Shown here: in pieces, positions 1 to 64,000 of the stretch | How positions within the stretch are numbered: the stretch's first letter is position 1 | Layout of the letters: the number at the start of each line of letters is the position of its first letter | Made by a program: the position numbers and the translations under genes | Origin: Daucus carota subsp. sativus | Lineage: Eukaryota > Streptophyta > Magnoliopsida > Apiales > Apiaceae | Assembly: GCF_001625215.2 (NCBI RefSeq) | Contig: NC_030381.2 | Coordinates: 53,059,214 to 53,123,213 of the forward strand | Length of the DNA stretch: 64,000 nucleotides | Direction of reading: 5' to 3' | Notes under the pieces: generated by a model | The model's input: only the letters and a program-made list of their open reading frames with translations | Told to the model about the DNA's origin: nothing | Database searches by the model: none

Positions 1-3000
1 TACTACTTTTCATTCGGTCTTTAGGCCGAAGTACTTTTCTGGTTTTATGCTCGAGTTGTGCATACATGTCGCATGTGTGTGTTATTTTGACCATGTGCCT
101 CAGAGGAAATGGCAGGGAACAACTCATGCCATTTTAAAAAGGTATAATCTCATGCCATAGGGTTCTTTATGATCAGTTTACAATGATAAGATTTCGACAC
201 CAGCAAATGCTTATTAATTAAAAATCATTTGTTACAAAATTTTGTGATAAGATAAACATACAACTGAAAAAGTAAGAGGTTCATCCTTATAAACATATTT
301 GGCCTATAGAACACAATTAACTTCCTCCAAATTTAACATTTCATCACGAAGGCTCCGTTTGTATCACGAGGAAAATATATTCGGGATCTTCCTGCCTTTG
401 TTTACTTTTAGGAATTTTCCCGAATTACCGAAATATCGTCATTTTTTTAGTTCAGGAGAACATTATCCTGGTTTTTTGTGTTTGTTTAGTTCAAAGAATA
501 TATATAATTTCCGGTAGAGAAAATTATTTGGACTTGTTGAAAAATGACTTCCGCTTTGCAAAAGGGAAATATGTTTCAAATTGAACATTACTTTATTGTT
601 TTTCATAATATTTTTAATGATAGTCAAAAGGAGGGAGGTGAATTAATTTTCCTTTATTTTTTTAGAAAATAATGTCTAAAAAAGTTATTTTCCGGCAAAT
701 AAACGGAGCCCAAGTGTAGAAGAGTAAAAACTTATCATGAATAAACTATCCGCAAATTCACATATTATTCATTGATGAAAACTTATCTTTCACACCTTTT
801 TCCATAACAAGGTTATGATTATCAATTCCCTGTTTCCCTTCACTCATAGAAAAAAACAATGTAAATGACTGAAAATAGAAGTTTTCTTAACTTGATTCAT
901 TCGTATTACCATACAACACATACCTACTTTTATTTCACTAATAGAAAACAATTTAAAATGCCTCGAAAATTATTTACACATATCCCATCAAAGATAACTG
1001 CAGAATATACATTAAATAATTCAAACAAGTTCACACAAATAAATAAATTGGTCTGACATACGGAGGATTATATATTTATAGTTAACTCTAATTCTGGGTG
1101 CCGGAACATATGGGAGTGTGGCCTCCAAAATATGGAAATAATAAGCATTTTTGCAACTAAACTATTGTTAGTTTGAGTCGATGTGGTAATCAACAATACT
1201 AGCATCAAATATTGCTGTTTAATCTGCTTTGATTAAGTAGTACAAGTAATTCTGTATCATGACATAATTGGAACAATAGTAATTAACTAAGCAAAAATGT
1301 CTCGACGAATCATATGGAACCCCATCACTAATAATTAAAAGACGAAAGTCTTTATAACATTCGAAACCATTGATAAATATCACAACAAAAATGATTAAAT
1401 TGTTTTTGGGCCCCATACAGATAAGAAGCTGTTGTAAAGTAGTAGTTCGTATCGGGCTTTGCTTTCCTGAAGCGCAGAGCAAATACAAGAGCCCTGCTTT
1501 ATGTGCGCTTAATGCTGAAGCCCAAAGTGCAAAAAAGCTATTAAAAGCGCTTTTGTGTAAATGGGTGTTTTTATTAGATCAGGACATAATTTTAAAAGTT
1601 GGGTGACTTGGGTCAATATTTTATTTTATTGGGCTTGTTCTAAAACCCAGTGCATTAAACATATAGACTTTTAGTATACATGTTACACTTTTAGTCATAT
1701 ATACTCTAGAAAACCTAGTCAGCACAATCTTTTCCACAAATCCATAACAAAGCACCTGTAAAAGACTTCCCCCAATGACTACAAATCCTCAATGAACACA
1801 ATCAAGAGTGGCCAATGCACACAAAAGTGGATCATCTGAAAGGCAGCTATTGATGACAGTGAGGATGAGGATGTTTAGTATAAGAATGAGGTTTAGATTG
1901 AAGTTGCGCAGAATAAGCGTCTGGATCCTGATTTTGATGATGATTTTAATTATTATAAAGCGAAGAAGATGTTGATGCACAAATATAAATTTTATCCATT
2001 TCTTAATATAATCTGGTACTGTGAAACATATGTCTAGCCTTTTCTTTTGAGTTTATGGATATTAGCATGTTGCGTGTATATATATAAATTAATGTAGTGC
2101 ACTTTGTTTACAAAAGCCCACGTTTTGCTTTGTGCTTAAGCTACAAGAGACCACTTACGCTTTGCCTTCAATAACACTGGCGAAGAGAATTAAAGAACAC
2201 ATCACTGCACTTTGCTGTATACTCTTTTTGTTTATTTATATGTGCTCAAAAGATTGTCTTCCTACAACACTGAAATCGAGTTTCAGCACAAAGCAATAAT
2301 ATTACACAGATGTTATTCTGATTTTAACCAATATTCCCACATAATGGAAGCAAATTCATATTGATGAAAATTTAATCCATGAAATGTTGCTTGATCATTT
2401 TAAATAATTTTTTTGATTGATAATAGTGTGGAGGGAGGGTCATCTTTTTCAAGGAGTTATGATATCTCGTTATATTTCAGTTGCAAGATTTTGGTCCCTA
2501 ATTCTTAGAAAAAGAAACTCTGTTCAGTAAAAGTGGTTATGGATGATTGATATTTCATTGATGATGATTAGTGACTCATGATATCTATTGCATTACTTCT
2601 TTTTTTGGCCATGTTTTTTCTTCCCATTTTACTTCTTTGGATTATTGAGATTGAATAACTCGCTCTTTCCTTTTCCCGTGATCCCTAACCTTGTTTTCCC
2701 CGACTTTCTCAAATGCATATTATCAGCCTGTTTTCTTATCTATTTTCGTGTCTAAATTTCTACTTCATATTTACTCGTCTTAAATTTTAAAGCATTTTTA
2801 GTTGTCGTTCTTGAAGAGGAGAAGGAAAAAGAGGATTTTGACCCATTGTAACTCAATTTCTTCGTGTATAGATGTTATAAATTGAGAGTTGACGGCCCTT
2901 AAGGTCAAAAAGGTATGCCTTCATACTATTGAAAAACCTCCAAGTAGTAACCACTGTATAAGCATTCTCGTCCGATTTCAGGTGTACTGGATGCAGTGGA

Positions 3001-3400
3001 ATAACCTACATTGACCATACTGTAAATAATCCAATAATAAAAGCTTGCCAGGACGGTTTTACTATGATAATCTTTGAACGATTTCCTTTGATATGCAGAA
3101 TGAAACTTAAACACTAAATACTGACTATGAATGTGTAGACAATAGCAACTTTGACTTTTCTGTAACATAACAAGAGTAAGATTGGTGTGAGCCAATTAAT
3201 AAAAGAGTGAGATTTTGGTGCAGTTGATTGATATACATGATAGTTTGTGCCCCAACATTAGTTATTGTAATTTTTTTTTGTAACTAAAAAAAAAATTGTT
3301 TTATCGCAATAATTTTTTAATCAAATATATAAAATATTTTTTTAATGACAACTTTCTGTTAGCAATATTTCTTTTCATCAAAACCACAACTGATGATGAG
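1..3400. other. Spacer at left edge, no supported gene
   Basis: AT-rich DNA with no gene I can support. It contains one probable MITE (351-710) and a short acidic coding-like stretch at about 1840-1980 that is broken by stop codons. The first 150 bases could be the tail of a gene lying outside the window, but nothing identifies it. Confidence 0.6.
351..710. mobile_element. Probable MITE, ends GGCTCCGTTT
   Basis: The left end reads GGCTCCGTTTGT (351-362) and the right end is its near-perfect inverted copy ATAAACGGAGCC (699-710). The 360-bp interior is AT-rich and non-coding. The ends resemble PIF/Harbinger-type MITEs, but no clean target duplication is visible, so the superfamily is uncertain. 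Confidence 0.5.
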
Positions 3401-3477
3401 GCTGCACTATCTTCTACCAAAATGGTTGTCTCTTTTTTTGTTGTTGTTAAGATCAGTTTTGACATTTTGTGTTACAT

Positions 3478-3810
3478 GCAGATGAGCAGCACTGCCGCAT
3501 CATCAATGGTCTTTAACTCAGAAACTTATTACTTTAGATGTTATGTACCTCCATGACAAACCTGGATCTGGAATCTGTCGTCAGAACTCAGAAGGTGTAT
3601 GATGCACTGTGGATGCCGTTGAACAATTCAGTGAACACGAGGGCTGCATCTTGGAAATTGTGGCCAAGGGTTTCCACATATACTCCTCCGTCACATGGGT
3701 GTGCTATATTGCACCTCTAGCAACTTTGCATTCAAGATGATATCGCTGTTGATATTACTACATGTGGTGAAAGTGAAACTGTTCCAGTTTCAAGCCAATG
3801 AGTAAGTATG
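3478..3810 (+). pseudogene. Decayed copy of the MERIT40-like gene's exon 3
   Basis: This stretch aligns base by base with the third exon of the intact gene downstream (9614-9967). Shared blocks include the sequence for a start-to-end run around DVMYLHDKPG, the block AAGGTGTATGATGC, GAGGGCTGCATCTT against GAGGGCTACATCTT, and AAGATGATATCG. Even the exon end and following bases (TCAAGCCAATGAGTAAGTATG region) match the intact gene's TCAAGCCAGTAAGTAAGCATG region. Preceding bases also resemble the end of intron 2, up to the acceptor ACATGCAG. Small insertions, deletions and substitutions destroy the reading frame, and no copies of exons 1 and 2 are evident. It is a partial duplication lying about 1.4 kb upstream of the start of the functional gene in the same orientation. 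Confidence 0.85.
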
Positions 3811-3819
3811 TATGATATA

Positions 3820-3954
3820 CTCCTGTTTTCAAATTATCGACATTTAACTTTTTGGCACACACTTTTGAAAGCACCGGTCACATAGTTAGAATTGTTATTT
3901 TTAAAATTCTAACCATGTGGTCAATCTCTTAGAAGTGTTTATAAACAGAGGGAG
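3820..3954. mobile_element. Degenerate Stowaway-like MITE
   Basis: Ends CTCCTGTTTTC and CAGAGGGAG are flanked by TA on both sides (3818-3819, 3955-3956), as in Tc1/mariner Stowaway elements. It lies directly behind the pseudo-exon. The terminal repeats are imperfect, so the element is old. Confidence 0.5.
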
Positions 3955-3956
3955 TA

Positions 3957-5100
3957 TAATTTTAATATATAATTGTAAGCCCAGAAGCTATATGATATCG
4001 GTAATCTGTAACTGTGTTTTTTGTGAATGTACGAGCCTTGAGAATTTCACTTTCTGAAAAGTTCAGGGGGTGCTGAGAAAGAGCAGGCCCGTCTTCATAA
4101 TGTAGCTGATCTTGAGCTGGAAATTGCCAATTGCGAGGCTACTGATGATTTGAGGCGGCTGCTTTGCCTATAGTAGGGCAAAGGTTCTTACTCAGAGAAT
4201 CCACGAGAAAGCGCCATTCTTCTTGGCGCGCCATTAGCGAAGATGTTTTTACTGCCTTGAACGAAATGGCAGTTGTCCAGATCAGATGTGTCTCACAAAT
4301 GCTTTGCTTTGATTCTTTAAAGTTTTAACCATCTGTTTGTAATGTTAAACTTCTCATACCACTTTATATCCCTTACTACTTTAATTCAAGTTCTGAAACG
4401 TACCTTTGTGATAATCAGCTAGAATTGATCTAATTTTCTCATTAATTCCATCAAATAATTTTACAAGTGTTCTTCTCCGGTTGCATGTGTATCTTAGCTT
4501 CAGCTTGGAGATCAATATTTAAAGTGTTAAATTATAATAATCTCACCATCTATATAGTTCTATTAACGTACATGGTCAAGTTATAGTAATATCTAACCTG
4601 ATTTTCTTTCTTCTGCAAGACCTTTAAAAATCAATAAACGGTATCAAATATCTGAGAATAATAAATGAAATCTTAATAAATCCCTGAACCGAATATATAT
4701 ATTCGAACATAATCAACTTATTTAATGGACACCAATCCATTTTTTTATTCGCATGCTACCCAATTAAGGTCGAAAATCTTAATTATCCCGTTTTGATTTT
4801 TTTTTAAAAACCAAAACAGCAGTCATAAGTTGTGACGTGAAACAAAGGGAAACTTTTTTTAAAAAAAAATATTCTCAAACACACATATTAAAACAGCTTA
4901 TTTACCTTAAAAATTTATAAATATAAAAAAAAATCTATTTTAACACATATATTAAAATTTATTATTTCTGGGGAAATAACTTATTACTACTTCGTGAAAA
5001 GTAAGTTAAGCCAAAAAAAAAAAAAGGAAGATAAATACAGAAATAAAATATTATTTCCCGAACCCAAAATGACACTGCGCAACTGACACCTATTAAAAAT
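3957..5100. other. Spacer with possible exon relic near 4070-4170
   Basis: Mostly AT-rich sequence. At about 4070-4170 (+) a short open stretch reads with a coding-like composition (residues such as EKEQARLHNVADLELEIANC) and then meets stop codons. It may be a relic of another gene, but I do not recognise the family. Nothing else is seen before the GA-rich leader of the next gene. Confidence 0.4.
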
Positions 5101-5119
5101 CACTTCTCCCCTTTCATTC

Positions 5120-5173
5120 GAAGGCGCAGACAACGAGAGAGATCGAGAGAGAGATATCGAGAGAGAGAGAGAG
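5120..5173 (+). repeat. GA microsatellite in 5' leader
   Basis: A run of GAGAGA with a few ATC interruptions sits directly before the ATG at 5174. GA/CT-rich 5' leaders are common in plants. Confidence 0.8.
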
Positions 5174-8100
5174 ATGGAGGCAAGTGAAGGGCACATCACG
5201 ACACCACCACCACCACCACCAGCTCCCTACACACTCCCACCCTCAAGCTATGCTAGTGAAGACATAATCTTTTGTATTGACACAGACAGTGAGTGTCTCA
5301 AAGAAATGAAAGTCGGCGGTCCTGCGGGTCCCTTCACAAGATTGGACACAATGAAGCAGTCGATTCTCATGTTCATCAATGCCAAGCTCGCTATTAACTC
5401 TGATCACCGCTTTGCTTTTTGTGCTATTGGGAAAAACACTTACTGGGTGAGTTTTCTTGTTAAAAATTCGATCTTTTTTGTGGGTTTGGTTGATTTTGTG
5501 ATTCTTGTGTTTTTGATTGACTTGTGTGTGCATTTCGGTATCTGGGTTGCTTTTATTTTTTTGATTTGGCTTGTTTTTGATGGATTTGTGTGAATTATGT
5601 GTGTAGAGTGTAGGTTTATTGTTTTGTGTATAAATTTTATGTAAGGTATGAAGAGGGTTTGATGTATGCATGAGTTATCTGTGCTGGAATTCTGTGTTTG
5701 GATTTGCTGATTTTCTGAAAAGGCGGAAACCCTAGGTTGTTTTAGTTCTGATTTTACTTTTTTAACTGCCTAAAAGCATAGATTGAGTTTGGCTACAATT
5801 TTAATAGTTCAAAATAGGAACTTTACTTGTTTTTCTTTCATTTAAAGATTAGACTTGAAGGAAGCAACGAAGAGGGTGGGATTTTTTGTTGAATTTCAGT
5901 ACTTTACTTGAGTAGATGCTGGTAAGCCCTTGCATTTTAAGTAATGAGGACAACATGTCAGCATCTTGACCCTGAAGGTTAACCTATTAAGATACAGATC
6001 ATTGGTGTTCACCCTTTATTTCTGTCCTAGTGTTATCAGGGAGAATCTATGTATATGTGGTTTTCCAACAATGTACATGAACCTTGTGGTGTCAGGCTCA
6101 TGCTTGAAATTTGCTTTCGACATGATAAAGCTTTGAAATTTGAGTGTAGCTACACTCTCACTTAATACAATTACAATCTGTATTACTTGAGTATGTATCT
6201 CTTGTTTTATCAACCAAAGGGAACCTGTAACACTTAACTGATGCATGCACACATGTTCAACCTAACTGATAAACTAGAATAGTCGGAAAAAGACTTTTTT
6301 TGCATATAAGATTCCTCTTTTTCTCCCTTTATCATATCATTATTCTTTTATATTTCCACGCATAAATGTCAAATTCTTAAAAACCTATCATGTAATTGAC
6401 ATTATATATTAAATGTCTCATGTTGGACTTATATCATTATTCTATTATATTTTCACACATAAATGCCAAATTCTTAAAAACCTGTCATGTAGTTGACATC
6501 CGTTATATATTAAATGTCTCAAGTTGGACTAAGTAATAAACAAGCATATAAAAGATCATCTCACATATGACGTGACACTACATGTGAACAAATCGAAATC
6601 AGCAATATCGATTGTGCTTTCTTTCCACGTATTATTGCCATATTGACAAACTTGTTATTTTATAGTGATTTTAATTTGTCTGCTTGTAGTGCCACGTGAT
6701 ATGTCAAATAGAATCTGTTTAATGGTCCTGTTCAATGCGTGTCATTTAATATATAATGCCACGTAATATGTCAGATTGAATTTTATTTTCTATATAGCCG
6801 CCTATTGCACATTTCATTTAATATAAAGGAAATTTAAGTACAAAACTGTTTTTGAATGAAATTCTTATTACGAAATCAGAAAAAAAACACAAGATGCCTT
6901 TTTCCAATATATTGATAAGCGCAAAATTATTTTAAAGTTGCAAACACATTTCTTGTATACTTAAATACCTCAAGTTTTGACCTTTTCAATCTGAAAGAGT
7001 AAACTAGTAAAGAACAACAAACCCTAGGGAGGAAGGAGAGAAGGAGAGCGTGTGTGTAATGTTTGAATGAATGAAAGGTAGTTATTTTGGGTTGATAATA
7101 TTTTTAAGTTTTTCCGTGATTGATTATTGATTTATATTTTGGTCTGTTTCTGATGGATATATGGAGAGTAAATTGTATTATGTATACCCTTACATAGATT
7201 ATAAACATGATCTTGTGCCCACACATCGATATATAGATTGTTATACGCATTAACATATCTGAATTTTGTTATAGATACATGGATTGTTATATTTAGAATA
7301 TGTAGTATTGCAAGTGGTAATGTGGTATGTCAGTTGGTACAGATGCACTTTACTCTTATATAAATCATGTAGGAAAGTTCATTGTAGTGTGCTTATTTGG
7401 AAAAAAAAATTTGGGGGGTAAATGTAGATATATGCATACATTACGTCTAATGTTGTTTTAGTAACAAATCCCAAGTCCGAGTACCATTTTTTCTACTCTT
7501 ATCTTTATTTAATAGTAGTGTGCTTATTTGGAATTTATTTTTTTGGTGGGGTGGGGGGTAAATGTAGATATATGCATACATTACATCTATGTTGTTTTAG
7601 TAACAAACCCCAAGTCCAAAGACCATTTTTTCTATTCTAATCTTTATTTAACGAACTAAAAGCATCAATTGAGTGTGGCCACAATTGTAGTACATCAAGA
7701 TGGAAAATTTACTTAATTTTCTTTAATTGAATGATCAAATAAAAGGGAAGAAAAGAAGAGGAAGATTCATGTGGAATTTTTTTTATTTTTCTTTGCTAGA
7801 TGCCTGGCAATTCTTCACATCTAAGTTTTAAGCTACCACTGTTATATATAAGCAAGACCAGATATCTTTATAATGATGAGAAACCTCTTTAAATCCTTTT
7901 GCCGATCATCTACAAAAATTTCTTTACCTTTCTCCTAATGAGTCCTTTATGCAATTTTGATCAATTAATGCTTCATACATGACCACGCCTCTAATACAAG
8001 CCGTTGGTATTATCATAGACTTGCATAAGCTCCGGCAGAACTTCATCTTAATCAAAGCATTGAATTAATATTTGTTGGTCCTTTAGGGCAAATATTTTCC

Positions 8101-9967
8101 TGTTGTATTCCTGTTGGTTGGTCAATGCAATTGTGCAATCTTCACTCAGATTAACTACAACTGGACAGAAAAGGCGGCTCGGTTATGCAAAATTTGTTAT
8201 TAGTAGGCTAGTAGCTGGTAATAGAAAATGTTGGATCCAAAGCAGCAACCTGATAACTGATAAGTGTCCTAATGTTCACAGCTTTCTCAAAGTCCAAAAA
8301 AATGATTTTTATCATGTTTTCTTTAAGTTTCTAGAGCATTAACTAATCAAAACATTGAACATGTTTATGTTTTCTTTATGCAGCTACAGAAAGATTTTAG
8401 CAGCAGGTCCGATTTTGCATTCATAGCATTCACTAAGATCACAGAGCTTTCCTCGTCAGACCAAGCTGATCTCACCCAGCTATTCAGGGCGGCTGCACAC
8501 GAAGCGAAAAAATCTCGTGCGCAAAATCGCATCCTCAGGCTGGTGAGCTGAATTGCACTCCTGAATTGCCACATTTATTTATTACTATAATATTTTGTTA
8601 CTATGAAGCAGCATTCTGGTTCTTGTTAATGATAGAGAATGTCAGTTGTACTTTTTTATGAGTATCCTTCTATTTTTTGTTCGGTTGATCTCATGCAATC
8701 ATTTTATACCAATGCAAGATGCCATGTGGAATTGAGATACATCAGAGACAAAATTGTAGCAAGTGTAATAAATATTGTAAAAATACATTGATACTTTGTA
8801 AAGATAATGTGAACGAATGAATTGGTGTTTTGAAGCCTTTGGAGCGGCATAATAAGTTTTGCATTTCCAGTATGTTAAATTGAACGAGCACGTATAGTAA
8901 AGGAAAACATTTGATACTTAGTCCTTTTACTCTTAAGTCTTAGGAGTGTCATTGAATTGGATAACTATATTAAGAAACTAGATCTAGGTTCTTACCTCCT
9001 ATTTTTGTATCTGATGAATGATGATTGTTACACAACGTCACATTCTGCCAAATGGCAATATATTTTGGTTCCGTGCATTTGGGGACCCAGTTGCTATTTA
9101 GAGAGCAAATAGTCCCTTGGTAGTATATATATATTTCCTCAATGAAGATATAAGAACAGGTAGCTATCTGAGAAAGGAATAATATGTCCAATCAGAGGCG
9201 GAACTAGGCATAGTTTACGGGTTGAATGTAATTGTTTTTGGCAAGTGGCAGATTCTAATTTATCCTCCTTGTTATAGCAGATTGCATTTCCAACTATTTA
9301 CCTTTAATGATAAAGGTACCCTTTATTGAGGGTCTATCTCATGGTTGATTTTGTTCTGCAACTTATTGTTACCAGCGGCAGGGTTTAAAATTTCATTAAG
9401 CATACAAGACTGATTGTGATGAAAATATGCATTTTGTATTCTCAACTTGCTGTTATTAACATTTTGATCTATTGCTGGTTGTTTTGATTGCTATAATTTT
9501 TCATCAAAAAATGAGTTAATAACAGAGTCATCAAGCCAGGCTCCTTTCTACCAAGATGTTCTTTATTCTCATATCAATAACTTACGTAATTATGGATTTA
9601 TTATCACATGCAGGTTCTGCTGTACTGTAGATCTTCAGTAACTCCATACCATCGATGGCCTGTAACTGAGAAACTATTTACTCTAGATGTGATGTACCTC
9701 CATGACAAGCCTGGACCTGAAAACTGTCCTCAAAAGGTGTATGATGCTCTGGTGGACACCCTTGAACAAGTCAGTGAATACGAGGGCTACATCTTTGAAA
9801 CTGGGCAAGGGCTGCCGCGTATAATCTTTCGCCACATGTGCGTGCTTTTATCCCACCCCCAGCAGCGTTGCGTGCAAGATGATATCGACATACCCAAGTC
9901 TCTCACTAGAAAGCCACCAGCCTCTGAGACAACCACAGGCAGTGAAGTTCAAGGCTCAAGCCAGTAA
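5174..9967 (+). CDS. BRISC and BRCA1-A complex member 1-like (MERIT40/BABAM1 family)
   Basis: Three exons: 5174-5446, 8384-8542 and 9614-9967, all joined in phase 0, giving 261 residues. The family member MERIT40/BABAM1 is a von Willebrand A-like scaffold that holds the BRCC36 deubiquitinase (K63-linked ubiquitin) complexes BRISC and BRCA1-A together, in cytosol and nucleus. What is seen: a proline-rich N-terminus, the strand IIFCIDTDSE that begins the vWA-like fold, a central FAFCAIGKNTYW, the second-exon block SDFAFIAFTKITELSS, and the C-terminal YCRSS-PYHRWPV and DVMYLHDKP blocks typical of the family. The start follows a GA-rich leader. Intron 1 is 2.9 kb and carries tandem duplications. 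The last codons (CAG TAA GTA) overlap a good donor-like GTAAGT at 9964, so an alternative 3' end by splicing is possible. A broken copy of exon 3 lies upstream at 3478-3810. Confidence 0.9.
6335..6529. repeat. Two-copy 96-bp tandem repeat in intron 1
   Basis: The block starting ATATCATTATTCT is repeated at 6335 and 6431, with shared internal words CAAATTCTTAAAAACCT and TATATATTAAATGTCTCA. It lies inside intron 1 of the MERIT40-like gene. Confidence 0.8.
7385..7651. repeat. Two-copy 131-bp tandem repeat in intron 1
   Basis: The block TAGTGTGCTTATTTGG begins at 7385 and again at 7516. Both copies share GTAGATATATGCATACATTA and TGTTGTTTTAGTAACAAA with few changes. It is a local duplication inside intron 1 of the MERIT40-like gene. 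Confidence 0.85.
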
Positions 9968-12400
9968 GTAAGCATGTATAATGTAACTGTTCAGCACACC
10001 CCTTCCCCGACATGGTACTTTGTACTCTGTAATGTGTGTGCGGAAGTGTAACTTTTTAGACTAAACCTTTTTTTTTTCTTGCAAAACTGTGAAGCTTAAA
10101 GCTTTCTAAAAGCTTCAAAGCTTTTCAGTGGACACCTAAAAGACTTGTAGTTTCATAAAGATGCGCGTGGTGTGTTATGGTTTACATGATCAGCGCTACA
10201 AGAGCTGCATGTTGTCGGATAATTTGCGAGATGCAGAACTTCAAAACTGCTTTAGTTCATGATATCCATATTTTGCTGAGATGCTATGCAGATGAATTAA
10301 AACGGATTCATGATAGAAAAATGCAGTATTATTGCGGATAGATAGTATTATTAGTCACACAAGTTGATATAATATCCATATAATTTGGTTACTTATCAAC
10401 TACTGAGAAAACAAAGTCTTGCTCTTATCTGTCTGATTGTATATCAGTCTATCCACATCTTTTGGAATAATTATATTACGCTAATATTATTATTTTGATG
10501 CTAATCAACATCAACCATTGAGGTTAGAAATATGAAGAGCAATGGGGTTTGATGATAAGATGGTATTTACTATTTAGTATCTACAGCTGCAGGCAATGGT
10601 TTATCCATCTGTCTATTTTCTTATTGTCCAAGTCTCCAGAACAGTTTTCTAAAATATTTCTAAAATATAGTTTAATAAGTTATGAAATATTTTCTTACTG
10701 TCCAAGTCTCCAGAACTCTTGTTTACACTGAGAAAAGGACTCGCAAATATTTCTAAAATATAGTTTGATAAATTATCTTGAACTTTTCTTTTCTGAATAA
10801 ACATTAAAATTTTATACAAAAAGAAAATTTTAAAAATAAACTATGAAATTATATTCATATACGTCTTAATATGCGTGTCGAGCAATGAAAAAGACCGTAA
10901 TAAAATGAGAGGGAGAGGGACTGAGGGAGTATATACTATATAATAGACGGTCCTGTTTTCCGGCATCTGTATAACGTCCGAGATTATAACAATATTTTGT
11001 GACATTCAATATTATTTTTTTAACAGGTAAAATTTAGGAAAAATCATTGAAAAAATAAATAATCATTCTAGTCGTCCATCAGAAAAAATACTAAATATGA
11101 TAAACATATGTTGTAATCTCGATTGTTAGATATATTATATAACAATTATGAATTATAGGACCCGTAGTAGAAATCACAGTTGCTCGTTAACAATGAAATG
11201 ATAAAAGTCAGATACAAACTAAATTTTATAAATTGTTTTTCCGGTCAGCAACATCAGCTTAAGATTATTATACCGAGTGAACACCTGAGCATGACGGTAT
11301 CTTCACTATTATACTCCCATTTTAAGAAAGTATAGTAAAAGTCAACTGGGACATTATCAATCTTTAACTAAAAATGTCCATGAAACGTTATTGATCCAAA
11401 GTGTTCTCAACTTGTTCAACTTAGCCGGTGTTTAAATGAAAAAGAATTGCATTTTAATATAGTTGTCTTCTTTTTTAATAAATTAAAAGGATTTGACCAA
11501 ACTTTCATGCCCAAATATGGCTGTTCCTTTATCCACTCAATGACTCAAAGGGGTTATCTGCAGCTTCAATTTTGTAAGCATCGTACTGCTCGGATGCATG
11601 ATATAAATTATGTGTTTATTTTCGTTTAAGTGAACTCGATTTTATTTGTTTATTAAAAAATTTGATTTTAGAGAAGAATTTTGTTCGTTTAGTAAATAAA
11701 TATGTATATTTTACGGGTTTTGTTTAAACTCGGCTCGAATATATTTGTTTATGTTATTATATTCTTGACACTCGAAATTTCCTGCCCTGGACAGGACATG
11801 TACCTGGTCATGTTGATTTATGCCTATATTTGAAATCTCTCATCCAATTCCATGATATTTTAAAATAAAAAATTGTCAACAAAAGGAAGAGTTTCTTGAT
11901 CAAACATGGGGACACCTAACATGTCCTTTAATTGAATCTTAGGGTAATCTAAAATAATAGTATTACCTTCATTTTATAATGGAGCCATTTAACTCCAGCT
12001 TATAATGGGGACGTTTAACATATTTTAACTGGAAAAAATTGATTATAAAGAAGAAGTCATTTTTGTTTTATGTATTTAGATGATTTTTTTATATTTACAA
12101 TTTATTAAATATAAAAATTATTAATAATATAATAAATTTTATAAATTATCTTTTAAAATGGTTCCTACATATTTATAAAATCAAAATTTAAAAACAAATA
12201 TAAGCCAATGAAAAAATTTAAATTTTCAACTTCTCAGATTCTAATTTATAAATTGTTTTCGACCCATAAATTTATTACACAAATGATAAGAATAAGCTGA
12301 TTTTGGCTTATAAATCGAGCCCAGCTGTGTCATCAAGTTGTTCTTTTAGGCTCTTGAGAGGCACTAACTGCTATTATTTATTATTGGAAGCTACCAAGTT
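9968..12400. other. Spacer between MERIT40-like and PP2C genes
   Basis: No gene seen. The region near 10617-10780 contains a two-copy duplication: TGTCCAAGTCTCCAGAAC occurs twice, followed each time by ATATTTCTAAAATATAGTTT. A Stowaway-like right end lies at about 10929. The rest is AT-rich sequence without recognisable structure. Confidence 0.6.
10741..10929. mobile_element. Stowaway-like MITE remnant
   Basis: The right end ACTGAGGGAG is followed by TA (10930-10931). Internal words (AATATGCGTGTCGAGCAA and a poly-A/T centre) match the related elements at 18699-18942 and 33789-33994. The left border is decayed, so the start given is approximate. Confidence 0.5.
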
Positions 12401-12411
12401 GATGGATAACT

Positions 12412-12421
12412 CTATAAATAG
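12412..12421 (+). promoter_or_regulatory. TATA box of the PP2C gene
   Basis: CTATAAATAG lies about 80 bases before the ATG at 12498, a normal plant spacing. Confidence 0.6.
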
Positions 12422-12497
12422 ATTAATCCAACAGGCATTGGTTTTAAGTTTTAACTTTTATTAAGGTTGCAAACAAGAGAATTTTGCATCTGTTTGT

Positions 12498-15051
12498 ATG
12501 GGGATCTGCATATCCACTGCATCTTATTCTTCTGAGATCTATGATATTGAGCATGGCCCTGAGAATGCTGTGTTTTATGAAGAAATGAAAGATGCAGCTG
12601 AAGAGAATCAATTACTCTGTTCTCTTCATTCTCAGCAAGGCAGTAAAGGGATAAATCAAGATTATGGGATCATATATCAGGTACAGTTATGTTTTGTTGA
12701 GAATCTTTAACTGAGTTACTGGTTTTTCACTATGTAAATGAAACTTGTATAACAGAAGATGTTCTAAGTTTAGACTTGGAAGAACTTTGCTGGTATTGTT
12801 GGCATTCTTGGTTTTAGCGGGAAGGAATAGAATGAAAAATTATGAACAAAATTTAAGACGAAAGAACGCGATGTTACGATAAGGGCACTTTTGTTCTTTA
12901 TTGAATAGAATCATGATTTAGTTGCAAACCTTCTGATTATAGATTACCTTTGTTGTTTTCTTTATAAGGGCTATGGAATGGAAATGGGAACTTTCTGCGG
13001 AGTCTTTGATGGGCACGGAGCAAATGGTCATACGGTTAGTAAATTGGTTAGGAACCGGTTGCCTTCGTTGCTGTTGAATCAAAGAAATGATATCGTGAAG
13101 TACAATTCACTATCAAACGACGATAGGAATCTTGAGAACTGGAAAGAGGCTTGTGTTAGCGGATTCAGGGTGATGGACAAGGAGATTAAGCTTATGGAAA
13201 ATCTGGACTGCACTTGCAGCGGAACCACTGCTGTTACTGCTATGAAACAGGTGCTTATTTACATAGGTTTTTGACATTAATGTAAAAACATTAATGCTTG
13301 TATGCATTTTAATTGGTCAAAATCTTTGCAGGGTGAGGACCTTGTTGTAGCTAATCTTGGTGATTCAAGAGCAGTTCTGGGAACGATTGGTAAGAATGGA
13401 ATCCGGGCTGTTCAGTTAACCACAGACTTAAAACCATGTGTTCCCAGTAAGTTAGTCCTTATTTTCTTCCATTCTGAATCGGATTCGTAAAAGTTTTTGA
13501 TCAGATAATCTGGGCGTACCTTGTGTTGTTATAATTGTGTCATTTGTGTTGTAGTGGAAGCAGAGAGAATTAGATCATGCAACGGTCGTGTGCTTGCTTT
13601 AAAAGATGAATCACACGTTCAACGAGTATGGTTGCCTCAAGACCAGAGCCGGGCCTGAGGGTGTGCAGAGTGTTCGACGGAACAGGGCCCTAAAATATCA
13701 GGGGCACATTTTTTTTATGTAGGTTTATATATATATGTATAGTCAAAATGAAAAAAAAAATAGCTAAAAAAGTAAATTTTATTTTTAAGATTAAAAAATT
13801 GTAAATGAAAAAAAAATTAAAAAATATTATACACTTCAATAATTTTTAAATGTTATCTTAAATAAGTTATATAAATTCTAAAAAAATACTAATATCATAA
13901 TCATGTTAATAGAAATAAATACTTGCATTGAAAATAATGGCATTGAAAATTGTAAAAGTTACCCTGCTCTCGAGGTAAAATTCTAATTTAACTGCTAACT
14001 TCAATGACTTCATTAAAATTCTACTTATACTATTTTTTTTCTTTCTTAATGACCATATACAATATTATATCATTAAAATAATGATTCAATCTTTAGTAAC
14101 TAATTTATTTTAAATTATATTTATTTTTAATTTATACATGCATATATATATATATATTAAATATGAAACAAGTAATTTAAATATAAAATGCATTGAATAA
14201 TGGGTTTATATAATTTTAAAACAAGTATACCTCTAATATAAATTAAAATTGTTAAAGTTGCTGAAATCATACTTGAGGTCAACAATGTCGCATGAGAGAT
14301 TGAATGGATTAGCACCGTTATCCATAGAAAATAGTTTGCTAGAGAATGTAGATTATAAAAATATTATTAGTGATTTTGCTTCAAAAAATGCTAGAAGAAC
14401 AATTTTCAGATAATTTTATATTATTTATGTACTCTTTTTATTTCTCAACAATTTTCAGTTAATTTTTGTAATATGAAAAAAATATTTTATGCACTTTAAT
14501 TGTGATATGATTTTTACAGTTTTGTGTCAATTTTTATTCTTTCATGTACTTATATTTTTAGATTATTAGAGCAGTATTAGGGCACACTTTTTACATTTTG
14601 CACAGGCACAATAAATCTCAGGCACGGCCCTGCTCAAGACGACTCTCCAGGCTTAGCCATGTCTCGAGCTTTTGGGGACTTCATACTCAAAAACCATGGT
14701 GTAATTTCCATTCCACATATCACGTATCATCGTCTAACATCTTCTGACCAGTTCGTGGTGCTTGCAACAGACGGAGTAAGCCTGCATTTCTCAAACAACT
14801 AAAATCATATCTCAAATTCCCTTCTATGGAACTAACAAGTTCAATTGCAGGTTTGGGATGTGCTGAGCAATAATGAAGTGGTATCGGTTATATGGGCCGC
14901 AAAGAGCGAAGAAGCCGCGGCTAAGGCAGTGGTGGATGCAGCCATAGTTGCATGGGAACACAAGTACCCAACAACAAGAAGGGATGATTGTACTGTAGTA
15001 TGTCTCTTCTTTCAGAAGAGTGTGCATTACAACAGTAGAGCACAAACATGA
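12498..15051 (+). CDS. Protein phosphatase 2C, interrupted by a hAT insertion
   Basis: Exons 12498-12680, 12969-13250, 13332-13446, 13555-13643 continuing at 14641-14775, and 14851-15051. Without the transposon these join in frame to 334 residues of a PPM/PP2C serine/threonine phosphatase. PP2Cs are Mn/Mg-dependent enzymes that often damp stress and hormone signalling. Seen: N-terminal MGICIS (Gly2, possible N-myristoylation), NQD, GVFDGHG (metal-binding Asp), ANLGDSRAVL, SPGLAMSRAFGD, ATDGVWDVLSN and the final DDCTVVCLF metal site. A 989-bp hAT element sits in exon 4 directly after codon 223. Reading into the element adds Q-S-R-A and then a stop, so a direct translation would lose the C-terminal metal-binding motifs and be inactive. 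The 3' half is still fully open, so the break is probably recent. The plant PP2C clade is not certain; the MGICIS start suggests a clade-E-like protein. Confidence 0.88.
13644..14632 (+). mobile_element. Non-autonomous hAT transposon in PP2C exon 4
   Basis: The element begins CAGAGCCGGGCCTGAG and ends with the inverted copy CTCAGGCACGGCCCTG (14 of 16 match). It is flanked by a perfect 8-bp duplication CTCAAGAC (13636-13643 and 14633-14640), which is the hAT signature. Positions 14281-14415 (+) still translate to a C-terminal hAT transposase relic, with residues like ERLNGLAPLSIENSLLE followed by DYKNIISDFASKNARR, after which the frame is lost. Most of the transposase is missing, so mobility would need a partner enzyme. 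Confidence 0.92.
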
Positions 15052-16861
15052 GTTGAGCTTTAGTTGTGGAGTAATGTTTATTACCGGTAAGAGATTTATT
15101 GATTCCATATATACCAGTGTCATAATGCAGATTCAGTTCCATTCCCCTGAAAGAATCAGATACATCTAGCAATGTTAGTTACAGATCATTAGCACATAAT
15201 ATACTCGACTGGCTTACTGGGAACAAGATTAAAAGACTGAAAATATGCTTCAGATCCTCTGGTTTAACCTTAGTATCCATTTCTGGCTCGAATGGAATAG
15301 AGATGCAACATTGATGTAGACAATAACGGGAAACTATAAACGTAAATTCGTTCCAGAGTCGGAAATAGAACAAAGGACAAGATAATCATTATTAGTAATA
15401 TTTATTCAGAAAGAAGCTGCTACTGAGTATTTACAACTCTATGAGAACATATAATTGTAAATTTCACAGTGATTCAAACTGATATAGTGTAAATAGAGCT
15501 TAAAAAATTCTTTCAAGTACAAGCTTGTCCAACCTTTAAGATTAGTATTTGTATCATCATTCCTCCAATATTAAGGTCCTCAGCTGTGATATATACGTCC
15601 ATTACATTGTATCAGTCTAAAAGCGCGAATAGTATCAGTCTTAAAGCGCGAATCAGACTTAAAGCGCGAATCAGACTTAATCGGTGAAAGCTCTGGACAA
15701 GGATTAATTAAATAAATCAGTGACTAATAAGATGATTAATATTTAATCAATTCGACGAGTTATGGTACAGAGATTAATCGGATAATCACCGACTTCTAAA
15801 ACAATGTTATATTTCTGTCGTTCTGTGTAATCCATACAGTAATGCCATATTTCTGTTGTTCTGTGTAACCCATACAGCACAACAGCACGACGTTACATAC
15901 CTTGTATTCTATCGTTACATCAAACAAGTGAGAGCAATTAATTATTAAGGTAAAATCAATGGTTGATAACTTCGTACTGCTCCGCAAAATTGGTAATTTG
16001 AGCTTAGTTCTTCACCTCAAGCTTGGTCTTATGTGTAAATGTTCTCATAGCATTGCAGAAATTCCTATCATATTGATATGCATGATGCATCAACAATATT
16101 AACAATGCAATATATTTTCTCTAATTTATTTGTTCTTAGTATCAAGCACAATGCATTTCTTTGTTTCATCCATCACGATAAAGAGCTAATATCTGGTTAA
16201 CAAATCGCAAATTTAACAAGAATCCGTATTCTGTAAATAAAGAGGTAATCTGGTAACTAATCACCATTTTAACAAGAACTCAGAATTTTGTGCTCATAAC
16301 AGGTAAAATTCATATTCTGTTAATTAAAGAGGTACTAAGATCTGGTAACTAATCCCCATTTTAACAAGAACCCGAATTCTGTAAACTGGAGAGATCATAT
16401 CAGGTTAACTAATCACCGGTTTACAATAACTCAAATTCTGTTAACTAATCAGCATTGAACATTTTGCAAGTTTATCGCAACAGATTCAGAATTTTTCGCC
16501 AACAAATTACCAATTAAGCATCTAAATGACTAATACACTGCTTAAGTTAACAGATTCAGATCTACAATTCTCACTAGCATTGACATAAAATCCAATTTAT
16601 TTAATTATTAATTTACTTGAGCATCAACATCCAAATCAACAAGTGTAGGAAATCAAGCTAACAGATCCAGATCTACATAATACTAACAATTAAACAAACA
16701 CAATAATAATATTAATAAAATCAATAATTGAATCAGTTAATTAAGTAATAAAAGCTACATAAATCTCACTAACACCACATCAAAATCTTCAATCAAAAAC
16801 ATAATCACTCTCTCTCACTTTCACTCTATAATACTAGCATATCATATAATACTTCTACTCT
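15052..16861. other. Spacer between PP2C and AG-peptide genes
   Basis: No gene seen. It holds the PP2C 3' flank, a MITE-like repeat at 15605-15806, and AT-rich sequence with a repeated word family (GGTAACTAATC..CATTTTAACAAGAA) at about 16190-16440. The final 100 bases are probably the 3' UTR of the minus-strand AG peptide. Confidence 0.5.
15605..15806. repeat. MITE-like repeat with AGTCTTAAAGCGCGAATC units
   Basis: Near the left end there are four short tandem units of about 18-20 bases (AGTCTTAAAGCGCGAATC and variants, 15614-15680). The interior holds GATTAATCGGATAATCACCGA-type words, and the right end ACAATG mirrors the left CATTGT. It resembles the element at 62870-63037 in the MYB gene, but borders are degenerate. 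Confidence 0.45.
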
Positions 16862-17059
16862 TTAGATCTGGAGAAAAGAACCGAAGAGAAGAGCGGCGAC
16901 GGCGCAACCAACAGCGGCAAGCGACGGCGAGAGAGATCCGGCGGAGGACATCGGAGATGGCGCCGGTGCGGGAGACTCGTCGGCGACGGTGGATCCGATG
17001 AGAGAGAAGACGACGGCGATGAGCGCGATGAGAGAGATTGTGGAGTGAGAGAGCGCCAT
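16862..17059 (-). CDS. Arabinogalactan peptide (GPI-anchored)
   Basis: A single-exon gene of 65 residues. Residues 1-26 are a signal peptide (hydrophobic LIALIAVVFSLIGSTVA, cleavage expected before Asp27). The mature core is DESPAPAPSPMSSAG, with Ala-Pro and Ser-Pro pairs that are hydroxylated and arabinogalactosylated in this family. The tail (about 42-65) is hydrophobic and fits a GPI-anchor signal with the attachment site near Ser38-Gly41. Length and layout match classical plant AG-peptides of the AGP12/13/14/21 kind; I cannot assign a specific member. The product would sit on the outer face of the plasma membrane and in the wall. The leader upstream of the ATG is GA-rich on the plus strand (17060-17110), and a TATA-like ATAAATA lies at 17136-17143. 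Confidence 0.85.
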   Translation of the reverse strand: MALSHSTISLIALIAVVFSLIGSTVADESPAPAPSPMSSAGSLSPSLAAVGCAVAALLFGSFLQI

Positions 17060-17135
17060 TGTTGAGAGAGATCTGTGAGTTTGAGAGAGAGTGAGGGAGA
17101 GGAGTGAGGTGGGAGGGGTTTGAGCTATTTTTGTG

Positions 17136-17143
17136 TATTTATG
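17136..17143 (-). promoter_or_regulatory. TATA-like box of the AG-peptide gene
   Basis: Read on the minus strand this is CATAAATACA-like, about 80 bases before the ATG at 17059. Confidence 0.45.
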
Positions 17144-17369
17144 GAGGGATTTGTAGGTGTTGCTAGATGGGCCTGGGCTGATTGTATTTGGTAGAACCGA
17201 GATGAAATCATATGTGGCCCAAATCTAACAAAAATACTGGATTAAAAATTATTTAAAATTATATATTTAATATTTGAAATATAATTAATGAATATATTCT
17301 CCATCATTAAACTCTAATCTAAGGGCACAATGTACATAGACATACAGGTATTTATGGTTTTTGATTAAA

Positions 17370-18691
17370 CTAGTGAAAAAAGCCGCGCTTCGCGGCGGCG
17401 TGATAAATTTTGATATGAATCAGAATTATAATAGGATAAAAATTATTTTGAGTCATCTTCCTATTAAACATATCACAAATAAAAAATATTATAATTGATA
17501 TAAAAATTTGTTTAAGTGATCAACCTGTCAAACACAACACAAATAATAAAATTAGTTCGAACCCCCCCTCCCGTCAAAGACAATATTAATCCATAATTAT
17601 TATTTTTATGATAAATTAAATATTATAATTTAGATCAAAATTAGTTTGAGCCGCTCTCTTGTCAGACACAATACTTATAACAAAACATTATAATTTAGAT
17701 ATTAGTTTGGGTCGTTTTAGTGTCAAACACAATACTAATAAAACTTATTCTAATTATGAAAAAATTAAAGATTATTTTGAATTGTGTAACAAAAAAATAT
17801 ATTATAACATAGATAAAAAATTATTTTAGCGACTTTACCGTCAAACATAATACTAATAGAAAATTTATTATTATTTGGATAAAAATTAGTTTGGGCCGCC
17901 TCCCGTGCCCGTCAAACGATATACTAATCAAGAACCGTTTACATTATCATAAAATCAATATATGATACCTATTTTTTATATATTATTTTATTTGTTAATT
18001 ATTTTTATTTTTTGATTCCTATTTATTAGTTAAAAATTATTATTCTTTTATAAAAATTATTTTAACGACTTTCCCGACAAACATAATACTAATAGAAAAT
18101 TTATTATTATTTAGATAAAAATTAGTTTGGGCCGCCTCCCGTGCCTGTCAAACACAATACTAATCAAGAACCATTTACATTATCATAAAATTAATATATG
18201 ATTCCTATTTTTTATATATTATTTTATTTGTTAATTTCTTTTATTTTTTGATGCCTATTTATTAGTTAAAAATTATTATTCTTTTATGGTTCTAATTTTT
18301 GTTGCTATCAGTTTTTTTAATGATTATTATCTTTACAATCCTTTACTAAATCGATAATAAAAATTGTACGTATTACCATACAAATCTTAAATATAAATTA
18401 TATTTTATCTATGATTTTGTTAGTTTGAATAAATATAATCCTATTTCTATTAGAATTACTAAATAAGAAAAGAATTGTCTCATCTTTAGAATTCAATAAG
18501 AAATACTAAATAAGAAAAGAACTGTATCATCTTTGGAATTCGATAAGAAAATAGTTGTATTACTTTTAGAATTCTTGAACATGATTTTTTGAATTATAAC
18601 TATATTTTCTCTCCGAAATTTAAGAAAAATCAGAAGACTGAATCGAACAATTCTAGAGACGCCCGCATCCTCCTTTATATATATATATTGA
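17370..18691 (-). mobile_element. Probable non-autonomous Helitron
   Basis: On the minus strand the right end reads GCCGCGAAGCGCGGC (a hairpin), then TTTTTTCA and CTAG, followed by T. This is the Helitron 3' signature. The far end on the minus strand begins TCAATATATATATATAAAGG, which fits plant Helitron 5' ends beginning with TC. The base before this TC is G rather than the expected A, so the 5' border is less sure. The interior is a degenerate tandem array (see next entry) and has no open reading frame. Confidence 0.6.
17440..18289. repeat. Degenerate tandem array inside the Helitron
   Basis: A unit of roughly 60 bases recurs, built around TTAGTTTGGGCCGCCTCC and GTCAAACACAATACTAAT. Clear copies start near 17500, 17640, 17700, 17880 and 18117. 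The last part is also a clean 236-bp duplication (17811-18046 against 18047-18289), sharing GACTTTACCG/GACTTTCCCG and TTTACATTATCATAAAAT. Confidence 0.75.
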
Positions 18692-18698
18692 CTTACTA

Positions 18699-18942
18699 CT
18701 CCCTCGGTCCGAGTATTCTTTTTCACTGCTCGACACGCTTTTTAAAACTCTTATAAAACTTAGTTCTACAATTTATTTTTAAAATTTTCTATTTTCTATA
18801 AAAATATAAATGTTATACACTTATACTTTTATACAAAAAAAGAAAATCTTAAAAATAATTTACAGAACTATACTATATTGAAGCATTAAAATCCGTGCCG
18901 CGCCCCGTCCCCAATGTATACCATTGACCGGGACGGAGGGAG
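18699..18942. mobile_element. Stowaway-like MITE
   Basis: Ends CTCCCTCGGTCCG and CGGGACGGAGGGAG are inverted copies flanked by TA (18697-18698, 18943-18944). The interior holds TGCTCGACACGC, shared with the elements at 10741-10929 and 33789-33994. Confidence 0.8.
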
Positions 18943-18944
18943 TA

Positions 18945-20180
18945 ATTTAGAATTCTTGCTTTTAATGTTTGATTTTATTGAGAAATATCGGTATATCTTT
19001 CTGTCGAAAATAATTTCATCAACCATATCTTCTTATAAATAAATGGAGGTAATTTAGGATTTTCAAAAAAATAGATATTAATTTATATGTAGAATTACTT
19101 GTAAAGTACTCCTTCGTCCTCGTGTAAAAAAAATAAATTCCAGAGACGTAATTTGACACATATTTTCAATTTTTATAAAATATAAATTTTATGAATTATT
19201 TTAAGAAAAAATCTTTAAAGGATTTTTTTTTTTGAAAAAAAGGAGATAATTCAATAAATAATGACCATACGGCATCTACAAGAATGATCGAGTCGAACAA
19301 ACATAGAAAAAATTAACATGTCTGTCTTCATACCTAAGATGAGACAAATAAGCGATGTTGAAATTGACGATGATACATGATCTTTTCCAAAAACTTCGTT
19401 TGAGCTATCGACCACAAATGCAATTCCCGAAAGGCTTTATCTATGAATCCAAACCACTCTCACAAAAGAAGGAGAGAAAAACCACATACTCTCACCAGGG
19501 AGAGAAATCAAACTATAATCAAAACAAACTAAAACAATTAGATCTACACCACGACGCTTAGGAGATAATCGATCCACTCACAAATCCAAAAAAGTCTCTG
19601 GAAGCGAGTAAGAACAAAAATCGAAAGTTTCGGTGATATAGATCTAAGAAAACTTTCTCCGAAGATGGAGATTTATTAAGAAACTCAATTAAAAAGCAAG
19701 AACAATCAAAACCAGCAATCAAACGAAAAGATTTGGGGCTTTCCACCGGAAACCGATGTTTTTAAAAATAACTTGTGAACTATAAAAGTTCTAAGAGAAA
19801 CAGTTTTACTTTGGGCTACACAAAAGGACTCCAACTGGTTAGTTAGTAGTATATGATTGGGCTATTCATTAGAAAAGACTTTGGGCTACACAGAAGCTGA
19901 TCCAAATAGAGAACTAGAACAATCTGGCTGATAAACTAAACTGATCCAATGATGCATCTCTGATTAACCTCCTTGAATACAAAAAATATAATTATGAAAA
20001 CCATGTTATCATGCTATATTTTCTATACATCTGACACAAGTATCTGCATATGACCAAGTCAAGCTAAAAGATTTGTTCAAGTCTACAACTTGTATACATT
20101 TTAGTATAAGATAGATTGGGGAGACCAAGCAACAAGAAACTTGTACTTGAGAGGATACAGGAGTTAGAGCAGTTGATTTA
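18945..20180. other. Spacer downstream of the glycosyltransferase gene
   Basis: AT-rich sequence without a gene I can support. Short open frames at 19355-19561 (+) and 19558-19746 (-) have no recognisable family. The part next to 20181 is probably the 3' UTR of the minus-strand glycosyltransferase. Confidence 0.45.
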
Positions 20181-22812
20181 TCAAAATCCCAGATATTTTG
20201 GCGCTAAGAGCAGCAAAGGTTCCAACGTACTTGGAGCGAATTTTCTACCAAAAAGATAGCACACTGATGATTGCTGACCATTGTAAGTGCAGTTCTGATG
20301 TTCCAGGACTCTTTTCATGAATTCCTCGGTAATATCACCTCTTCCAAAGGTGGCAGGGTGAGGTCCGCCCCTCGACCAATCCACCCAAGTGATGCTTCTG
20401 TTTGCTAACATCGTTGGTGCTCGAATTGTCAGCATGGTGGGAAAGTAGTGCTCGTCCACATAACATGGAGGTCTGCAGAACTCCAAAAATTTTGGATAAA
20501 ATTTGTTGTCTTCCACTATACTGATGGCAAGCTTACGATTAACTTCAAACCATTGTGATCCTTTCCGCCATTCGCTAATGTTCACTTCAGGTAGCATGTT
20601 CTCCTTATAACGTCCTCTTCCATGAGGTCCCGGGTCATCAAATGCACCAATGAAACTATATTTGGATTTCATTAGGTACTGATAGGCAACAGTAAAATTG
20701 GAGAGTGGAGCGCACGACTCTGAGAGGAGAATGAACCATTCATTTGAGATGTCAAGCAAGGCATTAGCAAGAAGTCTTCTCTCAGCATCACATATACTCA
20801 TCCTCCCCCATTCCGATACCTGCCTTGATGTAAAACATGATTCATGAAAAGATGAAGAACATTGTTATAGTACAAGATTAGCAACTAAAAACCGAGATGA
20901 ACGTCATAACGAGGTAAAAACATATAGAAATCTGGTCTATGTAGCTGCTATTTAAAAATAATAACTACCTACACAGTAGCACTCTATTTAGAAACTGAAA
21001 GGGACTAAGGAACCCGGCCTACTATTATCTAGACACCCACTTACAGCTTCAAATCTAAAGCAGTGATCAATTTTTTTCTTTGTTTAAGCTTTTCCCTATA
21101 TAATCTTTGTCTACAAAATAATGAATGTATACAAAAGCTGGTCAGAAGTCTCAAGTCATATAAATGGATACATCCTTATCTCATAAGGTAACCAACAAAC
21201 GCTTTTCTGAGTTGAAAAGGTTCCTGCCCACCTAATCAATCTTTCTGATTTGCCTTTGTACCTTGCAACAACCATTCTTCCTTCACTGAATCCCTGATAT
21301 AATGATCATGGCTAGTTAACTTGTGCCAACTTCAGTCCAGGCATGAATCATGATGGCCAATTTAAAGTGTGGTTCAAAAGCTTTTCAATGAAAACCCCAC
21401 ATAGGTCTATTATGCATCTATACTGATCTTGGTGCTATAGGTAGAACATAATTCATCTTTTGTAAAGGATCCCATACAATAAAACAAACAAGCAACATTA
21501 CGTATGCAAACTAATAAGTCCACAAGCCAATTTTCTTTTATCATACTCCGGAAACTGAACTTCTCTCAGACAGATTATAAGCTGACTGAAGTCTAGACTA
21601 TATCTGTCAGAATACCATGTAGGCAATTACCAAAATCCAAATCTACCCTCAAATTATATACTTTGCTGCTAAGCTAAGCGCACATACAATAAAACGACTC
21701 TTTTCTTCTTGTTGTGGCCTATGATGCAATCAAATTAATATACTGAATGAACTAAACAACAAAATGACCACAAAACTAAACGGCAGAGTTCGCTTGCCAT
21801 ATAATTAAGGGAACACTTCCATATATTAAATTATTTAACTTGAGATTACAAATGTGTCACTGGATACTAGGATGTTAATTTTCGAGACCATTCCTCCAAA
21901 CTTTCACATCTAACAAGAAGCTGAAGCGAAACTGTAAAGTATCAAACAACACATTCATGAGGGAAATGCTATACTGTTAACTAAGAAATGCTTGTGCTTT
22001 CATTACTGTTTCAATAGATAGGTGCTTGCTCCTCAATAGCCATGCACAGCTCTTTATTTATGGTCTATAAATTGTCTAAAACATGTGCACAAGCAAGGAG
22101 CATGGGGATAACATTGCATCATAAGCATGGATGATATAACCATAACAGAGCATAATCAGTAACCAAAGGAAAATTGCTCCGCAGACTTGCAAAATCTTCC
22201 TATATGGCATAATACGTAACATATGACTATATGGAAAGTTGCAAACTTAGTCAACCATACCTGACTTGGTATCTGTCTCTTGTAGAAAACTGATGAAGAT
22301 GGAAACTGAGGTTTAAATGATGGCAGGGAATGAACATAGATAGAATAAAGGCCATCATGCCCTCTAAAAAACCTCTCCCAAATAGGTGCCAGTGGCAATG
22401 GCCCTTTGGTCAAGAACATGAATGCAATTTTTGGAACTCTTTTAAATGGATACTCCTTCCTTTGTGGGATAAATGAAGCCCGCCACAAAAGCTCACTATC
22501 ATTCATACTGTGCAACAAGTTAGTTGGAGGTCTGATCCAACGATCAAAATTAAGAGGCTCTTCATCAATGCACGACAAAAAGGTAGTCCTCGACATGTTT
22601 GTCACAAATATGCTCTGACCTCCAAAATGCCGAATGAGAGATATGGTAACAGCCGAAAAGATGAAACATAAAACCAGAAACAGCAAAAGTAACTTGAGGA
22701 GCCTGTGTGGCATGACTCTAGGTTGGTTGATTTTAACTGTAACAGTAGGATTCTTCCCTTCCTCCAAGGAAGAACCCCTTAATTGCATATCCCCCAAACC
22801 AAGCCTTATCAA
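20181..22812 (-). CDS. GT14/DUF266 core-2/I-branching-type glycosyltransferase (BC10-like)
   Basis: Two exons on the minus strand, 22812-22261 and 20819-20181, joined in phase 0, giving 396 residues. Plant members of this family are type II Golgi proteins; rice BC10 affects cell wall composition, and their exact acceptors are mostly unknown. Seen: a short cytosolic N-terminus, a membrane span at about 38-60 (LLKLLLLFLVLCFIFSAVTI), KIAFMFLTKGPLPLAPIWERFF at the start of the catalytic domain, the junction RQIPSQ|VSEWGRMSICDAERRLL, WFILLSESCAPL, the FIGAFDDPGPHGRGRY loop, GSQWFEVNRKLA, CYVDEHYFPTML and THVDWS-like ITWVDWSRGGPHP. Length is normal for the family. Donor and acceptor are canonical (CAG/GTATGG and GGCAG/GTATCG), and the intron is 1441 bp. 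Nothing looks broken. Confidence 0.9.
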
Positions 22813-23452
22813 TGTTCACCTTCTAAATACTTCACTTCCTTGCCAAATCAAATCCAGAGAAACACCCTTTTATCATTCCACACAATCTGCATTATTCACA
22901 AAAACAAAATAAATCAAACTTCAAAATTGAATATGATCAAAATCGTACAAACTTTAACTTTACTTGCATTACAAAGCAAAGTACGAATCGGAATCCAAAA
23001 TCACCATAAGGGTGAGTCAAATTTTATAAAAATACCCAGTACCAAGTTCATTCAAGAACAATAGCAACCAAATCCAATCCTTACCTCAACTAAATTCACT
23101 TCATTCTCTTAAAAACTCACATCTGCCAAGTCACATATCAAAAATTGCACAAATATTCACATACCATCATATGATCACAAGCTAAAAACAACTTCCTAAA
23201 TACTTGATCATTCATTTCGTTCAAAATTAAATCACCAAAATAAAAACAAGAAGTTACCCACATACCATGAGTAGATCTACAAAGTGAACCTTGGGCCTTC
23301 AACTTCTTGAATTTGCACCAATTTGAACCTACTAAAAACTACACATGTTAATCAATACAACAACAACAGAACTCAAGGGGAGTCTTTAAAACAGTAGGAA
23401 AATAAAAAGGGTGTTGAAATTGAGGAGAAACAAAGAGATCTACGGAATTTTT

Positions 23453-23643
23453 CAAGCTGATAATCTCTCTCTCCCTCCCTTTCTCTCTCTCTCTCTCCAA
23501 GCTGATAATCTCTCTCTCCCTGTGTCTCTCTCCAAGCTGATAATCTCTCTCTCTCCGTGCCTCTCTCTTCAAGCTGATAATCCCTCTCTCTCTCTCTCTC
23601 TTCAAGCTGAGAATCTCTCTCCCTCCCTCTCTCTGTCTCTCTG
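23453..23643. repeat. Minisatellite CAAGCTGATAATC plus (CT)n, five units
   Basis: The word CAAGCTGATAATC (last copy CAAGCTGAGAATC) starts at 23453, 23498, 23533, 23570 and 23603, each followed by a CT-rich tail of variable length. Unit length varies from 33 to 45 bases because the CT part expands and contracts. It lies about 640 bases upstream of the glycosyltransferase ATG on the other strand and could be in its promoter or leader. Confidence 0.88.
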
Positions 23644-24856
23644 TATAGATACACGTGTATTTGTATGTAAGTATGATATGGTAACTAGATAGATATTAAA
23701 TGTTCACACGTCTTTGGTCACGACAAACACACAGGCAGCAAAGAGAAGATTCAAAGAGTTATGTTTGTCGGTTAGTGCTCCTGGTACGCTCCAGCGGAGA
23801 GAGAGATGTGTGCTTGTGTTTTATTTATTTGTTTTTTTATGTATTTTTTAATCTTCACTTTATGCTAAAGATTGCTCATTTTTTGCTGGTTTAATAGAGA
23901 CATTACATGAAATCAATCAAATCATCCGTATTCCAATAAATTAAATTTTTTTAAAATATATATAAACTAGTATATTCAATTCAATTTTAAATGATATTTA
24001 ATTAGATTTTAAAATATATATTCTCAAATGTGATGATATTTAATTTTAAGTATATATCACTAAAATCTTTTAATACAATCTATTAAGTCATAGATTATTA
24101 ATAATTCACTAAAATATTAATTAAATTATAATTAAAAAAAGTGAAGAAGCGTGGAACTTATTACCACATGATTTTACGTAAAAGACAGGAACTTATTACC
24201 ACATGATTTTTTTTCTTTATATGAGACTACTCCTTGCTTTCCGAACTGTTTGTCCCACTTTTTAATTTTAACTGGTTAAATTAATTTAATTTTAATAATA
24301 TATGTGTATATATATTATATAATTATAAAAATAAAAAATATATATTTATAAATATGTATATATAAGTTATTTTAAATTTATAAAAAAATAAATTTAAATT
24401 TTAATCAATATTTGATCAGTTTATCCTGTCAAAAATTAAAAATCTTTATTTTCGAGCAACAGCAAACACGATCAAGTCGCACTTTCTTTTTTTTTTTTTT
24501 TTTTTTGATATTGAGAATAAATCTCACAAATAAGAATCGGCAATTCACCGTGATAATTCTTTCATTCAAGAAAGCTTATTATCTAACCGTCGGACATGCA
24601 AGATGACCGGGGAAATTTAGACAATAAAACTTTAATGTCCGAAAAGAAAAACCCGTCTTCTTCCAGGAATCCTGAAAATAAAACAAAGGAAACAAGAAAA
24701 ATATAAGTAGATATATATAACAGATTATATATATTATAAAAATAAAATATATCCAATAATTAATTATTAATAAAATCACGCGTATATGCATGCGTTAATC
24801 AAAATATTCACACAATTATGATAACTCATAATTGAGACAATTAAACTCTTAATTAA

Positions 24857-25096
24857 GGCACAATTAATAAAAAATTAATGCCCTTAATTAAGACACAATT
24901 AACGCCCTCAAATTAGGCACAATTAAAATCCTCAATTAGGAGGCACATTTACGCCCTCAATTATGAGGCACAATTAACGCCCTCAAATCAAGAGGCACAA
25001 TTTACGCCCACAATTATGTGGCACAATTAACGCCTTTAATCAAGAGGCACTATTTACGCCTTCATTATGAGGCACAATTTACGCCCTCAATTTACG
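24857..25096. repeat. Hairpin-forming minisatellite, 25-27 bp unit
   Basis: The unit GGCACAATTAACGCCCTCAA plus TTATGA recurs about nine times, at 24857, 24893, 24917, 24942, 24967, 24994, 25020, 25046 and 25071. Each junction reads CCCTCAATTATGAGG, an almost perfect palindrome, so single strands of the array could fold into a row of hairpins. Copies drift in the A/T part, and the first ones are the most decayed. Confidence 0.85.
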
Positions 25097-25389
25097 CCTT
25101 CCATTCTGAAACCAGATCTGATCGTAGAACTATCGTCGTCGTAACCGTCATCCACCACCGCGCGCGAAGAGGGCGATGATATTGAATTCTAAGACTATCC
25201 GTTGACAGTTCTTCACATTATCTTGAACCGTAAAATACTTTGCTCGAATTTTATCGAACGAGAAGAACTTAAAAATAATACCGCAAACCACCGAATCAAA
25301 TCGCCAAAAATAAAACAGAATGACAGTGACTCAGTACTCCGAGTACACAATCTTCACATCCCTGAACACCACACCATCATTCAATCACC

Positions 25390-25510
25390 CAACGCACACA
25401 CGCACTCTAAACTCACACACCCATCTGCACCAATACACACACTGATACACACACACACGAAATACCCACAAACGCACAGTACACACACTCCACTGTATAC
25501 ACACTCATTC
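25390..25510. repeat. CA-rich low-complexity tract
   Basis: CACACA and ACACAC runs with interruptions. Open frames across it on both strands are composed of His/Thr or Val/Cys repeats and are not genes. Confidence 0.75.
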
Positions 25511-26521
25511 GCATATGTACACAGGCACGCAGCATCACACGGGAAAAAGAAGGAAAGAAACCGGAGAAGAAGAGGGAAAAGAGCGGAAACCGGCGGGACG
25601 GAGCGGTGAGCAACGGCGGCGGAAGAACAGAGGTGGAGAGATTGGGGAGAACTTGTGCTACGCTTGTTTACGATTGGGGAGATTGGAGAGGAGTTCAAGA
25701 TAATGAAATTAGTATTTAAGTCGCACTTTCTTTGAACGTGAATAGAACATGCACTAAATTCAGAATGTACAATGTACTGCATAATTAAAAAATTCGCACT
25801 CAAATATAAATATTCATCAAGTATATACAAGTCTGATTCTCCAGGTTTTCATGTTCTAAATTTTTCCATCCAATCACATGAGGATCTTAAGATTTGGAAA
25901 CCAGAAACATATTCTATGTAATAATATATATGTAGTGAGTAGTGACACATGTGAAAGAGCAGAGACACAAGCCTTTATTTATTTACATGCAAATTAAACA
26001 AAGTGGACTAAATGCATTATGTTATTTTTAATCTTGGTTCCAAAAGGTTTCTTCTGGACTCATAATGCATGTATGTACACATGGTCCATTGAGGACACCA
26101 ACGACATTAACTAAACTTAGCAACTGTATTAATTTGTTGAAAACACAGGCTTGTTATTGCACATGGCAACACAGCTAGACAAAGGCAAGGGCAGATTCAG
26201 AAAAAAAACAGGCAGCATGGACTAACAAATTCATCAACTGTGTTGTGCTAGTTAAGACTCTAAAGAAGAATGTCAAGCGTTAGCTGTGTACATCAGACTC
26301 ATAATGCACACAGCACATGTACAGAATCCTGACATTCCATGTCTAATTCATCAAACAAATATTTGAACAATTACTAATCAGTTGTGTATGTCTACTGTCT
26401 GCATAACTGTTCTTAAAAGTGTTATAACGTAATACACAGGTTCAGCCAGTACCATCTTACCATTCCTCATCATAGTTCAAAGTAAGAATTCTGATCAAAC
26501 TGCTTTGCTCATCCATCAGAA

Positions 26522-29237
26522 CTAATACCTTACTATGCGAGGGAAGTAACTATAAACCCCAGTTTCTTTCTTATTGGCCTTGGCAACGGCATGCCAGTCT
26601 CTATGCCAATCCCAAATGCGTATACTCCTGGCTAGCATATACTCTCTATATTCTGACATCAACACCTCAAAAGTGACACGAAGATTGTAGATGGCAACTG
26701 GGCATTTTCCCATCTCATCATATTCAGAAAATTCTCCATTAGACAAGTTAATGTCCAAAAACTTGGTCCCAGCAATCTACAAAATATAAAATAAGCACAG
26801 CTAGAACACAGCTAGAAAATAGACGGTATAATCTAAAAACAGAGCTCCACGCATATACCACATGTTTTGACATAGATAGAGTAGATCAAGGAGATGCTTT
26901 ATATATGTCCACAACATTGAACTGTAGAAAATAAAGGGATCTCACATAACAATATATCTGAAATAGAGTGTTGACAATGATAGACACACATGGAAACTAA
27001 GCAAGTGCTGGAATTATACAGACACGAAACAGGAAGCGTAAGACAATATATTTGTGTTTGAAAGCAACCGCAAGTTATCAGAGTATTTCTCCTTTTCTAA
27101 ACAAACTTTAACTTCACAAATAAGAGACACCACTCTGTCGAATATTAAAAAAAAATAGGAGATAGAAGAAACAGATTTACCTTCAAAATCCACAAGGAAA
27201 CAGTAGTATATGGTCACAAACAAAATTCCTATACCATATTTAAACACTAAACTGAGATGGACAATTGGGTGAATAAAGATAACAGCAAGTGAAACAGTAA
27301 AGCTTCTAACACTGGCTTGTAAGTGTTGTGTTATTTCAGAAAACTTTTATCTGCTTGTACTTGTGTATGCATACATGAGCTCTTGCAGTTTAAAATATTT
27401 TTTTAAGATACTAAAAGGTATCATGTGTTGTACCATTCCTTTCCAATTCAATGTCATGGTTTACGACCATTTTTAATAGCATGGTTCAAAGACAGTTAGA
27501 AACAAGCTTCAGAATCATTTAATCCAGGAAACTCGTACACTCACAAGTTGCATCTTATAAATTAATCCATCAGGATCCATCCAGGTTTTAAGGGATTCCA
27601 TCTTTGGGTGAATACATATACATAGGGAACATCACAATCTGATAACCTTACATCTCACAAAAGAGGCAATCGGCAAAGTATGGTGCAGACAAGAAACTCA
27701 CCGATTTAGCTTTCCAACCATTGCCAAACACAAGTTCAACAGGATCGAATCCCTTGCAGTCAAGTTCCATCAGAGGGGCAGATTCCCCAATGGCACTAAG
27801 CTCCTCAGTTAGTGGCTTCCCTGTATCAGTGGTCACCACATTCATAGAGCCTCTTCTCTCACAGAGCTTACACTGCGACAAAAGAAGTAAGAAAGTGAAC
27901 CACTATGGGTAAAAGGGTAACTGATTCCTATAAAAACAAGGGAAAATAGCAAATATTCATCAAAATGACCCTCCATTGTACACTAATCTCTTTAACCTTC
28001 ATAAAAAGATTAGGGGCATTTCTTGAACGAGACGTTTTCACATTGGAAAGCACACTAATCTCCTTCTTTGCCGGCTCTCCACAATTGCCACATTTCATCT
28101 ACAAACACATGAACGTTGAATTTACAATTAAAATCTACACACATAGGGTAAGCACAGCACAGAAGAAAGGAACATGTTAAAAAAGAAAGAAAGAATGATA
28201 GCAGAGTACCAGCATAAATAAGCAGAAAACAAGAGCTTATATATGTAACGTATTCAGTTTAGTTCACTATGGAAGACCTAAACTACATCTATACAAGAGC
28301 TTATATTATTAAAATTCTTTTGTACATACATATAATATCCAACAAAAAGACCTAATTCAAATTACGCTTAAAATACCACAATCACTTGTAATGAACTAAC
28401 GCCTTGCACCTATGCTGAGAATGTATATAAATGTACATTCGTAGAATAAACATACTAAAATGGAAATAAAAAAGAGAGATAGCAGAGGATCCATCATTGA
28501 TACGTATCCAACAGAAATACCTAGAAATGAATAACGCCTCCAATAGCACAAGTACACAATATAATACTCACAAATTATCACTGACGATGTAGAATAAGCA
28601 CTGTATAATAAAAATAAACAAGTTAACGTGAATGATAGAAGAGAATCCATCATAAATCCGAGGTATCCAACAAAGTACCTAGAAATCAACTTACGCCTCA
28701 AATAGCACGATTACAATATGCAGTAACCTGATACGTCGAAATTTATGTGGCATCAGCACATTAAAATGGAAATAATCAAGTAAACATAGATAACATACGT
28801 CAATCCATAATAATCAAGTAGATAACAAGCTGTAGCAGAATTTAATCACTATGTGAACCACGCATATAACTTATACATAAGAGAAGCGTAAATTTAACTA
28901 TATTATGACAAAACAAGAGTAGAGCAATGTAGATCTCAGCGATTTTCAACATAAAAATAAGAAGCATATTATGTAAATTCTACCGTGTATCCATAATATA
29001 TCAAACACGAAGACGTAAATTAGCAAAACAAGTGATGATTACATTAGCATGAACTGTAAGAATGAGCATACAGTCACAAATACACAAAAACGAAGTGAAA
29101 ATGAAGAAAATAGCGAAAAAATCGTGACATTAAACCTTGAAGTAGTAAGCGAAAGTAGGACTATCAACGCCATCGGCAGGTTGAAGATTAGTCAGATTCT
29201 GGAGATCTGCAGTGAATAATACTCTGTACCTCACCAT
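26522..29237 (-). CDS. CXXC zinc-binding protein (C1orf123/CZIB, UPF0587 family), copy A
   Basis: Four exons on the minus strand: 29237-29136, 28098-27997, 27872-27702 and 26776-26522, all joined in phase 0, for 209 residues. The family (DUF866) is a small conserved eukaryotic zinc-binding protein of poorly known function. Seen: MVRYRVLFTADLQNLTNL, first zinc pair CGNC (37-40), second pair CKLC (69-72), then MELDCKGFDPVELVFGNGW and the C-terminal FLDINLSNGEFSEYDE block that ends the human protein near residue 160. This copy continues about 45 residues further (MSEYREYMLARS... KKETGVYSYFPRIVRY). The extension is partly shared with copy B, so it is likely real. The gene lies head-to-tail behind copy B and shares its exon plan exactly. 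Confidence 0.88.
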
Positions 29238-29347
29238 TTCTCTCTCTCTCTCTCTCTCTCTCTCAGTCTCGCTCTCGCTCTGTGTGCATTTGTGTGTATG
29301 TTTTGCTTGGAGAAGGAGTCAGGAGAGACAGTGATACAGGGCATTCG

Positions 29348-29354
29348 TTTATAT
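29348..29354 (-). promoter_or_regulatory. TATA box of CZIB copy A
   Basis: Minus strand CATATAAACG, about 111-117 bases before the ATG. Copy B has CATATAAACA at almost the same distance, so the duplication carried the core promoter. A (TC)n tract fills the leader at 29238-29265. Confidence 0.65.
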
Positions 29355-29359
29355 GAGAG

Positions 29360-30606
29360 ACGTTGATGTTTACAAGGAGCAGGCATTTTGAGGTAAAATG
29401 ACAGTTTGCCCCTGATGTACGTTAAATTGGATTAGGTTTTTTTGGTGTAGTCAAGGGTAGAATGGGGAATGTAGAGGTCATGTAGAGCTTGTGTGGTGGT
29501 TGTATAGAAGTAGCAGGGTTGTAGCTTCTGTTGTTTTGACGAATGGGTTATCAGGTACGGATTGCCCAATTTCCATATATAGAGGAGCCCTCACTGGGAA
29601 CGTTACATCAAATTTTTTGATGAAGATAATTTTTATTTTCGTTCCGCTTGACCCCGATCCGAGGCATGATATTGTAATGCATGGTGTGATTGAGGTGTGT
29701 TTTATTATGAACTCCACTTGCTTATTAGTAATATTGCTAACCTTGCTTATTAATACTGCTAACTTTCAGTAGTTATGTGTTGCGATAATTACCTTTGTTG
29801 TAATATACCTATATCCACTTTCTTGTTGCAGGAGTGTGGGAGATAATAGCTGAGAAACTGACAAACTTGTCACAATCACATAGTACTGATCACAGTAACG
29901 AGTCAGAATTGCTAGCCGAACGTAAAAACATGAGTATATAAATATGAGTTGCACTTAATACTGATTTATGAAGCAACTTTAAAAATGTATTTCTCTCGAG
30001 AGAGATGGTGTTCATTACTCCGGTAAGATATCACGAATTTATGAGTTTTTTGACAAAGGCTTCAGTGCTATCTTTCGATTTATACTCGTTCGGTTTGTAA
30101 CTTGCTAGTTTGCATAGTGCTCGATCAAGTTCTTATTGTAGACAAGAAATGGCTCACATTGCAGATGAGATCAAGCAAACACTTGAAATTACATATGCAT
30201 TGTACTATTACAAGGGCATTCAAATAATATAAAGATTAAGCTGTTCAGATCAAGAAGAGCTGCGCGATATTAACAATTATATGTCAGTATTATTGTCAGC
30301 ATACTGCCATATTTATGCAATCAGGTCAACAATTCAATGTGCACAAGATACTATCGGAAACCCAGATGGTGTATCATTCCATTCAGTAAGAATATCAAGG
30401 TTTCCTTCTGGAACAGAACATAAAACAATAAGAAGCACATGTAGAATGTTACCCAGCATTGTTCTTAAAATGTTGAGAGGTAAAACAGAGGTTCACCCAT
30501 CCATAATATCATAAAATCTGCAATAATAATTGCCTTAAAATTGTTCAGAGGAATCATCCTGATCAAAATGTAATGCTAATCCATGTCAAACTTGTACCTT
30601 CCCTAA
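29360..30606. other. Spacer between the two CZIB copies
   Basis: No gene recognised. An open frame at 29491-29772 (+) contains phrases such as VPLDPDPRHDIVMHGVIEV that look somewhat coding-like but match no family I know. The rest is AT-rich, and the part before 30607 is probably the 3' UTR of copy B. Confidence 0.45.
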
Positions 30607-33010
30607 TCAGGGGAAAGAAGAACCAGTTTCTTTCTTCCTGGCTTTCAGTAATGCAGACCACTTTTGTTGATGTTCCAACATGGATCTGTCCCAGGCTAGG
30701 CGCTTCTCTCTCATTTCTGACATCATCACCTCAAAGGTAGCACAAAGGTTACTTATGGAAACTGGGCATTCTCCCTTCTCGTCGTATTCATCAAATTCCC
30801 CATCAGACAAGTCAATGTCCTCAAATTTGGTCCCAGCAATCTACACAAATATTTAAAAAGCCCACTATAACACAACAGCCTGTATAATTTGAAAAATAGA
30901 GCTCCATAATTTTATGTTATATTAGAGTAAATCTAGGAGATGCTTTACCTATGCTTATAAAATTTACATATAGAGGATATAAATAACACATGTTATCTAG
31001 AAATTAAATCCAGCAGGATCAATGCAGATTATAAAATTTTATCAATTGATGCTTTGAGAACGTAAACCATATACAAAGTAAAAGTATTACAATCTAATAA
31101 TCCTACATCTCACAGAAGTGGGCCAAATGGAAAACCATGGTGCAAAAAAAAACTTACAGATTTAGCCTTCCAACCATTTCCAAACACAAATTCGACAGGA
31201 TCCAGTCCTTTGCAGTCAAGTTGGATCAGAGGAACAGAATTTCTGAATTCACTACGCGCTTCAGTCAGTGGCTCTCTAATGTCACAGGTCACAGTCACAG
31301 AACCAACCCTCTCACAGAACTTACACTGCAACCAAATAAGAAGGAATGTAAACCAGTAAGAGTAAGTGGGTAACTAATGCCTATAAAACTTGGGGGAATA
31401 AGCAAAAATTTGTCGAAACTGATCCAACATCAGACAATAAACATATATATGAAGAAAGTTCACAACTAAGGAAGCCTAGATTTAAAAGAGAGATGACCTT
31501 CATGACAAGATTAGGGGCATTTCTTGAATCGTCTACTTTCTCACTGGGAAGCACACTGATCACTTTCTTTGCTAGTTCTCCACAATTCCCACATTTCATC
31601 TACAATCAGAAGAATGTTGTGAATTCATTTCTGAAGTTTAAGAGAACTCATACATATAGTATAATATTAAAGTTATTGAGACAAGATCAGTTTAGATGAC
31701 ATTAGGAATTATTTCCAATTAATTAACACAACAATGGATAGAAGAGTAAGAACAGATTGGAAACATGTGCACTAAATAAAAGCAGAAGTATTTCCTCATT
31801 ACTATATTCATCATGGAAGATAAACTAAGTATGTCATACTAATGAAAGTGATGATAGTCAATCCAAAGACCACAAGAAACTTCTAGGAAGCCAGATATGT
31901 TTTTCTAAAAGTAAGACCACTATATTCAGATATCTAAGTAGACTGCTACTTGTTTCGAAAAGGCGAGGCATAATAGACATATTAAGAGCAAATCACAATC
32001 TCTCAAAGGGAACCAATAATAATTATTACATACATTCATAATTTGTGAACATATACAAGAATATGTAACAAATACATATAGTGAACCATATATATATGCA
32101 ACAACACTAGCAATCACATTATTCAAGTAACCAATACTTCAAAACTACAATATAATCCAAATTTAAATTGGAAGTGGAGAATTAAATTACGCCTGTAACA
32201 GCACAATTACAAAATAAAAAAGTAAAGACAAAGAAACTTACACAGAGTATCTAACTAAAGGTACCTATCTTGAATAAGCACAGCCTAACATGAAGGAAGT
32301 GTATATGTAAGATACAATAGCAACTAGCTACACAAAGCACAGAATTGCATATTTGTAACAATGCGAGTAATATCAACTACAAAAAACCCTAAACAATGAC
32401 AATACCAGAATAGATCTCTGTAGATGCAAGCAATTTTAGTTATAAAACGTATATCATATATGCGAATATACTCTATGTAATTACATAGACTCGAAAAACC
32501 TAGAAAATGAAATTATGCCTAATATCGCAAGTTTATAATGAACTGAAAGACCTTAAAATTTACGATAATTAAGCACGCAAATATTAGCTAAAAAACCACA
32601 AAAAATGAACGATACAAGACGATTACACGGATAAGCACATACATTACATATACGTAAGGAAAGCTGGTAAAAATCAACTCAGTTACGACTTAAGAAGAGT
32701 AGATTACTGTAGATCCGAGCGATTATAGAAAAAAACACGCATATTACGAAAAAATCGGCTGTACATCCATAATATATCGAAACGACGACGTAAATTAGCG
32801 AGAAAAACGATGAATACACAATTTGACAAGCATGAAGCGTAGATTAATACCGTGCGCACACATTATACACACAAATTGACAAATATGTAGTGAAATTGAG
32901 AAATCGAGAGAGTAAACCTTGAAGTAGTAAGTGAAAGTAGGATCACTAGAAGGCTTGAGATCGGTGAGATTCTGGAGATCGGCGGTGAATAATACTCTGT
33001 ACTTCACCAT
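30607..33010 (-). CDS. CXXC zinc-binding protein (C1orf123/CZIB, UPF0587 family), copy B
   Basis: Four exons on the minus strand: 33010-32918, 31599-31498, 31325-31158 and 30840-30607, phase 0 throughout, for 198 residues. Zinc pairs are CGNC (34-37) and CKFC (66-69). The blocks VPLIQLDCKGLDPVEFVFGN and EDIDLSDGEFDEYDEKGECP are closer to the family consensus than those of copy A, so B may be the conserved version. The C-terminal extension reads ATFEVMMSEMREKRLAW ... KARKKETGSSFP. Introns 1 of the two copies still share stretches such as CATCCATAATATATC and GACGTAAATTAGC, which shows that the whole gene with introns was duplicated in tandem. Confidence 0.9.
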
Positions 33011-33117
33011 TGTTGCGTCTCTGAATTTTTTCTGTGTATGTACAGATTTCTATAAGTGTATGTATATGCTGCTTTGCGTGGGAGAGTACGGGAGAGAGAG
33101 AGGGGTGCATTTGCGTG

Positions 33118-33124
33118 TTTATAT
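33118..33124 (-). promoter_or_regulatory. TATA box of CZIB copy B
   Basis: Minus strand CATATAAACACG about 108-114 bases before the ATG at 33010, matching the placement in copy A. Confidence 0.65.
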
Positions 33125-33255
33125 GTGGGGTTTAGTGATGGACATAAACGGGAAAAGAAATTTCTGTGAAATTACATTTTTGCCCATGGAGAAGATTTAA
33201 ATGATTTGAGAGTTGAGACTTCGAGTAGAAGGATTCGATCATGTTGTTAATTTAG

Positions 33256-33616
33256 GGTCTGTTTGTGCAGCGTTAAAAATTGTTGTCACCAAAAGAAAAT
33301 CGGTAATTATTTGGTATTTTGTTTGAAAGGCTTTAAAAGTTCTTGAAAATATCATTATATAAAACAGTAATTATTTGATATTTTTTTTATATTTATATAT
33401 TTTGAGATATAATATAAAAAATAATATTTTTAGCGAAATTTATAACAGCTTCCGTAAAAATTAAAATATAATTCTTTTCAAAAATAAGTGTTTTTCCTAA
33501 AACTAGTTTTTGAGTTGAAAATTATCGTTCTAAAAAACCGTTTTTAAATTTATCAAATAATTTTTCACAACCTCTTATCAAATTTTACCAGTTTTACAAA
33601 TTCTGTTTATCAGACC
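33256..33616. mobile_element. Possible PIF/Harbinger-like MITE
   Basis: The left end GGTCTGTTTGTGCAG and the right end ...CTGTTTATCAGACC are partly inverted copies about 360 bp apart, and the interior is AT-rich and non-coding. The target duplication is not clear. Confidence 0.35.
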
Positions 33617-33788
33617 ATGTGAAATATCATTTTGTTTTAGTGGGTGTGTAAAATAGTTTGATTCCATAAAGCTTAAGTATCACTCGCCACAAGTTTTATG
33701 GGCAATAGTTGGTTTACTCAAGTTTTTAACATGGGCAATAGTTGGTTTATTCATTAAAAGTGTCTTTTTACTTCTCTAAAAAATATTA

Positions 33789-33994
33789 CTCCCTCCGTCC
33801 CCTCATTTGTTGACATTGAGGGGCGGGGCTCGACATGCATTCTAATATTCACATAAGACGTAGTTTGATAGATTATTTAATATGTAAAAGAAAATTTTTA
33901 AAAATAAGTTACACAACTATATGTTTTATATGCGTTTTAAATGCGTGTTGAGCAAGGTAAAAAAACTGTATATAAATGAGAGTGACAAAGAGAG
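33789..33994. mobile_element. Stowaway-like MITE with decayed right end
   Basis: It starts CTCCCTCCGTCCCCTCATTT after TA at 33787-33788. The right side (AAATGAGAGTGACAAAGAGAG) is a degraded inverted copy. It shares the internal words GCTCGACATGC and GCGTGTTGAGCAA with the elements at 18699 and 10741. Confidence 0.65.
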
Positions 33995-34941
33995 CAAAAT
34001 TGAGTTAAAAACAAATATTTGAATTTTGTCATATGACAGACTCATTAATCATTATCAAGTGCTGTGATCAGAATTCAGAACAATACTTTTTTTTTTTTTA
34101 ACACACTGAATATCGACAACTTTAAGAGAGCCCCTAAAACAGTAACTAGACCATGACTATTTGTTTGCACCCACTGGCCACTACTGCATAGAGATCGAGT
34201 TAAAGATGCTTTAAAAGCTTCACAAAATTAGCCTCTTCTTGCCCAACAAACTAATAATTTGCTGTTCTTAGTATTGAGATTATACTATTTTATCATTTGG
34301 ATCACGGGAGTCCGGCTAACAAAAATGAGAATAACGCTCAATAGGATAAGTCTATACCCCGGATAATTTTACCAAAAGCTTTTTTAAGAAAATAATGACT
34401 TGAAAGTTTTGTGTGACCAGTTGCAAGACCTGCAGTTTCACATGTTATTCCAGATAACATGATATATGAATAATAGAACTAATATTCTATAAAGATCCAT
34501 CATAAAAGTAGTCTGCTTTCGCAATTTGAACCTAGTTTAAACTGATCTCCACTCAGTCTTGTTTTGGCTATGACTATCACAGGGTAATTTGCCATCAGTT
34601 TTTAAACAGCAAGAGAGTCTCAAGTCGAAGCAGGATTCAAATGAATTCTTCTTTCGTAATTGTCAGTTACAGAAACTCAAATACCAGAATAGTAAACATT
34701 GGTTTATTAGGTACTCCTCTGTATAATGGAATTGTTTGAATAATTTTAAGTACAAGTGACACTTATGTCCCCAAATCACAGATCCTGATTTCTACTTTAC
34801 AGGACCTGGTAAATTTTCCAATCCCTACACTATTAACTTGGAGCAAGCATAATGAATACAGATAAATTGTACTTAATTGCAACCTGAGATATACGATTCA
34901 TGAGTACACATAGGACTGGTAGTTATAGTGTGAACTGTAAC

Positions 34942-35859
34942 CTAAACAATACTGAGATCGTCCATCCAGCTAAATTCACCCAAGAGACAGCCATACCTAT
35001 CCATCAAAATCGGACCCGACTGCAGTAACATATCAACAGCTTCTTGTTCTACTATTCTTCGGCTCAAACTCCTCTCTGCCTGGTAATCAATATGAATAAC
35101 TTCCATTGCCTGGTCATCAGAACCAATGACATTCACCGAAACATCACAATCATCAGACTGAGATTCTCCACGAGACTCAACAATATTTGCATCATCAAAT
35201 CCAACTAATGTTGCTACCTGATCATCAAAATCAGCTAATTTCACCACAACATCAGAATTATCAGGCAAAGATTCTGCATTGGACTCCTCGTGGCCACTAA
35301 CGACTTCTTGATCATCACCTAAGTTGTCTTTCCTTGCAATAGCCCGGAGTTTGAGTTTTTCATGTTCCATTTTTTCCGACTGATAAGCCTTAGAAGCTTC
35401 CTCCTGTGCTGTATAGCTACCAAGACATATCCGAACACCTTCAATCGTAACACCGTTTTTCTCACCATCAAAATCAACACCCTTCATCACCTGATCATCA
35501 CAAACAACTACACCATCGTCGCCATCATCACAGAAAGCCTCAACCTCTTGATCACCAACAAACTTGTCTTTTTTCACAGCATCCTTAAATTTAATCTCTT
35601 CAAGTTCCATCTTTCTCATCTGATAAGCCTTAGAAGCTTCCTCCTGAGTTGCGAAACTACCAATCCACATTCGAACATTCTTCTTCTTCGGGTGCTCGAT
35701 CTCCGCGACCCACCTGGACCTTTTCATCCTGACACCTTCAAGCTTCATAGGAACTTGTTTTTCAGACAAGCAAACTGCGTGTCTTCTTGTCTTTCTAACG
35801 GTAAAATAACTCGTGGCAAGATTTTTGGTAACTGATTTTCTACAATTTTTCTTAGCCAT
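34942..35859 (-). CDS. AP2/ERF-like protein with one and a half AP2 units
   Basis: An intronless gene of 305 residues. Residues 41-88 form an AP2/ERF-like DNA-binding domain: GVRMKRSRWVAEIEHP, then MWIGSFATQEEASKAY, matching the YRG and RAYD elements (WIG in place of WLG; some conserved residues are absent). A second partial unit at 141-167 (GVRICLGSYTAQEEASKAY) repeats only the C-terminal half. The DNA for ATAAGCCTTAGAAGCTTCC on the plus strand is identical in both, about 240 bp apart, so the unit arose by internal duplication. The acidic middle carries three loose copies of DDQ-x-M/A-xxxVxFD (121-131, 212-222, 248-258). The C-terminus is GEFSWMDDLSIV, acidic and hydrophobic, as in activation tails. 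ERF proteins are nuclear transcription factors that bind GCC or DRE boxes; whether this one binds DNA is not certain. A TATA-like TTATAAAA lies at 35895-35902. Confidence 0.75.
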   Translation of the reverse strand: MAKKNCRKSVTKNLATSYFTVRKTRRHAVCLSEKQVPMKLEGVRMKRSRWVAEIEHPKKKNVRMWIGSFATQEEASKAYQMRKMELEEIKFKDAVKKDKFVGDQEVEAFCDDGDDGVVVCDDQVMKGVDFDGEKNGVTIEGVRICLGSYTAQEEASKAYQSEKMEHEKLKLRAIARKDNLGDDQEVVSGHEESNAESLPDNSDVVVKLADFDDQVATLVGFDDANIVESRGESQSDDCDVSVNVIGSDDQAMEVIHIDYQAERSLSRRIVEQEAVDMLLQSGPILMDRYGCLLGEFSWMDDLSIV

Positions 35860-35894
35860 TGTTCTAATTCTCTGTGTTTTTCTAAAGCTTTTGC

Positions 35895-35902
35895 TTTTAT
35901 AA
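35895..35902 (-). promoter_or_regulatory. TATA-like box of the AP2-like gene
   Basis: Minus strand CTTATAAAAGC, only about 40 bases before the ATG, so the leader would be short. An alternative promoter further up is possible. Confidence 0.4.
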
Positions 35903-36030
35903 GCAAAAATTTGAGGAACTTACCTACTCGGACACAAGTGAAGATTGGTCTTATCATCTTAATTCTATGTTACTTAGTGAAGCGTGGGGCCATGCGGCGA
36001 TCTTCGCAGAACCTGCGGTAATACATACAG

Positions 36031-36203
36031 AGTGCTACATGCACAAAATTGGGTACATAATTTTACACAAAATGACATGGCAATCTAGGTGGGGAGTTTT
36101 AATTGGTGCTATTAATGCATGTGCAGGGGGTCCATTCCAATCACAAGTTGACACATACTCATTCTGTGAATATTTCTGTACCCAATTCTATGCATGTAGC
36201 ATT
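36031..36203. mobile_element. MITE with about 27-bp terminal inverted repeats
   Basis: The left end GTGCTACATGCACAAAATTG and onward GGGTACA mirrors the right end, which reads on the other strand ATGCTACATGCATAGAATTG then GGGTACA. The element is about 170 bp long and non-coding. Long ends of this type suggest a Mutator-like MITE, but I could not settle the target duplication. Confidence 0.65.
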
Positions 36204-36606
36204 TTCCATACATTAATTAGTTCTTGAGCACCAGTGTTGTGCTGTAATATTTATCTCAAATATCCAAAATATTATCCTTCCTCCGACTCAAATTATCTCT
36301 TTCTTTCGATTTTGAAAAAGTTAAATTTTTAGTTATGAACGATTAAAATGGACTAATTTTTTACTAAATATTAGTGAAAGATATTTATTTATCATTCTCA
36401 AAATAGAAGGTTATATTTCAAAATAGTATATATATTTTGCAACAGACCAATTACATGATTCAGCTAAATTCGTTAATGGTCGTTCTCACAGTTAAACAAT
36501 GCTGATTTTTCTGTTCCACTTCCACTAAAATATTCCAACGAGTCAACCAAGTCTAGTCTTTGCTAAAGTAGAATTTACTTCATACTACGCGGTCCACCAA
36601 CCTACC

Positions 36607-37157
36607 TAGAGGTGGCAAAATGTAGTTTTGGTTTGGTTTTGGTTCTTATAAAATGGATTTGGTTTGGATAGATGAACCAAAACCATTTCCAAACCATATA
36701 TTAATAAATGTGGTTATGGTTTTAGTTTGAATTATGGGTAACTAGTTTAGTAAATAAAAATAAATTTTATATAATGAACAAAAGTTAATACACTCAAATC
36801 ACAATATAATGAATACTAAATATAACAAAAGCATGTGTGAGTGTGTGAGTTGATGGAGTGGTTTAAGTTCTTGGCTTCTCCAAGTAAGGTCATGAGTTCG
36901 AATCATGGGATGTGCATGTGTGATAATTAGCAAAAAGAAAAAAAGAAAAGAAAAGGAACCTAATAGTGTGTGTGGAGAGTTATAAGAAATCTTAAAAGTG
37001 AGACCAAATGTGGTTAGAACCATATTTTGTGAGAAATGTGAGACTAAAAACCAAACCAAATCCATTTTTCTAAATGTGATTTCAAATGGATCCAAATTCA
37101 CAATTTTGGTTTGGTTTGGATTGGTTTAATGGTTTTGCATCCATATTGCCACCTCTA
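36607..37157. mobile_element. Non-autonomous hAT element, TIR TAGAGGTGGCAAAATG
   Basis: The left end TAGAGGTGGCAAAATG and the inverted right end TAGAGGTGGCAATATG match at 15 of 16 bases. The flanks are a perfect 8-bp duplication AACCTACC (36599-36606 and 37158-37165). The interior has inverted TTTGGTTTGGTTT tracts and no transposase frame. A tRNA-like insert lies inside. Confidence 0.9.
36841..36913 (+). repeat. tRNA-like 73-bp insert inside the hAT element
   Basis: The segment contains an A-box-like TGATGGAGTGG (36851-36861) and a B-box GAGTTCGAATC (36894-36904), spaced as in a tRNA gene. A central TTGG/CCAA stem fits an anticodon arm. It is 73 bases long and bordered by the 10-bp direct repeat GCATGTGTGA (36831-36840 and 36914-36923), followed by an A-rich run (36931-36957). 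The acceptor stem does not pair well, so it is better read as a tRNA-derived retroposed fragment or short SINE than as a working tRNA. Confidence 0.65.
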
Positions 37158-37184
37158 AACCTACCCTTTCAACTTGACGGGAAT

Positions 37185-37250
37185 ATTTTATTATTATTAT
37201 TATTATTGTTATTATTATTATTATGATTATTATTATTATTATTATTGAAG
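37185..37250. repeat. (TTA)n microsatellite
   Basis: TTA/TTATTA repeats with single-base interruptions. Confidence 0.85.
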
Positions 37251-37298
37251 AATTTTATTTATACGTAAATAATTAATAGAGTATTTAACACACATAAT

Positions 37299-37665
37299 CG
37301 GTGTTCTAAAAATCTTCGATTTAACCGATTAATCCCCGCAACCTACAAGGTCGGCCACCGATTCGATTTTTGAATTCTGGTTAATCCTTATATGTATTTC
37401 TTAATCGAAGTATATATGATAAATTATTAAAATTAAAATACTATATTATTTTAAGTATGAATAATTATAGAGTTTATGAATGTAGTATATATGTTAGTTA
37501 CTAAATAGCTAATATAATAATAACTAAATATTATATAATATTTTAATATTAAAATAAATCTGATTTTCACTCCGATTAATCTTTCTAATTAATCTCCGAT
37601 TTCCAATTAATCCCTGAATCGGTAGCTCAACCGATTAGGCCCGATTCCCGATTTCTGTAACACTG
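37299..37665. mobile_element. hAT-like MITE with GATTAATC interior, degenerate
   Basis: The left end CGGTGTTCTAAAAATC and the right end GATTTCTGTAACACTG are inverted relatives. The interior repeats CCGATTAATC and ATTAATCCC words, as in the element at 62870-63037. The flanking 8 bases match only partly, so it is older. Confidence 0.5.
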
Positions 37666-37820
37666 CACTTACGTAATATGTAAGGTGGATTTTTTCTTTT
37701 TATCCCGTTCATTTTACAAAAGATAGTCCGTCGGATTTATATTTATTGTTCATCCAAATTATTTGGTAATTTTTCTAGATTGTGGTTTTCGCCAGATGGA
37801 TGAGTTAACTAACACATGCA

Positions 37821-38004
37821 TATCTTATTATTCTGCTTCTCACTTCTCAAAACATGCATTTGTTAGTCACTCACCTTCTCGAGCATAATTTTCGTATTCT
37901 CAAATTACATAACTTTTGTATTCTCAAATTATGTGTTGATCTGGTTCTCAAATTGTGATGTATCATTATTATTCTATTTTATAGTGTCCTGGTTCTGCTA
38001 ATTG
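37821..38004. repeat. 184-bp direct repeat, left copy
   Basis: It begins TATCTTATTATTCTGC and ends GTTCTGCTAATTG. Base by base it is identical to 38702-38885. Confidence 0.93.
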
Positions 38005-38701
38005 TCTAGAAGTTATGAAAAGTTTAGTAAGTGAATATATCTTGAGTTTTGGAAGTGACATTGAATTTTAAAGTAAAATTGAGTATACAGGTGATGTAAT
38101 TAATAAATGATTAATTGAAAAAAGTTGGTCAAAATAATTTGAGATTTATTTTTATACTATCAAAATTTATTGTTTTAAAATTTTAAAAATAAAGAGTTAG
38201 AGGATACCTAAAAAAACGTAAAAAATACAGAATATGAGAATGAATGTTTGAGTTATAGTAAAATAGAATTTCATTTTTTCAATTTTTTTTAAAAAATTCA
38301 TACTTAGTTTAATATTAATTAATTATTTTTTAATTCCCATGCAAAGCGGGCACGATTACTATAAGCGGGCATGAATATTTTAAAAGAGAAACTCCCGCAT
38401 TAAAGCATTGTTTAATTAAAACAGTTGTGCAGTTGTGCAGTAGTTACACTATCGAGAGCAAATTAATGTGAAAATTTTAATGTAATTAAATTAGTAGAAC
38501 AAGGAGCTCACTTTTAAAGGCGGTTTTTTTCCTCTATCTATACATCAATAAATTTAATTTTTAATGTTTAAACAAATAAGGTGTCTCAAAGAAATTATAC
38601 CAATATGAAACAATTTAGCAAAACTTAATTTCATTTCCTTTTATTTAAAATTTTCAAAAAAATCTTTATCATGCCCATGCGCAGCGGGCAACTATTACTA
38701 G
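38005..38701 (+). mobile_element. Helitron-like segment between the 184-bp repeats
   Basis: The 697-bp segment starts with TC (TCTAGAAGTTATG) and ends with a hairpin-like GCCCATGCGCAGCGGGC, then AACTATTA and CTAG, followed by T, as in Helitrons. A second related tail, CCCATGCAAAGCGGGC then ACGATTACTATAAG, lies at about 38337-38366, so nested elements are possible. A TCTATCTATACATCAATAAA at 38534 could be another 5' end. No Rep/helicase frame is present. Confidence 0.55.
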
Positions 38702-38885
38702 TATCTTATTATTCTGCTTCTCACTTCTCAAAACATGCATTTGTTAGTCACTCACCTTCTCGAGCATAATTTTCGTATTCTCAAATTACATAACTTTTGT
38801 ATTCTCAAATTATGTGTTGATCTGGTTCTCAAATTGTGATGTATCATTATTATTCTATTTTATAGTGTCCTGGTTCTGCTAATTG
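38702..38885. repeat. 184-bp direct repeat, right copy
   Basis: Identical to 37821-38004. It starts immediately after the CTAG end of the Helitron-like segment. Confidence 0.93.
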
Positions 38886-39730
38886 ATCATAAGTGACCGG
38901 TTAATTATCGTTAGATGAATAAATATCATGATTATAATATTTTTTTATCATGTCCAATATACTTTCTTATTTTAGAAGAATTATATTTATTTGCATGATA
39001 AGTTACGGTGGTCGTAAAATGATGATCTTTGCGTCAATATTAATATTGCAATCATAAAATCAACTAAAATCAATCAATCACCATCATCGTGGTAGTAATT
39101 CCTCTATCTTAATAGTGGTTCGGATCACCAACCATGTCATAAATATCAATCCAACACCCGATTACAATACATCACCCATTTTATTCACAAATCTAATCAA
39201 TATAAAAGTCCAGATTTTATGAACGCAGATCTTCTTATGAAAATTGTACATATTTATATATTTTTAACTTTTCATATTTTTATAATTTTATAAAATTTAG
39301 AACAATGACAAAATATAATTTTTTTTTAAAAAAAATAGGTTTCATCGTGTTATTTACTGAGCTCATAGTCCATAAAAATATTGGATGTTAATAACTTAAT
39401 ACATCAATAAATTTTCTCATCTCAAATAACATTTATTATATTCATTCTTCATATAATATTTTATTAGTAAAATGTATTATCATTATCAAAAGTGAAAAAA
39501 AATTAATATATATATTACGATAAGAGTTAGAAAAATATATGTTAACTAAATATAAAAAATGAATTATATTTTTTCGTGATTTAAAAATCAATTAAAAATA
39601 CTGTTAAAATGGATTTATCTCATATTTTAGTTTAAGATTCGAAATAGTTAAACGATTGAGGTTACTAAAAAAACCCAAATAGATTTGGATTTTAAATTTA
39701 CATAATCGGACCCAAACCGACTCGTCGCAA

Positions 39731-39740
39731 ATATAAAAAA
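39731..39740 (+). promoter_or_regulatory. TATA-like box of the exonuclease-KH gene
   Basis: ATATAAAAAA about 60-70 bases before the ATG at 39800. Confidence 0.5.
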
Positions 39741-39799
39741 TAAACCCAGCGGGGCAGCCGGGTTTGATCAGAGCAGAGCAGCTTCTGGGGTCCGATCGC

Positions 39800-41558
39800 A
39801 TGGCGTCCCCTTCTCCTCCAATTCATTTCTCCGTCCCACCAGACCCCGGTATATACTTAAATACACTCTTTATTTTACTTTTTTTATCTTATTTTTTTCA
39901 GTTCATTTGAATTTTACTTGATGATTATATTAATTGATTTATTTTATATGAACTCTAGGGTTTGAACTGTTGAGTAATAGATTAGGTTAAATTAGTGAGT
40001 CTCGGCTTGTTGAATTGGTGATTGATCGAACAAGTGGATCAGACTTAACTGCTACTTTAGTACACTCAGTTTTAATCGTAATAAGCTTAGCGTGTTTTTC
40101 GGGGGGTTTCGAAGCTCTTTACTTCTGTTTCGTGCTATGTGGAGATTTTTTCCGGATGATCGTGTGATTATGTATTGAGGAATTGAATGGGATTGTGTTT
40201 CGAAACGTGTTATACGCAAGCATTTTAGGTTTTTGTAGCTGATGCCATGGGAAAATGTGACCTAGATTATTGATGTACTAGAAATGTGTTGATTCCTCTG
40301 GCTTTGGATTGCCGACTGATTCTTTGATTCTAGAGGGATTCGTCATTCATTTGTTAAGGCCATGGGGTGTGCTTAAAGTAGAAAGAGTATCATATCGTTG
40401 ATTTAACTTGGAACTAAATATGTTTAGGTGATGAGACTTTAATTGATTAATTACCATTCCGATATTGGGTGTTGTTATGTGTTTTTCTCGTCAATTGTCA
40501 CGTGTTTATTTAACTTCCAAGTAATTATTTATTGATTTTGTATACCTTTTGTTAAAACTTCTACCTATATTGCAGGTGGGGGACCCCTTATTAACAATGG
40601 CAGCGAACCTCCTGTTCCCATTTATATCGTAACTGATGCATCTCAGCTTCCGAACGAATTTCTGCACCCTTCTCCAGACAGACAATTGGTGATTGGTCTT
40701 GATTGTGAGGGTGTTGACCTTTGCCGAGCTGGAACTCTTTGTATAATGCAGGTAAATTATTTGTTTAGTACTTGGATTGGAAAAAAGGTTTAGATCATTG
40801 CTGATAAGCTTTTGTACGATTTTTTGGAAGACTGAATAGAGGTGATCTGGCCAATCAGGTCTGACTTAACAATACCATTGTAACAATTAGTTAAACTCCT
40901 TTCAGCGTCATATAAGTCCAAAATTAGTAATATGTGTTACAATTGGATTTAAGCCAGATGAACTAGTAGAGCAATAATTAAAGTGAGCAATACGTTGATA
41001 TTCATTTGTCTTTAACATGAAAGGAAAATCCTACATGGCAATCTAGAAACTTTCAAGGACAAATTTGAATATTATATATATGTTCTTATATGATGGGAAT
41101 GTATCCTTTGCAGCTTGCTTTTCCAGATGCTATATATCTTGTTGATGCTATTGAGGGGGGGGAGACGCTTATTAAAGCTTGTAAGCCTGCACTTGAGTCT
41201 GTTAACATCACTAAAGTTATTCACGATTGCAAACGAGATAGTGAGGTCTCTAATGGTTATATATGTTTATCAACTTCGGACCATTTCATTGATGCTATAA
41301 TTCTTGACATCTTTGGGTTGATTATAATTCTGCAGGCACTTTACTTCCAGTTTGGCATCAAATTGCATAATGTTGTGGATACCCAGGTAAGAGACTTATT
41401 CTTTCTTGTACAGAAGTGGGTATCAGTGTCTTGTTTGCTGTTTTTTTCTTTCTCAAATGACTGTGTGTTTCCTTACTTTTGAATGCCAATCAGTTGCTGG
41501 TTATAAGTATAATAATGTGTGTGGTGTTCATTATGGGAGTAAAAAGGAAAATGTGTGT

Positions 41559-41589
<31 letters not shown>

Positions 41590-44500
41590 GGGGTTTCATT
41601 GTAGGGATTAGGAGGGAAGGCCTTAAGTGATTGTTTCTGAATAGGTGTACATGTTTTTTATCAATTTATCTTTCCTAATGTCCTGCTATATTGCTCTCCA
41701 TTGTTTGTTTGGGTCACTATTATATGGAGCCTTCTCTAGCTGGTTGAACAAAGGCTATATTCAGTACATAATTTGGTGATTGTGTCTGGTACTCTCTGGC
41801 ATCTATGTTATATTGAATTACTTGCTTTTGTAGAAAGTTCATAGGTGGTATGATTATTATAACTTAACTAGTTCTTGTTTCTCATCTTGGCTGTTATTTT
41901 ATTGCACAAAAAAAATGATAGCAGTTTGGACCTAATTTTTCTTGTTAGTGAAAAGTATGCTTGAAGTAGCTTTTTAGGTAGACGATGTAAAAGCCAATGC
42001 ACTGTTATATTTTTACTTGTTGATTTTCTATTTTCTGTTCTTAGTCAGTAATTTTGGATCCCAGTTCTGCTGAGTATTGACATAATAAAGTGGATTAACA
42101 TTTAGGCATTACAAGTAACATATTCATTTGTATCAGATTGCTTATTCTTTAATTGAAGAGCAAGAAGGTCGTACAAGAGCTCCAGACGACTACATATCAT
42201 TTGTTGGGCTCCTTGCAGATCCACGCTATTGTGGTACTCTTTTAGCATTCATGTAATGATTTTGTTGGTTCATTTGTTGATTGCTTTAAGGTCCAGATGG
42301 TAAATAGTTGTTAGCTAGGGTCATTTACCCTCTCTCAGTTTCCAAGTTTACTGTGGGGTTTTATTTGTATTCTGCATGATCCATATATTTTGCATTTAAT
42401 ATACTATTGAATCCATATAGTGCTTTTAAAATTATATATAATGTACCTTTTGGTTGCACATGGCACGTTAGGCTTACCTAGAAGCTTTTTACATTTTAGT
42501 GTTTTTGTTAACCTATTAGTAGGAGTAATCACACACACACACAGTGTGTATTAATAAATAAAAGAATCTTGAAAAATCCTAATTTAACCTGAACCAACAA
42601 TAATGAAATTTTAAGTAGAGCAAAAATAAAGATAGATATATATGCACAAGACGGGAAAACTCAATGCACAGGCAGAGAGGAGGGCAGAATTATAGAAGAA
42701 AGGAAAACTGTAGCTTTCTTTTTCACTTAAATGGCAGAAGCAACCCATAAAATCAAATTGTCTAAACAGACATCAAATAGTTTTTTCGTACTTGTGAGTT
42801 ATGAGTTATTTAAACTGCTTAAGCAAATCCCTAATGGGAACTTAGTTTTATTTTTATCGTGTGGTACTAGAAGAAATGGTCTTATTGCTAATAACCATAT
42901 CTCCGCTATCATCAGTTATATTACTTAAAAAGTTAAATGTGCAGTTATTATCCAATTTTCTGGTCAGCAATCCGAAATTAAAGCTAAACCTGACATTGCT
43001 TTGTTTTCTTCTCCAAGTAATTACTAAGTGTCCAATATTTAATAAAGCAACAGAAGTGTTGGTATCTTAATTCATATATATTCTAGTTTTTAACTTGAAG
43101 ATATGACCGCAGGTGTTTCTTATCTGGAGAAGGAAGAAGTTCGCTTCCTTCTTAGGCAGGTTTGTCTTACTTCTCGGTAAATTATACTTTTAATTTATAT
43201 GAACAAGAATGGTGATGAATATTCTTCAATTTGACTCAATTTCTTGGAGATCAGAATTTGCTATGTTACCTCTCAGTGGCTTAGCTGCACTTCCATCACT
43301 GTAAATAATTCTATGCTTCATTATCTTCAATATGCTTCATGCGCTATGCAACGTGAACTCTGATATTCGTTCACGTTAATTTAATTATATTGGGCAACAT
43401 TTGAGTGATGGAACATATATATAAAGTAATAGTGTAATACGCGTTACACATATATGGTAGTGTTGGAAATATTTTTTAGAGCATCTACAGCAAATTAGCT
43501 ATATGATGTCCTAAGTTATAATTTTAAGGAATATGTGCAAAAATTCACTCCAGAGTCGCTACTCATTCCCTAAACATTAAGGATCCATTTTTCATTCCTC
43601 ATAAGTAGGTAATCCCTAACCCATTCCTCATTTGAATTTTAATGATTAAATATTCAACTCTCCCCTTTTGCACACTCTTCCCACATTTTTTAATTATCTT
43701 TTTGTTAAAAGAATTTAAATTTAATACTGTAATAATAATAGGGAACACAAATAGAGATTATTGTTGGAGTTGTCAATCAATATAGAATACCTATTTTTTA
43801 GGAATTGAACTCTTTATTATGTATTTAGGGGAACTCTTTAGAACACTGCTGGAGATGCTCTTATACCATTAGCACAGTATGCAATGTTTGAAGGTTATGT
43901 TGTAACTTATACAATGTACATCAGGATTAAATTTATCTTTGAGCCATTTTTCTTTGTAGAATGTTAGAAGCTGTATAAAGTAACAATACTCTGATTTAAT
44001 GATGATGCATTCAGGACCCCAACTTTTGGATCTACAGGCCGCTGTCGGAACAGATGGTTCGTGCTGCAGCAGATGATGTTCGTTTTCTTCTTAGCATCTA
44101 TGAGAAGATGGTAGAGAAATTGAATCAGAAATCTTTGTGGTATCTTTCTGTTCGTGGTGCACTATATTGTCGATGTTTCTGCATAAGTGACAACAATTAT
44201 GCGGACTGGCCTTCTCTCCCTCAAATTCCAGGTTAGCATTATGTTTTTCTATAATGTTTTTTTAATAGAACTAACACACATTAAATTGATGATTTATGAA
44301 TTGCATTATTATGCTTTAATGAGCCTTGATGGTTATGCTTAGCACACTTAGACTTTAGACATGAACTGTAAAAGTCGAAGTATGAGAAAGGTAAATTATC
44401 TGTTTTGTCTATGTAAGGTTACCTTTTCCTACATTTAACTGGGCCAAATTTTGTAGTTCACTAGTCAGTCACTAAAATATATTCCCTGCAGCCAGATTAG

Positions 44501-46012
44501 CAGGCTATGCAGTATATCCTAATATATGAATTCGATGCCTTTTAAACAATAACAGTAATATAAGGTATGCAAATTGGTGGAAAAAGAGTAGCTGAGCTGT
44601 CATTCAGAAGGGTAAAATGCTTGCAGATGACAATTTTTGCAATTTGACATCATAAAATTGATTATTATTCTTTTCAAAGGTAACTTTTAGTACTCTTTCG
44701 TTATTTATTATGTTTTATATATGAGTAAAACATTATTAATAAAATTATCCAAACTGATGTAGGTTTAACGTTTATGGCAAATTTACTTTTTACTTGTTAG
44801 TGTTACCAAACTTGAAGTGAGGGGTAACTTTTTCTAAGCAAGCCTAAAGGTTCCGTTTTAGTTTTTTGTTAGCTAAAATGAAATGTTTAAAGCTGGTAGT
44901 TCTATTATATCAAAAATTATTACCTGTTCGAAACCATGACCATTAACATATTTCCGAGATGTGTGAAGGAATGATCAGATATCCAGGTATCACTTTAGAA
45001 TCAAGGGAGTACAAGTGAAATCTTAACGAGACACTGATAGAGTAATGACTTTATCTTTGCAGCTAGCCTCATTGCAGAAAGTGCTGCTCTAGAGGAAGAA
45101 ATTCTATCAGTACTTGATGTCCCCGCTGGAAAAATGGGATGTGTAATTGGAAGAAGAGGGGCGTCGATCTTATCCATTAAAGAGTCTTGCAAGTACTATT
45201 TTCACCAGATATTATATCAATTTATTCTTCATACATGTTAAATTTGTGTGTTCCTCTAAATTTCAATCTTTCTTTTAAACTAGAATGCTTTGCATTTTGC
45301 AGTGCTGAAATTTTCATTGGAGGTGCGAAGGGTCCGCCTGACAAGGTTAGTCTTTCCTTTCATACAACAATACATGTAGACAAGTGAAAAATATCTTTAT
45401 TTTTCGTACAAAGCTTAATCTAAAAAGTCGAAAACACTTCTTATTATTTGAGGATCACAAATTTTTGATACATGTAAAACTACTTTAAATATATTATATA
45501 TATACTCTTTGACCGTATTCTATTTATTCCATCTTCTAGTTGTTCTAGGTTTGAATTTTATTGTAAACATCCTTTTCATTTATGATGTATAATATTGTGA
45601 ATTTGTGAACCAAGTTAATCTCTTAAAAAGAAGCTTAACTCCCTTTTTAAGGGGTTCCACTTTTACACTGCTTCCGGAAAATAATTTTTCGTTTTGTACG
45701 AAAAACATCTTTCGGAAACTGTTATCTTGTATTATGATAACCTTACTGTTTTCACATTGAATCTCTTCCTGGTCTTCTATTTCTGGTTCTGGATATCTAC
45801 GGTGAATGCATGTGGTGGATGCTTATAGTTCGTGTTCCAATAGTTAACTCTGGAATTCAGTTTGTCATCTCATGCTTAAAAGAAAAATCACTGCTGACGT
45901 ACTAATGGTTTTGTTGCAAATAATTTTTATGTAGGTGTTTATTATTGGCCGAGTGAAGCAGGTGAGGAAGGCAGAAGCCATGTTAAGGGGGAAAATGCTA
46001 GAAATATATTAA
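39800..46012 (+). CDS. 3'-5' exonuclease domain and KH domain protein (EXD1-like)
   Basis: Ten exons: 39800-39848, 40576-40751, 41114-41245, 41336-41386, 42137-42233, 43113-43159, 44015-44231, 45063-45192, 45303-45345 and 45935-46012, joined in frame to 339 residues. Residues about 50-200 form a DEDD-type 3'-5' exonuclease fold: VIGLDCEGVDLC gives Asp59 and Glu61 (motif I), VIHDCKRDSE gives Asp113 (motif II), and LHNVVDTQIAYSLIEEQEG follows. Residues about 270-335 are a KH domain with VPAGKMGCVIGRRGASI, whose GxxG loop is Gly286-Gly289. The arrangement and length match the Arabidopsis exonuclease plus KH protein (At2g25910). It probably handles RNA, but its substrate is not known. The third acidic motif of the nuclease is not obvious. 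The gene converges on the epsin gene, about 0.97 kb stop to stop. Confidence 0.9.
41571..41593. repeat. (GT)n followed by poly-G in intron 4
   Basis: A GTGTGT run is followed by about 23 G. Homopolymers of this length are often misassembled, so its length is uncertain. Confidence 0.8.
43478..43861. mobile_element. MITE with AGAGCATCT ends in intron 6
   Basis: The left end AGAGCATCTACAGCA is inverted at the right end as CTGCTGGAGATGCTCT. About 384 bp long and AT-rich inside. AGAGCATCTCCAGCA-type ends are widespread in plant MITEs. It lies wholly inside intron 6 of the exonuclease-KH gene. Confidence 0.65.
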
Positions 46013-46977
46013 GACCTCGTGTATATCGGCCTTTCATTTCCGATGTCGGCAAGAATAAGCTCAACAAGATATGGAATACAGTTAATGTGCCACCCACATA
46101 CGATCACATGTTATTGTGTACATATCATCACAGTTGTCTTGAAGCAATCTGTTTTTATTTACTTGCTCTTAAAGCTCAACAGAGAAGAATGTTAACATTT
46201 GTGTCTTGTATTTTTGATGATTTTATTTACAGTAAGGTGGTTATCAATTTTCGCAAATGCTAGTTAACTGGGTGTTGGGATAAAATAGTTTTCTTTATTG
46301 AATATTGGAAGTGATAGCTCAAATGAACTTTATTACTACTTACTACTTTCACTTCCGTTTTATAATGAAATCTGTTCGTTTTTTTTCTTACTTTTTTTTT
46401 GCGCACACTTCAAGTTTTTTTTAATGGGCAGTTATTTAAAATGACTTGCATCTTTAAACTCTTTGTATGTTTAAATACAGAGACGGTGTTCATAGACATT
46501 GCCCAAGTCTCTGATCATATTATTTTTTTTCCCTTCAAAAGCAGTTGAATTATTATTATTATTAATTTAAACATTGCTAAATTTATTATGTGATCATTTT
46601 CAAAAAGTTGAAGATATTGAGAAAACTGTTAATTATAAATATTTTAGGTGTTGTATGACCCACTAATTATATATAATTAAATCTGATAAAAAGATAACTA
46701 GTCATAAAGTAAGTTTATAGGGCCAAATAATCTGTAGCCTGCAGGTGGATTATTACTTTGTGCAAGTTCGGCTGCTGTCAGTTGTATCAACATTTATTCT
46801 CATCTACATAAACAATTGCCAAAACTTTACTTATACTTGATTTTGCAACTTTTGAATAATCAGCATCAATATTACACATCACAAAACATTCTCAAAAGTA
46901 GTCAACACACTAACAAATCAACTCATGGCATAAAACTTGTGATTTTAACAATATATTTTGGTAACAAATTAAGGATA
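46013..46977. other. Spacer between convergent genes
   Basis: 3' flanks of the exonuclease-KH gene (+) and the epsin gene (-). No further gene. AT-rich with a short TTA run near 46550. Confidence 0.6.
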
Positions 46978-49900
46978 TTACTTCTGGAAACCACCAAATT
47001 GGTAATCTTGGCTACTGGAACTTGAGAAGAAGTCATCTCCACTAGGTGATGTGAAACCAGATATACCAAGACCAGACCCTGAACCCATAGCCCTGCCCAT
47101 GTGGTAAGAAGGTTGCGTTGCCTTGGCATTATCATCTGTTTCCGTCAGGCCACCCACTACGCCGACATCTGCTAAATTTACCTTCTTCGCTGTTCAAAAT
47201 ATTTAAAAATATAGACAACAAAGAGAGAGAAAGTTAGCAGGGTAGATTGTCACAAAAGTTGTTAAGCAGACAAAAGGAACTCCAACATCAACTGCGTTAC
47301 CCCAACAATAACTTAATTACTATAGCAAGGCTCTTCCCAGCATAGCAACAAGGACACAAGGTTCCGCAATCCAGAATCAACGGGGTTAAGTTTGTATCAT
47401 TTTTAATCAAGGTGATGACAAGTTTAGGTAGTTTCAAAGTTTAAACAAACTACAGGTAGAAATAACTTAGGGGTAGAATTCCAATAACTATATATGTCTA
47501 ATTTCCAATCCACAAGAAATAGTCTCACTCACATTGTATATTATTCTTGAATAGATATGAGGTACGATAAAAAAAAACATGGGTACAAAGCAGCCTCGGC
47601 ACAGTAAGTATCATGCAGCTTAGTTTAACTACACAAAAAGGGATTTTATATGAACTATTCTCGATACATTTAAAACTTTAAAGTGGACAACGAGGGATTT
47701 CAATCAAGAAGATGCTGAAGGGACCCTAGTGCCTCACCTCATCTTGAGGCTGATCACTGCCATGGCAGTTATTATAATGGTCAAGGAAGGTGAAAGAAGA
47801 GCTTGAGTGTGTTACCACACTAAATATCCAATGTTGCAAGGATAATGTACTAGGGCGGTGTTTGGTGCATTTTGAACTACAATACGGGTATTTATGGACG
47901 ACAAGTCATTCCCAGTGTGCTAATTCTAATCTTATATGATAAATAAATTCGGGTAATTTATAGTTTGGAATTCATTTTCAGGCCCCAGAGATAAAACTCG
48001 GAGCAACTTCAGATTTTTGAAATAATTTCTCTATATCAATGTACAAGATTATTTTACATATATGAAGGTTAGCAGAACAGATAAAATACCTTTAAATATA
48101 GAAGTTTAATATAGCTAGGGGAGGAAGACTTACGTGCACTTATATTAAGATCAATCAATCCACGACTTAAAGAATCTGCCCATATTCCAGATTTAACTTG
48201 AAACCCACCAGTCTTCGGTGGAGGTTGAGTCTTATCACTTATGCTGCTAGGACTGACATCAGAAGAACCTTTTTGAACGGGCTCTTTAGGGGATGAATCA
48301 GTCTGAGAAGTAAATGAACCAAAGAAATCTGAGCTGTCATAATTGTTTAGCGGGACCGCAGCAAATGGATCAACTGCTGTGGTGTTCATTTGCTCCGACT
48401 GTAAAGGTTTGACCTCATGTTGGGAGGCAAAGGGTTTATCTACTTTTGTTGTCACTGGATCAGGAGCAGCAAAAAAGTCTACTGTTGAAGAAGCAGGATG
48501 GGATGAAAATAGATCGACATTAGCCTGCACATAGCAACAGTCGTATAATTATATTGGACAAAGTAGACTAAAGGGCAATTCAAATTTAACAATGAACATT
48601 TTTCTCCACTCCAGCATTACAATACATATCAGAAAACCAATACTATATAAGCTGATAGAATTATCAACACGAGAGAACCATTTCAAGATTCAAGTGATAC
48701 AATGAATGGATTGAGGGCATTTTGATGTGGGATTCAGCCTCAAGTTAGAAATACAAAACAAGTACCAAAATTATTATTTTTTCAAGCTCACAGCAAAACA
48801 AGTGCCCAGCATGTTGATCTGGGAGAAGCTCATGAAATAAAGAACACCAGTGACTATTCATCACTCCAACCATATCTACAGTGTGGCAAACCACCAATAA
48901 GTTACTAGATACTAAATTAACATTACATTATATCGAGCACCGATACATGCAAGTTTTAATTCTTTTCCAGATTGTGGTTTGCACAAATTAAATTTGGACC
49001 AATAAGATATTAATATTTTTTGACAACCCCCTGAACAATTAGAGAAATCAGAATCATTCTAGTCCTCTCTAAAGTCACACTCACTGGCTTACGCATAGCT
49101 AAAATTTAATAGGTGATTTACAATGCGTAGCAATGCCAATTTCTAATCTCCCAATGATGACTGGAAGATAGAAGTCAGCATCTTTCCTTGCCTCGCATGC
49201 ATCCACTATCGATAATAGATAATATTCTTGTTGAATAAAGCTCGAATACTAAACCAAATTTATAAAATCCAAAACAATCATTTCACCAATTTATTGGTGG
49301 CACGAGCAAATCATGCAATTCCAGCTTCCTAGACACCAAGTAAGAGGACCATTTGAAGAATAACTGTGAACTTACTTGACTGGTTATTAAATTCATTTTC
49401 AAGTACATCTTGGGGACTTGACTCCTTCATTTCTTTTAAATATTAAATTATAGATCATTTCGAAAAGGTCGTCATTATTATACTCCCTCTGCCCCCTTTT
49501 ACATGTCCCTTTTGAAAAAATTACGCATCTTGAGAAAAAATTAGTTGAGTATTTGGTTTCCTTGTCTACCCCTAATAAATGCACCAAATTAAATTGAGTT
49601 ATGTGTATATGTGTGGTAGTCAAACATGGAAACTTGTATTCAAAGGGTATTCTTTGGGAAAACATTCAAAAAATTGCTTTAAAAAGAGAAACGAGACAAG
49701 TATTTTGGGACAATTTTTTTCAAAAAGGACATGTAAAAGGGAACGGAGGGAGTATTATATAAAAATTTAGCATATTTTATCGCTTCTAAATTCTAATGGT
49801 TGGTCCAAACTTGGATCATCAATTTCGTGATGAATTCAAACACACTTCTATCCTAAGTTAAGAAAGGATTTAAGATGAGGGCACCACCTATTACTATGTT

Positions 49901-52900
49901 TGAGTCGGTCCCAAAACTTACCCCTGAATCCACATTGGATGGTGCTGAAACAAAATCTGCATCGGCAAACAGATCAACATCTGCTGAAGTGTTACTCGCA
50001 CCATGATTTTCAGTGGGAACCGATGCTGGTGCATCAAGGAGTCCAAACAAATCCACTTCATTAGGGATTACAGCAGCAGGCTCTGTGAAAGTACAAAGGC
50101 ATGGCAGAAAGAGTAAAGACCATGTAACTGACTAGAAAAATATATACATTGACCTCGTAACTTGTAGTAGATAATGCACCCAATTTTTAAAACAAAATTA
50201 AAGTTCCAGGCTTGATTTTAAGGTACATAAACAGTAGAAAAGAACGGATGTTGAAAAATTATTTCAACTTTTCAGAATATTACAAAGTTCCATTTTGTAA
50301 TTCAGTGACAATAGTTGAGACATGATATATGATTTAGACATTGTCATCCATAAACCTCCACAGTACCTAAAGTTAACAAGTTTGCAGCCACGGGCACACA
50401 ATTGGGCTGATGCTCAAGAGGATAGACAACATTACCCAATATGTGTCACATATCAGGTATTGAGAGGGAAAATGGTAAGAATCATAATTCTCTCTAATGG
50501 AAACTATATGATACTTACTAGAGCTGGTTCCACGAGGATCAAAATCATCAAAAGTATCCTCATATTTATTAGAAGGCGCAGTGGAGCTTTGTGAGGGTGG
50601 TGACCCATGATTATCATTCTTATTCTTCACTTGCTTGGATGCAGCAGAAGTGCCTTGAAACCTGGAGAGTAAAACTAAGATTAAAAAAAAAAAGAATATG
50701 CAAAACATTACAAAGGCAAAGCAGCACGAATATCCGTAGTAAATTGCTAAGTCACGACAGCTTTATAGATTCTTTCCCTGCTGACATCAAGAATGTGCTA
50801 ATCACGTACATATCATTATATCAGACAGGAAATGCTTAACATCATAAATTTACATTCCGGAGTCTAAGTTATGATTCTCTTGTATGAACTACCCGCATTT
50901 GATAGTAGTGTAATTGCCCATTGACACGTTAGAATACCTCACCCCTGCCAACACAGACAGAGCACCTAGCATGTATGCAATATAAGTAATAACAGACCTG
51001 CCCTCTTGAGAGGTTCCCTTCTTCAATGAACTATCAAAATTGTCACCGGTAGCTCCCCTGCGTGTCTTACTAGTACTCTTCTGGAAACTATCTTCGCCAA
51101 ATCGGTCCCTGTCTTTATAGCTGTCACTAAATGCATCAGCATCTCTTGAATTGCCGAAGCCTCCATACCGGTCACCACCCCTAGAGCTACTGCTACCCAA
51201 TGCCGCTGAACCAGACTTGTATGTTATTCCAGTTGACGAAAGTCCAAAATACCTACCAGTACAAGTGAGTAAGCTAAGGGACTTCAAAAGTGAACAATTT
51301 TAGTTCAAAAATACTAATACTTACTTATCACGGGTCGCAGAGGCCTTATCTCTTACTTCTTGTATCTTGTCTTTGTTATTTAAAAGAGCCACTATGTTCT
51401 CCACCTTCTTCCGCACATTGATTCCCATATCCTTCCCACTTGGCTCAACATATTCAAAACTGGAAAGGGCCTTCATAACATATACATATTTAAATATATT
51501 AGATACAAATGTACAGTTATATAACACATGTACAGTTTTAAAAGACGCGCGCACACACACACACATATATGCAATAAACGAGAGAAGTGAATAGTATGAC
51601 AAAACCACTTGAAAGAATTCGTAAAAAAAAAAAAAAAAAAACTTGAATCACGGAGCCACATACGTACCGAGATTTGAAAAGTATGCTCGATTATGTCATC
51701 TACTGCTCGCTCAGATCCATTAGCCACCAAATACTCTATCACTGCTAATGACTGGCACGCCAAAATTTTAGAAGTTGGAGAATAGAACCAACAATTAGCA
51801 CAGATGGCAAGAAAAAAAATGTGCATACAGCTAAAGGCTTCTTTCATTTTAAGTACCTGGGAAGTAAAATGTGGGGGATAGACCGAGAAAAAAATACCTT
51901 GTAAACAAATCTCCAGTTCCGGCCAGTTTCAGTCAATCTTGTCCAGAGAACATTCATTACCATCTGACATTCTGAGCTGGAAGAATCCAATCATTGGAAA
52001 TAATATAAAATAAAGATAAACATACATCTTTTGATCTTCCAATAACAAGAAAAGATAGAATTTCGAGAAAAATGCCGGATCAATGAATAGATAAAACTAG
52101 GACATACAATTTCTTAGTAGCTTGTGCAATCTCTGCCAATACAGTACCATGAGGCCCCCAAGGTTCATCATCAGTTGCATCGAGCACCTACACAAAAAAT
52201 ATATAAATATATATTCCAGTTATAACAACTCAGTTTATATTTACTCTTCATCATTATCCCCATGGTTGACAATAAACTAGAATTGCTCGAACACTAAACC
52301 ATAGGTTTTACTCAATAAGGATTTAAAAGAATAGGAATGGGCATAATTTAACGAAGTGCTAACACCAAGGCATCCTTTAATAGAATTTTTTACACCAGAG
52401 TCAATGTGAATCTCTTAACAAATTTAAACAAAAAGCACAACGACTTTTAAGTTGGCAGAAGTAATAGTACAGACCAACAAGAACATTCGAGCTGCTCTTG
52501 CCATATACTCCCTCTGTTCTATTTTTAGCTGTCTCTTTTGAAAAAAAACACACATCTTAAATAAAATGTTGGTTAATTTGTTTACTTGATTACCCATCAT
52601 AATTTCACTAAGTTAAGTTGAATTGTTGTATGTTCAAATTAGTCAGACATTGAAAACAGTAATACAAGGTAGTCTTTGGCAAAACATTCAAAAACTCGTT
52701 TTGGCAAAGGAGAACAACAACTTTTTAGAGACAAATTCCCCCCCCCCCCCTCTCAAAAAAGACAATTAAAAGGGCACGGAGGGCGTAATAACACACAGAC
52801 ACACATATATGTCAACTGTGAATTAAATATGAAAACGAAATTTTTTTTTTTTATGTACAGGCTTTCACCTTTTACTCAATTGACGTGCAACTCTTCATAT

Positions 52901-53488
52901 ATTTTTAAACAAATATCACAACTGTTTTTAACTCGCAGAAACAATCATATGGATCAACAAGAACATTGAAGCTGATCTTATTATAAAAGCGATATCAACA
53001 CACATCAAAGTATTGCTGTGCATTATAACTGAGTACGAATTTTCAAAAACTGTTGAAGTTTTCACTTTTTGCTCGATCAAGGTGCATCTCTAATCCCTTA
53101 GATTCTTTAATATATTCAAACATAACAAAAATAACAAAAACGCCAAAACATTTTTTAACTCGGCCTAAGCATCCATGAAGATCAGCAACAACATTCAAGC
53201 TACTCTTACTAAACCCTAACATAAATACACGTCTACACACACAAATGCTCGAAAAACACCAAAACAAATAACAAAACGAGCAAGTATCAATTTTCAACCT
53301 TCTGTTCGATTTCCGGAACCTTCAAAACCTTCAAATTCACCTCCCTCTTGCTGCACAAATCCAATCACACAATTTCACAATCACGTAAACAATAAAAATC
53401 AACCTAATCATCAAAAATCACGCATTAATATCGAGATTGAGACTCACATTTCGCGAACAGTTTGATCAAACACCTTCATGAAATCCAT
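46978..53488 (-). CDS. EPSIN1: Epsin, ENTH-domain clathrin adaptor (EPSIN1-like)
   Basis: Eleven exons on the minus strand: 53488-53448, 53350-53299, 52187-52108, 51976-51898, 51751-51668, 51470-51325, 51252-50998, 50661-50519, 50082-49922, 48524-48134 and 47189-46978, in frame to 547 residues. Epsins bind phosphoinositides through ENTH and recruit clathrin and adaptors; Arabidopsis EPSIN1 works in vacuolar sorting at the trans-Golgi. Seen: ENTH at about 16-150 ([30 protein letters not shown]-like [45 protein letters not shown]). The unstructured tail has FDPRGTSS, clathrin-type DLF motifs at about 304, 330 and 351, DPF at 399, then [20 protein letters not shown] and [13 protein letters not shown], all as in the EPSIN1 kind. 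Intron 2 and intron 9 each carry a Stowaway-like MITE. Symbol given by similarity, not orthology test. Confidence 0.92.
49483..49752. mobile_element. Stowaway-like MITE in epsin intron 9
   Basis: It begins CTCCCTCTGCCCCCTTTTAC and ends with the inverted GTAAAAGGGAACGGAGGGAG. TA flanks both sides (49481-49482, 49753-49754). 270 bp, no coding capacity. Confidence 0.85.
52508..52785. mobile_element. Stowaway-like MITE in epsin intron 2
   Basis: It begins CTCCCTCTGTTCTATTTTTA and ends AAAGGGCACGGAGGGCG. TA flanks both sides. Its interior (TCTCTTTTGAAAAAA, ACATCTTAAATAAA) is related to the element in intron 9 of the same gene. Confidence 0.75.
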
Positions 53489-54811
53489 CTGCACGGAATC
53501 ACACGAATGTGAGGATTGATCTATCCAATTACACACAGATCTGTGTGTTGATTATTCACAACGTGTAAATTAAAATCACCTTTCTGCAGATCAAAAATTG
53601 AAAGCTGGGAGAAGATAATAAAATATATGTGTGTTTATGCGGGGGGAGAGAGAGATCGAGAGAGAGATCTGAGAGAGATAGCTGTATAAAAAATGAGGTG
53701 GGCGGAATCAGGCGATTCGCTGGCAATTTGTTGATGGTAAATACCGATTTCTTTTTGTTTATGTGTAGTTTTTTGGTGAATATTTGTTTTGGATTTTTAA
53801 AGAATAAAGAATTCATATGGAAAAATGGAATGTTATAATTTTCGGCCTTTTGTTGGGAAAAAGATTATCTTTTATAAAAATAGTAGCAAAGTGAGGTTTT
53901 ATAAGTTTTCTTTTAAATTACTAAAAAATGTTATATATTAAAAAAAATTGTTATGAAAATTTAACTAAAAGTTAGAAAATGATACAAATAAATATCAGAA
54001 AATAATAATTAAGTATAAGTAATTTTAGATTCACGGTGTAAAATATGCAGAAGAGGTGGAATAATGAATATGTGAGTTAAATTTATAATTTGAATGAAGA
54101 TTGAATAAATAAAAATCATAAACATTTTTTATCATCACTCATAATTTAAGATGATAATTCGAAAAAGAGATTGATGTTGTTAGTTCAAATAAAGTGATGA
54201 AACATTTTTTTCTCTTCTTTATAAGCAGCAAATGAAATATTCTTCTTATTATGATTAATTTATAATAATATAATTTTGAATGAAAACAATTATGCAATTG
54301 TATAGAAAATAAAAATATTATATAAAAAATAAAAATTATAAAAAAATTCTCAATGTCAAGAATATTATATTTCGATGCCAAAGAATTTCGTTTTATCTTT
54401 CAGATCAAATTTCCTTCTCATCGAAGAAAATAAAATTGACTTATACAGTATATATAATTTATACCACCTCTGTGAATCCTTCCTTGTCACAACTCACAAC
54501 TCCTCGCGACTCGTGAGTCATAATCTCAATTCTCAAGTCTCCTCATCATCGACCTATTTTCATCCTCAATCAATTAAAATCTTTATCATTAATCGCTTTA
54601 TCTTTAAGTTTCATCATTTCTGCAAATTTAAACTCACAGGTAAGTACATATTTCGTTGTATCATTTGTATATATAGTTTGTGATAGATCTTTTGTTTTGT
54701 GTATGTAATTTGTGATTCTAGATCGGTTATAACTGAATACTTGTATGTATAATCTTGCAGGCTCTGTGAATTGTCCGATTTTGTCGGAGTGAATTTCGAG
54801 GTTGATCCACG
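53489..54811. promoter_or_regulatory. Divergent spacer between epsin and SNF7 genes
   Basis: The start codons of the two genes are 1.3 kb apart on opposite strands. The epsin side has a GA-rich tract (53641-53670 on the plus strand). The SNF7 side has TATATAA at about 54451-54457 and a probable leader with one intron: donor ACAG/GTAAGT at 54640, acceptor CTTGCAG at 54760. The middle is AT-rich with no gene. Confidence 0.6.
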
Positions 54812-57468
54812 ATGTTTACACGGATTTTCGGAAAGCCTAAGCAAGAGGAGAATGCTGTTGCTACGTTAGACAAGTTGAATGAGGTATTCGGTTTATTTGG
54901 TGTTGAGTTTAATTGTTGAAATTGCGGTTTTGTTTGTGTATTTGAGTGGATGATATGATCAGATGATTGTAGTTGTGTGTGTTTGTTAAGTGTTGTTGCT
55001 TTGCTAGGATAGACAAGTTAGATGAGGTATTCGGTGTATGTGTCGTTGATTTGCTTGTTGAAATTGCGGTTTTCTTCGTGTATTGGGGTGGATGATTTTA
55101 TCAGGTGATTTTAGTTGTGTGTGTTTTCCGGTTTATTTGTCGTTAACTGTTTGTTGAAATTGCGGTTTTATTCGTGTATTAAGTATTGTTGATTTGCCAT
55201 GCTAGACAAGTTAAATGAGGTATTCGGTTTATTTGTCGTTGATTTGCCTGTTGAAATTGCGGTTTTATTCGTGTATTGGAGTGGTTGATTTGATCAGGTG
55301 ATTGTAGTTGTGTGTGTTTGCTAATTGTTGTACTGTTGCTACGCTAGACAAGTTAAATGAGGAATTTGGTTTATTTGTCATCAATTTGCTTGTTGAATTT
55401 GTGGTTTTATTCGTGTATTCGAGTGGATGATTTGATTAGATGATCGTTGTTGTGTGTGTTTGTTAAGTGTTGTTGCTGTTGCTACGCTAGACAAGTTAAA
55501 TGAGGTATTCGGTTTATTTGTGTGGAGTTTGCTTGTAAAAATTGCGGTTTACGCCGCGTATTCATGTGGATGATTTGTTCAGGTGATTGTAGTTGTTTGT
55601 GTTAAGTGCTGTTTTTTGCTGTTCCTAGACACTTGAGATGCTCGAGAAAAAAGAGAAAGTGCTATTGAAAAAAGCTGCGGCGGAAGTTGAAAAGGCCAAG
55701 GAGTTCACGCGAGCCAAAAATAAAAGAGGTATATCGCAGTAGATTTGTCGTCTCTTTTGTAATTTAATGTTGCCGTCGATTTTATATGCTTCCTTTGATA
55801 TGAGTTATAAGAAGGTGCATTATTAATCTCCATAACTTGAAGATTTAGTTTAGTTTGGGAATTTTGTTCATTAAATATTATGAGTTACTGCGTATTGCAC
55901 CAAATTCGATCATTTTTTTTGTGCTCTCGATTTAAATTATGTTTCTTGTGTACAGCGGCAATACAGTGTTTGAAGAGGAAGAGACTTTACGAACAACAAG
56001 TGGAGCAGCTCGGAAATTTTCAGTTACGTATACATGATCAGGTGCGACGATAAATGACTGAGCTAATTGATCATAAGTTTTATTTATATAAGTCTTTGGA
56101 TTAAATAGTTGCAATATAATCATGTTAATTAAACATTTGTTTCAGATGATTATGCTAGAAGGTGCAAAAGCTACAACAGAGACCGTTGATGCTTTGAGGA
56201 CCGGAGCAGCTGCTATGAAGGCCATGCAGAAGGCAACGTAAGTTCGAGTTCACTTTAAGCTTCATATACTGCTTTTGCTCACCTGCAATTGAACTAAGAA
56301 ACATATAGTATTATATTTTCTCTCTTTAGAATCAATTGAACACTGATTACATCTACCCTTCCCCGGTCAATAATTAGGCAATAATATTTGTTATTTGCAA
56401 TGTGCACAACACTTTCTAATTGTTCATTTCTTGATAGACATGATCACAGGACATTGAAATACTGCTTGACATATGGGTTACGTACTCTGTTACGACTGTT
56501 ATACTAAAACAATTCGTAGAAGATGACATTCATTAATTGGCCAACTTAAATTACTTTAACGTATATAAGATGGTTCATAACCAAATGGTTAAAGAGTAGT
56601 AATTGCCATATAATTATAGTACTGTATACACTCTTGTCTTCTAGTAAGGTTATATGATTTTTGATCGGTTATATTGTATCCTTCTCCGCTTCTCTGCTAA
56701 CAAAGTCTTTATCCTGCAAAACAGTTATTACATCCCCATTTATCACTTTATTGTGCAAGTCTCATGAGACCAAAATGCTCCACACACTTTGGCTGTTTAA
56801 GCTTAGAAATTAGGATATATATAGCGACTGATTTCTATTGGGGTATAAATATGAATATTGGGAGACGTTTTAAAAGCATCACTCACCAGATCCCTTGCTA
56901 ACTGTTAGTCTTCATGTACACGATTAATCTCAGATTGGTATAACTCAAAACAAACATTGAAGATGCAATGAGTTCTGATTGTAGTGGGCAGTAATTACAC
57001 AATTGAGCACTTTATTATGGATGTTTCATATGATTAGAAAAATACTTATATGGATTTTTATCTTATGCTTGGTATTTTTACCAGGAATATTGATGATGTT
57101 GACAAAACAATGGATGAGATTAATGAACAGACAGAGAACATGAAACAAATTCAAGATGCACTGTCAGCACCCATCGGAGCAGCAGCAGATTTTGATGAAG
57201 TATGTGCTCTGATTTTTGATTAATATAGAATAAATTCTTTAAAGACATCTTTTAAGCTTCAAGTTTATTCTTGCAGGATGAGTTAGAAGCAGAGCTTGAA
57301 GAATTGGAAGGAGCTGAGTTGGAGGAACAGCTTCTTCAGCCTGCTACAACTGCCCCTACTACTTCTGTGCCTATTCCTGCAGGTAGGCAACAAGTACGTC
57401 CAGCTCGTCAGCAGAACACAGCTGAGGATGATGAACTTGCTGCATTGCAGGCAGAAATGGCACTATAG
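54812..57468 (+). CDS. ESCRT-III subunit SNF7/VPS32 (CHMP4 family)
   Basis: Six coding exons: 54812-54883, 55629-55728, 55956-56041, 56146-56237, 57085-57199 and 57277-57468, in frame to 218 residues, the usual length. SNF7/VPS32 polymerises on endosomes and drives budding of intralumenal vesicles in the multivesicular body pathway. Seen: MFTRIFGKPKQEENAVATL, a basic helical hairpin (KKEKVLLKKAAAEVEKAK, AIQCLKRKRLYEQQVEQL), LEGAKATTETVDALRTGAAA, then the acidic half NIDDVDKTMDEINEQTENM and ELEAELEELEGAELEEQLL, and a terminal ELAALQAEMAL amphipathic helix like the MIM/Alix-binding region. The leader has an intron (54640-54760). The 3' UTR may also be spliced: donor ATG/GTAATC at 57473 and acceptor TTTTGCAG at 59370. 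Intron 1 contains tandem copies of the exon 1 end. Confidence 0.93.
54861..55620 (+). repeat. 143-bp tandem array built from the SNF7 exon 1/donor junction
   Basis: The end of coding exon 1 with its donor (GACAAGTTGAATGAG/GTATTCG, the GACAAG at 54869) recurs in intron 1 as GACAAGTTAGATGAGGTATTC (55012), GACAAGTTAAATGAGGTATTC (55205), GACAAGTTAAATGAGGAATTT (55347) and GACAAGTTAAATGAGGTATTC (55490). One further unit, near 55128, has lost this part. The unit also holds GTTGAAATTGCGGTTTTATTCGTGTATT-like and GGTGATTGTAGTTGTGTGTGTTTG-like words. Spacing is 142-143 bases where units are complete. Confidence 0.92.
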
Positions 57469-57750
57469 AATGGTAATCTACTTTCCATATTTCGATCAAG
57501 ATATATTTTTTGAGGTTCTAAGAGAACTAAGTATAAACTTTGGTAATATAGCTGTAGTAGCACCATATTGTATGAACATTTGTTCTGTTATGTACACATA
57601 TGAGGTGAGTTTATCGCAGAAGAAATTATTATTAAGAACCAAAAGTATGATATACATGGTTTTGTGTATTTAACTAACCTGCATATTTCAAGCCTCTAAA
57701 AAATTTGAATCTAACGGGGGCGGTTTACTTCTTTCAAAGAAATCGATAAA

Positions 57751-58003
57751 GGGATAAATATCAAAGTCATCACTCGTTGCACATAAGTCACTCATTTCTA
57801 AATTGACTTAATCTAGTCATTAATTTAAAATTTTGTATCAAGCAGACCATCTGTCAATGACTCGACTGATACAAAAATTAACTTTTTAGTGACTAAGTTG
57901 ATACAAATTTTCAAATTGATCATCAAATTGAGTCAATTTTGAAAATGAGCGAGTAATATGATATATTTGAACTAAACGAGTGATGACTTTGATATTTACC
58001 CCG
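57751..58003. mobile_element. Mutator-like MITE with about 27-bp ends
   Basis: The left end GGGATAAATATCAAAGTCAT plus CACTCGT is inverted at the right end as ACGAGTGATGACTTTGATAT plus TTACCCC. The flanks ATCGATAAA (57742-57750) and TTCGATAAA (58004-58012) agree at 8 of 9 bases, fitting the 9-bp duplication of Mutator elements. It is 253 bp, non-coding. Confidence 0.8.
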
Positions 58004-59031
58004 TTCGATAAATGGTCTCAATGGCGGCATGACATTTATAATGTAGAAATTGAGATCACAATTACTGTAGTAATTAAAGCTGCTTGCTTTTTGTTAATAT
58101 CTGCCTCAAAGCTTTTGAACTGCTTCACTGGCGTTGTCTCATGATGTTCCATCTGAGAGACCTTACCACAAATTGAGATCACAATCAATAGTTTGAAGCT
58201 AGTTGCTTGACTAACTTGTTGCCCCGTAGTGTTTAACACCCCCCATATTTAATTAATTTAATGCACGTTACCACATGATAGAAGTATCTCTTAGTTACTT
58301 GTAGGTCCAAAATTCTGCCTGTACCCAGGAGAGCTAAAGATTTAGTGTTTATTTATCTAAGAGCAGGTTGTTTGATATTATCTTCATATCATGTTTATTC
58401 AGTGAGAGTTACAAATTTAATGAGATTTAAAGAAGTCATCAGCAAAGCATGATTATCAAGTGCTGATGGAAAGGATTACGTAGTAGGATGAGTACTTTGT
58501 CAATTGACATTTATGTTTGATGATTTGAGCCAGCGTGACATCAGCTGTTACAGTTGAGAAAAGCACACAAACAAACTGATTAATTCTTGTTTAAATGAGG
58601 AACTGGAATTGTTTAAGTTGTAGATATATCAATGCTAATTTGTGGGTTATGAACATATAAGCAACATCTGATTATTAAGCCAAAAGAGGGGGTAACATGG
58701 TGAAATATTTTTGTTCACATGAAATATAGGATATTTGAGGGGTCCTGACAGCCACAGGACAATCCCTGGGCCTTCATTGTTTCAATTTTCTTTCATATAT
58801 ATTGTAATTTTGCATATGTTTGATAGTGTTTGGATTTTGAAAATTACTAATTTCTGTTTAAACTATAAAAATCAACTAGAAGAAAAGAAAACAATAATAT
58901 AGAATATAATTTTTTTTTTTCTGGTGAGTTTGTTTTAAGAACAAGCAGCGTTTACATGCTCGGAAGTTAGACTTATATAATACTAGTATTTTATACCAAC
59001 AACCTGAACACAATTAATCTAGTAAAACATA

Positions 59032-59291
59032 CTCCCTCCGTTTCAAAATACATGTCCACTTTAAGGGGAAAAAATTGTTTCAAAATAGTTGTTCCCTTCA
59101 ACTTTCAATGTAAATTTTTATTTCCAAAATCAACTCTCCTTCACATATTTTTAGTTTATATTTCCAAGATCAACCAAATACCACATATTAGGTTCAATTA
59201 ATGACTTTATACACCTCTTTTTTCTCAAAATCCACTTCTCTTAAAATATGTGATCTTTTGAAAGTGGAAATGAAATTTGAAACGGAGGGAG
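59032..59291. mobile_element. Stowaway-like MITE
   Basis: Ends CTCCCTCCGTTTCAAAATAC and the inverted TTTGAAACGGAGGGAG are flanked by TA (59030-59031, 59292-59293). 260 bp. It would lie in the SNF7 3' UTR intron if that intron is real. Confidence 0.88.
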
Positions 59292-60219
59292 TATAGTATA
59301 ATTTTATATTCTGAAAAGATTAGTTTCCTCAATGATGGTCTTATCTGACATTATGTTGTTGCTTTTGCAGTTCTGATGATCAAGAAGAAATTGTGTAAAG
59401 AATTTAAAGGATTGAATGTAATCTATTATGGAGTTCCCAGATTTCATTTTCTTAATGAGCAATTGCTGGTATGAGGACAATGTATAGACGATAATTTCAA
59501 GAGAAAATATATTACATCTTGAATCTGGTTTCTCTTCTGGTGTTCAAGTTTCTATTCACAAAATTTTAATTATATTTTTGATATTTTGATACTTTGCTTG
59601 ATTGTGAGATTTTTTGAGTATAATATTGTAGTTGATATATTTGGAGCCTGAGATAAGACTGAAAGATTATGTATTCAGATTTCAGGGGATGGAATGTTGA
59701 AATTTTTTGCAAAGTGTAGATTAATTAAGTAAATCAAATTATTTATGGACTCATCCAAACAAATTAAATTGAAAAAAGTTGTTCATCATGTGATATATAA
59801 GTGTGAACCATTTCATCAACAAAACATTAGAAAAAGGTCATAATAAAAATGAAACAAGTCTATTATGATTTTAAAATATTTCAAATTGACCAAATTGTGA
59901 CAGTAATCTACTTATGTTATATATAAGATTAATTTAAAATAAATCAATGAAACAGATGCAGAGAGGGTTCAGGGTTCATGTTCAAACAAATTAAACATGC
60001 AGACAGAACATTTTTCTAGGTAGGGCCTTTGATCAAATGCATCCCCTGGACTCTGGAGGCATTATAGGGAGTATTAGAATTCTTCTTGATCACTTAGGAG
60101 TATGTAATGATCATTTATATGGATCATGAAGAATCCTTTAATATTAAGAAAATGAATGTATCATATGAACAACAACCTTCTGTAAATTCAATCTGGGTGT
60201 TTTTTGTTGCAATTTTCAT

Positions 60220-61201
60220 CAGTGGCGGAACCAGAGGGGGGCTAGGGGATGCTAGAGCCCCCCCTAACCTCAAAAATACAGTGTATATTTTTTTTTCAGC
60301 CCCCGCAGAATTTGTGATGTCAATATAATTTTATTAGCTCTGTTGAATTATAAATGTCATAGAGAGGGACTTATTATAAAAGAAGAAAAGAGAAGACACT
60401 TAGTCTAAAGAGAGTCTAATTAACAAATACATTCAAACAGATACACTGAGAGCAACTAGATCATGCAAACTGTATGATGCATGCCGAGTACTTTGTACAT
60501 TAGAAAAATAATATAAATTATAGTTCTTAAGTTCTTGAAGAGGTGTTAGGAGCTCCTAAACTCCCGATGCTTCAAAATATACCTTGTTCATTAGCAAATA
60601 GAGCTCCTAAGTTCTTGAAGAGCTGTTACGAGCTTGTTGGAATTCATTTCATCTCCATATTTTTCAAATTTTGGCTAAAGAGCCCATACGAATAAGCTTT
60701 TGGACATGCTCTCATAAGTCATACACACACATTGACTTTATATTGGCTCTTTGGATTTTAGAAATTAATTTTCGAATTTCAATAACTCAAAAATGGTGTT
60801 CCTTGCACAATTTTATCCAAAGGATTTCTCTTTACTAGACTTGGAGTTGTTGCCAAATCAGCTGCACAATTTTATCTATGATATGAGAGCGGAGATTAAT
60901 ATGGACTTCAAAATATAGGAAATCTTTCTGTCATGATGGTTAAAACACATAGACACACTCTTATCCCTTAGTTTATCTTCCGGTTGAGTTAGCTCTGGTT
61001 TTACCGGTTGTCATTACTACTGTTGAGAGAGTTTTTTTTGCTATGAAGTATGAAAGCAATCAATACTTATCAGCGTAATAGGATGGAAGATGCATGAATG
61101 AATGATAGTATGATGATATATATTGAGAAAGCTATTTATGCAAGTATGGATGACGAAATATTTTTCAGCCCCCCTAATTTTTAGTCCTGGTTCCGCCACT
61201 G
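60220..61201 (+). mobile_element. Non-autonomous hAT element with 15-bp perfect ends
   Basis: It starts CAGTGGCGGAACCAG and ends with the exact inverse CTGGTTCCGCCACTG. The 8-bp duplication ATTTTCAT is perfect (60212-60219 and 61202-61209). At about 61000-61160 (+) a decayed hAT transposase C-terminus can be read across frame breaks: a TTVER-like run, then RMEDA.MNDS and YIEKAIYASMDDEIF. 982 bp long; deleted derivative of a larger element. Confidence 0.92.
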
Positions 61202-61813
61202 ATTTTCATATTGATTTATAGATATGAACTTCGTGTTTCTACATTTCTTCATTTCTACAGGAGGAAAAAGGGGTCATGGGGGTGACTTTGAGAGGCAGGA
61301 CAAGTCTCAAATCTTGATTACAAGTGTAATGAACAAGCGAAAACGATTGGTGGAATTTTACCCCATAAGAAAGAAAATGCTGATGATGCATGAATCTTAT
61401 CGGATTAAAGTCGCTGTATGTAAATTTTTTATTTATTTTTGCAAATTTGATGCATATTTATTTTTTGCAAAACGGCACTGATTTGGCATATACATAGATG
61501 AGAACTGCAGCAGTATCCAATACATTTCAAGTGTATATCAGGTAAGTTCAAAGACATATTAAAGTCTGGAAGGAAAATTTGCAGGTCTGACATGCAAAAA
61601 AGACCCTTAACTTCCCCTGAGTTTTTATATCAGCCCCACAAAAGGCAATTTTTCAGAACCTTCCCCCCACTTGGTTTGAAATTGTATGCTACATATTGCA
61701 TAATGCAGATGTGTGAGTGTCTGTGTTCACGTCAATTTTACCCTCATGCACCTTTCATGACATTGACCAGTAGAAAGCAAATAGATGCAGTTGATGTATG
61801 TTAAAGTAATAAG

Positions 61814-61995
61814 GGAAGACGGACGGGAGAATCGAACTGTTAAACTATTGAACTCTCGTAGCACTAGAAGCACCTTTACCCGGATCCGGACCCTCTAAAG
61901 AACAGAGGAAGACGCAACCCGGATCCTTTTAAATAACAGGGGAAGACACACGAGATAATCGAACTATTGAACTCTCGTAGCACTAGAAGCAACCC
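61814..61995. repeat. Two-copy 119-bp direct repeat
   Basis: ACTATTGAACTCTCGTAGCA followed by CTAGAAGCA occurs at 61844 and 61963. GGGAAGAC precedes each copy and CCCGGATCC also occurs twice. Confidence 0.8.
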
Positions 61996-62286
61996 AGCGT
62001 CGGACACTCTACTCTCAATCTTTGCCGTCCTTTCTATTTCAAGTGTTGTAAGAAAAACCAAATGCCAATTACTGAAGTACTATATCTTTGCTGTCCTTTC
62101 TATCAGCATAAGTTGCACATAAGCATGAACAAATATATTTCAGAACACATAAAATTTATCAAAAAAATCCCAGCATATTAATAAGAAAGACATTCATCTA
62201 GATTCTGAAAATTAATCCTACCTAAATTTCATAATACTAGATAACTAATAAGTATAGTCTACTAGGCCACAAGCTTTGTCTTCCTT

Positions 62287-63443
62287 CTAGTAATTTCCAT
62301 AGAATTGGTCATTGACATTTTGACACACGGTTGAATTTGCATACGAATTACTTGGAAGATTGATGAGAGCTTCTCCGAGAGTCTCCTGGCCTTGATCATT
62401 ACTCCAAATCCCAGCACTCATCATCTGATCATAACCGAATCCGGATCCAAAATCCATCAGAAACTCAGAGGCATTGTTGTCCACAGCAGTAGATGAATCC
62501 GAAACACTTGAATATTCTTGGACATTATTCCCAGTTTGTGTATAATGCATAACACCAGCATTCGATGGCTCTTCCTGGAGAAAACAGTTGCCTTGATAGA
62601 TATTTGAAAACCCGAGATCATAATTACCTTCGACGTTTGGATTTAAATTGTGATTCGTCGATGAAGTTGAATTTGAACTCTGAGGAGCTTGATGAATGGC
62701 AGCAAAGTAGGAGTCTTTTGTAGCCTGGAGCTTTTTTTTGAGTTTGGTGTTCCAGTGATTCTTCACATCATTGTCTGTTCTTCCAGGGAGACTTGCAGCT
62801 ATAACAGACCATCTGCATCAGTCCATAGATTAAACTTCGATTGAATTTAAACCAAACACGAATATTATGCATTGTTCTAAAAATCGGTGATTAATATCGC
62901 GATTAATCACCGAATAATCGTCATTCCGTATCTCGCCGAACTAATAAAAATTTTAATTGTTCAATTAATTATCCGCCTGATCCTTGTTTCACGTTCTCAC
63001 TGATTAAGTCCGATTTCTGCTTTTTACAACAACATTGATATTATGTAATAAAATATGCGATATTATGTAAAAGTATACCTGCTTCCAAGAATACCATAGA
63101 GATTATATATGATGCCGTCTTCTTCAGGAGTAAAAGCGCCATGCTTAATGTCTGGCCTTAGATAATTAAGCCATCTCAGGCGGCAGCTCTTGCCGCAACG
63201 TTTAAGGCCTGTTAAATTTAATTTGTTAGAAGATAATTATTTGTCAAGGCAAATTCGAATTCAGTCTTCATACTAAGAAAAACATGGTATATATGCAACA
63301 GAAATACACAAAGCATCTTTATTTTCATCACATCTGTGTTTGTGAGACTTGAGGAACAATAAAATAAGCAATTTAAGTTGAACAATATGTAGAACAGAAG
63401 AAACATCAACAGAGGGGGAGAGAGAGTGGGAGTGAGAGAGAGG

Positions 63444-63488
<45 letters not shown>

Positions 63489-63570
63489 GGGGAAGGAAGG
63501 GGGGGAGAGAGAGGGAGGGGGAGAGAGAGAGGGAGAGGGAGAGAGAGGGGGGGAGAGAGAGGGGGAGAGG

Positions 63571-63618
<48 letters not shown>

Positions 63619-63753
63619 TGCTCTGAGAGGCAAAGAAATCCAGTTCCCCCCAGTGCCATGATTCTGCAGATAATTCTTCAAGATTTCATCTTCTTGGGGA
63701 GACCAAGGTCCTCTCTTCACTTTACTCTTATCACAACAAGGTGCCCTTCCCAT
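62287..63753 (-). CDS. R2R3-MYB transcription factor (MYB36/RAX-like group)
   Basis: Three exons on the minus strand: 63753-63618, 63208-63079 and 62812-62287, in frame to 263 residues. R2R3-MYBs bind MYB sites in promoters in the nucleus. Seen: [21 protein letters not shown]2 with [11 protein letters not shown], the junction [19 protein letters not shown]3 with [20 protein letters not shown] then [20 protein letters not shown] and [10 protein letters not shown]. These fit subgroup 14 (RAX1-3, MYB36, MYB68, MYB84, MYB87), which acts in meristem initiation or endodermis formation; I cannot choose a member. The tail is Ser/Asn/Gln-rich. The exon 1 donor reads CAG/GCATCT, i.e. GC in place of GT, followed at once by a long CT tract. 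The second intron (266 bp) is mostly a hAT-type MITE. The ATG was chosen by the conserved MGRAPCC; an in-frame ATG upstream exists but is not conserved. Confidence 0.9.
62870..63037. mobile_element. hAT-type MITE in MYB intron 2
   Basis: Left CATTGTTCTAAAAATCGG and right CCGATTTCTGCTTTTTAC plus AACAACATTG are imperfect inverted ends. A perfect 8-bp duplication ATATTATG flanks it (62862-62869 and 63038-63045). Without element and one duplicate the intron would be about 90 bp, a usual plant intron size. Confidence 0.85.
63414..63614. repeat. Long (GA)n/(GGGA)n microsatellite in MYB intron 1
   Basis: About 200 bases of GA with GGGA and GGGGGA variants, starting at the fifth intron base on the minus strand (as CT). 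Open frames over it on either strand are artefacts of the repeat. Confidence 0.95.
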
Positions 63754-63836
63754 CCTTATCTCTCTCCCTCTCCACAACACATCTACAAACTCAAAACCCA
63801 AACAACAATCACACAAACTGATCCACCGAACGAGCT

Positions 63837-63844
63837 TATATACA
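63837..63844 (-). promoter_or_regulatory. TATA box of the MYB gene
   Basis: Minus strand GTATATAAGC about 85-90 bases before the ATG at 63753. Confidence 0.6.
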
Positions 63845-64000
63845 CACAAGCGCACTAGACTCCACAATCACACGTACACATATTCATATATCTCTGCATG
63901 TGCGTTTGTACTTTTATGACTATTTTTAGCTAAACTTACTAAGAACCAAACTAATGGAACCCGTTTTTGGAAGCTCATGACTCTGCATGGCCTTGTTTCC
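63845..64000. other. Upstream flank of the MYB gene at window edge
   Basis: Promoter-side sequence of the minus-strand MYB. No other feature seen. Confidence 0.5.

Follow-up and report, generated by a model that had tools for sequence, protein, structure and literature searches.

The window analysed here, a 64,000-nucleotide stretch of the carrot genome, carries on its plus strand a five-exon gene (12498-12680, 12969-13250, 13332-13446, 13555-14775, and 14851-15051), the fourth exon of which is split by an inserted element. The domain content and the motif blocks place the interrupted gene among the plant PP2C phosphatases, with the corresponding activity predicted. Exon 1 covers codons 1-61, from the ATG start to the donor CAG/GTACAGTT, and exon 2 covers codons 62-155 with the VFDGHG motif, in agreement between the gene model and Pfam. 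The gene model further gives exon 3, with the GDSRA motif and phase 1 at its end, and the 5' part of exon 4 (13555-13643), which reaches codon 223 and includes the left copy of the duplicated target site. The 3' part of exon 4 (14641-14775), containing PGLAMSRAFGD and the start of ATDGVWD, and exon 5, containing the remainder of ATDGVWD, DDCTVV, and the native stop, are again supported by both the gene model and Pfam.

All eight modelled borders of the four introns are GT/AG, and the coding sequence with the flanks of the element joined comprises 1005 nt (334 codons and a stop) without an internal stop. Each half separately matches the Pfam PP2C family (PF00481; E 3.1e-18 and 1.4e-19), and the two halves cover positions 35-159 and 168-247 of the 255 in the profile. 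A Protein Data Bank search with the joined protein returned plant PP2C structures, with 3nmv_B ranked first (E 1.2e-21). The motif blocks of the joined model lie at codons 73 (VFDGHG), 165 (GDSRA), 226 (PGLAMSRAFGD), 265 (ATDGVWD), and 313 (DDCTVV). No relative of the PP2C exon was confirmed in viral contigs.

Elsewhere in the window we observed a tandem array of diverged repeats, each about 142 bp long (54853-55627), and a 236-bp unit in two tandem copies with 94% matches (17816-18287). Two minus-strand reading frames were also seen: a MYB-like frame at 63406-63867 (Pfam Myb_DNA-binding, E 3.1e-7), which continues directly into an extended GA/CT simple repeat (63418-63614), and a 325-codon open frame at 34942-35919 with a sub-threshold match to the AP2 domain (28.8 bits at a cut-off of 33.3). 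Rfam and bacterial-code tRNA scans across the window gave no match.

The inserted element

The element occupies positions 13644-14632 (989 bp) between two copies of the direct repeat CTCAAGAC, identical in 8 of 8 positions and located on the plus strand at 13636-13643 and 14633-14640. Its 16-bp termini, at 13644-13659 on the plus strand and 14617-14632 on the minus strand, form inverted repeats matching in 14 of 16 positions (CAGAGCCGGGCCTGAG / CAGGGCCGTGCCTGAG, the right end being reverse-complemented), and its GC content is 23.3%, compared with 33.6% for the whole window. The 8-bp target site duplication (TSD) characteristic of the hAT superfamily is thus present directly outside the inverted ends, and this duplication together with the short ends points to an element of the hAT type. 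There is good support for a hAT-type transposon having broken the PP2C exon, with the C-terminal motifs lost as a result.

As a control for chance occurrence, we counted structures in which an 8-bp direct repeat of at least three different letters, its copies 100-5000 bp apart, directly bounds inverted ends, both in the window and in 60 sequences simulated from it by a first-order Markov model. At a threshold of at least 14 of 16 matches, which was picked after the element had been seen, the window contains three such structures compared with two in total over the 60 simulations; at a threshold of at least 12 of 16 it contains three, compared with 60 over the 60 simulations. The three structures at the higher threshold are the element in the PP2C exon and two other hAT-like insertions. 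One of the latter (60212-61209, 982 bp) has ends CAGTGGCGGAACCAGA/G matching in 15 of 16 positions and an exact TSD ATTTTCAT; the other (36599-37165, 551 bp) has ends TAGAGGTGGCAAAATG / TAGAGGTGGCAATATG, likewise matching in 15 of 16, and an exact TSD AACCTACC. The 60212-61209 insertion contains an open frame with a presumed resemblance to a fragment of a TTF/ZMYM1-like hAT transposase.

The element in the PP2C exon is probably non-autonomous. It contains on the plus strand a 58-codon open frame (14237-14413), which we take to resemble the C-terminal tail of the TTF/ZMYM1-like kind of hAT transposase and which may be what is left of that end of such a protein. Neither this frame, the only one of the element to be searched, nor a 50-residue part of it matched a Pfam family, so the element is not demonstrated to be autonomous; in particular, the hAT transposase dimerisation region expected of autonomous members was not found in the tested frame. 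Non-autonomous hAT members do not require a transposase. The only match of the 58-codon frame in the Protein Data Bank is to an unrelated Rab family protein (E 0.42), and no relative was confirmed when viral contigs and the genomes of bacteria and archaea were scanned by pattern. Since none of these searches recovered a relative, the transposase identity of the frame is unproven.

A second full copy of the element was not found within the window. The best off-site match, at 54262-54348, was rejected as a further copy and read as low-complexity similarity, as it overlaps an A-rich tandem stretch (54296-54347). At 42.8 bits it scores above every one of the 60 shuffled controls (maximum 41.9), by a margin of only 0.9 bits, and it is less probably a small fragment of the element.

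Product and transcript of the interrupted gene

The insertion point lies exactly between codons 223 and 224, in the fourth of the five modelled exons. In translation of the unspliced insert, the frame ahead of the element ends in ...VWLPQD and continues for four residues (QSRA) to an in-frame TGA at 13656-13658 on the plus strand, within the left terminal repeat; beyond the element it reads DSPGLAMSRAFGD... and is open up to the next splice site. The assembled copy accordingly encodes 227 residues, 223 native and four from the element, and lacks the C-terminal third of the phosphatase domain. The PGLAMSRAFGD, ATDGVWD, and DDCTVV blocks are all gone. In PP2C enzymes, the aspartates of the ATDGVWD and DDCTVV blocks bind catalytic metals; two metal-binding aspartates are therefore missing, and from its lost motifs the 227-residue product is most likely inactive. 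The original prediction of a 989-bp hAT element with an intact 8-bp duplication between codons of exon 4 was thus correct to the base. Its further claims agree with the gene model as well: reading into the element gives four residues and a stop, ATDGVWD and DDCTVV both lie past the insertion, and the 3' half has remained open with its splice sites intact.

No donor site within the element escapes the stop, because the earliest GT (13661) lies 3' of the TGA. This GT is also the top-scoring donor of the element (6.4) among those scored, up to position 13799, where this and all other splice-site scores given here are built on assumed, approximate plant base frequencies. Splicing from 13661 to 14605 would remove most of the element but keep the TGA and shift the frame, and it was rejected as a rescue. 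The TGA precedes the exon 4/5 junction by 1117 nt with the element retained and by 172 nt if 13661-14605 is spliced; because of these distances nonsense-mediated decay is likely to act on the messenger, unless polyadenylation takes place within the AT-rich element. The element has two plus-strand AATAAA signals, at 13914 and 14610, and transcripts could therefore end within it.

The best explanation for these features is that a short, apparently non-autonomous hAT-type DNA transposon entered exon 4 of a plant PP2C gene, duplicating 8 bp of its target by cut-and-paste insertion, a route suggested by its family. Reading of the unspliced insert would meet the stop after four codons and yield the 227-residue product without the C-terminal motif blocks, most likely inactive, while the messenger would likely be decayed, resulting in loss of function. 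We consider it highly probable that, through such an insertion, the gene as assembled is now a natural loss-of-function allele or else a young pseudogene.

Splicing, age, and alternative explanations

To restore the coding sequence exactly, splicing would have to remove a 997-bp intron whose two ends sit at matching positions in, or next to, the two TSD copies. GT-AG, GC-AG, and AT-AC borders are absent at all nine possible offsets, so exact restoration is impossible by standard splicing and exact splicing-out of the element is ruled out. The original prediction had named this outcome as the one that would speak against it; in fact it cannot arise by standard borders at all.

A less precise removal would make the element an imperfect new intron, in which a cryptic donor in the exon, at 13626 or 13585, and an acceptor in the right end of the element, at 14580 or 14605, produce an in-frame phosphatase with a changed loop. 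There is some basis for this in the sites themselves, as acceptor 14605 scores 8.3, inside the range of the real acceptors of the gene (5.6-8.4), and donor 13626 scores 5.1, compared with 5.0-8.1 for the real donors; moreover, titles in the reference list of PMC3260210 describe maize Ds1 as intron-like and alternatively spliced from exons. The two sites, however, do not fit each other. Donor 13626, the only decent exonic one, cannot be joined in frame to acceptor 14605; the only acceptors that keep its frame, 14580 and 14751, are weak (3.6 each), and the donors in frame with 14605 are themselves weak (2.1 and 1.5). Combination of the six exonic donors with 42 acceptors gave 252 GT-AG pairs, 19 of which are in frame to the native stop and eight of these retain SPGLAMSRAFGD. 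Native residues are altered or deleted in all 19 products, and none of the 19 pairs has both a donor and an acceptor at least as good as the weakest of the gene. The highest-scoring acceptor of all, at 13722 towards the left end of the element (score 11.6), gives an in-frame full-length product with none of the six exonic donors. As the in-frame products all alter residues and none pairs two good sites, partial rescue by cryptic splicing is unlikely. An imperfect new intron is accordingly a very improbable explanation of the locus, and its more specific form, a newborn intron using acceptor 14605 or 14580 with some transcripts encoding a PP2C that has an element-derived, remodelled loop before PGLAMSRAFGD, is slightly more improbable still.

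The insertion would have had no effect on a duplicate gene that had lost its function before the transposon arrived. The PP2C family of plants is large, with 80 members in Arabidopsis according to PMC2612031, and redundancy is plausible for this reason. The gene, however, has no other disabling change in its 1005 coding bases and eight modelled splice borders, and no second PP2C was found by tblastn, whose two additional matches in the window have E values of 3.0 and 8.6; we therefore regard earlier death of the gene as very improbable. Least probable of all, and hardly to be expected, is an artefact of assembly or haplotype, with the insertion absent or present in one haplotype only. A heterozygous insertion would appear identical in a collapsed assembly, but the exact TSD and the paired termini, unlike a misjoin, are a mark of real transposition.

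The lack of disabling changes in the coding bases and splice sites bears on the age of the insertion. Under neutral decay, the 95% bound on divergence is 0.013-0.030, or 1.8-4.2 Myr, on the assumptions that substitutions accumulate at 7e-9 per site per year, that the ratio of indels to substitutions is between 0.2 and 0.05, and that the entire gene has been unselected since the insertion; the 336 bases 3' of the insertion taken alone give 5.5-13.2 Myr. The identical TSD copies constrain the age almost not at all, and an exact TSD is no sign of special youth, because two other hAT-like insertions in the window share it, in a scan that demanded an exact TSD and to which insertions with a decayed TSD are invisible. 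The youth claimed in the original prediction is hence upheld in part: the flanks are free of disabling changes, but they set only a loose bound under the assumed rates, within which the insertion is probably recent.

As a case of a phosphatase gene knocked out by a transposon, probably recently, the locus is a clean one. The insertion can serve as a presence/absence marker and, if it is polymorphic, as a natural null allele; it leaves the understanding of hAT elements and phosphatases unchanged.

Comparison with known systems

The closest Arabidopsis gene is presumably AtPP2C72 (At5g26010). It shares with the carrot gene the PP2C domain and motifs, and its 331 residues, as listed in PMC2612031, compare with 334 codons in carrot; the carrot copy differs in being interrupted, and the putative orthology is a lead only. 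Searches of an open-access library gave no paper on a PP2C gene with a hAT element or MITE inserted, which says little; a broader search gave one paper, in which PP2C does not occur.

Among known insertions, a non-autonomous hAT element of 1,335 bp lies upstream of PAR in Taraxacum and was placed in the superfamily by its TSD, according to PMC10485273. It resembles the carrot element in its 8-bp TSD, a size of about 1 kb, lack of autonomy, and imperfect short terminal repeats. The carrot ends CAGAGCCGG / CAGGGCCG are also similar to its ends CAGGGCCGGCCA / CAGAGCCGGCCC, with common starts CAGGGCCGG / CAGAGCCGG, in a comparison made on the termini. The Taraxacum element is upstream of a gene, whereas the carrot element is in a coding exon. 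PMC10485273 suggests that imperfect ends likely prevent excision of the Taraxacum element and, by analogy, those of the carrot element could prevent its excision too.

The maize Ac/Ds system, as described in PMC3260210, belongs to the same superfamily and makes the same 8-bp TSD; Ds is non-autonomous, and its Ds-l4 class has a mean of about 1 kb. The 11-bp Ac/Ds ends C/TAGGGATGAAA are unlike those of the carrot element, and the intron-like splicing of Ds1, known here from reference titles in PMC3260210, contrasts with the carrot insertion, for which exact restoration by splicing is impossible. In peach, the hAT MITE mMoshan in exon 3 of PpLMI1 is correlated with raised expression and a nectary phenotype (PMC13359793). 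This case shares with the carrot one a hAT insertion in the coding exon of a plant gene and differs in the gene concerned. The presence of hAT elements in plant coding exons is thus already documented, and the carrot insertion adds one more case of an ordinary type.
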